From the NCBI RefSeq assembly GCF_030682845.1, contig NZ_JAUXNK010000076.1:1-55881 (forward strand): a DNA stretch of 55,881 bases, given 5' to 3'. The first letter of the stretch is position 1; every line of letters begins with the position of its first letter. Source of the DNA: Methanolobus sp. (GTDB lineage Archaea; Halobacteriota; Methanosarcinia; Methanosarcinales; Methanosarcinaceae). The notes beneath the pieces were generated by a model. The model saw only the letters and a program-made list of their open reading frames with translations, did not search any database and was not told the origin of the DNA. The translations under genes and the position numbers were made by a program. Of the stretch, positions 1 through 55,881 are shown one piece after another.

Positions 1-3000
1 GGCATCAAACCAGGAACCCAGCTTGTGCTCATGAAAAAAGTTAAGACCTCTGATACTATACCTTCAAACAATTCACCTCACCTGAATATCTCCTTCGTGA
101 CCGGCTATTCATCCTATGAGAATGAACTTGTTTCCGTTGCAGAAAGGATTAACGCCAATACGAACCTTAACATAACTTTCAGTTATTATATTACCACCAA
201 ACTGCCTGACGATATAGACCTCAGCCAAGAGGACATCATCTATATTGTGATGGTTACCCAGAGCGCATCAATACTTCAGGACACGATACAGGATGCAATA
301 GATAACGGCGCTGTTGTCATAGGTTCAAACACTTACCTGCCTGAAAGTGATTATGACGTACCGGAAGAGTTTGCTGACCTGACCGATTTTAAGAAATACC
401 TCTCTAATTATTGGTCCGGAGGAGCTTCTGATGATACTAATTTCGATAATCTGATGTTCTATCTTGCAAAGACATTCTATGGGCGCTCAGATCTTACGGT
501 TGTAGAGTATTCCGGCCTTGATAGAGCAATATACCATCCTGCAATGACAACGACTCCCGTAGAATTCTTTGCGGGAGATGCCGAAGAGTATTTCGAATGG
601 TATGCAAACCGAACCTATGGCCATGCCTTTAGTGAGAACGCACCGACAGTCGGGATCACTTTCTATAAGTCATACTACCCTGACGACATGGACCCCATAG
701 ATAAATTAATAGATGGATTTGAGGCAAAGGGCGTCAATGTAATTGCATGCTATGGAAATGCTGACAATTACCTAGATGGGTACTTTAACTACAGCAGCCA
801 GACAAAAGTTGATGCTGTCGTTTCCTTCCACTACCGTGGGAATTACTTTGACATCGAAAGCATGGGAGTTCCTGTGATGAACGCCGTGCTCAACGGCTAT
901 ATGAACACAAGCCAGTGGATAGAAACCAGCACCCCACTACCTGTCACTAATATGCTGAGGATATACGGACCCGAGACCGAAGGGCTGATAGATCCTATCA
1001 TGATTGGGGCAAAGGAAACTATCCAGATGGGTAACAGCACAGTTGATAAGTACATAGCCCATGAAGGCCAGGTCCAGTGGCTAGTTGACCGCACCATCGC
1101 ACAGGCAAATCTTGGACTCAAAAATGAATCAGACAAGAAAGTTGCTGTGATCTACTACAACCACGGTGGCGGCAAGGATAACATCGGAGCGTCATACCTT
1201 GAGGTCACTCCTAGTATTGTCAATCTCCTTGAAGCAATGGAAGATGCCGGTTATGACCTTGATGGCAGTCTCATACCCAACAAGACAGAACTTGTGAACC
1301 TCATGGTTTATCAGGGAAGGAATGTCGGTACCTGGGCACCGGGGGAACTTGAAGCGCTTGTTAAGACAGGAGAGGTAGTACTGCTCCCGGAAAGCACTTA
1401 CACATCGTGGTTCAACGAGCTTCCTGAACAAAGAAGAAACGAGGTCATTGACATGTGGGGAGAAGCACCTGGCAAGATCATGGTCCATACCGAGGACAAT
1501 GGCGACAGGTTCATAGTCATCCCTCAGATCAGCCTTAGCGACAATGTTATACTTGCTCCTCAGCCATCACGTGGCTGGTTTGAAAACTACGAAACACTAT
1601 ACCACGACACCGAACTGCCACCTAACCACCAGTACATCGCGTTCTATCTGTGGATGCAGCACGAATTCGATGCCGATGTAATGGTGAACATGGGAAGGCA
1701 CGGGACCGTTGAGTGGTTGCCTGGCAAGGATTTCTGTCTTCTAAGTGACGAATGGCCTGCCCTCATGGTTGGCGATATACCGGTCATATATCCTTATGTC
1801 ATGGATGGCATGGGCGAAGGCATGCAGGCAAAGCGCCGGGGCAATGCTGTAATTATCGACCACCTGATACCACCTGTGATATCTGCCGGTCTTTACGGCA
1901 ATTACAGTACCCTCAGCAGTGAGATAACATCCTACCAGACCTCTCTTGCAGAGGATGAGAACCTGAAACAGGCTCATCTGCAGGACATAATTGACCTGGC
2001 CGTTGAGCTTGGGCTTGATGAACATGTCAACATGAGCCTGGCTGACAGCAACGAGACAGTTGATGAATTCCTTGATGAGCTCACGGATGTACTCTATGAA
2101 CTAAGGAGCCTGTCAATGCCATACGGACTGCACATACTGGGAGAAGCGCCACAAGACCAGGCAATTGTGGGAATGGTCAATTCCATGCTTGGCAACGAGT
2201 TTGCAGAACAGGTTGCAGCATATAACAATTCGGATTCCGCACATTACGACCTGCTGTCAAAGGTACTTCTGGAAGGAGATGACATAACGGATGCACAAGT
2301 ACAGATACTTGGTACCACTTCCACAGATATCGAAATATATCTGAATACTGCCATCGATCATGCACAACTGCTCTCAGAGGCCGGAGATGAGATCGAGCAG
2401 GTCCTGAAAGCCATGAACGGAGAATACATACGGCCAAACCTTGGCGGTGACCCGGTAATGCGTCCGGACACTCTTCCCTCTGGAAGCAATTTCTATGCTT
2501 TCGATGAGCAGCTCATCCCTACAAAGCAGGCATGGGAGCAGGGGAAGGCCCTTGTTGACCAATGGCTTGCAGAGTACGTGGCAACTAATGGAGAATATCC
2601 CACAAAGGTCGGATACATACTCTGGGCAGGTGAGTCCACACGCCATGAAGGCATAATGGAATCACAGCTCCTCTACATGATGGGAATAGAACCTGTATGG
2701 AACCCTGCTAACGGCAAGGTGGAGGACGTTAAGTTCATTGAATCCTCTGAGTTGGGAAGACCGCGTATCGATGTTATCGTGCAGATATCCGGCCTGTACA
2801 GGGACACGTTCCCGATGAAAGTGCATCTGATAGACAAGGCTGTAAGGCTTGCCTATGAGCAGGAAGAGGCAGACGTATATGAAAACTACGTGGCCCGGAA
2901 CACGAATGCATTGCAGGCGGTTCTGAACCAGACCATACAGGATGATAACCTGTCTCTGGACGTTTCACTGTTCAGGGTATTCGGTCCGGCCGACGGGAAC

Positions 3001-4206
3001 TATGGAACAGGCATGGCAAATGCTGCATCTGCCAGTGACACGTGGGAAAATAATACAGAACTTGCAGAGTTCTACATCAGAAGGATGAGCTACGTCTACG
3101 GCCAGAACATCTGGGGGCAGACTATCGCCGAATATGTCAAGCAACAGACCGGCAGAGTAGTGGATATCGATAACACGGTTGTCTTTGAGAATAACCTGAA
3201 CGATACACATGCCATATTCCACAGCAGAAGTTCCAACACTTACGGTTCGCTTGACATTGATGATTTCTACCAGTACATGGGAGGACTGTACAATGCCATC
3301 AAATACGCCTCCGGCACCGCACCTGAGACTTATGTGGTGAACCTGCAGGATCTCAGTGACCTTCAGATACAGACGTTGCAGACCTATCTTGCTAACGAAC
3401 TATATTCAAGGTATTTCAACCCCTTGTGGATAAGCGGCATGCAGCAGCATGGTTTTGAAGGCGCCAGGGAGATGGAGAGTTTCATTGAGCATCTCTGGGG
3501 TTGGGAAGCCCTTAACCCGGACCTTATCAGCGATAATGTCTGGAACAAAGTGTATGAGAACTATTTCGCCAATGCTGAGCTTAGCGGCTGGCTGAAGGAG
3601 AACAACCCCTACGCCTACCAGGCAATGGTTGCCAGGATGACCGAAACCGTCAGGAAAGGAAACTGGGACGCTTCAGATGAAGCTTTAAAAAGCCTTGTGG
3701 CCGAGCAAGTTAGGGCAGTCATTGATAGTGGCGCCACATGCTGCCACCATACATGTGGTAATATACTCAACCAGGCATTTGTAGACGGAATTGCACAGGG
3801 ACTTGTTAAAACCGGACAGCTTAGCCAAAGTGAACTTGACATGTATAAGAAGATCATGGAGACAGCTACGACTGGAACGACACCTACGACTCCAACGGAG
3901 AAAACATCCAGCTCATCTTCCAGCTCAAGCATCACCGGAAAAGAGCTCAGCATAGTAGAAACTGGCTCAGGCAACCAGACTTCTATGAATGAAGCAGGAG
4001 CAGGCACTGATCTTGATAAGGATGTATCGATGAAGTCTCCTGTACAGGACAACTATGTAGAAGGCTATGAGATGACGAGAGAAAGTGTCACAACGCCGGA
4101 GAACAGCGGTCCTTCAATATCCGGGTCTGACATAATCGCCTCTGTGTTCGTAATGGCAGGTGTCGGAGCAATTTACCTGGGATTTGTGAGGAGGAGGAAA
4201 CTCTAA
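1..4206 (+). CDS. Surface CobN-like cobaltochelatase homologue, membrane anchored (5' partial)
   Basis: CobN is the large subunit of aerobic cobaltochelatase and is related to Mg-chelatase ChlH. This copy appears to act outside the cell. The frame is open from base 1. The first candidate starts (GTG 25, ATG 31) lack a signal peptide, and the visible N-terminus aligns with roughly residue 320 onward of the next gene's product, so about 300 residues probably lie upstream of the window. The CobN signature HGT-x-EWLPGK is encoded near 1699-1728. A cysteine/histidine motif, TCCHHTCGN, is encoded near 3737-3763. The tail is a Ser/Thr-rich linker, one transmembrane helix and a basic end (RRRKL), as in archaeal surface anchors. 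The metal and tetrapyrrole substrate are not evident from sequence. No CobS/CobT or ChlI/ChlD partner lies nearby. Confidence 0.85.
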   Translation, partial: GIKPGTQLVLMKKVKTSDTIPSNNSPHLNISFVTGYSSYENELVSVAERINANTNLNITFSYYITTKLPDDIDLSQEDIIYIVMVTQSASILQDTIQDAIDNGAVVIGSNTYLPESDYDVPEEFADLTDFKKYLSNYWSGGASDDTNFDNLMFYLAKTFYGRSDLTVVEYSGLDRAIYHPAMTTTPVEFFAGDAEEYFEWYANRTYGHAFSENAPTVGITFYKSYYPDDMDPIDKLIDGFEAKGVNVIACYGNADNYLDGYFNYSSQTKVDAVVSFHYRGNYFDIESMGVPVMNAVLNGYMNTSQWIETSTPLPVTNMLRIYGPETEGLIDPIMIGAKETIQMGNSTVDKYIAHEGQVQWLVDRTIAQANLGLKNESDKKVAVIYYNHGGGKDNIGASYLEVTPSIVNLLEAMEDAGYDLDGSLIPNKTELVNLMVYQGRNVGTWAPGELEALVKTGEVVLLPESTYTSWFNELPEQRRNEVIDMWGEAPGKIMVHTEDNGDRFIVIPQISLSDNVILAPQPSRGWFENYETLYHDTELPPNHQYIAFYLWMQHEFDADVMVNMGRHGTVEWLPGKDFCLLSDEWPALMVGDIPVIYPYVMDGMGEGMQAKRRGNAVIIDHLIPPVISAGLYGNYSTLSSEITSYQTSLAEDENLKQAHLQDIIDLAVELGLDEHVNMSLADSNETVDEFLDELTDVLYELRSLSMPYGLHILGEAPQDQAIVGMVNSMLGNEFAEQVAAYNNSDSAHYDLLSKVLLEGDDITDAQVQILGTTSTDIEIYLNTAIDHAQLLSEAGDEIEQVLKAMNGEYIRPNLGGDPVMRPDTLPSGSNFYAFDEQLIPTKQAWEQGKALVDQWLAEYVATNGEYPTKVGYILWAGESTRHEGIMESQLLYMMGIEPVWNPANGKVEDVKFIESSELGRPRIDVIVQISGLYRDTFPMKVHLIDKAVRLAYEQEEADVYENYVARNTNALQAVLNQTIQDDNLSLDVSLFRVFGPADGNYGTGMANAASASDTWENNTELAEFYIRRMSYVYGQNIWGQTIAEYVKQQTGRVVDIDNTVVFENNLNDTHAIFHSRSSNTYGSLDIDDFYQYMGGLYNAIKYASGTAPETYVVNLQDLSDLQIQTLQTYLANELYSRYFNPLWISGMQQHGFEGAREMESFIEHLWGWEALNPDLISDNVWNKVYENYFANAELSGWLKENNPYAYQAMVARMTETVRKGNWDASDEALKSLVAEQVRAVIDSGATCCHHTCGNILNQAFVDGIAQGLVKTGQLSQSELDMYKKIMETATTGTTPTTPTEKTSSSSSSSSITGKELSIVETGSGNQTSMNEAGAGTDLDKDVSMKSPVQDNYVEGYEMTRESVTTPENSGPSISGSDIIASVFVMAGVGAIYLGFVRRRKL

Positions 4207-4226
4207 GTAAGCACGATTGACTTTGT

Positions 4227-4253
4227 AGGCACTTTTTCTTTTTTGTGCCTTTT
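4227..4253 (+). terminator. Hairpin with T-rich loop after the first cobN-like gene
   Basis: A 6-bp stem (AGGCAC pairing with GTGCCT) encloses a loop of nearly all T and is followed by TTTT. It lies 21 bases after the stop codon. Archaeal termination depends mainly on U-rich tracts, which this provides. A GTG inside it (4245) can open the next reading frame, but it should not be used as that gene's start. Confidence 0.6.
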
Positions 4254-4296
4254 CATATACTGGATCTGATTAAGAATATGCTCAAAACAGAAGTAA

Positions 4297-4334
4297 GACA
4301 CTCCCTCAAGCCGCCAAGCAAAACAGGGAGTGTC
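4297..4334 (+). promoter_or_regulatory. Leader hairpin upstream of the second cobN-like gene
   Basis: A perfect 10-bp inverted repeat (GACACTCCCT and AGGGAGTGTC) with an 18-base loop sits 24 bases before the ATG and 14 bases before the Shine-Dalgarno sequence. A TATA-like element near 4252-4261 would place transcription start around 4285, so the hairpin would lie in the 5' leader. It could be a regulatory RNA structure or a protein-binding palindrome. I recognise no known riboswitch consensus in it. Confidence 0.45.
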
Positions 4335-4358
4335 CTGAGCACGCTATCGGAGGATAAC

Positions 4359-7300
4359 ATGCAACTAAAAATAAAACCCATATTGGTATTAAGTATATTG
4401 TTGTTGGTTTCACTAACAGGTGTTGCCGCAGCAGATGAACAGAAGATAAAGATATTGTATGTAGCATACAGCCCAAACAATGCTCTGGAAATGGCCAGCC
4501 AGACGTGTGTGTATAGTGATCTAATAGAATATGCATACATACCTGGCTACAACACAACAACATGGGGTGCCAGCGATGAACTGCTTGCTGCAGCTCAGAG
4601 CGGTTTGCTACTGGACCAAGACATCATATTCTGTGATATGCTCTCATCTAATGTGTACACCGAGACCAATGATAGCTTCCACCAGGCTCATGAAAATGGC
4701 ATCTCTGTGCTGAGTATACGCTCAAGCGGCACGCCTTCGTATTTCAACTACGTCTCCGATGGTAAGCAGGACGATGCGATATGCAATTATTACAACAACA
4801 TGGGCATCTCGGGCAAGGGGCTTGAGAATGCGGAGAACCTGCTGATATACCTGGCAAAGGAGTATGGCAACCATTCTGAGATAACAAGCACATGGGGCAC
4901 TACGGCCAGTAATTCTGATGAATTCCTGTTCATCCTTGGTACGGATTTCAATAAAAATGCACTCATTACCGCTGCCTCTGCAGCTGATATATCCTTACAG
5001 CTCAATGCAACGATCCTCTCTACAGATGAAGTTCACGATGACTTCAATTTTTCAAAATACGGAGTAATCTTCATTGAGTCACAGGACGAGATTCTTGTCA
5101 ATGACACATGGGAAAACAGTATTAATGCCGCAAGAAGTGCCGGTGCAAAAGTAATCGGCTACAACCTCTCAGAAAAAATCACCCTGACCAATATAGACCT
5201 GTATTCAGATGAATACACAGACATTGAAAGGTTCTGGATACAGGGCGGGGAGGCTAACATGGCGAACATGCTCAGGGTCATGGGGCAGAAATTCGCAGGC
5301 TTGTGGACTAACAAGGCCTATACACCGGAGATAGTACATCCAAAGGTGAATGTGACCTATATCATCAACTCCGATTCAAGCCTATATTATATGAATCTCG
5401 TAATCTCTCAGAGGGATGTCATCACCGATCGTTTCAACGTAAAGGTTATGAGCGGGCAGGAGGCAATAAACAGTTCTGTGGACCTTTCAGATGAGGATGT
5501 TGTGATACTTTACATGGTGGGGGCCAATGAATTCCCCCTGCTGAAGGATGATCTTATCGCTGCAAAGGACAATGGGGGCCAGATAGGTATGTTCGGCATG
5601 CTGCCGGATTCCTACGGCATCACTACTTTCGATATGCTGAACCCGCCTCACAGCGCAATGACGACATACCTGTATAACAGTGGATATGAGAACATGGAAA
5701 ACTGGATCCGCTGTGTCGGTGCGACCCTTGAGGATGTCTACATACAATATGCACCTGCTGCTCCTCCTTCCATCCCCGACGACGGTATCTACCACCCGGA
5801 AGCTTTTCCAAGGATCTTTGACAACAGCGCTGAATACCTTGAATGGTATGCCGACCATGGATACAACCCATCTGCACCTACTATAGGCATAATAGGTGGC
5901 AGGCTGGGTAAGACAACCCGAGATTACAATACAGAGGATACACTGATAAGGAACATCGAGTCCAAGGGTTACAATGTCATCTACACTACCTACAAAGTGT
6001 GTGAGGCAGATGTTGACTACATCACCATGGATGGAGAGGTGCTTGTTGATTCCCTGATAAGCCTGAAGGGATTCTACCTTAACTACAATGACCATGAAAA
6101 GGGTGTAGAGTACCTTAAGGACTACAACGTCCCGGTAATAAAAGGAATAATGGATTACTACTACACGCCTGACCAATACATTGCCGGATTACATGGACTG
6201 AGCCCGACATCTATTCCCTACCAGGTCACACAACCGGAGATAGACGGACTGACCGACTACATATGGATTGCCGGAAGGGTGAAAGATCCGGTCACAGGAC
6301 AGTATTACTACGAGCCTATTGATGAACAGGTGGACTGGATCTGCGACCGTGCCATTGCATGGGCTGAACTTGGAAAGAAAGAGAATGCTGACAAAAAGAT
6401 CAGTGTAATCTACTACAACCACGAGGGAGGAAAGAACAATATCGGCGCAAGCTATCTGGATATTGGTTCCAGTTTCACTATACTGCTCGACCAGATGCGG
6501 GCCGTAGGCTATGATATAGGCAACGGCGACATTCCAACCGGAGGAGAATTCATCGAACTGTTCATAACCAGCAGGAATGTGGGTACATGGGCACCGGGAG
6601 AACTGGAGAAGGTAGTGGACTCCGGCATGGTCACCATGATGCCAGTGGACGAATACCTTACATGGTACAACACTTTGCCGGCATCCGTCAGGGACCATGT
6701 GGAATCCAGATGGGGAGAGGCACCAGGCAATGTCATGGTTTATGAGAATGCCAGCGGGAAGTATTTTGTTATACCGACCATACAGATGGGCAATGTCAAT
6801 TTCATACCGCAGCCCACCAGAGCCGGCCTCTCGGATGAATCCATAATATACCACGACAAGGAACTGCCCCCTACCCATCAGTACCTTGCAACGTACTTCT
6901 GGATAAACAACGTATATGATGCGGATGCCATGATCCACTTCGGTACGCACGGCACACAGGAATGGCTCCCCGGAAAAGAGGTAGGGCTCTGGAGATACGA
7001 CTATCCGTCCATCATGGTTGCTGAAACACCTGTGATATATCCATACATCATGGACAACGTAGGAGAAGGCACCCAGGCCAAACGCCGTGGAAATGCTGTC
7101 ATTATAGACCACCTGACTCCTGCAATTACGGAGGCCGGCCTTTACGGGGAACTTGCAGAGATCCATGAAAAGATCCATAATTATAAAGATGCAAAGTCAA
7201 AAAGTGAAACTGCAATGATGGCGCTTTATCGCAACCGCACGATAGAGCTGTACGATTCTATCAGCCTTGAGGATGACCTTGAGGTCACATCCGCTGAACT

Positions 7301-9491
7301 GCAGGCCATGACCGACGACGAGTTTGAGTACTTCCTTGATGCAGTGCTTCACGACTACCTGCATGAACTCCAGTCTACGCTCATGCCGCTTGGACTTCAT
7401 ATATTCGGAGTTGCACCGCAAGATAACAAACTTGTCAACATGGTAAAATCCATGCTTGGTAATACCCTTACAGAGAATATCTTCAACGTACTCCCGAAAA
7501 CAGAAGGTGGTGAAGAGAATTGGGATGATGAAGAGGATTGGGAAAATCAGGCCGATGCTTATGCACTGGATATTCTGAATTCAACAATACTGAACGGAAC
7601 AAATGTTTCTGATGCACAGTATGACATCCTCGGCCAGGAATATGAGAACATTACTGCAAACCTGAACACGGCGCTTGTTTATGCAGATAACCTTGGCAGG
7701 ACAACACAGGAAATAGGCCAGACCCTCCGTGCCCTCAATGCAGAATATATAGAGCCAGGTCCGGGAAACGACCCCATACGCAACCCTGAAGCACTACCAA
7801 CAGGCCGGAACTTCTACAGCTTTGACCAGAGAGCATTCCCGGATCCAGAAACAGAAGCCATGGGAGTAATCCTTGCCGAACAGATGCTGAAGGCATACCA
7901 ATCCGAACACAACGGAACATACCCTAACAAAGTAAGCTACATACTGTGGTCTGTGGAAACTATGCGTCACAGGGGACTGATGGAAGCACAGATATACGCA
8001 ATGCTTGGTGTCAAGCCGACCAGAAGTTCCGGCAGGATCACCGGCTTTACTGTGGTCCCGCAGGAGGAGATGACACATCCGAGGATAGATGTGCTGCTCA
8101 TACCATCCGGACTCTATCGTGATACCTTCCCATATCAGCTGGAGTTGATGGATACTGCCATCAGGCAGGTTGCTGAGCTCAATGAATCCAATGAGACGAA
8201 CTACGTAAGATGGAACTCACTAAAAATAGAACAGGCATTGCTGGAAAGCGGCTATAACGAAAGCACTGCGCACTACGTTTCACAATCCAGGATATTTAGC
8301 GAGGCTCCCGGAACTTACGGAACAGGCATGTCTGAAGCTGCCGCAGCAAGTAACACCTGGGAAGACGATTCAGTTCTTGCGGAACTCTTCATATCCAGAA
8401 TGTCCAACATATACGGCAAGGATGCATGGGGCGTCAGTTATGAGACTGTGTTCAGGATGAATCTGATGGATGTGGATGCAGCAATCCACAGCGATAGCTC
8501 TAACCTGTACGGCCTTATTGACAACGACGACTACTACTCTTATCTGGGAGGACTTGCACTTGCTGTGAGGTCACTTACAGGAGAGAATCCGAGCATGTAC
8601 GTTGCTGATCTTAAGAGTACAGCTAATCCACAGGTTGTCACGCTTTCTGAAGCCTTCAGGAATGAGCTGCGTGCAAGGTATCTCAACCCGAGCTGGATAT
8701 CCGGAATGATGGAATACGATTATGCCGGTGCCAGGGAGATGATGAAATTCGTAGAGTACATGTGGGGCTGGGACGCGATGACACCGGACCTTGTTAAAGA
8801 CTCGGACTGGAACCAGATATATGATGTCTATGTGACAGACAAGTACGACCTGGGCCTTGACGAATACTTCAAGGACAATCCTTACCAGTACCAATCCATG
8901 ACTGGAAGGATGCTTGAGACAACAAGAAAACTGGATTCTGAAGGAAATCCATACTGGTATGCTTCAGATGAAGTTATACAGAGCCTTGTCAAAGAGTATG
9001 TCGAATCTGTTGTCGCCAGCGGTGTCACTTGCTGCCACCACACCTGTGGCAATCCGTTGCTGGATAATTATGTACGCAGTGTGATGACAACTACGGGTGT
9101 TGTTGACGTGTCAACTGCAAAGGAGTATGAGAGGCTCATGCAGGAAGCGACAAAGAGGGAAAGTACCCCTGTCACAGAAGAAAGCACCACTCGTAAGAGC
9201 AGCAGTTCTACAGGCACCGACCTGAAGGTAGTCGAGTCAGGTTCCGGTTCAACGAACCAGACAATGATGAGTGAATCAGGCGCGGGAATGGACACCAACA
9301 CACCCGTACAGGACTCTGCAATGTCAACACCCGACAACTACATTGAAGGCTACGAAATGACGAAGGAAAGCGTCACACAGCCGGATAGCAGCGGGCCTTC
9401 TTTCTCGGGCTCTGACATAATAGCTTCAGTGCTTGTGCTTGCTGCCGTCGGAGCCATCTACATGGGATTCTGGAAGAGGAGGAAAATGTAA
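4359..9491 (+). CDS. Surface CobN-like cobaltochelatase homologue with signal peptide and C-terminal anchor
   Basis: The product has 1710 residues. The start ATG 4359 is chosen because GGAGG lies 5 bases upstream and it gives a classic signal peptide (MQLKIKPILVLSILLLV, cleavage near VAAADE). The longer frame from GTG 4245 begins inside a terminator-like hairpin. Residues of roughly 25-600 form repeated alpha/beta segments. The CobN core follows, with FGTHGTQEWLPGKE encoded near 6941-6979 and TCCHHTCGN near 9028-9054. The C-terminus carries a Ser/Thr linker, one transmembrane helix and KRRKM, almost the same anchor as the preceding paralogue (GYEMT-x-ESVT ... SGSDIIASV). The protein should face the outside of the membrane. 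A role in metal insertion into, or binding of, corrinoids or other tetrapyrroles is inferred from family only. Confidence 0.87.
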   Translation: MQLKIKPILVLSILLLVSLTGVAAADEQKIKILYVAYSPNNALEMASQTCVYSDLIEYAYIPGYNTTTWGASDELLAAAQSGLLLDQDIIFCDMLSSNVYTETNDSFHQAHENGISVLSIRSSGTPSYFNYVSDGKQDDAICNYYNNMGISGKGLENAENLLIYLAKEYGNHSEITSTWGTTASNSDEFLFILGTDFNKNALITAASAADISLQLNATILSTDEVHDDFNFSKYGVIFIESQDEILVNDTWENSINAARSAGAKVIGYNLSEKITLTNIDLYSDEYTDIERFWIQGGEANMANMLRVMGQKFAGLWTNKAYTPEIVHPKVNVTYIINSDSSLYYMNLVISQRDVITDRFNVKVMSGQEAINSSVDLSDEDVVILYMVGANEFPLLKDDLIAAKDNGGQIGMFGMLPDSYGITTFDMLNPPHSAMTTYLYNSGYENMENWIRCVGATLEDVYIQYAPAAPPSIPDDGIYHPEAFPRIFDNSAEYLEWYADHGYNPSAPTIGIIGGRLGKTTRDYNTEDTLIRNIESKGYNVIYTTYKVCEADVDYITMDGEVLVDSLISLKGFYLNYNDHEKGVEYLKDYNVPVIKGIMDYYYTPDQYIAGLHGLSPTSIPYQVTQPEIDGLTDYIWIAGRVKDPVTGQYYYEPIDEQVDWICDRAIAWAELGKKENADKKISVIYYNHEGGKNNIGASYLDIGSSFTILLDQMRAVGYDIGNGDIPTGGEFIELFITSRNVGTWAPGELEKVVDSGMVTMMPVDEYLTWYNTLPASVRDHVESRWGEAPGNVMVYENASGKYFVIPTIQMGNVNFIPQPTRAGLSDESIIYHDKELPPTHQYLATYFWINNVYDADAMIHFGTHGTQEWLPGKEVGLWRYDYPSIMVAETPVIYPYIMDNVGEGTQAKRRGNAVIIDHLTPAITEAGLYGELAEIHEKIHNYKDAKSKSETAMMALYRNRTIELYDSISLEDDLEVTSAELQAMTDDEFEYFLDAVLHDYLHELQSTLMPLGLHIFGVAPQDNKLVNMVKSMLGNTLTENIFNVLPKTEGGEENWDDEEDWENQADAYALDILNSTILNGTNVSDAQYDILGQEYENITANLNTALVYADNLGRTTQEIGQTLRALNAEYIEPGPGNDPIRNPEALPTGRNFYSFDQRAFPDPETEAMGVILAEQMLKAYQSEHNGTYPNKVSYILWSVETMRHRGLMEAQIYAMLGVKPTRSSGRITGFTVVPQEEMTHPRIDVLLIPSGLYRDTFPYQLELMDTAIRQVAELNESNETNYVRWNSLKIEQALLESGYNESTAHYVSQSRIFSEAPGTYGTGMSEAAAASNTWEDDSVLAELFISRMSNIYGKDAWGVSYETVFRMNLMDVDAAIHSDSSNLYGLIDNDDYYSYLGGLALAVRSLTGENPSMYVADLKSTANPQVVTLSEAFRNELRARYLNPSWISGMMEYDYAGAREMMKFVEYMWGWDAMTPDLVKDSDWNQIYDVYVTDKYDLGLDEYFKDNPYQYQSMTGRMLETTRKLDSEGNPYWYASDEVIQSLVKEYVESVVASGVTCCHHTCGNPLLDNYVRSVMTTTGVVDVSTAKEYERLMQEATKRESTPVTEESTTRKSSSSTGTDLKVVESGSGSTNQTMMSESGAGMDTNTPVQDSAMSTPDNYIEGYEMTKESVTQPDSSGPSFSGSDIIASVLVLAAVGAIYMGFWKRRKM

Positions 9492-9502
9492 AATACACAA
9501 AG

Positions 9503-9537
9503 GAACATGTCAGCAGAGCCTGGCATGTTCTTATTTT
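9503..9537 (+). terminator. Hairpin plus T-rich tract after the second cobN-like gene
   Basis: A 7-bp stem (GAACATG and CATGTTC) with a 14-base loop is followed by TTATTTT. It lies 11 bases after the stop codon and separates the cobN-like pair from the protease genes. Confidence 0.55.
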
Positions 9538-9793
9538 CGATATATTTCAGACTTACTTCAGATTTATCATTTGATGCATATCCTTTAGCTTGGCTGTGTT
9601 ATTTGTCCTTTTTACTTGCGCATAGTGTTGGTTATTCTTATTAGGGCTAATCTGAAACAATTATATGAATTAAATATTAGTACTATTATAACTGATTTAA
9701 GATACATATCTAATTTTATATATGTTTAAATTCAGATATGTAAAGAGTTACGGATAAGCCCTGTAATGTCGACTAAAAACCGGAAGTCTGGCA
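9538..9793 (+). promoter_or_regulatory. AT-rich intergenic promoter region of the first subtilase
   Basis: No gene is visible here. The stretch is strongly AT-rich. The best TATA-like element is TTTATATATG at about 9715-9724, which would start transcription near 9748 and leave a leader of about 45 bases. The Shine-Dalgarno match before ATG 9794 is weak (GGAAG). Confidence 0.4.
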
Positions 9794-12700
9794 ATGCACA
9801 AAAATGTACTATTCCTGTGGAGCCTAATAGTGCTCCTCCTCATCATTCCAATGGCCTGGGGCGATGAAAGTGGCACATATGAAAACGATAATGCAAACAT
9901 GATCCTTCTCAAAGCAGGCCCGATACATACAGATATTGTTTCCACTGCCAATGATCAGGAAATTGATGAGAATCCTGATGCATCCATTGCTTCTTACTCT
10001 GTTGACATGACAGAGACTGACGATAACCCTGGAAGTTACTACATTGTGCAGTTTAATGGCCCGGTGCTTGAAGAATGGAAGGGCGAACTTGCCGGGACCG
10101 GAGCTGTCCTGTTCGATTATATCCCAAATAATGCTTTTGTCGTGAGGATGGATCCTGCACAGAAAGAACAGGTGGATTCCCTTGATTTTGTGAAATGGAC
10201 AGGGGAATACAGGGCATCGTACAAACACCAGATCAATACAGGAAAGGTCGCAACCTTGTCAATGTCCCCATCATCCTATGATGCTGCAGACCTTATTGTA
10301 CTTATTTTTGACGAGAACGAAAGCCGGAATATACTGGAAAGGATTATTTCCATGGATGCGGACATCGTGGAAAGTTCCCCTCGCATCCTCAGGGTCAGGA
10401 TCGCCAGGGACATGATCAATGATCTTGCAGCCATCGAAGGCATCTGCTGGATCGAAGAATATGCAGTACCGGTCGTTTTCAATGACGTTGCCGCCGGGAT
10501 AATCAACTTGAACCCTGTCCACGAGAATTACAGACTGAACGGTACTGGGCAAATAGTTGCTGTGTGCGATACGGGGCTGGATACCGGGAATAAGAACACA
10601 GTGCATGAAGATGTCCGGGGGCGAATACTAGAGATTATTGACTACTCCAAGGATGGTGCTCTGGATTATGCCGGTCATGGGACACATGTTTCAGGATCCC
10701 TTATTGGTAATGGCTACCTGTCATCAGGAGACTATAAAGGGACAGCTCCGGGAGCCAAACTTGTATTTCAGGCAGCTCAAAAAGATACTGATTCTACTGC
10801 CTCAATGTCTGCCATTCCAGAAAATCTATCTAGAATGTTCCAAGATGCTTATGATGTAGAGGCTAGGATTCATAGCAACAGTTGGGGAGATATCACTAAG
10901 ATTGGGGAATATACCGCATATGCACAACAAGTAGACCAGTTCATGTGGGAACATCCGGACATGCTCATCCTCTTTGCTGCAGGCAATAAAGGAGTTGATA
11001 TCAACAAAGATGGAGTCATCGACAAAAAATCAATAATCAGCCCGGCAACTGCAAAGAATTGTATAACAGTGGGGGCTTCTGAGAATGAAAGATTCGATAT
11101 AGTCGCAAAATGGGGGACAAACTTTGGTAATCCTATCAATACTGACTACAGAGTTAACAATTCAGAGGGAATTGCAGCAACTAGTAGTCGTGGGCCTACC
11201 AAGGATAATCGAACCAAACCAGATTTAGTTGCTCCTGGAACATTCATAGCTTCTGCAAGATCCAGCTTAGCCACCTACTCAAGCTATGAGATAATCGATA
11301 ACAACTATGTATATATGACCGGTACCAGCATGGCCACCCCTCTGGTCGCGGGAGCAGCAGCGCTGACCAGACAATATTATACCGACATTGAGAAACTGAC
11401 AAGCCCGAGTGCTGCACTGATTAAAGCCACCCTGATCAACGGCGCCCACGATATGACTCCCGGACAATACGGCACGGGAAACACACAGGAGATCACAGGC
11501 CGGCCTGATAATTCACAGGGCTGGGGACGTGTTGACGTTGAGAATTCACTTTTCCCTGAGTATCCCAAGGTAACCGCATACCATGACCGGAGTGAAGGCC
11601 TGGTTACTTCACAAGCATGGAGCGCAGACTACGGTTACATCAAAGAAGGGGAAAAGCTCAGAGCAACACTTGTGTGGACCGACTATCCGGGTTCCCCCGC
11701 TTCCGGGAAGGCACTTGTTAACGACCTTGACCTCACGGTGACTGGCTCGGGAAACACATACTACGGAAACGGGGCACCTGAATCAATCAATAACATAGAA
11801 GCGGTGGATCTAGAAAGTACTTCATCCGGCAGTTATCAATTTACAGTGACCGGGATGAATGTACCACAAGGACCACAGCCTTTTGCGCTGGCCCTCTCCT
11901 TTACCTGTGATAATAGCGTATTCCCGGCGCATGACTCCAGTACATCAGAAAGTATGACCCTTGTAACAACCAATGTTGTGCATCCGGGAGGAGTGAACCT
12001 AAGCTCCATAAACATGGAGATTAATGGTGTACCTGTATCTTACACGAATTCGGCCATAAATGGCGGATACAAGATACAGCACGATACTTCCGTCCCATAC
12101 CAAAGCGGGGAATATAATGTGTCTGTGACGGCCCTGACAGCAAAAGGAAAGCCGTTCTCATATGGATGGAAATTCAATGTGGCAGTAGTTCCAAGCTCGG
12201 CTAAGTCTATTACAAGTTTCAGATTCAACGGGCTTGATCCGGATGTAGTGGGAGTGATTAACGAAGCATCGAAGACCATTACCCTGACAGTTCCCTATGG
12301 TACGGATGTCACTGCACTCGTACCCACGATAGTACACACCGGAGCAAGTATATCACCAAACACAGGAGTCGCCAGAAACTTTACAAACCCGGTAACATAC
12401 ACCGTGACTGCAGCAGACGGAACAACGCAAAGTTACACGGTTACTGTGACAGTAGCTCCAAGCCCGGCCAAGTCTATTACAAGTTTCAGATTCAACGGAC
12501 TTGACCCGGATGTTATTGGCACCATCAATGAAGCATCAAGAACCATTACTTTAACAGTTCCTTATGGTACGGATGTGACTGCTCTAGTACCGACGATAGT
12601 TCACACCGGCGCAAGTATATCACCAGACAGCGGAATTGCTAGGAGCTTCTCAAGCCCGGTAACATACACTGTAACAGCAGCAGACAGGACAACGCAAAGT

Positions 12701-13975
12701 TATACAGTTACTGTGACAGTAGCTCCAAGCCCAGCTAAATCTATTACAAGTTTCAGATTCAACAGTTTCGATCCGGATGTAGTGGGAGTGATTAACGAAG
12801 CATCAAGAACCATTACATTGACAGTTCCCTATGGTACGGATGTCACTGCACTTGTACCCACGATAGTACACACCGGAGCAAGCGTCTCCCCCAACACAGG
12901 AGTCGCCAGAAACTTTACAAACCCGGTAACATACACCGTGACTGCAGCAGACGGGACAACGCAAAGTTACACGGTTACTGTGACAGTAGCTCCCGATGGA
13001 CATTATTCTATTGAAATAGGACCTGTCATTGGTGGTAACGCAAATGTGAATGCTGACAAGGTATCCGCAGCAGAAAATGAAAATGTGAGTATTAATATCT
13101 CTAACATTGAGGACGGCAAAATGTTTTCCTCAATCAGTGTGGCAGGAAATAGCGGAACTGTGCAGATAAACACAATCAGTTCGGGGGCCAGCTACTCGTT
13201 TTTAATGCCGGCTGAGAATGTAACTGTGGAAGTTACACTGACTGAACAGTCCGCAACAACTCCCACAACCAGCAGTGGTGGCGGAGGCGGTGGGGGAGGT
13301 GGTTCCACCGGAGAAAAGACAGAGAATATATTATTGAAAGACGTAAGTTCAGTCTTTGTTGGCAAGGATGCCGTCAGGTTTGACTTCAAAAACCCTGACA
13401 GCGACATACAGTATATAGAGTATACCTCCCTGAAGAACTCGGGAACCATAACTGCAACCATAGAAATGTTAAAGGATCGCTCCATCTTTGCCATTTCGTC
13501 GCCTGAGGGAACCGTGTACAGGCACGTAAATATCTGGGTGGGGAAAACCGGATATGCCACCGAGGCAAACATTATTGATCCAGCAATTGTATTCAGAGTT
13601 GATAATAGTTGGATAAGCAGCAATAACATAGATCCGGCCTCTATTAATCTTAACAGGTACAGTGACGGTGCGTGGAGCAAACTGCCCACCGAACAGACAG
13701 GTTCGGACGCAGATTTCCTATACTTCAAGGCAGTAACACCGGGCTTTTCTCCTTTTGCTATCACAGGTGAAAGCTTCGAAAATGAATCAACACTACACAG
13801 CACATCTGAGGCACTGTTCTCAACAGACTCTGCAGAGAACAAAGTAGGTGCCCTGGATGGTTCCAGTGACCCAAAAGCAAATGGAGCTCAAGCCGAGAGA
13901 ACATTACCCGCTCTTTCTGTTACTGTCACATTGATAATAGTGCTCTTTGCCTGCTTCCTCCCTAGGAAGCAGTAA
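9794..13975 (+). CDS. Secreted subtilisin-like (S8) protease with three Ig-like repeats and PGF-pre-PGF domain
   Basis: The product has 1393 residues. A signal peptide (residues 1-23) is followed by a propeptide-like region to about 240 and the S8 catalytic domain. The triad is Asp259 (VAVCDTGLDTG), His295 (GHGTHVSG) and Ser512 (TGTSMATPLVAG), with oxyanion Asn398 (FAAGNKG). A jelly-roll domain follows, then three 89-residue beta-sandwich repeats, a run of nine glycines and a PGF-pre-PGF domain ending TPGFSPFAITGE. A final hydrophobic helix ends in LPRKQ. PGF-pre-PGF domains are typical of methanosarcinal surface proteins. The likely role is processing of extracellular or S-layer proteins, or peptide scavenging. 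The neighbouring gene is a paralogue. The C-terminal helix suggests anchoring, but there is no standard PGF-CTERM motif. Confidence 0.92.
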   Translation: MHKNVLFLWSLIVLLLIIPMAWGDESGTYENDNANMILLKAGPIHTDIVSTANDQEIDENPDASIASYSVDMTETDDNPGSYYIVQFNGPVLEEWKGELAGTGAVLFDYIPNNAFVVRMDPAQKEQVDSLDFVKWTGEYRASYKHQINTGKVATLSMSPSSYDAADLIVLIFDENESRNILERIISMDADIVESSPRILRVRIARDMINDLAAIEGICWIEEYAVPVVFNDVAAGIINLNPVHENYRLNGTGQIVAVCDTGLDTGNKNTVHEDVRGRILEIIDYSKDGALDYAGHGTHVSGSLIGNGYLSSGDYKGTAPGAKLVFQAAQKDTDSTASMSAIPENLSRMFQDAYDVEARIHSNSWGDITKIGEYTAYAQQVDQFMWEHPDMLILFAAGNKGVDINKDGVIDKKSIISPATAKNCITVGASENERFDIVAKWGTNFGNPINTDYRVNNSEGIAATSSRGPTKDNRTKPDLVAPGTFIASARSSLATYSSYEIIDNNYVYMTGTSMATPLVAGAAALTRQYYTDIEKLTSPSAALIKATLINGAHDMTPGQYGTGNTQEITGRPDNSQGWGRVDVENSLFPEYPKVTAYHDRSEGLVTSQAWSADYGYIKEGEKLRATLVWTDYPGSPASGKALVNDLDLTVTGSGNTYYGNGAPESINNIEAVDLESTSSGSYQFTVTGMNVPQGPQPFALALSFTCDNSVFPAHDSSTSESMTLVTTNVVHPGGVNLSSINMEINGVPVSYTNSAINGGYKIQHDTSVPYQSGEYNVSVTALTAKGKPFSYGWKFNVAVVPSSAKSITSFRFNGLDPDVVGVINEASKTITLTVPYGTDVTALVPTIVHTGASISPNTGVARNFTNPVTYTVTAADGTTQSYTVTVTVAPSPAKSITSFRFNGLDPDVIGTINEASRTITLTVPYGTDVTALVPTIVHTGASISPDSGIARSFSSPVTYTVTAADRTTQSYTVTVTVAPSPAKSITSFRFNSFDPDVVGVINEASRTITLTVPYGTDVTALVPTIVHTGASVSPNTGVARNFTNPVTYTVTAADGTTQSYTVTVTVAPDGHYSIEIGPVIGGNANVNADKVSAAENENVSINISNIEDGKMFSSISVAGNSGTVQINTISSGASYSFLMPAENVTVEVTLTEQSATTPTTSSGGGGGGGGGSTGEKTENILLKDVSSVFVGKDAVRFDFKNPDSDIQYIEYTSLKNSGTITATIEMLKDRSIFAISSPEGTVYRHVNIWVGKTGYATEANIIDPAIVFRVDNSWISSNNIDPASINLNRYSDGAWSKLPTEQTGSDADFLYFKAVTPGFSPFAITGESFENESTLHSTSEALFSTDSAENKVGALDGSSDPKANGAQAERTLPALSVTVTLIIVLFACFLPRKQ
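12200..13000 (+). repeat. Three tandem 267-bp repeats inside the first subtilase gene
   Basis: The units begin at 12200, 12467 and 12734 and each encodes 89 residues starting AKSITSFRFN and ending TQSYTVTVTVAPS. They resemble Ig-like beta-sandwich modules found in many bacterial surface proteins (VPYGTDVTALVPTIVHTGAS core). Units 1 and 3 are nearly identical at DNA level, especially in their second halves. Unit 2 differs at many silent and replacement sites. Confidence 0.9.
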
Positions 13976-14000
13976 CTCTTTTTCTAACTTTTTTCCAGCA
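13976..14000 (+). terminator. Oligo-T tracts after the first subtilase
   Basis: Two T runs (CTTTTTC and CTTTTTTCC) directly follow the stop codon, a common archaeal termination signal. The remaining bases up to 14107 are AT-rich and contain TATA-like sequence near 14083-14092, likely the promoter of the next gene. Confidence 0.45.
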
Positions 14001-14107
14001 GGTTCACTGCAGAACAGTATTACTTAATTTATTATATTGAGCAGCACAAATAAATATACTATTAATATTATATCTATTTTTGATATATAATCTATGGATG
14101 TAGGCTT

Positions 14108-17100
14108 ATGCGTACTAAAAACAAGATTCTCATTACGCTTATTCTGATAACTCTAACAACTTCTCTGTGTGCTGCAGGAAGTACATATAATCCAGATTTT
14201 AATGATGGTGGCCTACTCCTCTTAAAAGCCGGGTATGTGGATACAGGCATCACAAAGGATCCCGGGATGAAAAATGATGAGCATGAGCCCACGGCTTTCA
14301 CCACCCAATCCATGGATAATGAGGAAAAGTACTATATTGTGCAGTTCAGCGGCCCCATCCAGGGGACATGGAAGCAGGAGGTGATATCTCAAGGAGCTTC
14401 TATCTACAATTATGTTCCAAACAACGCATTTGTCTTCAGGATGAATGAAAGTGTAAAGAACCAAGTATATTCACTTGAATTTGTCAAATGGATTGGCGAG
14501 TACAAGCCTTCTTACAAATATATCCCTGAATTGGTAGATCAGGAAAATGTACAAATCTCAGGTTCAGGGTCGGAATCTAAGAATACATATCATTTGCTGC
14601 TTTTCTCCTCAGCTGAACGGGAAAATGTGATCGATGCGATAATAGCACTCGACGGGGATGTTCTCTCAGGCTCAGGAAACATATTGAAAGTACAAATCCC
14701 TGCATCAAGACTGCCTGATGTGGCTTCAATAGATGATGTCAGCTGGATTGAAGAATACCTGCAGCCAGAGATCCTTAATGATGTAGCTGCGGATATCATC
14801 ACTGTGCACACCGTACGCAACAATTACGGACTGAAGGGTAATGGACAGATAGTAGCTGTGTGTGACACGGGGCTTGATACTGGTGTGAATGATAGCACAA
14901 TGCACAAAGACTTTGGGGGCAGAATTAAAACAATCATCGATTACTCTAATGATGGTGCCGGTGACGACGATGGGCATGGTACACATGTAACTGGATCTGT
15001 TCTTGGAAGTGGATGGCGATCAAATGGATTGTACGTAGGAATGGCTCCTGAAGCAAGACTTGTATTTCAAGCGGTAGGAGATAAAAATGGAAATCTAGTT
15101 GGAATAACAAAAAATAATCTTAATGATATCCTCCAGGATGCATACACTCAGGGTGCAAGAATTCATACAAATAGCTGGGGAAATATATCATCAAGAGGAT
15201 CATACGATGCATTTTCACTCACAGTAGATGCTTTCATGTGGGAACACCCTGACATGCTAATTGTTTGCGCTGCTGGTAACAACGGTCAGTTAGGAAATAC
15301 GACTATAGTTTCACCGGGAACGGCAAAAAATGCACTCACTGTCGGGGCCTCGGAAAATTATAGACCATCCTACACTATTTCTGACAATATAAACGAAATT
15401 GCCTACTTTAGCAGTCGTGGTCCTACTGAGGATAATCGAATCAAACCGGATTTAGTTGCACCCGGGACACGTATCCTCTCTACTAAATCCAGTTTAACCA
15501 CTGGCAATTTCAATGAATATTATACATATATGAGTGGTACAAGCATGGCAACACCTATTGTCGCCGGAACTGCTGCACTTGTAAGGCAATACTATATAGA
15601 TATTGAAGGACTGCCAAACCCAAGCGCTGCACTGATTAAAGCCACATTGATAAACGGCGCCTATGATATGAGTTATGCACCTTCCGGAACGGCATTTTCA
15701 GGCTGGCCGGATGAATTTCAGGGTTGGGGACGTGTCGATCTTGAAAATTCGATATTTCCTCAAAACTCCCTGGCTGTAAAATACAATGATAGTGTCAGAC
15801 TAAACAACATAAGTGATTCCTGGAATGTAACTTATAATGTAAAATATACAACACAACCCCTTAGAATAACACTTTTGTGGACTGATTACCCAGGAAATAT
15901 ATCTGTAGTCAAGCAACTTGTTAATGATCTTGATCTCATAGTCGTAGGACCGAGTGGAAAGAGGGATTTCGGGAATGGAGAAGAAGCTGATAGAGTAAAC
16001 AATGTGGAGTCTGTTTGGATACCAAACCCCGAGGTAGGAACTTATAAAATATATGTTAATGTCAGCAATATTCCACAGGGTCCACAGGATTTCTCTCTGG
16101 TTGTGTCTTTTAAAGAGGATAATGAGATTACAATTAAAGGGGTAAATGAGGATGAACTTGTTCTGAATCACAGTACTGACATCAATATAAGTAGCCGCAA
16201 ATATAGTGATATTTGGTATAACACAGATAACGGAGCAAACTCCACGGCAGTCAGAGCATATCATCTCAACACCACTCTTGACCTCACAGATGGAAGCCAT
16301 AATATAACGGTGTTTGCACGAGAGATGGGAGGAGAGACAATCTCCACCACCGTCAACTTCACCGTTTTTGCAAGCCAGCCTGTCATCGCCTCACCTGCCT
16401 CAGGAACAATATACTACCTGCTGCCCGATAACAGCTTTAATATAAGCGGCACTGCTGGAATAGCGACCAATGTTTCGGTTTATGTTAACGGAGTAATCAC
16501 CAACAGTTATAATCCCGTCTCAAACGGAGTATTCAACATTAACAATATTCTGCTTTTGAATGGCACAAACACCGTGAACGTTACTTCCATCCTTAACTAT
16601 TCAGAGAAGAAATACTTCAGCCCCAATACCACCATATACCTGAGCGTTGGAGAGATTTTCCTCACCTATGGAACTGATGAAGCAACACTTCCGGTTCCCG
16701 GGATTGGAAGTGTCCCCTACCCAACCCTCAACTTCAACATAACCGGCACATCCGCCAATCCAGGAGGCCTGGCCGCTGCTGTTGTCAGAGGACAGGACCC
16801 TTGCAGCGGGTCCAGTTTTGCAGGCCCTGCTATTGATATAAGAGTAATGAATGGCTCTGAGCCTGTTAATTCATACCAGTTTGAAAGAAACGTATCCCTG
16901 AGGATTGGATACGATTCGGCCTTTGAGGGTGATGCAGGCAAACTTACTATTGCATGGTATGACCCTGATAAAGGAATCTGGGTGCCGTTCAGAAGTGTGG
17001 TTAATAGTTCCACACATACCCTCACAACGAACATCACGCACCTGAGCATATATGCTCCCCTTGAGGACAACACTGCGCCCGTTATCAGCGGTCTCTCAAG

Positions 17101-18031
17101 CTCAAGTACTACTACATCAGTCACCCTTACATGGCAGAACTCACCTGATACAGACTATGTAGAGATCAGAAGGAATGGTGTTCCTCTTACTACCATTTCT
17201 GGCTCGACTTTAACTGACAGCGGACTGCCTGAAGGCACCACCCACATCTACAGCCTCAGAGCAACCGATTTCGTTGATAACAGCGGGGAATGGTACAATA
17301 TCAGTGTAACAACAGGCCAGACCGCTTTAGCGGTCTCTGGAGGAGGAGGCGGTGGCGGAGGCTCCAGCGGAGAGAGTGCAGAGAACATCCTCTTCAAGGA
17401 TGTACTTTCTGTCAACACCATGAAGGACATGGTCACCGAGTTTGAGTTTGACAACGGGATGAATGACATACAGTATATAAGATACCTGTCACTCAAGAAC
17501 TCTGGCAAGATCAGCACTACCATTGAAGTACTGAAGAGCACATCCGGTTTTGCAACGAGCGCAGCCCCGGACATCACCTACCGGAATATCAACATCTGGG
17601 TCGGCAAGACTGGATACGCGACAGAGGGCAATATAAAGGACCCTGTAATCGGCTTGCGCGTCAGCAGGGAATGGGTACTTAACAATGCCATTGACCCCTA
17701 CACCATAAGGCTCAACAGGTACTACGGAGGGTCCTGGGAAGAGCTTGTCACGGAACAGACAGGCTCTGATGACAGTTATCTCTATTTCGAGGCAAAAACC
17801 CCCGGATTCTCGCCCTTTTCAATCACGGGTAAGCAGTTCGCACTTGCCACGCAGGGAGGAGAGCCTGATGCCCTTCTGCAGGAAATGGAAGCTAACACAG
17901 TGTCTCTGGTGTTGGGTGAGAAATATGACAGCGCAGGCATTGGAATGTATGTGCTTCCGGGTGCAGTTCTGGGGCTCTCCGGTATCACACTCACAGCCTA
18001 TTATTTATTCAGAAGAAGACAGCAAAATTAA
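14108..18031 (+). CDS. Secreted subtilisin-like (S8) protease with FN3 and PGF-pre-PGF domains
   Basis: The product has 1307 residues and is a paralogue of the preceding protease. The signal peptide covers residues 1-23 (ending TTSLCAAGS). The catalytic triad is Asp253 (VCDTGLDTG), His290 (GHGTHVTG) and Ser479 (SGTSMATPIVAG), with oxyanion Asn391 (CAAGNNG). After the catalytic and jelly-roll domains the architecture differs from its neighbour: Ig-like segments, then an FN3-like domain (TTTSVTLTWQNSPDTDYVEI) encoded near 17077-17320, then a poly-Gly linker. The PGF-pre-PGF domain ends TPGFSPFSITGK. The C-terminus is one membrane helix with a basic tail (FRRRQQN), so the enzyme should be tethered to the outer face of the membrane. 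The substrate is unknown. Confidence 0.92.
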   Translation: MRTKNKILITLILITLTTSLCAAGSTYNPDFNDGGLLLLKAGYVDTGITKDPGMKNDEHEPTAFTTQSMDNEEKYYIVQFSGPIQGTWKQEVISQGASIYNYVPNNAFVFRMNESVKNQVYSLEFVKWIGEYKPSYKYIPELVDQENVQISGSGSESKNTYHLLLFSSAERENVIDAIIALDGDVLSGSGNILKVQIPASRLPDVASIDDVSWIEEYLQPEILNDVAADIITVHTVRNNYGLKGNGQIVAVCDTGLDTGVNDSTMHKDFGGRIKTIIDYSNDGAGDDDGHGTHVTGSVLGSGWRSNGLYVGMAPEARLVFQAVGDKNGNLVGITKNNLNDILQDAYTQGARIHTNSWGNISSRGSYDAFSLTVDAFMWEHPDMLIVCAAGNNGQLGNTTIVSPGTAKNALTVGASENYRPSYTISDNINEIAYFSSRGPTEDNRIKPDLVAPGTRILSTKSSLTTGNFNEYYTYMSGTSMATPIVAGTAALVRQYYIDIEGLPNPSAALIKATLINGAYDMSYAPSGTAFSGWPDEFQGWGRVDLENSIFPQNSLAVKYNDSVRLNNISDSWNVTYNVKYTTQPLRITLLWTDYPGNISVVKQLVNDLDLIVVGPSGKRDFGNGEEADRVNNVESVWIPNPEVGTYKIYVNVSNIPQGPQDFSLVVSFKEDNEITIKGVNEDELVLNHSTDINISSRKYSDIWYNTDNGANSTAVRAYHLNTTLDLTDGSHNITVFAREMGGETISTTVNFTVFASQPVIASPASGTIYYLLPDNSFNISGTAGIATNVSVYVNGVITNSYNPVSNGVFNINNILLLNGTNTVNVTSILNYSEKKYFSPNTTIYLSVGEIFLTYGTDEATLPVPGIGSVPYPTLNFNITGTSANPGGLAAAVVRGQDPCSGSSFAGPAIDIRVMNGSEPVNSYQFERNVSLRIGYDSAFEGDAGKLTIAWYDPDKGIWVPFRSVVNSSTHTLTTNITHLSIYAPLEDNTAPVISGLSSSSTTTSVTLTWQNSPDTDYVEIRRNGVPLTTISGSTLTDSGLPEGTTHIYSLRATDFVDNSGEWYNISVTTGQTALAVSGGGGGGGGSSGESAENILFKDVLSVNTMKDMVTEFEFDNGMNDIQYIRYLSLKNSGKISTTIEVLKSTSGFATSAAPDITYRNINIWVGKTGYATEGNIKDPVIGLRVSREWVLNNAIDPYTIRLNRYYGGSWEELVTEQTGSDDSYLYFEAKTPGFSPFSITGKQFALATQGGEPDALLQEMEANTVSLVLGEKYDSAGIGMYVLPGAVLGLSGITLTAYYLFRRRQQN

Positions 18032-18066
18032 TATTATGAAGCTGACCATTAAGCGCTGGAGAATAG

Positions 18067-19062
<996 letters not shown>

Positions 19063-19067
19063 TCGTG

Positions 19068-19676
19068 ATGATAGTAAGCGAAGAGAATGTTGACGGGGAT
19101 ATAATGGAGCTTACAAATGGCGCAGAAGCAACTGTGAGGATAGAAGACGGATGTGTCGTCAAGGAGAGAATCCAAAAGAGGTACCGCCTCCGAGAGCTGG
19201 ATGAGCGTATCAGGAAAGAGAGGACAAAGGCCGAAAGCCGCCTCATATCGGAAGCAAGGCGTCTTGGGATACCCACACCAATCATCTATGATCTGGAGAA
19301 CTCGGTCATAAGGATGCAATATATCCCCGGAACACCGCTGAAGCATGTCATCAATGAAGAACTGAGCGAGCGCCTCGGGAGACTTGTTGGGCTCCTGCAC
19401 ACCGGGGGGATCATACATGGTGACCTGACCACATCGAACCTCATACTTTACAAAGACCGCCTCTACATGATAGACTTCGGGCTGTCTTTCATGAATTCCG
19501 GCGTCGAGGCAAGGGGCGTGGATGTACATGTGCTTTTCCAGACTTTTGAGAGCAGCCATCGGGACCATGAATCACTGATACAGGCTTTCTGTCATGGATA
19601 CAGGCAAGCTTTTACAGGCGCTGACGAAGTGCTTGTAAGGGTTACAGAGATAGAGAAGAGAGGAAGATATGCGTAA
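19068..19676 (+). CDS. bud32: Bud32 (PRPK-family) kinase/ATPase subunit of KEOPS
   Basis: Bud32 is the small atypical kinase-fold ATPase that binds Kae1 and supports tRNA t6A formation. The product is about 202 residues. It shows VVKERIQKRYR (ATP-binding lysine region), the catalytic HGDLTTSN loop and the DFGLS metal-binding motif, all standard for the family. Candidate starts are GTG 19059, GTG 19065 and ATG 19068. ATG 19068 is preferred because GGAG, at the end of kae1, lies 8 bases upstream. The 3' end overlaps rdgB by 8 bases, giving a tight kae1-bud32-rdgB operon. Confidence 0.94.
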   Translation: MIVSEENVDGDIMELTNGAEATVRIEDGCVVKERIQKRYRLRELDERIRKERTKAESRLISEARRLGIPTPIIYDLENSVIRMQYIPGTPLKHVINEELSERLGRLVGLLHTGGIIHGDLTTSNLILYKDRLYMIDFGLSFMNSGVEARGVDVHVLFQTFESSHRDHESLIQAFCHGYRQAFTGADEVLVRVTEIEKRGRYA

Positions 19677-20214
19677 GATCGTTTTTGTTACAGGTAACAA
19701 GGGTAAGTTAAGGGAAGCCAGAGATATACTCGGTGCTAAAGAAATAGAAGTAGTCCAGAACAGTGATGGCTATCCTGAACTCCAGGAAGATGAGCTTGAG
19801 CCTATAGCAGCCTATGGGGCGAGATGGGTGGCCGATAAACTTGGAATGCCTGTGATGGTGGATGATTCCGGGCTTTTCATAAAGGCCCTCAACGGATTTC
19901 CCGGACCTTATTCCGCCTTCGTGGAAGAGCACCTGGGCAACAAGAGAGTCCTTAAGCTGATGGAAGATGAAGGGGACAGGGCCGCAGTCTTCAAATCAGT
20001 TATAGGCTACTGTGAACCTGGTAAAGAGCCCATGGTGTTTGCCGGAACGGTCGAAGGGAAGATCGCATTTGAAGAGCGCGGGACAGGCGGATTCGGATAT
20101 GATCCCATTTTTGAATACAAGGGGATGACCTTTGGTGAACTTGGTGACGAAGAAAAGAACAAAGTGTCACATCGCAGAAGAGCACTGGACAAGTTCTGTG
20201 AATGGCTCGACTAA
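19669..20214 (+). CDS. rdgB: RdgB/HAM1-type XTP/dITP pyrophosphatase
   Basis: This enzyme hydrolyses non-canonical purine nucleoside triphosphates (XTP, ITP, dITP) to monophosphates and pyrophosphate, keeping them out of RNA and DNA. The product has 181 residues. It shows the N-terminal FVTGNKGKLREA motif, the acidic VMVDDSGLFI segment and the C-terminal GTGGFGYDPIF and SHRRRAL motifs of the Ham1 family. The ATG overlaps the end of bud32 by 8 bases. Confidence 0.95.
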   Translation: MRKIVFVTGNKGKLREARDILGAKEIEVVQNSDGYPELQEDELEPIAAYGARWVADKLGMPVMVDDSGLFIKALNGFPGPYSAFVEEHLGNKRVLKLMEDEGDRAAVFKSVIGYCEPGKEPMVFAGTVEGKIAFEERGTGGFGYDPIFEYKGMTFGELGDEEKNKVSHRRRALDKFCEWLD

Positions 20215-20226
20215 CAGAGGGATTGT

Positions 20227-20808
20227 GTGAAAGAACAGGGACTTCTTCGGGATACAAGAGCTATAGACACTGTTCCCCTTAAGATGGTATTTTATCTGGC
20301 CCTTACAGGAACTATCCTTGTGCTTGTTGCTGTGTCCTGGAGTAACATATCACCTTTTTTTAGAGGATATCAAGCCCAAGAACAGCTCAATGACCTGTCG
20401 GTTGAGCTACTATCAATCCAGAGGGGATATGCCAGGAACCTGGAAGAAGTAGGAAGCACTGCAGGTTCAATGTGCACGGTCCGGCTGTCACTGCCGGACA
20501 ACGTCAGATACCTTGCTTTGGGTGTTGACCCTGACCCCGATGTTGATGGGAACCTGAGTAACACTGCATGGATGACTGAGAACAATACAATGCTCATCCA
20601 GTATAATAACGGGGTCAGAAACCGCTTTATCATCGAGGGTGAGCACATCAGGTTCAGGCAGGGCAGTCTCACTGCTAAAGGAAGCTGGGGACTGGACCCA
20701 TATTCAACCAAGGACAATATGGGAATTGTTATAGAGAATCCAGTTAATGGTGATTATATATTTGAACTGGTATTTGCAGGTGAAAAATATACGCTATCAC
20801 ATTTCTGA
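20227..20808 (+). CDS. Small membrane-anchored protein of unknown function
   Basis: The product has 193 residues and I do not recognise its family. One transmembrane helix (about residues 20-38, VFYLALTGTILVLVAV) is followed by a soluble domain with beta-strand patterns and one cysteine, probably outside the cell. The fold resembles the layout of pilin or archaellum accessory proteins, but there is no clear class III signal. The start GTG 20227 is chosen because GAGGGA lies 4 bases upstream. The gene is 12 bases after rdgB and may be the last gene of that operon. It converges on the archaellin gene. Confidence 0.7.
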   Translation: MKEQGLLRDTRAIDTVPLKMVFYLALTGTILVLVAVSWSNISPFFRGYQAQEQLNDLSVELLSIQRGYARNLEEVGSTAGSMCTVRLSLPDNVRYLALGVDPDPDVDGNLSNTAWMTENNTMLIQYNNGVRNRFIIEGEHIRFRQGSLTAKGSWGLDPYSTKDNMGIVIENPVNGDYIFELVFAGEKYTLSHF

Positions 20809-20897
20809 AATTCACTACATTGACCGTACCTGAGACCTTTTTAAGCAACTTAACAAAAAGACAGTGGTGAAAGTATATAATTAACGAATGGATACTT

Positions 20898-21770
20898 TCA
20901 GTACCTCAATGAGATATACTTAACGTCAAAGTATGCCCCCGGTGTTGTGAAATCAAAGAACACAAGAGAACCTGCCTCCGGCCTGATCTGGAAGGATACT
21001 TCCGTCCTTGGTTTGATACCTTCGTAACCGGGATCATCTTCACCGAACACTTTACGAATGTCAACAACGATCTCCATTATATCTCCTGTCCTTAACACGG
21101 GCTGTGTGGCCTTGAAAGTGCTCTGGTCACGGATGCGTACAGGTTCGATTGAGAAATACTCAGCTGTAGGTTTATGTATATCAGCGCTTGTTTGGGAAAT
21201 ATCATATCTCAGATTGGAGACATGAGCACCATCGGACAGATAAATGATGATCTGGGACAGGTCCACGTCTTCACTGCCCGGCCCAAGGGAAACAGAAATA
21301 TGTAATTTAGAGATTTGCCCGTATTCAAGTGTATCACTCACAATAACGTTACCTGAACTGCTACTGCTCCCGGTGATGGTGAATGGGTATGTACCTGGTT
21401 GTGCAAAGCGATGCTCAAAATAGGATCCGGCTGCAACAGATTCATTTACATCTGCCACAGATATATCGAAAGCTCCGGAAGTGGATATCCACTCTACCAT
21501 ACCACCTTTGTAAGAGTTGATAGTAGTGGCGGAAACGGTCCCATCAGTTACTGTAACCGTGGAATAGGCCGCACGCTCTCCGTCAACACGGTCAACACGC
21601 ATGTTGGAGGAAACTTCCCTCGTGGTTTCCTGTCCGGTCTGAGAGGCTTTTTGCTGGAGCACACCGGACGTCTTAATAAGGAGTGCTGATGCAACTGCAG
21701 CTACCAGTACCATTGAGATGAAGATGATCAAGGTACCTATACCTACCTGCGCACGGGTGTCACTGTGCAT
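20898..21770 (-). CDS. Archaellin (archaeal flagellin, FlaB/ArlB type)
   Basis: This is a structural subunit of the archaellum or a related filament. The product has 290 residues. The N-terminus shows a class III signal: a short charged leader (MHSDTRAQ), then a [20 protein letters not shown] hydrophobic helix typical of archaellins, cleaved by the prepilin peptidase FlaK/PibD. The rest is beta-rich with few charged residues and ends [11 protein letters not shown]. It stands alone: no flaF, flaG, flaH, flaI or flaJ is in the window. Start ATG 21770 has no evident Shine-Dalgarno sequence. Confidence 0.88.
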
Positions 21771-21981
21771 TGTATGTTTTTGATTTGCTTTCGTGTGCTT
21801 CCCTCATCAAACGTTGTAGCAATCGTGTAACAAGAGTATATAATTTATAGTATATTAATGCTGTTATTTAACGTGCGTCATATTTGAAGCCAGTAAGCAG
21901 AATTGACCATAAATCATCCTCAACTGTCGCATACAGATATAATATATGGTATAATATATAAATAGTTGCATTTATTCAATA
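21771..21981 (-). promoter_or_regulatory. Promoter region of the archaellin gene
   Basis: No gene is visible. The stretch is AT-rich, with a TATA-like element on the minus strand (ACTATAAATTATATACTC) at about 21834-21851. A second pair of TATA-like direct repeats lies near 21940-21962. This suits separate transcription of the archaellin gene from the cyclase gene upstream. Confidence 0.4.
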
Positions 21982-22671
21982 TCAATACGATTTAAAGTCT
22001 GCACTATCAGAAAAATGACCATCCACCAATATTACCCGGGCAGGTGCAGCATCACAGCCTTCCAGCTTCATTGGAAGACAAATAATGTGATATATACCTT
22101 CCTTCACCAGAGAAAGATCAATGTTCTCAAGGACAACAATACCATTTTCCAGAAGCAGCCTGTGATTATCCAGAGATGCACTGCAATCGACCGAAAGAGT
22201 ATCGACACCTATAAGCTTGAACCCATGCTCCAGGATCCACGGTCCCACTTCAGGCTTCAGTCCGCATATACAATCACTCAACCCGGATGTCTGGTTGCAT
22301 GGGTCAGCAGAGCAGTTACGAGTCTTTACCAATACAGTGTCAACATATGGGTCATTATAAGCGCCTGACCTCTTGAAAGCGGCCTGCATCTCAGTGTGCG
22401 AGATATCAACAGTTACACCTGAGAGATCTAAGACTACAGCCCTGCCGAGAAAGGAACTGAGAGGCAGACGGTCAACCGTCATCCCGTTCTCAAGAATATG
22501 GGAAGGGGCATCTACATGAGTTCCTGTGTGGGTTCCAAATGTCACCCTTGAAACCGCATACCCGTCAGACTCGATCGAATACACGGGCTCTACCACTGTT
22601 TCAGGGTCACCTGGATAAACGGAAGTATCCCTGGAGATCCCGACTGTGATGTCAATGATCCTGCCGTGCAT
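21982..22671 (-). CDS. Cyclase-family metal-dependent hydrolase (kynurenine formamidase-like)
   Basis: The product has 229 residues. The metal-binding signature HTGTHVDAPSH is present near residue 47, preceded by the usual DITVGISRD and YPGDP elements. The family includes arylformamidases and polyketide cyclases, and archaeal members have no settled substrate. No tryptophan-degradation genes are nearby, so the true reaction cannot be assigned. The start ATG 22671 lies 17 bases from the PHP gene upstream, so the two are probably cotranscribed. An insertion in the middle carries four cysteines (CSADPCNQTSGLSDCICG), which may bind a metal or form disulfides. Confidence 0.85.
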   Translation of the reverse strand: MHGRIIDITVGISRDTSVYPGDPETVVEPVYSIESDGYAVSRVTFGTHTGTHVDAPSHILENGMTVDRLPLSSFLGRAVVLDLSGVTVDISHTEMQAAFKRSGAYNDPYVDTVLVKTRNCSADPCNQTSGLSDCICGLKPEVGPWILEHGFKLIGVDTLSVDCSASLDNHRLLLENGIVVLENIDLSLVKEGIYHIICLPMKLEGCDAAPARVILVDGHFSDSADFKSY

Positions 22672-22688
22672 CTCTCAGGACCCATTTC

Positions 22689-23330
22689 CTAATACTTCAG
22701 GAAGCGCAGGGAATTGTCCAGTACCCCGTTTGCCTTTTTCTCTGTGAGTCCTGAACCCATGGCCACTTTCCTGGCAAAATCCCGGGTAATGAGATTATCA
22801 GGGCTATGAGCATCGGTATTGACCACAAGTGTGGCACCGGCTTCGATGCCTATGCGTGCAACATGACCGTTGGTCCTGTTATGGCCATTGCGCGCAGTTA
22901 TCTCAAGACACACATCATTGTCACGTGCAGTTTCAGCTTCTTCTACAGTTATGAAACCCGGGTGTGCAAGGATATCCACATCGCTCAGTTCAACTGATGC
23001 TGCATTGGTTCCCGGCATGACCGGCTCATTGATGGTCTCTCCATGAACAACAACAATCTCTGCACCAAGCTGTCTTGACATCCGTGCCAGCGCCGCGATC
23101 TTAGCCGGGGGAACATGGGTTATCTCAACACCAACCAGCACCCTGATGTCATAATCATCCTCCAGATACTTGGCCTTTTTAACATTACTCAGTACATGCT
23201 CCACATTGGAGAAATCAACATGATCAGTAATACCTATTGCCCTGTATCCATGGACAACCGCCCTTCTGACAAGCTCGCTTGGTATCAGTTCTCCGTCACT
23301 GAAAATTGTATGGGTATGCATATCTATCAT
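22689..23330 (-). CDS. PHP-domain metal-dependent phosphoesterase (histidinol-phosphatase-like)
   Basis: The product has 213 residues. The PHP motifs are visible in order: MIDMHTHTIFSDGE (motif I), GITDHVDF (II), GVEITHV and VVHGET (III), LAHPGF, and NTDAHSPDN (IV). Together these give a multi-metal phosphoesterase site. PHP proteins of this size are often annotated as histidinol phosphatases, but no histidine genes are nearby and the substrate may differ. It probably forms an operon with the downstream cyclase-family gene. Confidence 0.9.
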   Translation of the reverse strand: MIDMHTHTIFSDGELIPSELVRRAVVHGYRAIGITDHVDFSNVEHVLSNVKKAKYLEDDYDIRVLVGVEITHVPPAKIAALARMSRQLGAEIVVVHGETINEPVMPGTNAASVELSDVDILAHPGFITVEEAETARDNDVCLEITARNGHNRTNGHVARIGIEAGATLVVNTDAHSPDNLITRDFARKVAMGSGLTEKKANGVLDNSLRFLKY

Positions 23331-23506
23331 GACAAAACCTCAAGAACAATTAAAATAACATTTATCAACATTTATCAAATATTAGATATTACAGATTTTT
23401 GCAATATCTGACAATTATACATCTGCCTATGCTTTACAATTAAATAAATCCATTCATAGGATTTATTGACTGCATTGGCTTTTGCCTTCCACTTCCGTAT
23501 CCAACC

Positions 23507-24505
23507 TCATAGGCTCTTGTAAGCCTTGACTATATTAGCGAGGACCCCTTTGTGTTCGACAGGGAAAAGATCCACAGTAAAGACCTTTAAAGATTCACGA
23601 TAGGCACTTACAGCCTTTTCGACATTCTCAGACCGGTCAGATGTTGCGGATAACTCAAAGTAAGCGTTACCAAGGTTGTTCTGCACGGTGGCATACTCCA
23701 TTGGATTGCTCTGCAGAGTGAAAACTTCAAGGGCATTACTGTAGGAAACTATAGCCATGTTAATGTTATCCGGGCTGCCATCAAAGCGCGACATCTCCAG
23801 ATACACGTTGCCAAGATTGTTCTGCACGCCGGCATACTCTATCGGATAAATGTCTTTCCTGAAGACCCTCAGGGACTCATCATAGTACCGGACAGATTCT
23901 GATAATGAAACACTATCCTCGTTGAAAAGACCTTTTTTCCTGTATGCGTTACCAAGCTTGTTGTTTATTGAGGCAAAATACAAAGGATCCTTCGCTAGTG
24001 AATAGTAACTTAGAGACTCCTCATACAGCCTTATGGAAGTATCCAGGTCCTCTGCCCTGCCACTGGCATCGTATAACTTAAGATATGCGTCCCCAAGGCT
24101 GTACTGAATGAGGAAATTTTCCGCCGGGCTATCATCCATGGTGAAAAGACTGAGTGCTTTTGAGTAAAAGGATATGCTGTTATGGAGATTAGAGGACGCG
24201 TTCCCATATGATGACATCTCTTCATAGGTCTTGCCCAGATAGTAATGGTTCATTCCATATTCAAGCGGAAAATCAGAGGAAGAGATCATTCCAAAAACGC
24301 TGCTATAAGTACTGACAGAGCTCCCAAAATCACGCTGTTCACGACATGTCTGAGCCTGCTCCCATCGGGATTCGACCTGCGCCAGTGTCCTGGTCTTGGA
24401 ATAGTCAGTTACAATAAAGAAAGATGCAATAAGAAGAATGAGGACCAAAATGACCAGGGCGGAGTGCCTGGGAACACCTTCCGGAATCAATTCTTCCAAC
24501 GCCAT
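23507..24505 (-). CDS. Membrane-anchored TPR repeat protein
   Basis: The product has 332 residues. A single transmembrane helix (about residues 18-36, LVILVLILLIASFFIV) is followed by about six tetratricopeptide units with the recurring pattern Y-A-x-(V/I)-(Q/N)-N-(N/K)-LGNAY and a 50-residue period. TPR arrays are protein-binding scaffolds. The partner is unknown. The gene stands alone, with AT-rich gaps on both sides. Confidence 0.85.
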   Translation of the reverse strand: MALEELIPEGVPRHSALVILVLILLIASFFIVTDYSKTRTLAQVESRWEQAQTCREQRDFGSSVSTYSSVFGMISSSDFPLEYGMNHYYLGKTYEEMSSYGNASSNLHNSISFYSKALSLFTMDDSPAENFLIQYSLGDAYLKLYDASGRAEDLDTSIRLYEESLSYYSLAKDPLYFASINNKLGNAYRKKGLFNEDSVSLSESVRYYDESLRVFRKDIYPIEYAGVQNNLGNVYLEMSRFDGSPDNINMAIVSYSNALEVFTLQSNPMEYATVQNNLGNAYFELSATSDRSENVEKAVSAYRESLKVFTVDLFPVEHKGVLANIVKAYKSL

Positions 24506-24601
24506 CGATCGTTTTCACCCGAACATTCAATGAAATTTGTCTTAAATGCAACTAATCTGTAAAAGGATATATAAATAGTAATGTAAAAATGATACCTTGC
24601 T

Positions 24602-25378
24602 TCACTTATCCTTCTGTGAGATGACCTGTGCAAAAGCGAAATTAGGCTTTACATCGTTTATCTTTACGCGTACATGGTCACCTATTTTCACATCCTTTAC
24701 AAAGACCACAAAATTATCAATAAGCACAGCACCGTCCCCACTTGCACCAAATTCCTTTATCTCGACATCGAACTCGTCACCTTTACGGACAGGAGATGTC
24801 AGGAACTTTTTGCCTATAACATATATCTCGGCGCTCTGGGAACGGGAAGCATCAGGAGTATAAGAACGCATGAATGTGAAATTCTTGTCCATCTTATTAA
24901 GGAAATCCTTGAACATGTCACCCTGGAATACCTTGACAACAAAGTGGCCTCCCGGTTTGAGAATCTTTTTGGCACATTCAAGCGCTGAGGTTGTCAGGTC
25001 GATGGACCGTGCGTGGTCCAGGCTCCAGTTGCCTGACAGGTTGGGTGCAGCATCGCATATAACCACATCTACTCCTCTCAGGCCTACCATTTCTACGATT
25101 TTCTCAATGGTCCTGTCGGATGTGATGTCGCCTTTTATGGTTTCGACACCTTCTATAGGAGAGATCTTTTGCAGATCAACGCCAATGATCCTCCCTCCGG
25201 AGATCTCTTTTGCAACTTCCAGCCAGCCTCCCGGTGCAGCCCCGAGGTCAACTACTGTGTCTCCGGATTTGATGAGTTGATGTTTTTCATTGATCTGGAA
25301 TAACTTATAGGATGCCCTTGAACGAAAACCTTCATCCTTGGCCCTCCAGTAATAGTTGTCGCGTCTGTCTCTTGCCAT
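24602..25378 (-). CDS. rlmE: RlmE/FtsJ-type 23S rRNA 2'-O-uridine methyltransferase with TRAM domain
   Basis: This enzyme methylates a conserved uridine in the A loop of 23S rRNA using S-adenosylmethionine. The product is 258 residues from ATG 25378. The frame could extend to TTG 25405, but family members begin at MARDRRDNYY. It shows the SAM-binding VVDLGAAPGGWLEVA motif and the K-D-K-E type catalytic residues (RSRASYKLFQ, DAAPN, VVKVFQG). The C-terminal 60 residues form an RNA-binding TRAM domain (KGDEFDVEIKEFGASGDG), as in many archaeal members. It is the last gene of an apparent three-gene minus-strand operon with a small unknown gene and a Vms1-like gene. Confidence 0.94.
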   Translation of the reverse strand: MARDRRDNYYWRAKDEGFRSRASYKLFQINEKHQLIKSGDTVVDLGAAPGGWLEVAKEISGGRIIGVDLQKISPIEGVETIKGDITSDRTIEKIVEMVGLRGVDVVICDAAPNLSGNWSLDHARSIDLTTSALECAKKILKPGGHFVVKVFQGDMFKDFLNKMDKNFTFMRSYTPDASRSQSAEIYVIGKKFLTSPVRKGDEFDVEIKEFGASGDGAVLIDNFVVFVKDVKIGDHVRVKINDVKPNFAFAQVISQKDK

Positions 25379-25408
25379 ATGAATCTGTAGCCTCATTAAA
25401 TCCAAATG

Positions 25409-25987
25409 TCAAATACCTTGTGCAGCTCTTAACTGTTCAAGCTTCCTGCTCAGTTCCTGCAGCTCATCTTCAATGCCGTCCATTCCTCCGGGAAGCCAGG
25501 AATCGTAATCACAGTACAGGTTAAGGATATCGCCATACCTTTCTGAAAGAGCGGATAGTCCGGCTTCACTTATCCTGGTCTCTGAGAAAGAACGTATATC
25601 CCCTCCAAGCTCCATAGCCTGTTTATGCAGGTCTGCAGAAAAGCTTTTTGAAACCCTTTCCAGGTCGACCTCCCTTTTGGACATCATGAGAATATCAATA
25701 GCTTCACTTAGTTCAAAGGGTATATCCGGAAAAGCGTTTGGCCCGGGAATATAATAATTCTTCCCGCCTGGGTGGCTTGCAGCTGAGTCAGCGCCTTTAA
25801 CTTCATCGGAACTGATTATTTCGATCAGGTGCTCATCCAGTGCTTTCCGGCACATCTCAGTTATCGTTTCCGCAGAGAAGTCCTCTTTCCTCAGGAAAGA
25901 GATCTCTTCTGCTATAGCGCATATCTCATCCTCCCTTAAAGCACCAAGTGCATCAATGATGCCTGCAAGTTCCTCGTTTGTGATCAT
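25409..25987 (-). CDS. Conserved acidic protein of unknown function
   Basis: The product has 192 residues and is soluble, acidic and mostly helical, with a likely C-terminal coiled coil (GIEDELQELSRKLEQLRAAQ). No catalytic motif is recognised. It sits between a Vms1-like peptidyl-tRNA hydrolase and the rRNA methyltransferase RlmE, in the same direction with gaps of about 30 bases. A link to ribosome function is suggested by context only. Confidence 0.75.
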   Translation of the reverse strand: MITNEELAGIIDALGALREDEICAIAEEISFLRKEDFSAETITEMCRKALDEHLIEIISSDEVKGADSAASHPGGKNYYIPGPNAFPDIPFELSEAIDILMMSKREVDLERVSKSFSADLHKQAMELGGDIRSFSETRISEAGLSALSERYGDILNLYCDYDSWLPGGMDGIEDELQELSRKLEQLRAAQGI

Positions 25988-26023
25988 AAGATTTCCTATT
26001 CATATCAACATTTATTTGCTTAC

Positions 26024-27064
26024 TTATAATTTGTAGCGCCTGAGAACAAGCATTTGCTTCAATATGTCATCAGGATTGTGCTTTTCTATACGCACATCCG
26101 CAGATGATAAAAGTCGTGGAATATCTTCTGCTATGCCTGTTGTGATCATTTTTGCCACCTGCTGGTCGCCGCAGATCAGCAGGTAATCAGGAGACTCCTC
26201 AAGGGACCCCAGTATATTTACAAGAGCACTTCGCACTTTTTCCGCATGGTGCACGACCTCTTCATCCCTCAGGCGTTCAAAGCGTCTCTGGCTGAACCCG
26301 CCCTTTGAGTGTTTTGATTTTACGTTGCTACGGATGATCTCATATGAATCAAATGTCCGGGAATCCCGGGAGTAACCTGCCAGAGACTCACCTGCATGTG
26401 CAACTATGACAAGGGTTGCCTCCTCCCTGTCCAGAAGCATGCTCAAAGGTGTGACATTGAATGAGTCTCCTGCCTGCCAAACTGCATTTTCCACAGGGAA
26501 TGGGGGAATGACCAGTTCATTCACCATGTGCCCCGGGTCATAGAAAAGCACGCACCCGTTTGAGGATTCGATCTTTTGTATAAGCTGTAAGGATTCCGGG
26601 TCTATCTGGCCTTCGGGTATGCCCCTGTAAAGCTCATTCGACAGGGAATGATCCGATGGTACATAAATTGTCAGCAGATCAGCAGAAGGCGACCTCATGG
26701 AAGACAAAGAATGCATGTAGTCCTGTGCCTTGCGCGGGGAGAGCGTTTCAACAAGGCGATAGGCTGCCTGCGAAGGACATGTCTCTTTCTGGATCTCAAG
26801 TTCGTGTTCCAGGGTACGGACCCTCACCTCTGCAATATTCAGATTTTCTTCAGCAACCTGTTTGGCTGCCACAGCCTTTTTTTCATTCTCAGCACTCTTA
26901 TCCATCCTTCTCTGCAGGGTACTGATATCCAGCCTGAGCTCAACGATATGCGAGTGAAGTCTGTCAATCTCTTCTTCCAGTTTTTCTTTTCCCGTGTACC
27001 TGCCAAAAAGAGAATTGATATTATCTGCAAGTTTACCTTTTTCTGTCTTGCCCTTTTCTGTCAT
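26024..27064 (-). CDS. Archaeal Vms1/ANKZF1-type (eRF1-like) peptidyl-tRNA hydrolase
   Basis: Vms1 family enzymes release nascent chains from stalled 60S/50S ribosomes by cutting peptidyl-tRNA. The product is 346 residues from ATG 27064. A basic N-terminus and a coiled coil (about residues 25-95) are followed by a release-factor-like domain carrying KGGFSQRRFERLRDEE, in which Gln259 matches the catalytic glutamine position of the family. The C-terminal LLICGDQQVAK and MLVLRRYKL segments fit the eRF1-like fold. The frame extends to 27142, but a strong TATA box lies 20-33 bases before ATG 27064 and no Shine-Dalgarno sequence is seen, which fits a leaderless mRNA starting at this ATG. Confidence 0.85.
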   Translation of the reverse strand: MTEKGKTEKGKLADNINSLFGRYTGKEKLEEEIDRLHSHIVELRLDISTLQRRMDKSAENEKKAVAAKQVAEENLNIAEVRVRTLEHELEIQKETCPSQAAYRLVETLSPRKAQDYMHSLSSMRSPSADLLTIYVPSDHSLSNELYRGIPEGQIDPESLQLIQKIESSNGCVLFYDPGHMVNELVIPPFPVENAVWQAGDSFNVTPLSMLLDREEATLVIVAHAGESLAGYSRDSRTFDSYEIIRSNVKSKHSKGGFSQRRFERLRDEEVVHHAEKVRSALVNILGSLEESPDYLLICGDQQVAKMITTGIAEDIPRLLSSADVRIEKHNPDDILKQMLVLRRYKL

Positions 27065-27083
27065 TCGAAATATCAATATAAAA

Positions 27084-27097
27084 TTTTTATATAAAAA
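27084..27097 (-). promoter_or_regulatory. TATA box of the Vms1-like gene
   Basis: On the minus strand the sequence TTTTTATATAAAAA spans positions -33 to -20 relative to ATG 27064. Its centre is at -27, the usual distance from an archaeal transcription start, so the mRNA should begin at or next to the start codon. Confidence 0.6.
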
Positions 27098-27213
27098 GCC
27101 TATCCATCCTTTTGATATTATCCTTATCATGTTTGTATTCAAACATTATTTTGTACGTAGCCATTCAAAAGAATTGAAAATAAAAAGAGGGATAAAAATG
27201 AGAGGAAAAAGGT

Positions 27214-28050
27214 TCAGGCATTCATCACAAGCCTGAAACCAGTCATAGGATCCCCGTCACGAGCATCTTTTTTGACTCGATAGGCAGAATCCAATGCATT
27301 TGAAAAACTAGACCAGCTGCCGCCTCTGGCTACTTTCAGAGTGCTGCCGCTCTTTACTACTGCGCTACCGTCTTCATATGCGCTGCTGTAGCCTTCAGCC
27401 CAGCTGTCCTGGACATATTCACCTACGTTCCCATGAATATCGTACATCCCCCATGGGTTTGGAAGCTTCTGGCCTACATTATGAGTTGCACCATCAGAGT
27501 TATCCTTGAACCAGGCATGATTTGCAAGGGTCATACCCTTCTCGGCATCGATGGCTCCGAAGGAATATTCCGTAGTTGTCCCTGCCCTGGCTGCATATTC
27601 CCATTCGGCTTCTGTAGGCAGCCTGTACTTGGTAGTACCTTCCTTCTCGTTGAGCTTGGCTATGAATTGCTGTACCTCGTTCCATGAAATAGATTCTACA
27701 GGTTTATTATCGCCTTTAGATGCAGAAGGATTGCTGTCCATGACCTCCATCCACTGCTTTTGTGTCACTTCATGCTTACTGATATAGAAGGAATTCTGCA
27801 GCCTTACCTGATGGACAGGCTGTGAAGCAGCATACTTAGCAGAGCCCATGCTGAAGGTGCCTGCTTCGATATGCACGAATTCCATTCCGAGGGTATTTGT
27901 ATATCCATCACCTGGAGCGGCACCTCCTGCACCATTTACGTTTGCAGTACCATCATCATTACCACTGTCGTCCGAACTGCACCCTGCTACTGAAACGACA
28001 ATCAGCAGTATTAATATGATCAGAAATTTTTGATTTTTGAGCATGCACAT
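27214..28050 (-). CDS. Lipoprotein with SUMF1 / formylglycine-generating-enzyme fold
   Basis: The product has 278 residues. The N-terminus is a lipoprotein signal with a lipobox (VVSVAGC, Cys at about residue 24) and a low-complexity linker rich in Asp, Gly and Ala. Residues of about 50-278 form the FGE-sulfatase domain: EFVHIEAGTFSMGS, YRLPTEAEWEYAARAG, IHGNVGEYVQDSW, VARGGSW and MTGFRLV. The mature domain has no cysteine, so the two catalytic cysteines of true formylglycine-generating enzymes are absent. It is more likely a binding or structural member of the family. ATG 28050 has GAGG 8 bases upstream. Confidence 0.88.
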   Translation of the reverse strand: MCMLKNQKFLIILILLIVVSVAGCSSDDSGNDDGTANVNGAGGAAPGDGYTNTLGMEFVHIEAGTFSMGSAKYAASQPVHQVRLQNSFYISKHEVTQKQWMEVMDSNPSASKGDNKPVESISWNEVQQFIAKLNEKEGTTKYRLPTEAEWEYAARAGTTTEYSFGAIDAEKGMTLANHAWFKDNSDGATHNVGQKLPNPWGMYDIHGNVGEYVQDSWAEGYSSAYEDGSAVVKSGSTLKVARGGSWSSFSNALDSAYRVKKDARDGDPMTGFRLVMNA

Positions 28051-28360
28051 AAAGATTCCTCACTGTAAAGATGATTTTGTAGAAGTAGAAGTATTAAAAC
28101 ATATCGATTTAAGGCAGTAAAGAAGCAGTAAGCACTAGATAATATGAGAACGTAGACAGAGAGTATTGGGAATATGAGATATGGACAATCACTGAATAAA
28201 ATGGAAGTTACCACCGGGAAAAGGATGAAATAGTTATGCTGCGTCGTGAAAGATTACGGTAAAAGATTAATATTTATCAGATGAATGGTGATGTATTCAC
28301 GCCAACCATTTACTTTTTTCTGTTCCTGTGCTTGTTTTCATGATGTTTAAGGCTACATTC
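28051..28360. other. Intergenic region of 310 bases with a hairpin and T run
   Basis: No convincing gene is present. Upstream of the lipoprotein gene (minus strand) there is a weak TATA-like element near 28090-28101. A bulged hairpin (AATGGTGA pairing with TCAC and CCATT) at about 28284-28310 is followed on the plus strand by TACTTTTTTC. That would terminate a plus-strand transcript, although no plus-strand gene lies before it. Confidence 0.35.
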
Positions 28361-28888
28361 TCAGTTATAATCCGGGTTCATCCATACCATCAGGACATCG
28401 GCCTCAAAACTCCCGTCAGGTTTTTTAATCCTCTTCTCCATCCTGCCTTCCTCCACAAATCCAAGAGACTTGTAAAGGCTTATGGCAGCATGATTGCTTT
28501 CCTTTGCTATCAACTCGACCCGGAGAACCTCCGGATGATCCGACCTTACCTTATCGAGCATAGCAATAAAAAGTGCCCTCCCAAAACCCTTTCTCTGAAA
28601 GGAAGGGTACACAGCAACGGTAAGATGCTCGAGAACATGCGAGAGAGCACTGAGAGTGGGCCTATAGGTGTGTATCTCTCCGATGAGCCCGGCGCCTTCG
28701 CCATCATCAACCACAAAGATGATCCCGTCCGCAAGGCTGTTCCCGAGGAACTTATCAACGTATTCTTCTGTTATCTCGTGGGCTTCACGTACAAGACCGT
28801 GGGGGCGTGAAGTAACCTCACGGTAGAGAGCAAGAATCTTGTATTTATCGCTGAGGGTTGCTGGGCGGGGAAGCGGTAGAGGAGTCAA
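28361..28888 (-). CDS. GNAT-family N-acetyltransferase
   Basis: The product has 175 residues. The acetyl-CoA-binding motif A (HLTVAVYPSFQRKGFGRALF) and motif B (NHAAISLYKSLGFVEEGRMEKR) are clear. The substrate cannot be predicted; members with this C-terminus act on small amines, peptides or protein N-termini. The start is TTG 28888, preceded by AAGGTG. It is transcribed divergently from coaBC. Confidence 0.88.
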   Translation of the reverse strand: MTPLPLPRPATLSDKYKILALYREVTSRPHGLVREAHEITEEYVDKFLGNSLADGIIFVVDDGEGAGLIGEIHTYRPTLSALSHVLEHLTVAVYPSFQRKGFGRALFIAMLDKVRSDHPEVLRVELIAKESNHAAISLYKSLGFVEEGRMEKRIKKPDGSFEADVLMVWMNPDYN

Positions 28889-29037
28889 TGTAAATGCACC
28901 TTCTTTTCAATCTATAAGCACATTACCATTTAAGTACAAAATACTACAAGTATAAAGAGTATAAATAAATCAAACTCTTTTTACCCACCCCTCTTAAATA
29001 CTAAAAATTCACTTATTTAATCAAAAAAGGATATAAT

Positions 29038-30282
29038 ATGCCTCAGATCCCAAACGGACACCCGACCCACTGGATACGATCCACGAGATCCGAATCGCTT
29101 CATGGCAAGACTATCGTACTTGCAGTTACGGGCAGCATCGCTGCCGTGCGCACGGTCGAGCTGGCGAGGGAACTCATACGCAGGGGCGCGGATGTGCATG
29201 CGGTCATGAGCGAGGCTGCGGGATGGATAATCAATCCTATGGCCCTGCACTACGCTACCGGGAATGAGGTCATCACCGCGATAACCGGGAAAGTGGAGCA
29301 TGTGGAGTTCTTTGGCAATATGGGTAGTGCAGACCTTTTACTTGTAGCACCTGCAACGGCAAATACCATCGGGAAGATAGCCGCAGGGATAGATGACACA
29401 CCGGTGACAACCTTCGCAACAACAGCCATCGGAGCAGGCAAACCCGTCATGGTGGTGCCTGCAATGCACGAAGATATGTACAGGCATCCTGCAGTGATTG
29501 AAAACATGAAGAAATTAAGGTCATGGGGCATAGGCATCACCGAGCCCAAGGTCGAAGAAGGTATTGCCAAGATCAGCGACAATGCCCGGATAGTGCTTGG
29601 GGTCGAGCGCATGATCGGCAGCAACAGCCTGCGCGGGAAAAAGATACTGATAACAAGCGGTGCCACGGCGGAGACTGTGGACCCTATAAGGATACTTACT
29701 AACCGGGCATCGGGGAAAACGGGAACCGAGCTGGCACTGGAAGCCTACCGAAGAGGTGCTGAGGTCACCATAGTGCACAGGAACAGGCTTGAGATTGACG
29801 GTATTCGAGAAATATCCGTAGAAAGTGCTAAACAGATGACAGACGCAGTACTGGAGGAGCTTGCAAGCGGTTATGACTTGCTGATAAGCGCGGCTGCGAT
29901 TGGAGATTACACACTGGAGGCAGCGGGAACAAAAATAAAGTCGGGAGGAGAGCCGGTGCTTTCGCTCAGGCCTACACGCAAGCTAATCAAAGAAGCAAGA
30001 GATGCTCATCCGGAAATAAGGATAATCGGATTCAAGGCAGAGACCGGGATAAGCAAAGAAGAACTTTTCCAGCGTGCGCTGCGTACTCTCAACAACTCCA
30101 GTCTGGACATGATAATCGCTAATGAGATCAGCGCCGGTGGCATGGGAACCGATGATAACAGCATATATATGATCAGGCCGGACAGGAAGGAACACATGTA
30201 CATCAGCGGCCCAAAAAGCGTGATAGCAAACACCATCATGGATGAGATAACCCAGATGCTTTCCATAGGGGATAAACACTAG
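29038..30282 (+). CDS. coaBC: CoaBC, bifunctional phosphopantothenate-cysteine ligase / phosphopantothenoylcysteine decarboxylase
   Basis: CoaBC joins 4'-phosphopantothenate to cysteine and then decarboxylates the product to 4'-phosphopantetheine, in CoA synthesis. The product has 414 residues. The N-terminal flavin-binding CoaC domain shows VTGSIAAVRTVELARELIRR and the VAPATANTIGKIAAGI motif. The C-terminal CoaB domain shows ITSGATAETVDPIRILTNRASGK and AAIGDYTLE. The stop TAG is followed at once by the ATG of pantoate kinase, so the CoA genes form one operon. Confidence 0.96.
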   Translation: MPQIPNGHPTHWIRSTRSESLHGKTIVLAVTGSIAAVRTVELARELIRRGADVHAVMSEAAGWIINPMALHYATGNEVITAITGKVEHVEFFGNMGSADLLLVAPATANTIGKIAAGIDDTPVTTFATTAIGAGKPVMVVPAMHEDMYRHPAVIENMKKLRSWGIGITEPKVEEGIAKISDNARIVLGVERMIGSNSLRGKKILITSGATAETVDPIRILTNRASGKTGTELALEAYRRGAEVTIVHRNRLEIDGIREISVESAKQMTDAVLEELASGYDLLISAAAIGDYTLEAAGTKIKSGGEPVLSLRPTRKLIKEARDAHPEIRIIGFKAETGISKEELFQRALRTLNNSSLDMIIANEISAGGMGTDDNSIYMIRPDRKEHMYISGPKSVIANTIMDEITQMLSIGDKH

Positions 30283-31167
30283 ATGGCAAGCAAGGATACG
30301 GTCAGTGCAAGAGCTTTTGCACCTGCGCATATCACTGGTTTTTTCGAGGTGCATGATCATACGGATCCTGTAAGGAAAGGGTCCACTGGTTGTGGAATAG
30401 TGCTCAATGAAGGAGTTGAGACCACTGTGACCATTGGAGAAGCTATCGAAGAGACAGTCATATCATTGAACTGTAAGCACGTTGCAGGCAGCACCAGCCG
30501 GACTGTTGTGGAAATGCTTACTGACAGACCGGTCAAAGTTGAAAGCATTGCGCATATACCAATAGAATGTGGACTGGGGGCATCCGGTGCCGGTGCTCTC
30601 GGTACAGCCTATGCACTCAACCGCATTCTGTCACTTGATCTCACAGCCAATAAGCTCAATGAGGTCGCCCATGTAGCGGAAGTAAGGAACCGAAGCGGAC
30701 TGGGTGATGTAGTTGCCCAGTCGCTGGGCGGTGCTGTGATAAGAACATCACCCGGAGCCCCGGGTATCGGCTCCTGTGACAGGATACCAACAGGCAAGTC
30801 AGATGTCTTTTGCATAGTCCTGGGGAGACTGCCGACCAGCTCGGTACTGGGAAACGAGGAAGCTGTGAAAAGTATAAACACTGCAGGAAAGACTGCCATG
30901 AAAAGACTTATGGTAAGGCCCAGCATAGAGAACTTCATGACCTGCGCCAGGGATTTTTCCATAGGGACAAAACTGGCAAATGAGAAGATAACAGAGATCA
31001 TAGACGCCGTGGAGGCTGCGGGAGGAATGGCATCCCAGGCCATGCTCGGCAATACGGTCTTTGCCATAGGAACAAATGGTAAGGATGCGGAAATTGAGGA
31101 GATCCTTTCCTGTTTCGGGCAGGTGCTGCACTACAGGATAAGCCCCGGCAGTATTCGAATGATCTGA
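30283..31167 (+). CDS. Pantoate kinase (archaeal GHMP-family)
   Basis: Archaea make 4'-phosphopantothenate by phosphorylating pantoate first, with this kinase, and then joining beta-alanine. The product has 294 residues. It opens with ARAFAPAHITGFFEVHDH and contains the GHMP ATP-binding motif IPIECGLGASGAGALGTAYA. A C-terminal segment with GGMASQAMLGNTVFA is typical of the family. It starts directly after the coaBC stop codon and is followed 12 bases later by the next enzyme of the pathway. Confidence 0.94.
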   Translation: MASKDTVSARAFAPAHITGFFEVHDHTDPVRKGSTGCGIVLNEGVETTVTIGEAIEETVISLNCKHVAGSTSRTVVEMLTDRPVKVESIAHIPIECGLGASGAGALGTAYALNRILSLDLTANKLNEVAHVAEVRNRSGLGDVVAQSLGGAVIRTSPGAPGIGSCDRIPTGKSDVFCIVLGRLPTSSVLGNEEAVKSINTAGKTAMKRLMVRPSIENFMTCARDFSIGTKLANEKITEIIDAVEAAGGMASQAMLGNTVFAIGTNGKDAEIEEILSCFGQVLHYRISPGSIRMI

Positions 31168-31179
31168 GGAGATAAGAAT

Positions 31180-31953
31180 ATGACAGAGATTCCCAGGGAC
31201 CATCCAAGGTACGAATCCCTCATAACCAGGGAAAAGATAGTGGAAGGCGTACGTATGGGTTTTACCAGCCAGCATGGCCTGGTTGCACAGGGCAGGGGAG
31301 AGGCGTTTGATTATCTCATAGGTGAGAAGACCATTGAATCCGCAGCCGTGGCTGAGAGAGCTGCTGTTGCACATATTCTCCTGGCAGAGAGGCCAGTCAT
31401 ATCAGTGAACGGAAACACAGCCGCCCTTGTGCCTGAGAGTCTTGTGGCCCTTGCAGATTTTACGGGAGCTGCTCTCGAAGTGAACCTGTTCCACAGAAGC
31501 GATGCCAGGGTGCATAAGATCATAGAGCTTCTCAAATCCCATGGTGCGGTAAAGGTGCTGGGTGGCAAAGGCGACAAAAGACTTGACCTGTCCCATGACC
31601 GGGCAATAGTGGACGGGGAAGGGATCTTCAGCGCAGATGTGGTGCTGGTACCGCTGGAAGACGGGGATCGCTGCCAGAAACTGGCAGAAATGGGAAAGAC
31701 GGTCATTGCCATAGACCTTAACCCGCTCTCAAGAACTTCGCTCAGTGCAACGGTTACCATAGTGGACAACGTCACACGGGCACTGCAGAACATGATACAC
31801 TTTGCAAAGGAAATGAAACTGGACAGCAGGCAATCCCTTGAGGAAGTCATCAAAGCATACGATAACAGCGAGGTTATTGCAGACGCCCTCTATGCTATTC
31901 AGGAAAGATTGAAACAGCAGTCCGAAGAAAGAGGAGTACGATGGATCTGGTAG
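31180..31953 (+). CDS. 4-phosphopantoate--beta-alanine ligase (phosphopantothenate synthetase)
   Basis: The enzyme condenses 4-phosphopantoate and beta-alanine with ATP to give 4'-phosphopantothenate, the substrate of CoaBC. The product has 257 residues and matches the archaeal family throughout: EIPRDHPRYESLITREKIVE at the N-terminus, GLVAQGRGEAFDYLIGE, and IDLNPLSRTS near the middle. GAGGAGAT before the ATG is a good ribosome site. The 3' end overlaps the following HD-domain gene by 13 bases. Confidence 0.95.
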   Translation: MTEIPRDHPRYESLITREKIVEGVRMGFTSQHGLVAQGRGEAFDYLIGEKTIESAAVAERAAVAHILLAERPVISVNGNTAALVPESLVALADFTGAALEVNLFHRSDARVHKIIELLKSHGAVKVLGGKGDKRLDLSHDRAIVDGEGIFSADVVLVPLEDGDRCQKLAEMGKTVIAIDLNPLSRTSLSATVTIVDNVTRALQNMIHFAKEMKLDSRQSLEEVIKAYDNSEVIADALYAIQERLKQQSEERGVRWIW

Positions 31954-32573
31954 TGCAGACAAGAGAGTTTGTCTCAGGATTGGTTGCAGGAGAGCCAAGT
32001 ACCCATGACATGTCACATATAGAGCGCGTGGAAAAGCTCTGCCTGCATATCATGGAAACAGAAGGAGGCGACAGGCAAGTGCTGCAGCTTGCCGCATTGC
32101 TCCATGATGCAGGCATTGTCAGGGAGCATAAGGAAGGCGGGGACCATGCTGTTTACAGCGCAGAGATAGCTCGGGAGTTCCTGACAGACCGGGGCCTGGA
32201 AGAGAACGTAGTGGATCACGTGGCTTCCTGCATCCTTACACACCGGTTCAGCAGAGGTATGCAGGCCGGAACTATCGAGGCCATGATCCTCCAGGACGCC
32301 GACAGGCTGGATGCTCTTGGAGCTGTGGGAATATTCCGCTCGCTTGTTTCCATGGGAGCTCTCAGAGCGCTGAAAAGCACCATCGGGACTGTAAAGGAAA
32401 CATCAATGAACGCTTATACAGATGATCCTTTTGACGGGTTCTACGATTACATGGAAAGGAAGCCTTTCAGGATAATGGAAAGGCTGAATACCCAAACTGC
32501 AAGAGAGATAGCAGAGCAGAGACTCAGGATAATGCACCTGTATCTTGACGAATTGAAGTTAGAACTGGTATAG
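31941..32573 (+). CDS. HD-domain metal-dependent phosphohydrolase
   Basis: The product has 210 residues. The HD superfamily pattern is present: H in DMSHIERVEKL, the HD pair in LAALLHDAGI, GGDHAVYSAEIA, and D in LQDADRLDALGAVG. This resembles the YedJ-like subgroup, thought to act on nucleotides or other phosphoesters. The substrate is unknown. It overlaps the phosphopantothenate synthetase gene by 13 bases and is thus part of the CoA operon's transcript. Confidence 0.88.
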   Translation: MDLVVQTREFVSGLVAGEPSTHDMSHIERVEKLCLHIMETEGGDRQVLQLAALLHDAGIVREHKEGGDHAVYSAEIAREFLTDRGLEENVVDHVASCILTHRFSRGMQAGTIEAMILQDADRLDALGAVGIFRSLVSMGALRALKSTIGTVKETSMNAYTDDPFDGFYDYMERKPFRIMERLNTQTAREIAEQRLRIMHLYLDELKLELV

Positions 32574-32599
32574 ATACAGAGGAAAAATAAGAGGTAAAC

Positions 32600-33898
32600 A
32601 TGGCAGACATCATAATCAAAAATGCTTATGTGCTCACAATGGATCCCGATATAGGGGACATTGAGGGCGGAGTTATCGTTATCAAGGATGGCATGATTAA
32701 AGAGGTTGGAAGGTCCACTGAGAGCACCGCGGACAAAGTAATAGATGCCGGTGGTTGCGTGGTCATGCCGGGACTGGTAAACACTCACTGTCATGCAGGA
32801 ATGACACTTTTCAGAGGATATGCAGATGATATGCCATTAAAGGAGTGGCTGGAGAACCGCATCTGGCCTGCGGAAGCAAAGCTCACAGACGATGATATCT
32901 ATAACGGTAGCCTTCTTGCCTGCCTTGAGATGATAAGGTCCGGGACAACAGCCTTTGCTGATATGTATATCCACATGGACAGGGTTGCTCAGGCCGTTGA
33001 GAATTCAGGTATCAGGGCAGCGCTCTCATACGGCATGATTGACTTCGGCAACAAAGAGAAGGCTGATGCCGAGCTTAATGAGGGTGCTAGGTTTGTCAGA
33101 GAATGGAACGGGAAGGCGGAAGGCAGGATTACCACGATGTACGGGCCCCATGCTCCGAATACATGCTCCAGGGACTTCCTGATCAGGGTAAAGGAGCAGG
33201 CTGTGAAGGATAATGTAAGGATACACATCCACGTGCTTGAGACCGAAGCGGAGCTCAACCATATGAAAGAGAAATTCGGAATGTGCTCCATACATTTCCT
33301 TAAAGGCATCGATTTCTGGGGGACGGATATACTTGCAGCGCACTGTGTATGGCTCTCCGATGGTGACATAAAGATACTTGCAGAGCATGGGGTCAATATT
33401 TCACACAACCCCGTTAGCAATATGAAACTTGCATCCGGTATAGCACCGGTATCCAAACTGCTTGCAATCGGAGCTAATGTATGTCTGGGAACCGACGGGT
33501 GCGCATCCAACAACAACCTGGACATGTTCGAGGAGATGAAAACAGCAGCACTGCTCCAGAAGGTCAGCACAATGGACCCTATGGCACTGCCAGCACGTAA
33601 AGTGCTGGAAATGGCAACCGTCAACGGGGCAAAAGCTCTTGGCATTAAGAGTGGGGTCCTGAAAAAAGGTTACAACGCTGATGTCATCATCGTGGACCTG
33701 AAAAAACCCCACCTCACACCCATCTATGATGTTGCCTCACAGCTGGTGTATGCTGCAAGCGGCAAGGACGTCAGGACGACCATCGTAGCCGGGAAGGTGC
33801 TCATGGAAGATTTCATAGTTAACTGCCTTGATGAGCAGGGTATCCTTGAGAAGGCGATGCAAACCTCCCGGGACCTGGTAGCAAGAATTAACGCTTAA
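32600..33898 (+). CDS. dadD: 5'-deoxyadenosine / S-adenosylhomocysteine deaminase (DadD/MtaD-type amidohydrolase)
   Basis: The amidohydrolase deaminates 5'-deoxyadenosine, S-adenosylhomocysteine and related nucleosides to the inosine forms. The product has 432 residues. Metal ligands are visible in NTHCHAGMTLFRGYADDMPL, HIHVLETEAE, AAHCVWLSDGD and LGTDGCASNNNLDMFEEM. DadD-type enzymes of methanogens feed a pathway in which S-inosylhomocysteine is then hydrolysed. The neighbouring downstream gene encodes an adenosylhomocysteinase homologue, which supports this assignment. Confidence 0.92.
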   Translation: MADIIIKNAYVLTMDPDIGDIEGGVIVIKDGMIKEVGRSTESTADKVIDAGGCVVMPGLVNTHCHAGMTLFRGYADDMPLKEWLENRIWPAEAKLTDDDIYNGSLLACLEMIRSGTTAFADMYIHMDRVAQAVENSGIRAALSYGMIDFGNKEKADAELNEGARFVREWNGKAEGRITTMYGPHAPNTCSRDFLIRVKEQAVKDNVRIHIHVLETEAELNHMKEKFGMCSIHFLKGIDFWGTDILAAHCVWLSDGDIKILAEHGVNISHNPVSNMKLASGIAPVSKLLAIGANVCLGTDGCASNNNLDMFEEMKTAALLQKVSTMDPMALPARKVLEMATVNGAKALGIKSGVLKKGYNADVIIVDLKKPHLTPIYDVASQLVYAASGKDVRTTIVAGKVLMEDFIVNCLDEQGILEKAMQTSRDLVARINA

Positions 33899-33933
33899 TC
33901 AATATTACTAACGTTTAAATGAGGAGATAACAG

Positions 33934-35169
33934 ATGAGTGAAAAAGAAATGGTGGATTCCGGCAGGCAGAAGATCGAGTGGGCTCGCAGCCATATGCCGG
34001 TACTTGCGGCAATAAGGGAACAGTTCGAGAGGGAGAAGCCTCTGAAAGGGCATAGGGTCGGCATGGCGCTTCATGTGGAAGCAAAGACCGCGGTACTTGT
34101 GGAGACTCTGGTGGCAGGAGGGGCAGAGGTTGCCATTACAGGATGCAACCCACTGAGCACGCAGGACGATGTCGCACTTGCACTTGATGCCTGCAAAGAC
34201 ATTGACTGTTACGCAAGATACGACTGCTGCAACCAGGAATATTATGATGCTATCGATAAGGTGCTTGACTTCAAGCCAGACATCACCATAGATGATGGCG
34301 CCGACCTTATATTCAAGCTTCATACAGAGCGCGTTGAAATGCTTCCGGCCATCCTAGGAGGATGCGAGGAGACTACCACAGGTATCCACAGGCTCAAGGC
34401 TATGGAGCGCGACGGAGCCCTTAAGATGCCGGTCATAGCAGTCAATGATGCACAGACCAAGTTCCTGTTCGATAACCGTTATGGCACCGGCCAGTCTTCA
34501 TGGGATGGGATTATGAGGACTACGAACCTGCTTATCGCAGGAAAGAACGTGGTCATTGCAGGTTATGGATGGTGCGGGAAAGGGGCTGCCATGCGCGCCA
34601 AGGGTCTCGGAGCCAATGTAATCGTTACTGAGATAGATGTTATCAGGGCACTGGAGGCCCGCATGGATGGTAACAGTGTCATGACAATGAAGGAAGCGGC
34701 AAAGATAGGCGATATCTTCCTGACGACCACAGGTAACAGGGACATCCTGAACAGGGAGCATTTCGAAGTTATAAAGGACGGAGCCATTCTTGCAAATGCA
34801 GGGCACTTCAATGTGGAGATCAACCTAGGGGATCTGGAATCCATGGCAAGGTCCGTGCATACTTCAAGGAAGAATATAAAGGAATATGATCTGGGCAGCA
34901 GGAAAGTCTACGTTCTGGCTGAGGGCAGGCTTGTCAACCTTGCAGCGGGTGACGGACATCCTGCAGAGGTCATGGACATGAGCTTTGCGAACCAGGCACT
35001 ATGCGTCCGATATATAGCTGAGAACAGGCTTGCAAGCGGTGTACATGCCGTGCCCAGGGAACTGGACATGGGCGTAGCGGAGATGAAACTCAGGTCAATG
35101 GGCATCAGCATTGACAAACTTTCATGCGAACAGGCTGAATACATGGAAGGCTGGGAATGCGGGACCTGA
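33934..35169 (+). CDS. ahcY: Adenosylhomocysteinase family; possibly S-inosylhomocysteine hydrolase
   Basis: The enzyme splits S-adenosylhomocysteine (or, in some methanogens, S-inosylhomocysteine) into nucleoside and homocysteine, relieving inhibition of methyltransferases. The product has 411 residues and shows the family's [32 protein letters not shown] and NAGHFNVEI motifs. The NAD-binding segment is [19 protein letters not shown]. Length and motif order match archaeal and bacterial members. Being 35 bases downstream of a deaminase of the DadD type, it may act mainly on S-inosylhomocysteine, as reported for the Methanocaldococcus enzyme. This cannot be told from sequence by eye. Confidence 0.93.
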
Positions 35170-35458
35170 AAAGTCCTGCTTTATTTTATGCAGGAAGATC
35201 GGGTTTTGAGAAGAGATTACCTTCAACTTTGTAAAGTGCCTGATTAATGATATATATAGATTGCCAGATATAATATATTAAAGTTATAAAAATAAAATGG
35301 CGAATAAACAAATATAAATAGTAAAAACGCGTTAACACGCTCTGATGAGCGAGAGACTGAAGGCCTCCACAACTTATATATACCATGTAAACCTGTAGTC
35401 ACCGCTACACCGAAGAATGGGCGTGCAGTACCTCCAGCAAAGTCACATCAGTCAAAAT
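35170..35458 (+). promoter_or_regulatory. Promoter region of the tRNA-Lys / RNA polymerase cluster
   Basis: No gene is visible in these 289 bases. Several TATA-like elements occur: around 35251-35280, AAATATAAATAG at about 35311-35322, and CTTATATATA at 35373-35382. The last would start transcription near 35405, more than 50 bases before the tRNA. This dense set of TATA elements fits a strongly transcribed operon. Confidence 0.45.
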
Positions 35459-35535
35459 GGGCTCGTAGCTCAGTCAGGCAGAGCGTCTGGCTTTTAACCA
35501 GACGGCCTAGGGTTCAAATCCCTACGAGCCCGCCA
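35459..35535 (+). tRNA. tRNA-Lys (anticodon UUU), 3' CCA encoded
   Basis: The acceptor stem GGGCTCG pairs with CGAGCCC, the discriminator base is G, and CCA is encoded at 35533-35535. The anticodon loop CTTTTAA gives UUU (35493-35495). The T arm contains GGTTCAAATCC. It lies 50 bases before rpoH with no obvious new promoter between, so it may be processed from the 5' end of the RNA polymerase transcript. Confidence 0.95.
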
Positions 35536-35584
35536 ATATTTTGCGAGGAGTGTCCACGTTCACATTTTGGAGGGAGGAACTACA

Positions 35585-35827
35585 GTGCCAGAGAGAAAAT
35601 ATAGTCTGCTCGACCATGAATTAATTCCCAAACATGAGATCATGTCGGAAGAAGAGTTAAAACTTGTTTTAAAACATTATAATATCGGGAAAGAACAGCT
35701 TCCAAAAATAAAGGTTGAGGACCCTGTGATGAAAGAGATTGGGGCACAGGCGGGAGAAGTTGTTAAGATCACCCGTAAGAGCCAGACTGCTGGCGAAGCG
35801 TTCTACTACCGGCTTGTCATCGCGTGA
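35585..35827 (+). CDS. rpoH: DNA-directed RNA polymerase subunit H
   Basis: RpoH corresponds to the C-terminal domain of eukaryotic Rpb5 and sits at the jaw of the archaeal RNA polymerase. The product has 80 residues, the normal size. It includes HELIPKHEIMSEEE and the conserved DPVMKEIGAQAGEVVKITR. The start GTG 35585 is chosen because GGAGGGAGG lies just upstream at a suitable distance. An earlier TTG at 35567 would overlap the ribosome site. First gene of the rpo/str cluster. Confidence 0.96.
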   Translation: MPERKYSLLDHELIPKHEIMSEEELKLVLKHYNIGKEQLPKIKVEDPVMKEIGAQAGEVVKITRKSQTAGEAFYYRLVIA

Positions 35828-35919
35828 AATTGTAGGGCTGTTCGTTTCACAGAGGAACAAGGACATTATTATTACGATTTTTTTGCGATATTACCATATT
35901 ACATAAAGAGGGTGCTATC

Positions 35920-37563
35920 ATAGCGTTAAGTAAAGGGCAAATAGCGAATTCGTTTTTCACGAAGAATAAGATCGTGCAGCATCACATCGATTCTTATAAC
36001 AAATTCCTGGAAAGCGGACTTCAAAAGATCATCGATGAGCAGAGAATCATAGAGACGGATCTTGAAGATACATTCATAAAACTGGGAAAGATAAGAGTAG
36101 AGAACCCTGTAGTAAAAGAGGCAGACGGGGCTATCGAAAGGTTATATCCCAATGAAGCAAGGCTCAGGAATCTGTCATATTCCGCACCGCTTTATCTGCA
36201 GATGAGCGTAGTTGTTGGAGAAGAGGAGAAAGAGCCACAAGAAGCAAAGATAGGTCAGCTTCCGGTAATGATCAAATCCGATATATGTAACCTGACAGAG
36301 TTAACGGACGATGAGATGGTGAAGTACGGAGAGGACCCGCTGGACCCCGGAGGATACTTCATAGTCAACGGTACGGAACGTGTCGTCATGACACTGGAAG
36401 ACCTTGCTCCGAATAAGATACTTACAGAGTTCGGAGAAAGATACGGAGATATGATCGAGGTTGCAAAAGTCTTCTCGCAGAGAAGAGGATACAGGGCACT
36501 TGTCGTCGTGGAAAGAGGACGAAAATCAATCCTTGAAGTCTCATTCCCTTCCATATCAGGCCGTGTCAACTTCATAACTCTTATGAGGGCACTTGGTGTC
36601 GAAACTGACGAGGATCTCGTCAAAGTAGTCTCCACAGACCCTGAAATAATGAAGTTCATGTTCGAGAACCTGGAAGAAGCGGAGGTCTCAACAGTAGAAG
36701 AAGCAATGGAGAAAATAGGATCCCGTGTAGCTTCCGGTCAGGCAAGAGATTACCAGATCAAGCGTGCCAACTACGTCATTGACAGATACCTGTTGCCACA
36801 TCTTGGCAATGAACCCACCAACAGGGTCGCCAAGGCAAACTTCCTGGGCAGGATGGCAGAATCATGTTTTGAACTTGCACTTAAGAAGAGGAACGAGGAC
36901 GATAAGGACCACTACTCCAACAAGAGACTTAAGCTCACAGGAGATCTGATGGAAGACCTCTTCAGAGTAGCTTTCAACAGGCTGTCCCGTGACATAAAGT
37001 ACCAGCTCGAGAGAGCAAACATGAGGAACCGCGAACTGAATGTCATAACCCTTGTTCGTGCTGATGTGCTCACTGACCGCCTGCAGCATCCGCTTGCAAC
37101 CGGTAACTGGGTTGGCGGAAGGACGGGCGTATCACAGCTCCTTGACAGGACGGATTACATCTCGACACTGTCCCACCTGAGACGTGTAATTTCTCCTCTC
37201 TCCAGGGCACAGCCACACTTTGAGGCTCGTGACCTGCACCCGACACAGTGGGGAAGGCTTTGCCCCTCCGAAACTCCGGAAGGACCAAACTGTGGACTGG
37301 TGAAGAACTTCGCCCAGATGGTCGAGCTTTCCACAGGGTCCGACGAGAACAAATCTATTAAGCATATACTATATAATCTGGGAGTCACTCCGACCATGAT
37401 CCGTTCATCCTTCCATAAAATACCAGGTTACGACGGAGAACTGGAAGAATTCATTGATGAAGAGGGCGCCCCGCATATAGACGACGAGAATGCGGAACCG
37501 CTTGGATATGCGAACTATTCCGATACATTGGACGACAACATGGGAGGATTACTTGATGAATGA
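35920..37563 (+). CDS. rpoB2: DNA-directed RNA polymerase subunit B'' (N-terminal half of Rpb2)
   Basis: This is the N-terminal half of the split second-largest polymerase subunit: protrusion and lobe, with RREKR-like and fork regions to residue about 547. The product ends ADNYSDTLD..GGLLDE-like, with the actual tail [11 protein letters not shown]. No ATG, GTG or TTG in frame precedes GTG 35974, yet conserved sequence ([17 protein letters not shown] before HHIDSYN) lies upstream of it, and the frame is open back to 35836. The coordinates start at ATA 35920, which follows GAGGGTG (35908-35914) at normal spacing. ATC 35917 is the alternative. The strictly canonical start would be GTG 35974, which has no ribosome site. 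The gene overlaps rpoB1 by 8 bases. Confidence 0.93.
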
Positions 37564-39370
37564 AGCTAAAGTGTTCCTGAACGGTGAACTGATAGGCACA
37601 CATAACGACCCGGCGGATCTTGTGGAGAATATAAGGAAACAGCGCAGAGCAGGCGTAGTTTCGAGCCAGATCAATGTTACCCTGTACGAGGACATCCACG
37701 AAGTGATCATTAACTCAGACATGGGCCGTGCCAGAAGGCCACTCATCGTCACTGAGAACGGACAGGCGCTGGTAACTCCTGACGAAGATGATCAGATAGC
37801 TGTAGGAGACCTCTCCTTTGACGAACTTCTTACACAAGGGAAAATAGAGTACCTTGATGCCGAGGAGGAAGAGAACGCATTCATCGCCCTTTATCGTAAG
37901 GATATAACAGAAAAACACACGCACCTGGAGATCAACCCGGGACTGATGCTGGGCATCTGTACCGGAATGGTACCTTACCCGGAGCACAACGCATCTCCGC
38001 GTAACACCATGGGTGCTGCAATGGTCAAGCAGTGTATAGGCGTATCCACATCCAACACAAAGCTCAGGCCGGACACCCGTGCACACCTGCTCCACTATCC
38101 CCAAAAGGCAATGGTCAGGACACAGACATGCGAAGCCATCCACTTCGATGAGAGACCTGCAGGACAGAACTTCGTTGTAGCTGTCATGTCATACGAAGGC
38201 CACAACATTGAAGATGCCCTGGTCTTCAACAAGGGCTCGATCGAGAGAGGCCTTGGAAGGAGCCATTTCCTGAGAACCTTTGAGGGAGAAGAAAGAAGAT
38301 ATCCAGGCGGCCAGGAGGACAAGTTCGAGATACCCGATTCAGAGTTCAGGGGAGCTCGCAGCTCCGAGGCATACGCGAATCTTGATGTAGACGGCCTCGT
38401 CAACCCGGAGACAGTTGTCGGACCAAATGATGTCCTGATAGGCAAGACAAGCCCGCCGCGATTCCTTGAAGAACAATCCGATTTCGGCATTACCGTGGAG
38501 CAGCGCAGAGAAAGTGCCATCACCATGCGCTCCAACGAGAAAGGGGTAGTGGACACCGTACTGCTTACAGCTTCCATCAATGGAACCCGCCTTGCAAAAG
38601 TAAAGATAAGGGACCAGAGAGTGCCTGAAATAGGTGACAAGTTTGCTTCCAGGCACGGACAGAAAGGTGTTATCGGACTCATCGTACCCTATGAGGACAT
38701 GCCCTTTACACATACCGGAATGGTGCCGGATCTCGTCATCAATCCACACGCCATCCCTTCACGTATGACTGTAGGACACGTGCTCGAGATGATAGGAGGC
38801 AAGATAGGCTCCATGGAAGGCAGGCGTATCAATGCAACGGCATTCTCCGGTGAATACGAGGATGACCTGCGTGCTGCACTTAAGAACCATGGATTTGCCC
38901 ACACAGGAAAGGAAGTATTCTACGACGGAGTCACCGGACAGATGATCCGTGCGGACGTGTTCGTAGGAGTTATCCTTTACCAGAAACTGCACCACATGGT
39001 TGCATCAAAGATACATGCAAGGTCACGCGGACCTGTGCAGGTGCTGACCCGCCAGCCAACCGAAGGGCGCGCCCGTGAAGGAGGCCTGCGTTTCGGAGAG
39101 ATGGAGCGTGATGTGCTTATCGGCCATGGCGCTGCAATGACATTGAAAGAAAGGTTACTGGATGAATCTGACAAAGTCGTCGAGCTTGTCTGCGGACACT
39201 GCGGAATGATCGCCACTTTCGACAGGAAGAGGAATATCAGATACTGTGCGAACTGCGGTGCTGAAACAGATATCCATCCAGTGGAAATGAGTTATGCATT
39301 CAAACTATTGCTTGATGAGATCAAGTCCCTTGGTGTGGCCCCCAGGTTACAGCTTGAGGACGCAGTCTGA
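37556..39370 (+). CDS. rpoB1: DNA-directed RNA polymerase subunit B' (C-terminal half of Rpb2)
   Basis: RpoB' carries the hybrid-binding, wall and clamp portions of the second-largest subunit. The product has 604 residues from ATG 37556, which is preceded by GGAGG and overlaps the end of rpoB2 by 8 bases. Conserved motifs include [30 protein letters not shown] and RTVG-like [17 protein letters not shown]-terminal zinc site is formed by CGHCG and CANCG. Split B subunits are normal in methanogens. Confidence 0.97.
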
Positions 39371-39382
39371 GGTGATCACAAA

Positions 39383-42025
39383 ATGAAAGAGCTACCATCT
39401 ATCCCAAAAAGGATCGGCGCTATAAAGTTCGGTCTGCTGTCACCCAGAGAAGTCAGAAAGATGAGTGTGACCTCCATCGTCACTGCAGATACATACGATG
39501 ACGACGGTTACCCCATAGACATGGGCCTCATGGACCTGAGGCTTGGAGTCATTGACCCTGGTCTTAAGTGCAAGACCTGCGGAAGCCGTGCAGGCGAATG
39601 CCCCGGCCATTTCGGACATATCGAACTCGTTGCTCCTGTAATCCATGTTGGTTTCAACAAGACCATCAGAAAGGCACTACGTTCCATCTGCCACAACTGC
39701 AGCAGGCTTTTGCTCACTGCTGACCAGAAGAGGAATTTTCTGGCACAGTTACAGAGTTCAAAGGATATGGGGCATCTGCCCGACGACATCGTCAACGAAG
39801 TGTTCAAAGAGGCACGCAAGACAAAGATATGCCCCTACTGCTCCTCTGAGCAGAAAGAGGTAAAGTTCGAAAAGCCTACCGATTACGTAGAGGATGGTCA
39901 CAAGCTTACTCCCACTGAGATCAGGGACCGTTTCGAGAACATACCTGATGAGGATGTAAAAGTACTTGGCATGGATCCGACCAGTGCAAGGCCAGAATGG
40001 ACTATTCTTACAGTCCTCCCTGTGCCGCCGGTAACCGTAAGGCCATCCATTACCCTGGAATCCGGCCAGAGGAGTGAGGACGATCTTACACACAAGCTTG
40101 TGGATATCATCCGTATCAATCAGAGGTTCCAGGAGAACAGAGACGCAGGCGCTCCCCAGCTCATCATCGAGGACCTGTGGGAATTGCTGCAGTACCACGT
40201 GACAACATTCTTTGATAATGAGGTGTCCGGTGTCCCTCCTGCAAGGCACAGGTCAGGAAGGCCTTTAAAGACCCTCACCCAGCGTTTGAAAGGAAAGGAA
40301 GGGCGTTTCAGAGGGAGTTTGTCAGGTAAGCGTGTCAATTTCTCGGCGCGTACCGTCGTGTCCCCTGAACCCAACCTAAGTATAAACGAAGTAGGAGTGC
40401 CTTTTGAGATCGCTCACCAGATGACAATACCTGAAAGGGTGACCACAAGGAACATTGACCTGCTGCGTATGTATGTCCTCAGGGGCAGCGAAGTGCACCC
40501 TGGTGCAAACTACGTGATACGCGAAGATGGAAGACGTATAAGGGTATCTGAGATAAATAAAGAAGAGCTTGCTGAGAAGATACAGACAGGATGGGTCGTT
40601 GAGAGGCAGCTTATGGATGGCGATATAGTCCTCTTCAACAGACAGCCTTCCCTGCACAAGATGAGTATCATGGCTCACAAGGTAAAGGTCCTTCCTTACA
40701 AGACCTTCAGGCTGAACCCGGCAGTATGCCCGCCATACAACGCTGACTTCGATGGTGACGAGATGAACATGCACGTCCTGCAGACGGAGGAATCCAGGGC
40801 TGAGGCAAGCATCCTCATGCAGGTACAGGAGAACATCCTCTCCCCGCGTTTCGGAGGACCTATCATTGGTGGTATACATGACCACATATCAGGGCTTTTC
40901 CTGCTCACGAGAAACGAGAACAGTATTACCAAGACTGCTGCACTTGAGCTACTGAGGAAGTCAGACATAAGGGTCCTGCCGGAGCCTTCAAGCTACACCG
41001 CAGATGGCGAACCCCTCTGGAACGGAAAGCAGATATTCAGCCAGATAATGCCCAAAGGACTTTATCTGGAATTTCCTGCACAGGTATGTTTCAAGTGTGA
41101 TACATGCAAGAAGAGGAACTGCGAATACGAAGCTTACGTGGTCATAGAAAATGGTGAGATGATACAGGGAACCATTGACGAGCAGGCCATAGGCGCCTTC
41201 AAGGGCAAGATCCTTGACAAGGTTGTCAAGGAATACGGCACTGAAGCCGGGGCCAAATTCGTGGATGACTTCACAAGACTTGCAATACGCGGTATCATGA
41301 AGACAGGCCTTAGTTTTGGAATTAGTGACGAGGACATACCGACCACAGCCAAGATGCAGATCGCCAACCTTCTGAATGAGGCCGAGGAGAATGTCCAGCG
41401 GCTTATTCAGGCTTATGAGGCAAAGGAGCTCGAAGCACTGCCAGGACGTACGATGGATGAGACCATTGAAATGAAGATCATGCAGGAACTGGGTAAAGCC
41501 AGGGACCAGACCGGTAATATTGCAGGAAGGCAGCTGGGTCTTGAGAACTCTGCAGTTATAATGGCAAAGTCAGGAGCCAGAGGTTCAATGCTTAACCTTA
41601 CCCAGATGGCTGCCTGTGTCGGACAGCAGGCAGTTCGTGGTGAGAGGATCAGAAGAGGATACAACGGAAGAACCCTCCCTCACTTTGACAAAGGTGACCT
41701 CGGTGCCGATGCGCGTGGTTTCGTCAAGGCCAGTTACAAGAGCGGACTCAATCCGACCGAGTATTTCTTCCACGCAATCGGTGGACGAGAAGGTCTTGTG
41801 GATACTGCGGTGCGTACATCACAGTCAGGTTACCTGCAGAGGAGACTTGTGAATGCATTGCAGGACCTTGAGGTACAGTATGACGGATCCGTCCGTGAGA
41901 CACGCGGCGTCATCGTACAGTTCAAGTACGGAGAAGACGGCATAGACTCCACAAAGAGTGACTACAGCAAGCCGGAAGCTGTGCATCGTATAGTAAGGAC
42001 GGTTACAGGAAGAGAGGTGAACTAA
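39383..42025 (+). CDS. rpoA1: DNA-directed RNA polymerase subunit A' (N-terminal part of Rpb1)
   Basis: This is the largest subunit's N-terminal part and holds the catalytic metal site [12 protein letters not shown] (encoded near 40739-40774). The product has 880 residues. Zinc-binding clusters appear at [22 protein letters not shown] and CPYCSSEQ. An extra cysteine group ([12 protein letters not shown]) lies near residue 570. The bridge-helix region [20 protein letters not shown] is present near the C-terminus. GAGGTGATC upstream of the ATG is a near-perfect archaeal ribosome site. Confidence 0.97.
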
Positions 42026-42027
42026 AG

Positions 42028-43170
42028 ATGAGCATTAGTGAAGCTACTATAGATTCAATGATCGGACAGCTGGACCTTCCGAAGAACATAATGAAGACCC
42101 TTAAGGATGATGCCATCAAGGCAGCAGTTACAAAGAAGGAGCTTGAGGAGATTATCGAGCGCCTTCTGGAAAGCTACCAGTATGCCCTCGTGGAGCCATG
42201 TGAAGCAGTGGGTGTCGTTTCAGCACAATCTATCGGTGAGCCGGGAACGCAGATGACGATGCGTACCTTCCACTACGCAGGTGTCGCTGAAATTAACGTT
42301 ACACTTGGTCTGCCCAGGCTTATCGAGATAGTTGACGCAAGGAAATTGCCAAGCACACCTATGATGACAATTGCACTGGAATCAGGATATGCGACCGATA
42401 GGGACCTGGCCCGTGCCCTTGCGTGGGAAATTGAGGCAACGCATATAGAGAACCTTGCAGATATAACGACAGATCTCGCTAATATGCAGCTTATCATCGA
42501 CCTCAATGAGAAGAACCTGGTACAGAGGTCACTCACACCGGATCTGATCGCTGAGAAGATACGTGATGAGATGGATGTTGTCGTAACTGTTTCCGGCAAT
42601 ATCTCAAACCAGATAATACTGACACCGAATGCTCCTTCTTATAGGGAGCTACTCCAGCTTGCCAAGAACATCCATACTATCACCCTCAAAGGCATTGAAG
42701 GTATCAAGAGAGTCGTTATCAGAAAAGATGGCGAAGAGTACACCCTATATACGGAAGGATCACAGCTTAAGGAAGTCCTGCAGATAGAGGGAGTAGATGT
42801 CACGAGGACATATACCAACAATGTAGAGGAGATCTATGATGTATTTGGTATCGAGGCTGCAAGGAATGCGATCATCACTGAGGCCAACAATACCCTTGGA
42901 GAGCAGGGCCTTACTGTCGATATCAGACATATCATGCTCGTATCAGACATAATGTGCTGTGACGGCGAGGTAAAGCAGATTGGCAGACACGGAATTTCAG
43001 GAGAGAAGGCCAGTGTATTTGCCCGTGCAGCTTTCGAAGTTACTGTGAACCACCTCCTGGATGCAGGAATGCGCGGGGACCTCGATGAGCTCAATGGTGT
43101 TACGGAGAACATTATAGTAGGACAGCCGATCAAGCTTGGTACAGGCGATGTCCACCTTATTTCCAGGTAA
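42028..43170 (+). CDS. rpoA2: DNA-directed RNA polymerase subunit A'' (C-terminal part of Rpb1)
   Basis: This is the C-terminal part of the largest subunit, containing the trigger-loop and cleft region. The product has 380 residues. It includes [26 protein letters not shown]-like sequence (trigger loop, starting at about residue 55) and the C-terminal [18 protein letters not shown] segment. It begins two bases after the rpoA1 stop codon, the standard archaeal A'/A'' split. Confidence 0.97.
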
Positions 43171-43267
43171 ACAGTATCATGTTGTTCCATATGAGCAACC
43201 AGAAACTACATATAAGGATTCAATTATTAGGATACAATCTAAACACATTATAAACGAGTTGATGTAA

Positions 43268-43555
43268 ATGGATATTAACATTGATAAAGCACTTATCAAA
43301 GTCATCAGAACCGGCAAGGTCATAATAGGATCAAACCGTACCGTCGATGCCGCCATGAACAATGAGGCAAAAATGGTTGTACTGGCTGCAAACTGCCCCA
43401 AAGATGTCAGAGCAAAGATAGAAAGCACAAATGTGCCCATACTGAACTATAAAGGAACAGGTATGGAACTGGGACCTGCATGTGGTAAGCCGTACATCAT
43501 CGCTGCAATGGCTATCATTGAAAGCGGTGAATCGGACATACTCGCTGCATCTTAA
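43268..43555 (+). CDS. rpl30e: Ribosomal protein L30e (eL30)
   Basis: L30e is a large-subunit ribosomal protein absent from bacteria. The product has 95 residues with the L7Ae/L30e-type RNA-binding fold ([27 protein letters not shown]). It lies between rpoA2 and nusA, its usual place in archaeal rpo/str clusters. A 97-base AT-rich gap before it may hold an extra promoter. Confidence 0.95.
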
Positions 43556-43570
43556 AGGGAGTTGCCGTAT

Positions 43571-43996
43571 TTGAGTGAGATCAAGCTGTCTACAGAAGGG
43601 CTGAGATATATAGCTTTATTTGAAGAACTGACAAAGGCAACTGTCAAGGATTGTATAATCGATGACGGGCGCATAATATATGTGATCAAGGCAGGCGACA
43701 TGGGAGCTGCCATCGGAAAGAATGGCGATCACATAAACCGCGTCAAAAAAACTGTGGACAAACAGATCGATCTCGTGGAATATTCTGACGAGCCGGTCGC
43801 ATTCATCAAGAATGCCTTCAGCCCCATAACAGTCAGGTCAGTTAATATTGTGGACAGGAACAACAAGCGATTAGCTTATGTAGAAGTACCCAATAAGGAC
43901 AAAGGACTTGCCATTGGACGAAATGGAAAAAACATACAGAAGGTTAAGCTTGTTGCAAAGCGGCATCATGACATAGATGACGTAATACTTCAGTGA
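43571..43996 (+). CDS. nusA: Archaeal NusA-like transcription factor (two KH domains)
   Basis: Archaeal NusA is a short protein made of two KH RNA-binding domains, linked to transcription elongation or termination. The product is about 141 residues. The KH motifs are [15 protein letters not shown] and [14 protein letters not shown]. The start is TTG 43571, 9 bases after GGGAG. An in-frame TTG at 43562 touches the ribosome site and cannot be used. Confidence 0.94.
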
Positions 43997-44046
43997 TCAC
44001 AATTATAACTTTAAATCAACTCATAGATATAATCAGAGGAATTAAC

Positions 44047-44475
44047 ATGCCAAATGGAAAGTATGCAGCTCACACACTTCAGAGCATTCGTAAGAACGCA
44101 AGGTGGAAAGACTCCTATTACAACAGGCGCACACTCGGACTGGACGTAAAGGCCGATCCGCTCGGTGGCGCACCGCAGGGACGAGGAATTGTCCTTGAGA
44201 AAGTGGGTGTCGAAGCAAAACAGCCGAACTCGGCTATCAGGAAATGCGTAAGGATCCAGCTCATCAAGAACGGACGTCAGGTGTCAGCATTCTGCCCTGG
44301 TGACGGAGCTATTAACTTCATCGATGAACACGACGAAGTAACTGTAGAGAGGATTGGTGGCCGTATGGGCGGTGCAATGGGTGATATTCCCGGAGTGCGC
44401 TTCAAGGTAATTGCCGTAAACAATGTATCTCTCAGGGAAATGGTCATCGGCCGCAAGGAAAAACCAAGGAGATAA
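44047..44475 (+). CDS. rps12: Ribosomal protein S12 (uS12)
   Basis: uS12 belongs to the decoding centre of the small subunit. The product has 142 residues from ATG 44047, preceded by AGAGGA. It includes the conserved [19 protein letters not shown] segment. A longer open frame from 43993 overlaps nusA and is rejected because homologues start at [11 protein letters not shown]. It precedes S7 by 4 bases. Confidence 0.97.
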
Positions 44476-44479
44476 TATT

Positions 44480-45040
44480 ATGTTAAAGTTATTCGGCAAA
44501 TGGGACCTCACTGAGGTAGAAGTTGGGGACCAGGGAATCAGGAAATACGTCAATATCGACCCCGTAATAGTTCCCCACAGCAATGGAAAGCATGCCAAGC
44601 AGCAGTTCAATAAATCCGAGATATGCATCGTTGAGCGCCTCGTCAACAACATGATGAGGGAAGAGACCAACACAGGAAAGAAACAGAATGCAATGGCTGT
44701 TGTAAGCGAGGCCCTTGACATAATCCACACAAAGACAAAGAAGAATCCGGTACAGGTCCTTGTAGAAGCTATCTCCAATGCAGGACCCCGGGAAGAGGTC
44801 GTAAGACTCAAGTACGGCGGCATATCCGTCCCAAAAGCAGTCGACACTTCATCCCAGAGACGTGTGGACACTGCGCTCAGGTATATCTCCATGGGTGCAA
44901 AACAGGCTTCATTCAAGTCAAAGAAGAGTGCCGCAAGCGCCCTGGCTGCAGAGATACTCGCTGCTGCAAACCGGGATGCAAAATGCTTCTCCATCAACAG
45001 GAAAGATGCTAAGGAAAGAGTCGCAAAGGCAGCACGTTAA
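44480..45040 (+). CDS. rps7: Ribosomal protein S7 (uS7)
   Basis: uS7 binds the 3' major domain of 16S rRNA. The product has 186 residues from ATG 44480, preceded by AAGGAGATAATATT. It contains the typical [16 protein letters not shown] and [12 protein letters not shown] segments and ends with [12 protein letters not shown]. It is part of the str operon order S12-S7-EF2-EF1A-S10. Confidence 0.97.
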
Positions 45041-45083
45041 CGCTGACCTTTACGTTTAGCCAATTATAGGAAAGGTAATCAAT

Positions 45084-47276
45084 ATGGGCAGAAGAAAGAA
45101 GATGGTGGAGCGTGTGACTGCGCTCATGAACGAGCCAGAGAAGATACGTAACATTGGTATCGTTGCACACATAGACCACGGAAAAACCACTTTGTCTGAC
45201 AATCTCCTTGCAGGAGCAGGCATGATCTCAAAAGAGCTTGCAGGCAAGCAGCTCTTCATGGACTCCGATGAAGAAGAGCAGCAGAGAGGTATTACAATTG
45301 ATGCATCCAACGTTTCAATGGTGCACCAGTACGATGGTGTTGACTACCTTATCAACCTCATCGACACACCAGGTCACGTAGACTTTGGTGGCGACGTCAC
45401 TCGTGCAATGCGCGCCGTGGACGGAGCAGTCGTGGTCATTGATGCCGTGGAAGGCACAATGCCGCAGACTGAAACTGTGCTCAGGCAGGCCCTCAGGGAA
45501 CATGTCAAGCCAGTATTGTTCATTAATAAGGTAGACCGCCTTATCAATGAACTTAAGGTAGACTCCCAGGAAATGCAGATCAGGCTCGGAAAGCTTATCG
45601 ACCACGTGAACAAGCTCATCAAGGGTATGAACGAGGAACGATACAAGGCAGGCTGGAAAGTAGATGCTGCACAAGGTACCGTTGCTTTCGGTTCAGCTCT
45701 TTACAACTGGGCCATCAGTGTGCCCATGATGAAGAAGACCGGCATCAGCTTCAATGATGTTTATAACTACTGCCGTGAGGGAGATATGAAGACACTTGCT
45801 GACAAGTGCCCACTTCACGAAGCAGTTAACGACATGGTCATCAGGTTCCTTCCAAACCCACTGCAGGCCCAGGAAGGCAGGACCAATGTCATCTGGCACG
45901 GCGACAGGCAGTCACCAATTGCAAGGTCAATGGCAACTGCGGACGCAAAGGGAGACCTTGCATTCATGGTCACTGACATATCCATGGACCCACATGCAGG
46001 AGAAGTCGCAACAGGAAGACTGTTCAGCGGTTCCCTCACCCGTGGTATGGAAGTATATGTAACTGGTGCCGCCAAGACGAACAGGGTCCAGCAGGTAGGT
46101 ATCTTTATGGGTCCGGAGAGACTCGAAGTGGAGATTATACCTGCAGGTAACATTGCAGCAGTCACCGGCCTGAGAGACGCGTTCGTCGGTTCCACTGTAA
46201 CCACACTGGACGGAATGACACCGTTTGAGAGCATAAAGCACGCAAGCGAACCTGTGGTGACGGTAGCCGTTGAAGCTAAGCACATGAAAGACCTTCCAAA
46301 GCTCGTTGATGTGCTCAGACAGGTAGCAAAGGAAGACCCCACACTTTCGATCACGCTCGACGAAGAGACCGGCGAGCACCTGATGGCAGGCATGGGCGAA
46401 CTGCACCTTGAGGTCATTGCTCACAGGATAGAGCGTGACAAGAAAGTAGAGATCACAACCACACCTCCGATAGTGGTATACCGTGAAACCATCCGTGGAA
46501 AGGCAGGCCCTGTTGAAGGTAAGTCACCAAACAGGCACAACCGGTTCTACGTGCACATCGAACCTCTCGAGGAAGATGTCAGGGGCCTTATCAGAAGCGG
46601 TGAGATCTCCATGCGTATGCCTGAGGTCGAGCGCAGGGAAAAGCTCATGGCAGCAGGCATGGAAAAGGACGAGGCAAAGAGCATCGTAGACATCTTTGAA
46701 AGCAACATCTACCTTGACATGACCAAAGGTATCCAGCACCTGAGCGAGACTATGGAACTCATTCTTGAAGGCTTCCATGAGGTAATGAAGGCAGGACCCC
46801 TCTCAAGGGAACCATGCATGGGAATAAAAGTGAAGCTTGTAGATGCAAAGCTGCACGAGGACGCTGTCCACAGAGGGCCGGCACAGATCATCCCTGCATC
46901 CAGGCAGTCCATCCAGGCTGCAATGCTCATGGCAGACGATACACTCCTGGAACCATACCAGAAAGTGTTCATCCATGTGCCACAGGACCAGATGGGTGGA
47001 GCGGCCAAAGAGATCCAGGGTCGCCGTGGTATCATTTACAACATGACCTCTGAAGGCGATATGACGGTCATCGAGTCCAAAGCACCGGTGTCCGAGTTGT
47101 TTGGATTTGCCGGAGACATCAGGTCCGCAACAGAAGGCCGCGCAATGTGGAGCACTGAGTTTGCAGGATTTGAGACCCTCCCGACAAACCTTACTGTCGA
47201 AATCATTGGTTCCATAAGACAGAGGAAAGGTCTGAAGAAGGAGCTTCCACAAGCAGCCGACTATCTAAGCCCGTGA
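45084..47276 (+). CDS. fusA: Translation elongation factor EF-2
   Basis: EF-2 is the GTPase that drives ribosomal translocation. The product has 730 residues, normal for archaea. The G-domain motifs are AHIDHGKTT (P loop), [10 protein letters not shown] and NKVDR. The C-terminal loop [13 protein letters not shown] carries the histidine converted to diphthamide. Located between S7 and EF-1A. Confidence 0.97.
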
Positions 47277-47285
47277 TGACAGAGG

Positions 47286-47310
47286 TTGCAGCATTGGCTG
47301 CAAACTCTTT
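47286..47310 (+). terminator. Hairpin plus T-rich tract after EF-2
   Basis: A 7-bp stem (TTGCAGC and GCTGCAA) with a 4-base ATTG loop is followed by ACTCTTTT. It sits 10 bases after the EF-2 stop codon and may separate the EF-2 transcript from that of EF-1A, or attenuate read-through. Confidence 0.5.
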
Positions 47311-47394
47311 TCGTCAGAAAGGTTTAAACGTGTAAACGTCTATTAGGTCAAAATCAAATTAGAGTATTTATAATCAAATATAGGAGATATGAAA

Positions 47395-48666
47395 ATGGCA
47401 GCTGTCAAACCACACCTGAATTTAGCAGTCATCGGTCACATTGACCACGGCAAGTCTACCCTTGTCGGAAGACTGATGTTCGAAACAGGAGCAGTCCCTG
47501 CTCACCTGATCGAGAAATACAAAGCAGAAGCAAGAGAGAAAGGAAAGGAATCTTTCGCCTTCGCATGGGTCATGGACTCACTTAAGGAAGAGCGTGAGAG
47601 AGGTATTACTATCGATATCGCTCACAGAAGATTCGACACTGACAAATACTACTTCACAGTCGTGGACTGTCCAGGTCACCGTGACTTCGTTAAGAACATG
47701 ATCACCGGTGCATCCCAGGCAGACGCAGCTATCCTTGTAGTCGCTGCACCTGATGGTGTAATGGCCCAGACCAAGGAGCACGTGTTCCTGTCCAGGACCC
47801 TTGGTATCAACCAGCTGATCATTGCTGTCAACAAGATGGATGCATCAAAATACAGCCAGGAGAGATACGAGCAGGTCAAGAAAGAAGTAGGACAGCTTCT
47901 CGGAATGGTAGGATTCAAGGCCAGTGAGATCCCATTCATCCCAACATCAGCATTTGAGGGCGACAACATGTCCAAGAAGAGCGCAAACACTCCCTGGTAC
48001 ACCGGCCCAACCATCCTCGAGTCACTTAACGCACTCAAAGAACCAGAGAAGCCAGACAAGCTCCCACTCAGGATCCCTGTGCAGGATGCATACACCATCT
48101 CCGGTATCGGAACTGTGCCTGTGGGCAGAGTTGAGACAGGTATAATGAAGAAGGGTGACACTGTCATCTTCAACCCAAGCGGTGTAAGCGGTGAAGTCAA
48201 GTCAATTGAAATGCACCATGAAGAAGCACCTCAGGCTGGACCTGGTGACAACATTGGCTGGAACGTAAGAGGCGTAGGCAAGAACGATGTCCGCAGAGGA
48301 GATGTCTGTGGCCCGACAGCAAACCCACCATCCGTTGCAGATGAATTCACTGCACAGATAGTTGTGCTCCAGCACCCATCCGCTATCACAGTAGGCTACA
48401 CACCAGTATTCCACTGCCACACTGCACAAACTGCATGCACACTGCTTGCTATCAATAAGAAACTTGATCCCAAGTCAGGCCAGGTAAAGGAAGAGAATCC
48501 AACCTTTATCAAGGCAGGAGATGCAGCAATCGTTACCATTAAGCCAACAAGGCCAATGGTTATCGAACCAGTAAAGGAAATCCCACAGCTCGGAAGGTTC
48601 GCCATCCGTGACATGGGTATGACCATTGCTGCTGGCATGTGCATAAGTGTCACACTGAAGAAATAA
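47395..48666 (+). CDS. tuf: Translation elongation factor EF-1 alpha
   Basis: EF-1A delivers aminoacyl-tRNA to the ribosome as a GTP complex. The product is 423 residues from ATG 47395, which lies 7 bases after AGGAGA. An ATG two codons earlier (47389) is too close to that site. G-domain motifs are [21 protein letters not shown] and NKMD. Codon use is strongly biased, as expected for a highly expressed gene. Confidence 0.97.
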
Positions 48667-48690
48667 GACATTTACCTATTTCTTTTTTAG

Positions 48691-49011
<321 letters not shown>

Positions 49012-49018
49012 AAAACGT

Positions 49019-49043
49019 ATAGTTATTGTAAAACAATAACTAT
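49019..49043 (+). terminator. Perfect 10-bp hairpin after S10
   Basis: ATAGTTATTG and CAATAACTAT form a perfect 10-bp stem with a 5-base loop (TAAAA), 7 bases after the S10 stop codon. It is the first of two inverted repeats closing the long rpo/str cluster. A T-rich stretch (TTCTTCTTTTGATTTA) follows the second repeat. Confidence 0.55.
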
Positions 49044-49055
49044 CATCACCTACTC

Positions 49056-49077
49056 GTTACAGAATATATTCTGTAAC
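49056..49077. repeat. Perfect 22-bp palindrome between S10 and nadA
   Basis: The half-site GTTACAGAATA is followed directly by its exact reverse complement. It may be the second hairpin of a tandem terminator, since T-rich sequence follows, or a protein-binding site. It lies about 95 bases upstream of the nadA TATA box. Confidence 0.55.
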
Positions 49078-49171
49078 AACCCAATTCTTCTTTTGATTTA
49101 TTTTCAAAGACGTGAGTTTATGCTATTTCAAATGCCAAAGTCATTCATAGGCACTCAAAGTCCAAGAAAAG

Positions 49172-49201
49172 ATATATATAATAAAAATTCTCAATTGTGA
49201 A
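49172..49201 (+). promoter_or_regulatory. nadA promoter with TTCACAATTGTGAA-type operator
   Basis: The TATA box ATATATATA is at 49172-49180. The palindrome TTCTCAATTGTGAA (one mismatch from the consensus TTCACAATTGTGAA) is at 49188-49201. Its downstream end lies about 25 bases after the TATA centre, at the expected transcription start, which suits a repressor site. The same palindrome is found near pscS, the HTH gene and tRNA-Cys. Confidence 0.7.
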
Positions 49202-49262
49202 TCCGTGTATGTGACTTCAGTCCAAAAGCACAAAAAAATAATCGCTCTATAAGGTATTACTC

Positions 49263-50195
49263 ATGACTGATATTCAAATAAGGACAAAGGACACTGAATC
49301 TATAATCAAGGATATACTCAGGCTCAAAGAAGAGAAGGACGCGGTGATCCTTGCGCACAACTACCAGATCGCAGATGTGCAGGACATTGCTGATTTCATC
49401 GGAGACTCGCTGGAGCTCTCAAGAAAAGCAGCTACCCTTGATAATGAAGTCATTGTTTTTTGCGGCGTGGACTTTATGGCAGAGACAGCAGCCGTCCTGT
49501 CGCCTGAAAAGACAGTGTTGTTACCAGCCCCTGATGCCAACTGTCCTATGTCAGACATGATCACCGCAGGTGAATTGCGTGTCCTCAAGGAAAGATTCCC
49601 TGAAGCCGCCGTTGTCTGCTATGTGAACACCAGTGCCGAGGTAAAGGCTGAAAGCGACATCTGCTGCACTTCCGCAAATGCCGTGAAGGTCGTGGAGTCA
49701 CTTAAAGAGAAACAAGTCCTTTTCGTCCCGGACAGGAACCTTGGACGCTATGTAGCCAGATTCACGGACAAGGAGATACTCCCATGGGAAGGTTTCTGTT
49801 TCGTACATGACAGGATAACTTCCGATGATGTAATGCGCGCCAGGGAGGCGCATCCTGAGGCAGAATTGCTTGTCCATCCTGAGTGCAGGCCGGAAGTCAT
49901 TGATCTTACAGACCACGTATTCTCCACATCCGGAATGATAAAGCATGTGTGCTCAAGTGACAAAAAGGAGTTCATTATAGGAACCGAGGTAGGTATACTG
50001 CACCGCATGGAAAAGGACTGTCCGGACAAGTCCTGCTATCCGTTATCTTCCGGCGCCATCTGTGCGACTATGAAAAGAACGGATATCCAGAAAGTGCACA
50101 GGGCCCTTGAAACTCTCACACCCAGGGTAACAGTGCCTGAAGAAGTTGCAGAAAGGGCACGCATGGCTATCCAGAGGATGCTCGATATTAAATAA
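49263..50195 (+). CDS. nadA: Quinolinate synthase NadA
   Basis: NadA condenses iminoaspartate with dihydroxyacetone phosphate to quinolinate, the precursor of NAD. It needs an oxygen-sensitive [4Fe-4S] cluster. The product has 310 residues. The three cluster cysteines expected for the short form of NadA are Cys94 (DANCPMSDM), Cys179 (WEGFCFVH) and Cys267 (GAICATMKRT), spaced as in other archaeal and Thermotoga enzymes. Neither nadB/aspartate dehydrogenase nor nadC is adjacent. Its promoter carries a copy of the palindrome shared with cysteine-related genes. Confidence 0.96.
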   Translation: MTDIQIRTKDTESIIKDILRLKEEKDAVILAHNYQIADVQDIADFIGDSLELSRKAATLDNEVIVFCGVDFMAETAAVLSPEKTVLLPAPDANCPMSDMITAGELRVLKERFPEAAVVCYVNTSAEVKAESDICCTSANAVKVVESLKEKQVLFVPDRNLGRYVARFTDKEILPWEGFCFVHDRITSDDVMRAREAHPEAELLVHPECRPEVIDLTDHVFSTSGMIKHVCSSDKKEFIIGTEVGILHRMEKDCPDKSCYPLSSGAICATMKRTDIQKVHRALETLTPRVTVPEEVAERARMAIQRMLDIK

Positions 50196-50212
50196 CTTAA
50201 ATAACCCGGTTT

Positions 50213-50950
50213 TTACACATCTGCAGAGCCATGCCCGCATACTTCACAGTCACAGCGCCTGCTGAACCTTAAAGTGTCCATCTCGGCCAGGAGGCCATTC
50301 CATATAAGAAGGCGGTCCGTGAGCAGTTTGCCTGCTCCCACCAGGTATTTGATAACCTCGTTGGCCTGTATCATGCCGATAATACCAGGGGTCACCCCCA
50401 CCACCGGAAATACCTCTGTCGGCGGAGCACAGGGAAAGATACAGCTAAGGCACGCGGACTTTCCAGGAATCACAGTTGTTGCCTGGCCGTCAAAACCTCG
50501 TATAGCACCATGGATGAGCGGAATATTTTTCTCATGGGCTGTGCGGTTGAGCAGGTAGCGTGTCGGATAGTTGTCCATGGCATCCACGATCAGGTCTGCA
50601 TCACCGACAAGTTCAGAAATGTTTGTTTGATCTATGACCTGGCATAAGGCTTCTATCTCGATATGCGGGTTGATGGCAAGCAGTTTCTCTTCAACAGACC
50701 TGACCTTCTCTTTTCCGATGTCCTGCTCCCAATGAAGCACCTGCCTGTTCAGGTTGGAACGCTCTACAAGGTCCTTGTCCACTATTCTGAGATAGCCCAC
50801 TCCTGCCGCTGCAAGATACAGCGCCACAGGACATCCCAGGCCGCCTGCACCTGCTATGAAAACCCGGGCTTTTTTCAGACGCTCCTGACCGTCCTTACCA
50901 AAGAGCATGACCTGCCTTGCATAGCGTTCAAGTTCAACTTCAGTTAGCAT
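50213..50950 (-). CDS. E1-like HesA/MoeB/ThiF-family adenylyltransferase
   Basis: These enzymes adenylate the C-terminal glycine of small ubiquitin-like sulfur carriers (MoaD, ThiS, archaeal SAMPs). The product has 245 residues. The nucleotide-binding loop is GAGGLG (residues 34-39). RSNLNRQVLH and VDAMDNYPTRYLLN carry the conserved Arg and Asp. Four zinc-type cysteines occur in CLSC and CEVC. It lies 69 bases downstream of pscS on the same strand, so it may be cotranscribed. A likely partner, a 64-residue protein ending in GG, is encoded at 54981-55175. Confidence 0.92.
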   Translation of the reverse strand: MLTEVELERYARQVMLFGKDGQERLKKARVFIAGAGGLGCPVALYLAAAGVGYLRIVDKDLVERSNLNRQVLHWEQDIGKEKVRSVEEKLLAINPHIEIEALCQVIDQTNISELVGDADLIVDAMDNYPTRYLLNRTAHEKNIPLIHGAIRGFDGQATTVIPGKSACLSCIFPCAPPTEVFPVVGVTPGIIGMIQANEVIKYLVGAGKLLTDRLLIWNGLLAEMDTLRFSRRCDCEVCGHGSADV

Positions 50951-51019
50951 GACCTATCCTTTCCTCTCAAAGCACAAAAACTTGATCCCAAACTGAAGGA
51001 GCAGACCTTCTTGATGGTA

Positions 51020-52381
51020 TTAAACAATTTGAAGCTCATATTTCTCGGCAATTTCCTGGAACGAGTCCGCAAGATACCTCATCTTTTCCCATGACAGGCC
51101 ATAGGTATTCAGCTTCCACATGCGTGTCGCGCCTGCAAACTCTCCTGCGATGCCTCTTTTTGAAAGCTCGTCGGACAGGAAGAAACCTCTCCTCTTATGG
51201 CTTTGAGCCACCACATCGAAGCTGCCGGTGGTATCTACCTTCGAAAGAGTATGCTTCCGGGGATATTCAGACATGACCCGGCTACCCTGGATGGACAGCA
51301 GCCTTTCCATGAAGAAGTTAGACTTTTTAACCTCCTCATCCCAATGCAGTGTTCGCTCTTTGACCACAGGGAAGGAAGCCATCATCCCCATGAGCGTAGA
51401 TCCCATAAGAGTGCAGCCCAGCATTTCCACTTCCTTTATGCCGAACTTGCGTTTGGTGACATCCCCTGTCATCTGTGTTGTCCTGAACACCACATCAGCC
51501 CATTCATCAGTGGTCGCAAGCACACCTGAAGGAGCGGGAGAAGCCATACTCTTATGACCAGAACCCACTACAAAGTCAGCCCCCATCTTCTTACCATCCA
51601 CCGGCATGACGCCCACTGTATATGCACCGTTGTAAAGCAGAGGGATATCGTACTGGTGGGCGACCTTTGATATGCCGCGTACATCGTGCTCGTTGGCGAA
51701 CTGGTAGTCAAAATGGTCTATCATGACAAGCTTTGGCAATTTTCCGGTCTCGATGATTACGGTTTCTATCTTCTCAGCAACAGCATCCGGAGTTATCTTG
51801 TTCCCGGCACTTACCGGAACCTCCTTCACGATACCACCTGCCTCTTCCACGGCAAGGAATTCCGTGTAGTGGGCAAGTCCGGACACTATCACAGAGTCAC
51901 CCGGCCCTACAAGACTGGATGCCACAGCCTGGAAACCTCTCCTGGCGCCGGGAACCACGCGAGCGGTGTCCATGTTAAGGAAAGCTGCAAGCTCGGTGTG
52001 GAAATCAGCAATCGGGGGTTTTGAGATCTTATCCAGGCGGAAGGGCTTGCGGCAGTTGTCACAGGCTGAATAGCCGTCCCCGTAGGCTATGAGGGCCTTG
52101 CGGGCCTCAGGTGTGAGCCTGCCGGCAGCCTGGATGGGCTGTATATTGATGTACTCTTCCTCACGGCTACGAATTTCCATGTTACCGGCTATCCTGGTCA
52201 CCTCAGGAGAGCCTGTGCCAGCTTCCAGATCATTGATAATTGCCTTCACTCTGCTCATCTGCTCGTGGAATCTGTCCCCTTCATGCAAACCTATGCCATC
52301 AGGCACGGAGTCACGAAGCGTTTGGCGGACATCTTCCAGGGCAAAGAGCGCCTCGAATGTTTTCTGAACCCTTATATCCAA
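51020..52381 (-). CDS. pscS: O-phosphoseryl-tRNA:cysteinyl-tRNA synthase (SepCysS) with N-terminal extension
   Basis: SepCysS converts phosphoseryl-tRNA(Cys) to cysteinyl-tRNA(Cys) with a sulfur donor, the second step of tRNA-dependent cysteine synthesis in methanogens. The product has 453 residues. The PLP lysine is Lys277 (GSGHKSMASP). The conserved cysteines are Cys107 and Cys110 (YSACDNCRKPF) and Cys323 (LGCTLMG). The first 75 or so residues are an extra helical region that probably corresponds to SepCysE, a separate scaffold protein in some methanogens. The start is TTG 52381, with AGGGG 9 bases upstream. Its promoter holds two copies of the TTCACAATTGTGAA-type palindrome. Confidence 0.95.
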   Translation of the reverse strand: MDIRVQKTFEALFALEDVRQTLRDSVPDGIGLHEGDRFHEQMSRVKAIINDLEAGTGSPEVTRIAGNMEIRSREEEYINIQPIQAAGRLTPEARKALIAYGDGYSACDNCRKPFRLDKISKPPIADFHTELAAFLNMDTARVVPGARRGFQAVASSLVGPGDSVIVSGLAHYTEFLAVEEAGGIVKEVPVSAGNKITPDAVAEKIETVIIETGKLPKLVMIDHFDYQFANEHDVRGISKVAHQYDIPLLYNGAYTVGVMPVDGKKMGADFVVGSGHKSMASPAPSGVLATTDEWADVVFRTTQMTGDVTKRKFGIKEVEMLGCTLMGSTLMGMMASFPVVKERTLHWDEEVKKSNFFMERLLSIQGSRVMSEYPRKHTLSKVDTTGSFDVVAQSHKRRGFFLSDELSKRGIAGEFAGATRMWKLNTYGLSWEKMRYLADSFQEIAEKYELQIV

Positions 52382-52417
52382 GTTGAATACCCCTATGACT
52401 TTATTCTTTAATTTTAA

Positions 52418-52431
52418 ATCACAATTGTGAA
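52418..52431. promoter_or_regulatory. Operator copy 1 in the pscS/HTH intergenic region
   Basis: ATCACAATTGTGAA has one mismatch from the consensus, and its inner 12 bases (TCACAATTGTGA) are a perfect palindrome. For pscS, on the minus strand, the likely TATA box (CTTTATAT) is near 52454-52461, which puts transcription start at or beside this site. Confidence 0.7.
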
Positions 52432-52439
52432 TTAAGTAT

Positions 52440-52453
52440 TTAACAATTGTGAA
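52440..52453. promoter_or_regulatory. Operator copy 2 in the pscS/HTH intergenic region
   Basis: TTAACAATTGTGAA has one mismatch from the consensus. Its centre is 22 bp from that of copy 1, two helical turns, so two dimers could bind on the same DNA face. It abuts the probable pscS TATA box. Confidence 0.7.
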
Positions 52454-52525
52454 TATATAAAGTTAATGAGGTATTGAAGCAACACAAAGCTCAAAGCCGA
52501 AAAATACTTTAAGCCATGAACTCAA

Positions 52526-52539
52526 TCCACAATTGTGAA
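52526..52539. promoter_or_regulatory. Operator copy 3, upstream of the HTH regulator gene
   Basis: TCCACAATTGTGAA has one mismatch from the consensus. It lies 52 bases before the HTH start codon and 15 bases after a weak TATA-like element (AAAATACTTTA, 52501-52511). It could therefore allow autoregulation of the HTH-cysteine desulfurase-fdhD genes. Confidence 0.68.
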
Positions 52540-52590
52540 AACTATCCGGGAGACGCACATTCCAGCAAATGGAAGATTGGAGACTGAATT

Positions 52591-52911
52591 ATGAAATTAC
52601 CCTGTGAAAAGGTTGTATGGGATGTTCTGCCTGCCATCAGGGCAGCAATTGCCGAAGAGCTTGCAAACTGCGGCCTTACGCAACAGGAGATAGCCAGGGA
52701 ACTGGACATGGCGCCTTCTGCGGTCTCACAATACCTTTCCAAGAAAAGAGGCTATCGAATAGTTTTCGAAGATGATGTAAAGGAGTCCATAAGCCAGCTG
52801 GCCCTGGACATTAAAGAAAAGCGTGTTACAGATATTGTGCCCAGGGTATGCCGTATATGTACGCAGTTACGAGCTGAGGGAAACAGGTGCGGTGGTCACG
52901 ATACCGGTTAA
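52591..52911 (+). CDS. Small HTH transcriptional regulator with CX2CX9CX2H motif
   Basis: The product has 106 residues. An N-terminal XRE-like helix-turn-helix spans residues of about 29-50 (LTQQEIARELDMAPSAVSQY). The C-terminus holds Cys87, Cys90, Cys100 and His103, spaced CX2CX9CX2H, and there are further cysteines at 5 and 27. It resembles a group of small archaeal HTH proteins (COG2522 type). The cysteine cluster could bind zinc or an Fe-S cluster and sense cysteine, sulfur or Fe-S status. It lies in the middle of genes that share the TTCACAATTGTGAA palindrome and is the obvious candidate to bind it. GGAG is 8 bases before the ATG. It leads a probable operon with the cysteine desulfurase and fdhD. 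Confidence 0.85.
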   Translation: MKLPCEKVVWDVLPAIRAAIAEELANCGLTQQEIARELDMAPSAVSQYLSKKRGYRIVFEDDVKESISQLALDIKEKRVTDIVPRVCRICTQLRAEGNRCGGHDTG

Positions 52912-52964
52912 GCCTTACCTTCAGAGACATCTGGTCGGCATTACATCAATAGAGGGCGGTCGCT

Positions 52965-54146
52965 TTGAGAAACACTGAGCTCAGAAAGGATTTTCCTCTC
53001 CTTAACGATGTCATCTATTTCGATAATGCAGCTACCAGCCTCATACCTGAACCTGTAATCGATATAATGAATGAGTTTGAGAGGATGTACAGGGCAAATG
53101 TGGGGAGGGGAGTGCACAGGCTGACCAGCGTCGCTTCACAGAAATACTTTAATGCGCACCAGAAGGTCGCCCGTTTCATAGGAGCTGATGCAGGCACTAC
53201 AGTGCTTACAAAAAACACCACTGAAGCTATCAATATGGTAGCATGTGGCCTTAAATGGAGCAAAGGAGACAGCATCGTGACAACTGCCATAGAGCACCAT
53301 TCCAATTTCCTCCCATGGATGCGCCTTCGTCAAAGAGGAGTCGGGATGAACGTGATTATGCCACAATCCGACGGCACGTTCGACCTTTCGGACTTTGAGC
53401 TTGCAATTAATGACAATACGCGCCTTGTAGCCGTTTCCCATGCATCCAATGTACTTGGCACTATCCTGCCGGTGAAGGAAATTGCCGCCATATGTGAAGA
53501 ACATGCCACCAGATTACTCGTCGACGGCGCTCAGTCAGCACCGCACCTGCCGGTTAACGTCATGGATATCGGCTGCGATTATTTCTGCTTTTCAGGACAC
53601 AAGATGCTCGGTCCCACAGGTACAGGAATACTCTGGATGAAGGATAACAACATCAGCCCTCTCCTTGTAGGAGGAGGGATGATAGAAAGCGTCTCAATTG
53701 AGGAATATACGCTTACAGAAGGCTACCAGCGCCATGAAGCCGGAACACCGCACATAGCGGGAATGATAGGCCTCGGAGGCGCTGCGGAATACCTGGAGAA
53801 GGCAGGCATGAATGACATAAAGAAACATGAGGAGGAACTTACCCGCAAGCTCCTCACGGGACTTGCCTCACTGGAACATGTCCATATCTACGGACCTGAA
53901 AATGATAAGGACAGAATAGGCGTCGTCTCTTTCAATATAGAAGGCATGCATCCCCATGAAGTCTCCCACATACTCGACGAGGCCTCTTCGATCATGACCC
54001 GATCAGGAGAACACTGCTGTCAGCCGCTGATGAAGTATCTGGGGCTTCCCGGCGGGACCGTCCGGGTGAGTCTATACCTGTACAATACCGAAGAAGAGAT
54101 CGACCTGTTACTGGATACCCTTGAGGAACTTACACGGAGGTTGTAA
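52965..54146 (+). CDS. Cysteine desulfurase (SufS/NifS-like, class V aminotransferase fold)
   Basis: The enzyme takes sulfur from cysteine as a persulfide for Fe-S clusters, thionucleosides or molybdenum cofactor sulfuration. The product has 393 residues. The PLP lysine is Lys213 (FSGHKMLGPTG). The catalytic cysteine lies in RSGEHCCQP (Cys351/Cys352), followed by the C-terminal VRVSLYLYNTEEEID. The start is TTG 52965, with GAGGGCGG just upstream. It lies 53 bases after the HTH gene and runs into fdhD, which in bacteria receives sulfur from a cysteine desulfurase. Confidence 0.93.
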   Translation: MRNTELRKDFPLLNDVIYFDNAATSLIPEPVIDIMNEFERMYRANVGRGVHRLTSVASQKYFNAHQKVARFIGADAGTTVLTKNTTEAINMVACGLKWSKGDSIVTTAIEHHSNFLPWMRLRQRGVGMNVIMPQSDGTFDLSDFELAINDNTRLVAVSHASNVLGTILPVKEIAAICEEHATRLLVDGAQSAPHLPVNVMDIGCDYFCFSGHKMLGPTGTGILWMKDNNISPLLVGGGMIESVSIEEYTLTEGYQRHEAGTPHIAGMIGLGGAAEYLEKAGMNDIKKHEEELTRKLLTGLASLEHVHIYGPENDKDRIGVVSFNIEGMHPHEVSHILDEASSIMTRSGEHCCQPLMKYLGLPGGTVRVSLYLYNTEEEIDLLLDTLEELTRRL

Positions 54147-54147
54147 C

Positions 54148-54975
54148 ATCTTTAAAGAAATTCCCTGCATTAAAGGAGAAGGAGAGTCATTCTCGCAGGA
54201 GATGCACCCGGTCATTGAAGAGATGCCTCTTGCAGTAAACGTTAATGGACGACATGCCCTTACAGCTATGACAAGCCCGGTGATGCTAAGGGAATTTGTG
54301 ACGGGCTTCCTTTACACCGAACGTATCATCAAAGGCATTGAAGAGATAGAATCCATCAGAATAGAAGGCAACACCGCCGATGTTCTTACAAGAAATCCGT
54401 TCAAGATACTCATGTCACACAAAACCGTCCTTAGCGGATGCGGCGGCAGTATGTCTTTCCTGGATATAGGGAAGCTTCCTCAGATAAACTCCAAACTCTC
54501 CATTAGTGCGCAGGACATCGGAGATGCTGTCAGAGAGGCACTTGATTCAAAACTGCATGTCAAGACAGGAGGTATCCATGTTGTGGCACTCTATGGACCT
54601 GGCGGAAAGATACAGGTCATTGAGGACATCGGCAGGCACAATGCACTTGACAGGGCCATCGGATACGCGCTTGAACAAGGCATTGACCTTTCAGGCACCT
54701 ATGTGATCTGTTCCGGACGCATATCCTCTGAGATGGTCAGGAAATGCCTGGTGGCAAATATACCCATCATAGTATCAAGGGGAGCCACGACTACGCTCGC
54801 CGTCGATATTGCAAAAGCGCGCGGACTGACCGTAGTAGGGTTTGTCAGGGGAAAGAAGATGAACGTCTACTCTGGCGGGGAGAGGATATCCGATATCCCG
54901 GCCAATGATGCTGCATACGTGGCAGAGGTGACAGATGAAGGAACAGAAGAGAACACGGAAGATCAAAAGATGTAA
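54148..54975 (+). CDS. fdhD: FdhD-family sulfurtransferase / molybdenum cofactor carrier
   Basis: FdhD passes sulfur from a cysteine desulfurase to the molybdenum or tungsten cofactor of formate dehydrogenase. The conserved body is clear: VIEEMPLAVNVNGRHALTAM, LREFVTGFLYTERII, VLSGCGGSMSF, VIEDIGRHNALDRAIGYAL, CSGRISSEMVRKC and SRGATTTLAVDIA. The E. coli CGxCG pair is reduced to one cysteine (GCGGS). The start is uncertain. TTG 54121 lies inside the upstream gene with no ribosome site, and ATG 54202 has poor spacing. GGAGG (54136-54140) sits 7 bases before an in-frame ATC at 54148, used here as a possible non-canonical start. No formate dehydrogenase is in the window. Confidence 0.9.
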   Translation: MFKEIPCIKGEGESFSQEMHPVIEEMPLAVNVNGRHALTAMTSPVMLREFVTGFLYTERIIKGIEEIESIRIEGNTADVLTRNPFKILMSHKTVLSGCGGSMSFLDIGKLPQINSKLSISAQDIGDAVREALDSKLHVKTGGIHVVALYGPGGKIQVIEDIGRHNALDRAIGYALEQGIDLSGTYVICSGRISSEMVRKCLVANIPIIVSRGATTTLAVDIAKARGLTVVGFVRGKKMNVYSGGERISDIPANDAAYVAEVTDEGTEENTEDQKM

Positions 54976-54980
54976 TGAGG

Positions 54981-55175
54981 TCATCCTCCAAAGACCACAT
55001 GAATTATCCTGATCTCTGCACCATTTTCAAGAATCCTGTCCTCCGGTATAACCTCGCCGTTCATCACAACAAGCACCTCACTCTGGCTGATACCCAACTG
55101 CCGGAGCAGTCCTTCCACCGAAATTGGACCTGTGCTTATATCCTCTGTTTTTCCTGAAGGGAGTTTTATCTTCAT
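54981..55175 (-). CDS. Ubiquitin-like sulfur carrier (MoaD/ThiS/SAMP-like)
   Basis: The product has 64 residues with a beta-grasp pattern and a C-terminal VVFGG. The diglycine is the site adenylated by E1-like enzymes and converted to a thiocarboxylate or isopeptide. It resembles ThiS and MoaD, but the pathway cannot be named. It lies about 55 bases downstream of tRNA-Cys on the same strand with no clear promoter between. It may therefore share the tRNA-Cys transcript and its operator. The E1-like gene at 50213-50950 is the likely partner. Confidence 0.82.
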   Translation of the reverse strand: MKIKLPSGKTEDISTGPISVEGLLRQLGISQSEVLVVMNGEVIPEDRILENGAEIRIIHVVFGG

Positions 55176-55230
55176 TTGTTATCACTTTTGAATACAATGG
55201 TCAGGCCGATGTATGGATGCAGACCGTTAA

Positions 55231-55302
55231 AGCCAGGACCCGGATTCGAACCGGGATGGAATCGCTCTGCAGGCGATTGCGTAGCCGCTCCGCCATCCTG
55301 GC
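55231..55302 (-). tRNA. tRNA-Cys (anticodon GCA), CCA not encoded
   Basis: The acceptor stem GCCAGGA pairs with TCCTGGC, and the discriminator is U as expected for tRNA-Cys. The anticodon stem-loop ATCGC-CTGCAGA-GCGAT gives GCA. The T arm is CCCGG-TTCGAAT-CCGGG. The palindrome TTCACAATTGTGAA lies 3 bases beyond its 5' end, over the expected transcription start. Confidence 0.96.
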
Positions 55303-55305
55303 ATA

Positions 55306-55319
55306 TTCACAATTGTGAA
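55306..55319. promoter_or_regulatory. Perfect operator copy at the tRNA-Cys promoter
   Basis: TTCACAATTGTGAA is the perfect palindrome of the five copies. A TATA-like element on the minus strand (CTTTATAATG, about 55337-55346) would start transcription within this site. Binding here should block or tune tRNA-Cys synthesis, and that of the downstream sulfur carrier if cotranscribed. Confidence 0.75.
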
Positions 55320-55426
55320 TTGTAAGAATGTCATTCATTATAAAGATTGCGACCTTGTGAAGATGTCGACAGCAGATTTATTATCAATGAGGTGCATCCA
55401 TGACACGCCCGGCAGATTTTCAACAC

Positions 55427-55498
55427 GGACCTGTAGTGTAGCGGATATCACTTAAGCCTCCGGAGCTTAGAACCCGGGTTCGAGTCCCGGCAGGTCCG
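55427..55498 (+). tRNA. tRNA-Arg (anticodon CCG), CCA not encoded
   Basis: The acceptor stem GGACCTG pairs with CAGGTCC, the discriminator is G, and the anticodon loop CTCCGGA gives CCG (55460-55462). The T arm is CCGGG-TTCGAGT-CCCGG. It is divergent from tRNA-Cys. Confidence 0.95.
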
Positions 55499-55837
55499 TA
55501 AAAGAAAAGGCATAGAATTGTGCAGAAAACGCCTTTTTCATCCAGATTCATAAAAATATGACGGGAAAATAGAATATAGGAGGTAGTACAAGGCATCCTC
55601 CGCCACCACGCTTCAGGATGCCTTATATTTCCGTTCTGCAATGTTCCCCAACACCACAGTCGGTGATTTCTGTTGATAACCCAAGCGCATACTCCCAGCG
55701 CCCACAATAAAAGATTAGTCTTTATGTTACTTAACATAAACCTGATTAAATTTAATGAGTAACAGTGTTTTTCAAATGCCTTTTAAATTATAGTTATTAA
55801 CCAAACATTTATTACTTAATAAGTATAACTATATTTC
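55499..55837. other. Intergenic region with two inverted repeats
   Basis: No gene is seen in these 339 bases. A 10-bp stem (AAGGCATCCT and AGGATGCCTT, loop of 15) is at 55590-55624. A tight 9-bp inverted repeat (TTTATGTTA, CT, TAACATAAA) is at 55721-55740 and looks like an operator. AT-rich sequence follows up to the next gene, with weaker inverted 9-mers (TATAGTTAT at 55789-55797 and ATAACTATA at 55825-55833). Confidence 0.5.
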
Positions 55838-55881
55838 ATGGCTAAACCAGAACAAATTCTGATAGAGCATCATCTTTCATC
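55838..55881 (+). CDS. Start of an unidentified gene (3' partial)
   Basis: ATG 55838 opens a frame reading MAKPEQILIEHHLS to the window end. Only 14 codons are visible, so no function can be given. There is no Shine-Dalgarno sequence. A TATA-like ATTTATTAC about 24-31 bases upstream would suit a leaderless transcript. The palindrome at 55721-55740 may regulate it. Confidence 0.45.
   Translation, partial: MAKPEQILIEHHLS

Follow-up and report, generated by a model that had tools for sequence, protein, structure and literature searches.

The cysteine and sulfur gene cluster

The window analysed here is a stretch of 55,881 nucleotides from Methanolobus sp., comprising positions 1 to 55,881 of contig NZ_JAUXNK010000076.1 (assembly GCF_030682845.1). 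Near its end, a tRNA-Cys gene adjoins a cluster of sulfur and cysteine genes (Table 1). The acceptor stem of this tRNA is intact (7 bp), with U73 supplied by the adjoining base, 55230, and a divergent tRNA-Arg gene lies beyond it at the window end. A gene for a small ThiS/SAMP-like protein follows 54 bp downstream on the same strand and is probably read from the tRNA-Cys promoter. The cluster further encodes a second Sep-tRNA:Cys-tRNA synthase paralog (SepCysS2), an HTH protein, a SufS-type cysteine desulfurase, FdhD, NadA, and a MoeB/ThiF-like E1 enzyme. The desulfurase gene forms a probable operon with the HTH gene, to which fdhD probably also belongs, and the E1 enzyme is a possible partner of the ThiS/SAMP-like protein. 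In the closest complete genome (G111), this cluster recurs together with all five palindromic sites.

Table 1. Features of the cluster, in coordinates of the window.
Feature	Position	Strand	Basis or remark
Operator upstream of nadA, 1 mismatch of 16	49187..49202	.	Window motif search
NadA quinolinate synthase	49263..50195	+	Profile matches
MoeB/ThiF-like E1 enzyme, 3' of SepCysS2, same strand	50213..50950	-	ThiF 1.6e-73
SepCysS2, Sep-tRNA:Cys-tRNA synthase, second paralog	51020..52381	-	TIGR02539, NF006810
Operator, second SepCysS-promoter site, 1 mismatch of 16	52417..52432	.	22 bp from the other site
Operator, SepCysS promoter, TATA-proximal, 2 mismatches of 16	52439..52454	.	Window motif search
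Operator over predicted start of HTH gene, 2 mismatches of 16	52525..52540	.	Window motif search
HTH regulator, 106 aa, candidate operator-binding repressor	52591..52911	+	HTH_3/HTH_24
SufS-type cysteine desulfurase, 3' of HTH gene	52965..54146	+	Profile matches; without own site in 13 loci
FdhD sulfurtransferase, overlaps desulfurase gene	54121..54975	+	TIGR00129
ThiS/SAMP2-like small sulfur-carrier or modifier protein	54981..55175	-	Pfam ThiS 6.5e-8, SAMP2 9.2e-8
tRNA-Cys(GCA), non-rRNA-operon copy	55231..55302	-	ARAGORN
Palindromic operator ATTCACAATTGTGAAT, 16 bp, perfect	55305..55320	.	Sequence; best of five window sites
Predicted tRNA-Cys transcription start	55315..55318 (about)	-	Predicted, 19-22 nt from TATA element
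TATA-like element TTTATAAT, tRNA-Cys promoter	55337..55344	-	Sequence and M. psychrophilus spacing rule

A palindrome shared by the promoters of the cluster

The tRNA-Cys gene is preceded by a perfect palindrome, ATTCACAATTGTGAAT, separated from the 5' end of the tRNA by 2 bp. A sequence-only reading of the window had described a perfect 14-bp palindrome starting 3 bases from that end. This core, TTCACAATTGTGAA (55306-55319), lies at exactly that distance, and the full palindrome extends to 16 bp. The TATA-like element TTTATAAT, which the same reading placed about 18 bases away, is 17 bp upstream of the core. Its further claim that the palindrome matches the SepCysS promoter also stands, as two sites are present there, with one and two mismatches of 16, respectively. 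In the dRNA-seq map of Methanolobus psychrophilus, which records 49 start sites for 40 tRNA genes, BRE/TATA elements lie ~19-22 nt from start sites (PMC5378194). Given the position of the TATA-like element, this spacing rule predicts that transcription of tRNA-Cys starts within the palindrome.

These sites are concentrated in the cluster. At three or fewer mismatches, the 16-mer has five matches in the window against 0.35 expected, a number reached by none of 100 shuffles. Across all 110 contigs of the genome (2.87 Mb), only five sites match the 14-mer with at most one mismatch. All five fall within 6.1 kb: one before nadA, three between the SepCysS and HTH genes, and one at tRNA-Cys. Five random sites would share a single 6.1-kb stretch with a probability of ~1e-10. 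One operator thus occurs at several promoters and is rare elsewhere in the genome. The genome-wide counts, together with the conservation reported below, rule out a chance palindrome. A relaxed pattern gave 13 and 17 matches in the same genome, compared with 8 and 6 for a reversed control; these matches are mostly near background, and we therefore claim no additional targets.

The candidate regulator

The HTH protein is the best candidate for binding these sites, its gene lying within the cluster and carrying a site at its own promoter. The closest named relative, from Methanolobus sp. Soudan_28, is 98% identical. Pfam recognizes only a generic HTH domain, and neither a sequence search nor a fold search with a structure model found a significant relative in the PDB. 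Cysteines 5, 87, 90, and 100 (window numbering) are invariant in alignments of ~40 orthologues. A role in sensing Fe-S clusters, metals, or thiols is no more than a plausible guess from these conserved cysteines.

Genomes with an orthologue of the HTH gene carry a mean of 5.5 sites (one mismatch or fewer), and those without carry 1.4 (p = 0.002; n = 40 and 5). The regulator is thus present where the motif is, in a comparison that includes only five orthologue-less genomes. We favor a repressor function for the HTH protein, although an activator could also use these sites. Conserved sites alone give no sign of their effect, and several sites per promoter occur with activators too. However, the palindrome lies over the predicted starts of both tRNA-Cys and the HTH gene. 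Furthermore, tandem sites fall beside or across the TATA element; in many Methanolobus tRNA promoters, two sites are spaced by 23 bp, and the distal one overlaps it. Activators in archaea generally bind upstream of BRE/TATA, which counts against an activator here, and we consider this reading unlikely.

The palindrome might instead be bound by another protein, either a distant paralog or an unlinked regulator. A paralog of the HTH protein, with ~36-43% identity, does occur in almost every genome of the family. Nevertheless, genomes that have the paralog and lack the orthologue contain few sites (0, 0, 1, 2, and 4), and it is the orthologue whose gene belongs to the cluster and has a site in its promoter. 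We thus regard binding by another protein as quite unlikely, and the clustered HTH protein as the probable binder. One such paralog (G000:C90:53889-54182; L190:3887-4183), with ~40% identity and a similar cysteine pattern, is found downstream of another desulfurase-like gene.

Conservation of the operator in Methanosarcinaceae

We examined 78 distinct regions upstream of tRNA-Cys genes from across the family, 23 of which are in regulator/SepCysS clusters, scoring a site when it fell within 120 bp at three or fewer mismatches. The operator is present at 21 of the 23 cluster-borne tRNA-Cys genes and at none of the 55 others, several of which sit in 16S-tRNA-23S-tRNA-Cys-5S operons. The sequence-only reading had asked whether the palindrome is kept upstream of tRNA-Cys in related species; it is, in the cluster-borne class. 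As a general feature of tRNA-Cys genes the operator can be rejected, since rRNA-operon copies and other free-standing copies have no site.

We find the same selectivity gene by gene within Methanolobus. With a site required within 200 bp upstream at two or fewer mismatches, sites precede SepCysS2 in 7/7 loci, nadA in 11/12, and the HTH gene in 18/21. None was found before EF1a (0/10), S10 (0/13), the desulfurase gene (0/13), or fdhD (0/13). That is, the operator is kept before orthologous genes and is absent before control genes.

In several loci from other genera (L202, L203, L204, and L208), operator, tRNA-Cys, and SepCysS2 follow one another on one strand. In another locus (L200), four tRNA-Cys genes each have a perfect TTCACAATTGTGAAC ~8 bp upstream, and a fifth tRNA-Cys and SepCysS2 come next. 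Amplification of this kind is seen at L101 (G107:C6) and L200 (G101:C130), where four to five tRNA-Cys genes surround SepCysS2, most of them with their own operator.

Second copies of tRNA-Cys and SepCysS

Four tRNA-Cys genes are present in the complete genome G111. Its cluster copy is 100% identical to that of the window; the other three are 92% identical, lack the operator, and are located in 16S-tRNA-23S-tRNA-Cys-5S operons. In the draft genome to which the window belongs, the cluster copy is the sole tRNA-Cys found. The window's tRNA-Cys is an extra copy, and the housekeeping copies, as seen in relatives, are those of the rRNA operons.

SepCysS2 is likewise distinct from the ordinary enzyme. 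It is 453 aa long and carries an N-terminal extension of ~70 aa. The ordinary SepCysS, encoded on contig C58, has 45% identity to it and aligns only from residue 75, while PDB entries 3wkr and 2e7i align only from residues 71 and 74, respectively. The extended paralog (at least 68% identity) occurs in part of the genomes of the family, and the ordinary one in nearly all. The sequence-only reading had linked this tRNA-Cys with SepCysS. The link is strong, and it joins the second copies of both rather than the housekeeping ones. The same reading erred in taking SepCysS as the enzyme that charges the tRNA with cysteine: SepRS places phosphoserine on tRNA-Cys, and SepCysS then converts the phosphoserine into cysteine (PMC5424206). 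Both SepRS and CysRS are encoded in the window's genome.

A side observation concerns the housekeeping SepCysS matches in genera g5 and g27, which contain an in-frame TGA and, in some cases, also a TAG (e.g., G019:C1:1774583-1775680 and G179:C57:19949-21046). A pseudogene, recoding, or alignment past a stop codon is each conceivable.

Paired presence and loss with SepCysS2

Intact operator-bearing tRNA-Cys genes and SepCysS2 tend to occur together. Scored by hand, locus by locus, 21 of the 24 genomes that have SepCysS2 also have such a tRNA gene, compared with 3 of the 22 that lack SepCysS2 (Fisher p = 7e-7). We also compared nine independent pairs differing in SepCysS2, drawn from a tree of the regulator, which is one short gene. 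The tRNA differed in the same way in a mean of 7.0 pairs and in the opposite way in 0.2 (median p = 0.016). There are exceptions in both directions. A Methanolobus (L114/G119), L130, and L196 have an operator tRNA without SepCysS2. Conversely, SepCysS2 is present in L107/G037, L127, and L129, yet reading of these loci showed no intact tRNA-Cys with an operator.

Loss is captured at several loci. The closest case is that of L097, a near relative of the window whose regulator is 98% identical: only two fragments of SepCysS2 remain there and tRNA-Cys is gone, with the operator and the ThiS-like gene retained. Other Methanolobus without SepCysS2 have a half-decayed tRNA-Cys, of which mostly the T-arm and 3' end remain. 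Since the operator is kept upstream of the ThiS/SAMP-like gene after the tRNA has been lost, the Methanolobus unit is best read as tRNA-Cys plus the ThiS-like gene under one shared promoter. An operator serving the tRNA alone is thus rejected. The suggestion of the sequence-only reading that the palindrome controls tRNA-Cys is supported, with the correction that such control would be shared between the tRNA and the ThiS/SAMP-like gene. In other genera, the operator-bearing tRNA-Cys is tied to SepCysS2 instead of the ThiS-like gene.

The persistence of operators before the ThiS-like gene in Methanolobus species with a deleted or degenerate tRNA-Cys could also mean that the operator belongs to that gene, and that the tRNA between promoter and gene is merely carried along. 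We hold this to be very unlikely. In L202, L203, L204, and L208, where the operator directly precedes tRNA-Cys and SepCysS2 comes next, no ThiS-like match was found in the locus. In addition, four tRNA-Cys genes of a single genome are each preceded by an operator of their own, and decay of the tRNA tracks the loss of SepCysS2.

That the palindrome acts as an RNA hairpin of the precursor tRNA, in processing or attenuation, can be largely rejected. Full transcription of the palindrome would give a 6-bp stem with an AAUU loop, but the predicted start lies inside the palindrome, the palindrome recurs before protein genes, and its central two bases are conserved like the arms (98%). In addition, few of 194 sites show double compensatory changes, although these sites were chosen at two or fewer mismatches, which biases such counts.

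Two further features were noted 5' of the ThiS-like gene. In the degenerate tRNA-Cys genes of L104-L108, the anticodon arm is less well preserved than the T-arm and the 3' acceptor strand, a pattern compatible with either ordinary decay or a retained tRNA-like leader. In L104-L108, L110, L112, L114, and L115, the interval from the tRNA, or what is left of it, to the ThiS-like gene holds a conserved stem-loop of the type GCAGGAGTC..GGCTCCTGC with AAAAACGT after it; the window and L096-L100 lack this stem-loop.

A proposed local regulon for cysteine synthesis

We propose, with a probability of roughly 78%, that the palindrome serves as operator for a small local regulon, concerned with sulfur and the tRNA-dependent synthesis of cysteine and repressed by the HTH protein. 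The sequences show the site itself, its confinement to the cluster, its conservation, its selective presence at cluster-borne tRNA-Cys genes, and the paired presence and loss of the operator-bearing tRNA with SepCysS2; from these we infer the binding protein, the repressive sign, the start site, the signal, and the use of the tRNA as carrier. Most likely, the HTH protein would bind the palindrome as a dimer. When bound, it would cover the start sites of its own gene, SepCysS2, nadA, and the unit of tRNA-Cys and ThiS-like gene, and so block formation of the start complex. A change in a cysteine, sulfur, or Fe-S signal, probably sensed by the four invariant cysteines, would then release the protein. 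Upon release, extra tRNA-Cys would be made alongside SepCysS2, the SufS-type desulfurase, FdhD, and the ThiS-like carrier. The housekeeping SepCysS and the housekeeping tRNA-Cys, which in relatives lies in rRNA operons, would remain outside this control.

Regulation of a tRNA gene in such a regulon might be understood from the part the tRNA plays in this pathway, where cysteine is assembled on it as a carrier; tRNA-Cys would thus be regulated as a component of the pathway. Given the chemistry that SepRS and SepCysS carry out on tRNA-Cys (PMC5424206), more carrier tRNA could raise the capacity for cysteine synthesis. A bolder version is that Methanosarcinaceae maintain a second, inducible tRNA-dependent cysteine pathway, with its own SepCysS and a dedicated tRNA-Cys repressed by a cysteine-bearing HTH sensor, in which the tRNA serves mainly as a carrier and not in translation. 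We offer this version tentatively, at odds slightly short of even. If it is true, a tRNA gene is regulated here like the gene for a metabolic cofactor.

Relation to known systems

Part of this arrangement is already known. The clade VII SepCysS loci (SepCysSN) of Mukai et al. 2017 have an N-terminally extended SepCysS near tRNA-Cys and sulfur genes (PMC5424206), and in these loci, too, the extended enzyme is a second SepCysS beside an ordinary one. The window shows the same traits, with an extended SepCysS besides the ordinary one and linked tRNA-Cys and sulfur genes. The main text of that paper makes no mention of regulation and describes neither the shared operator and the HTH regulator nor the split of tRNA-Cys copies into rRNA-operon and operator-bearing ones and the paired loss. 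In the open-licence literature, we found no report of the regulator, the operator, or the paired loss. Relative to the open literature searched, the new element is an operator over a non-rRNA tRNA-Cys that is common to the enzyme acting on that tRNA and is lost with that enzyme.

The candidate regulator can be compared with regulators of Fe-S and cysteine metabolism, namely, IscR and SufR in Bacteria and SurR and MsvR in Archaea. These are also small HTH proteins with conserved cysteines (IscR: PMC4618611). Further traits in common are the regulator's own gene within the regulon and a neighboring cysteine desulfurase gene. In contrast to all four, the window's protein belongs to another HTH family, has a different cysteine pattern (Cys5, Cys87-x2-Cys90, Cys100), shows no sequence or fold relation that we could find, and has a tRNA gene among its putative targets. 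For IscR and SufR specifically, we found no homology by sequence or by fold, the family matches being to generic HTH domains.

Genes for tRNAs are usually taken to be constitutive or controlled by growth rate. Here, one particular tRNA gene appears to answer to a specific operator in common with the very enzyme that modifies the amino acid carried by the tRNA. This provides a testable reason for the several tRNA-Cys genes and two SepCysS enzymes of these methanogens. It also points to a protein that may regulate the supply of sulfur and cysteine in Methanosarcina, a genetically tractable group in which little is known of such regulation. Review passages describe genomes with more than one tRNA-Cys in which SepRS and CysRS prefer distinct ones; the case in those passages is one of enzyme preference, and they do not mention transcriptional control of one copy.

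A final observation concerns position 37 of the tRNA. In M. mazei, G37 is a determinant for both SepRS and CysRS (PMC9976931). The cluster tRNA-Cys of three loci of genus g6 (L133, L134, and L135) has A37 (CTGCAAC loop) in place of the usual G37.
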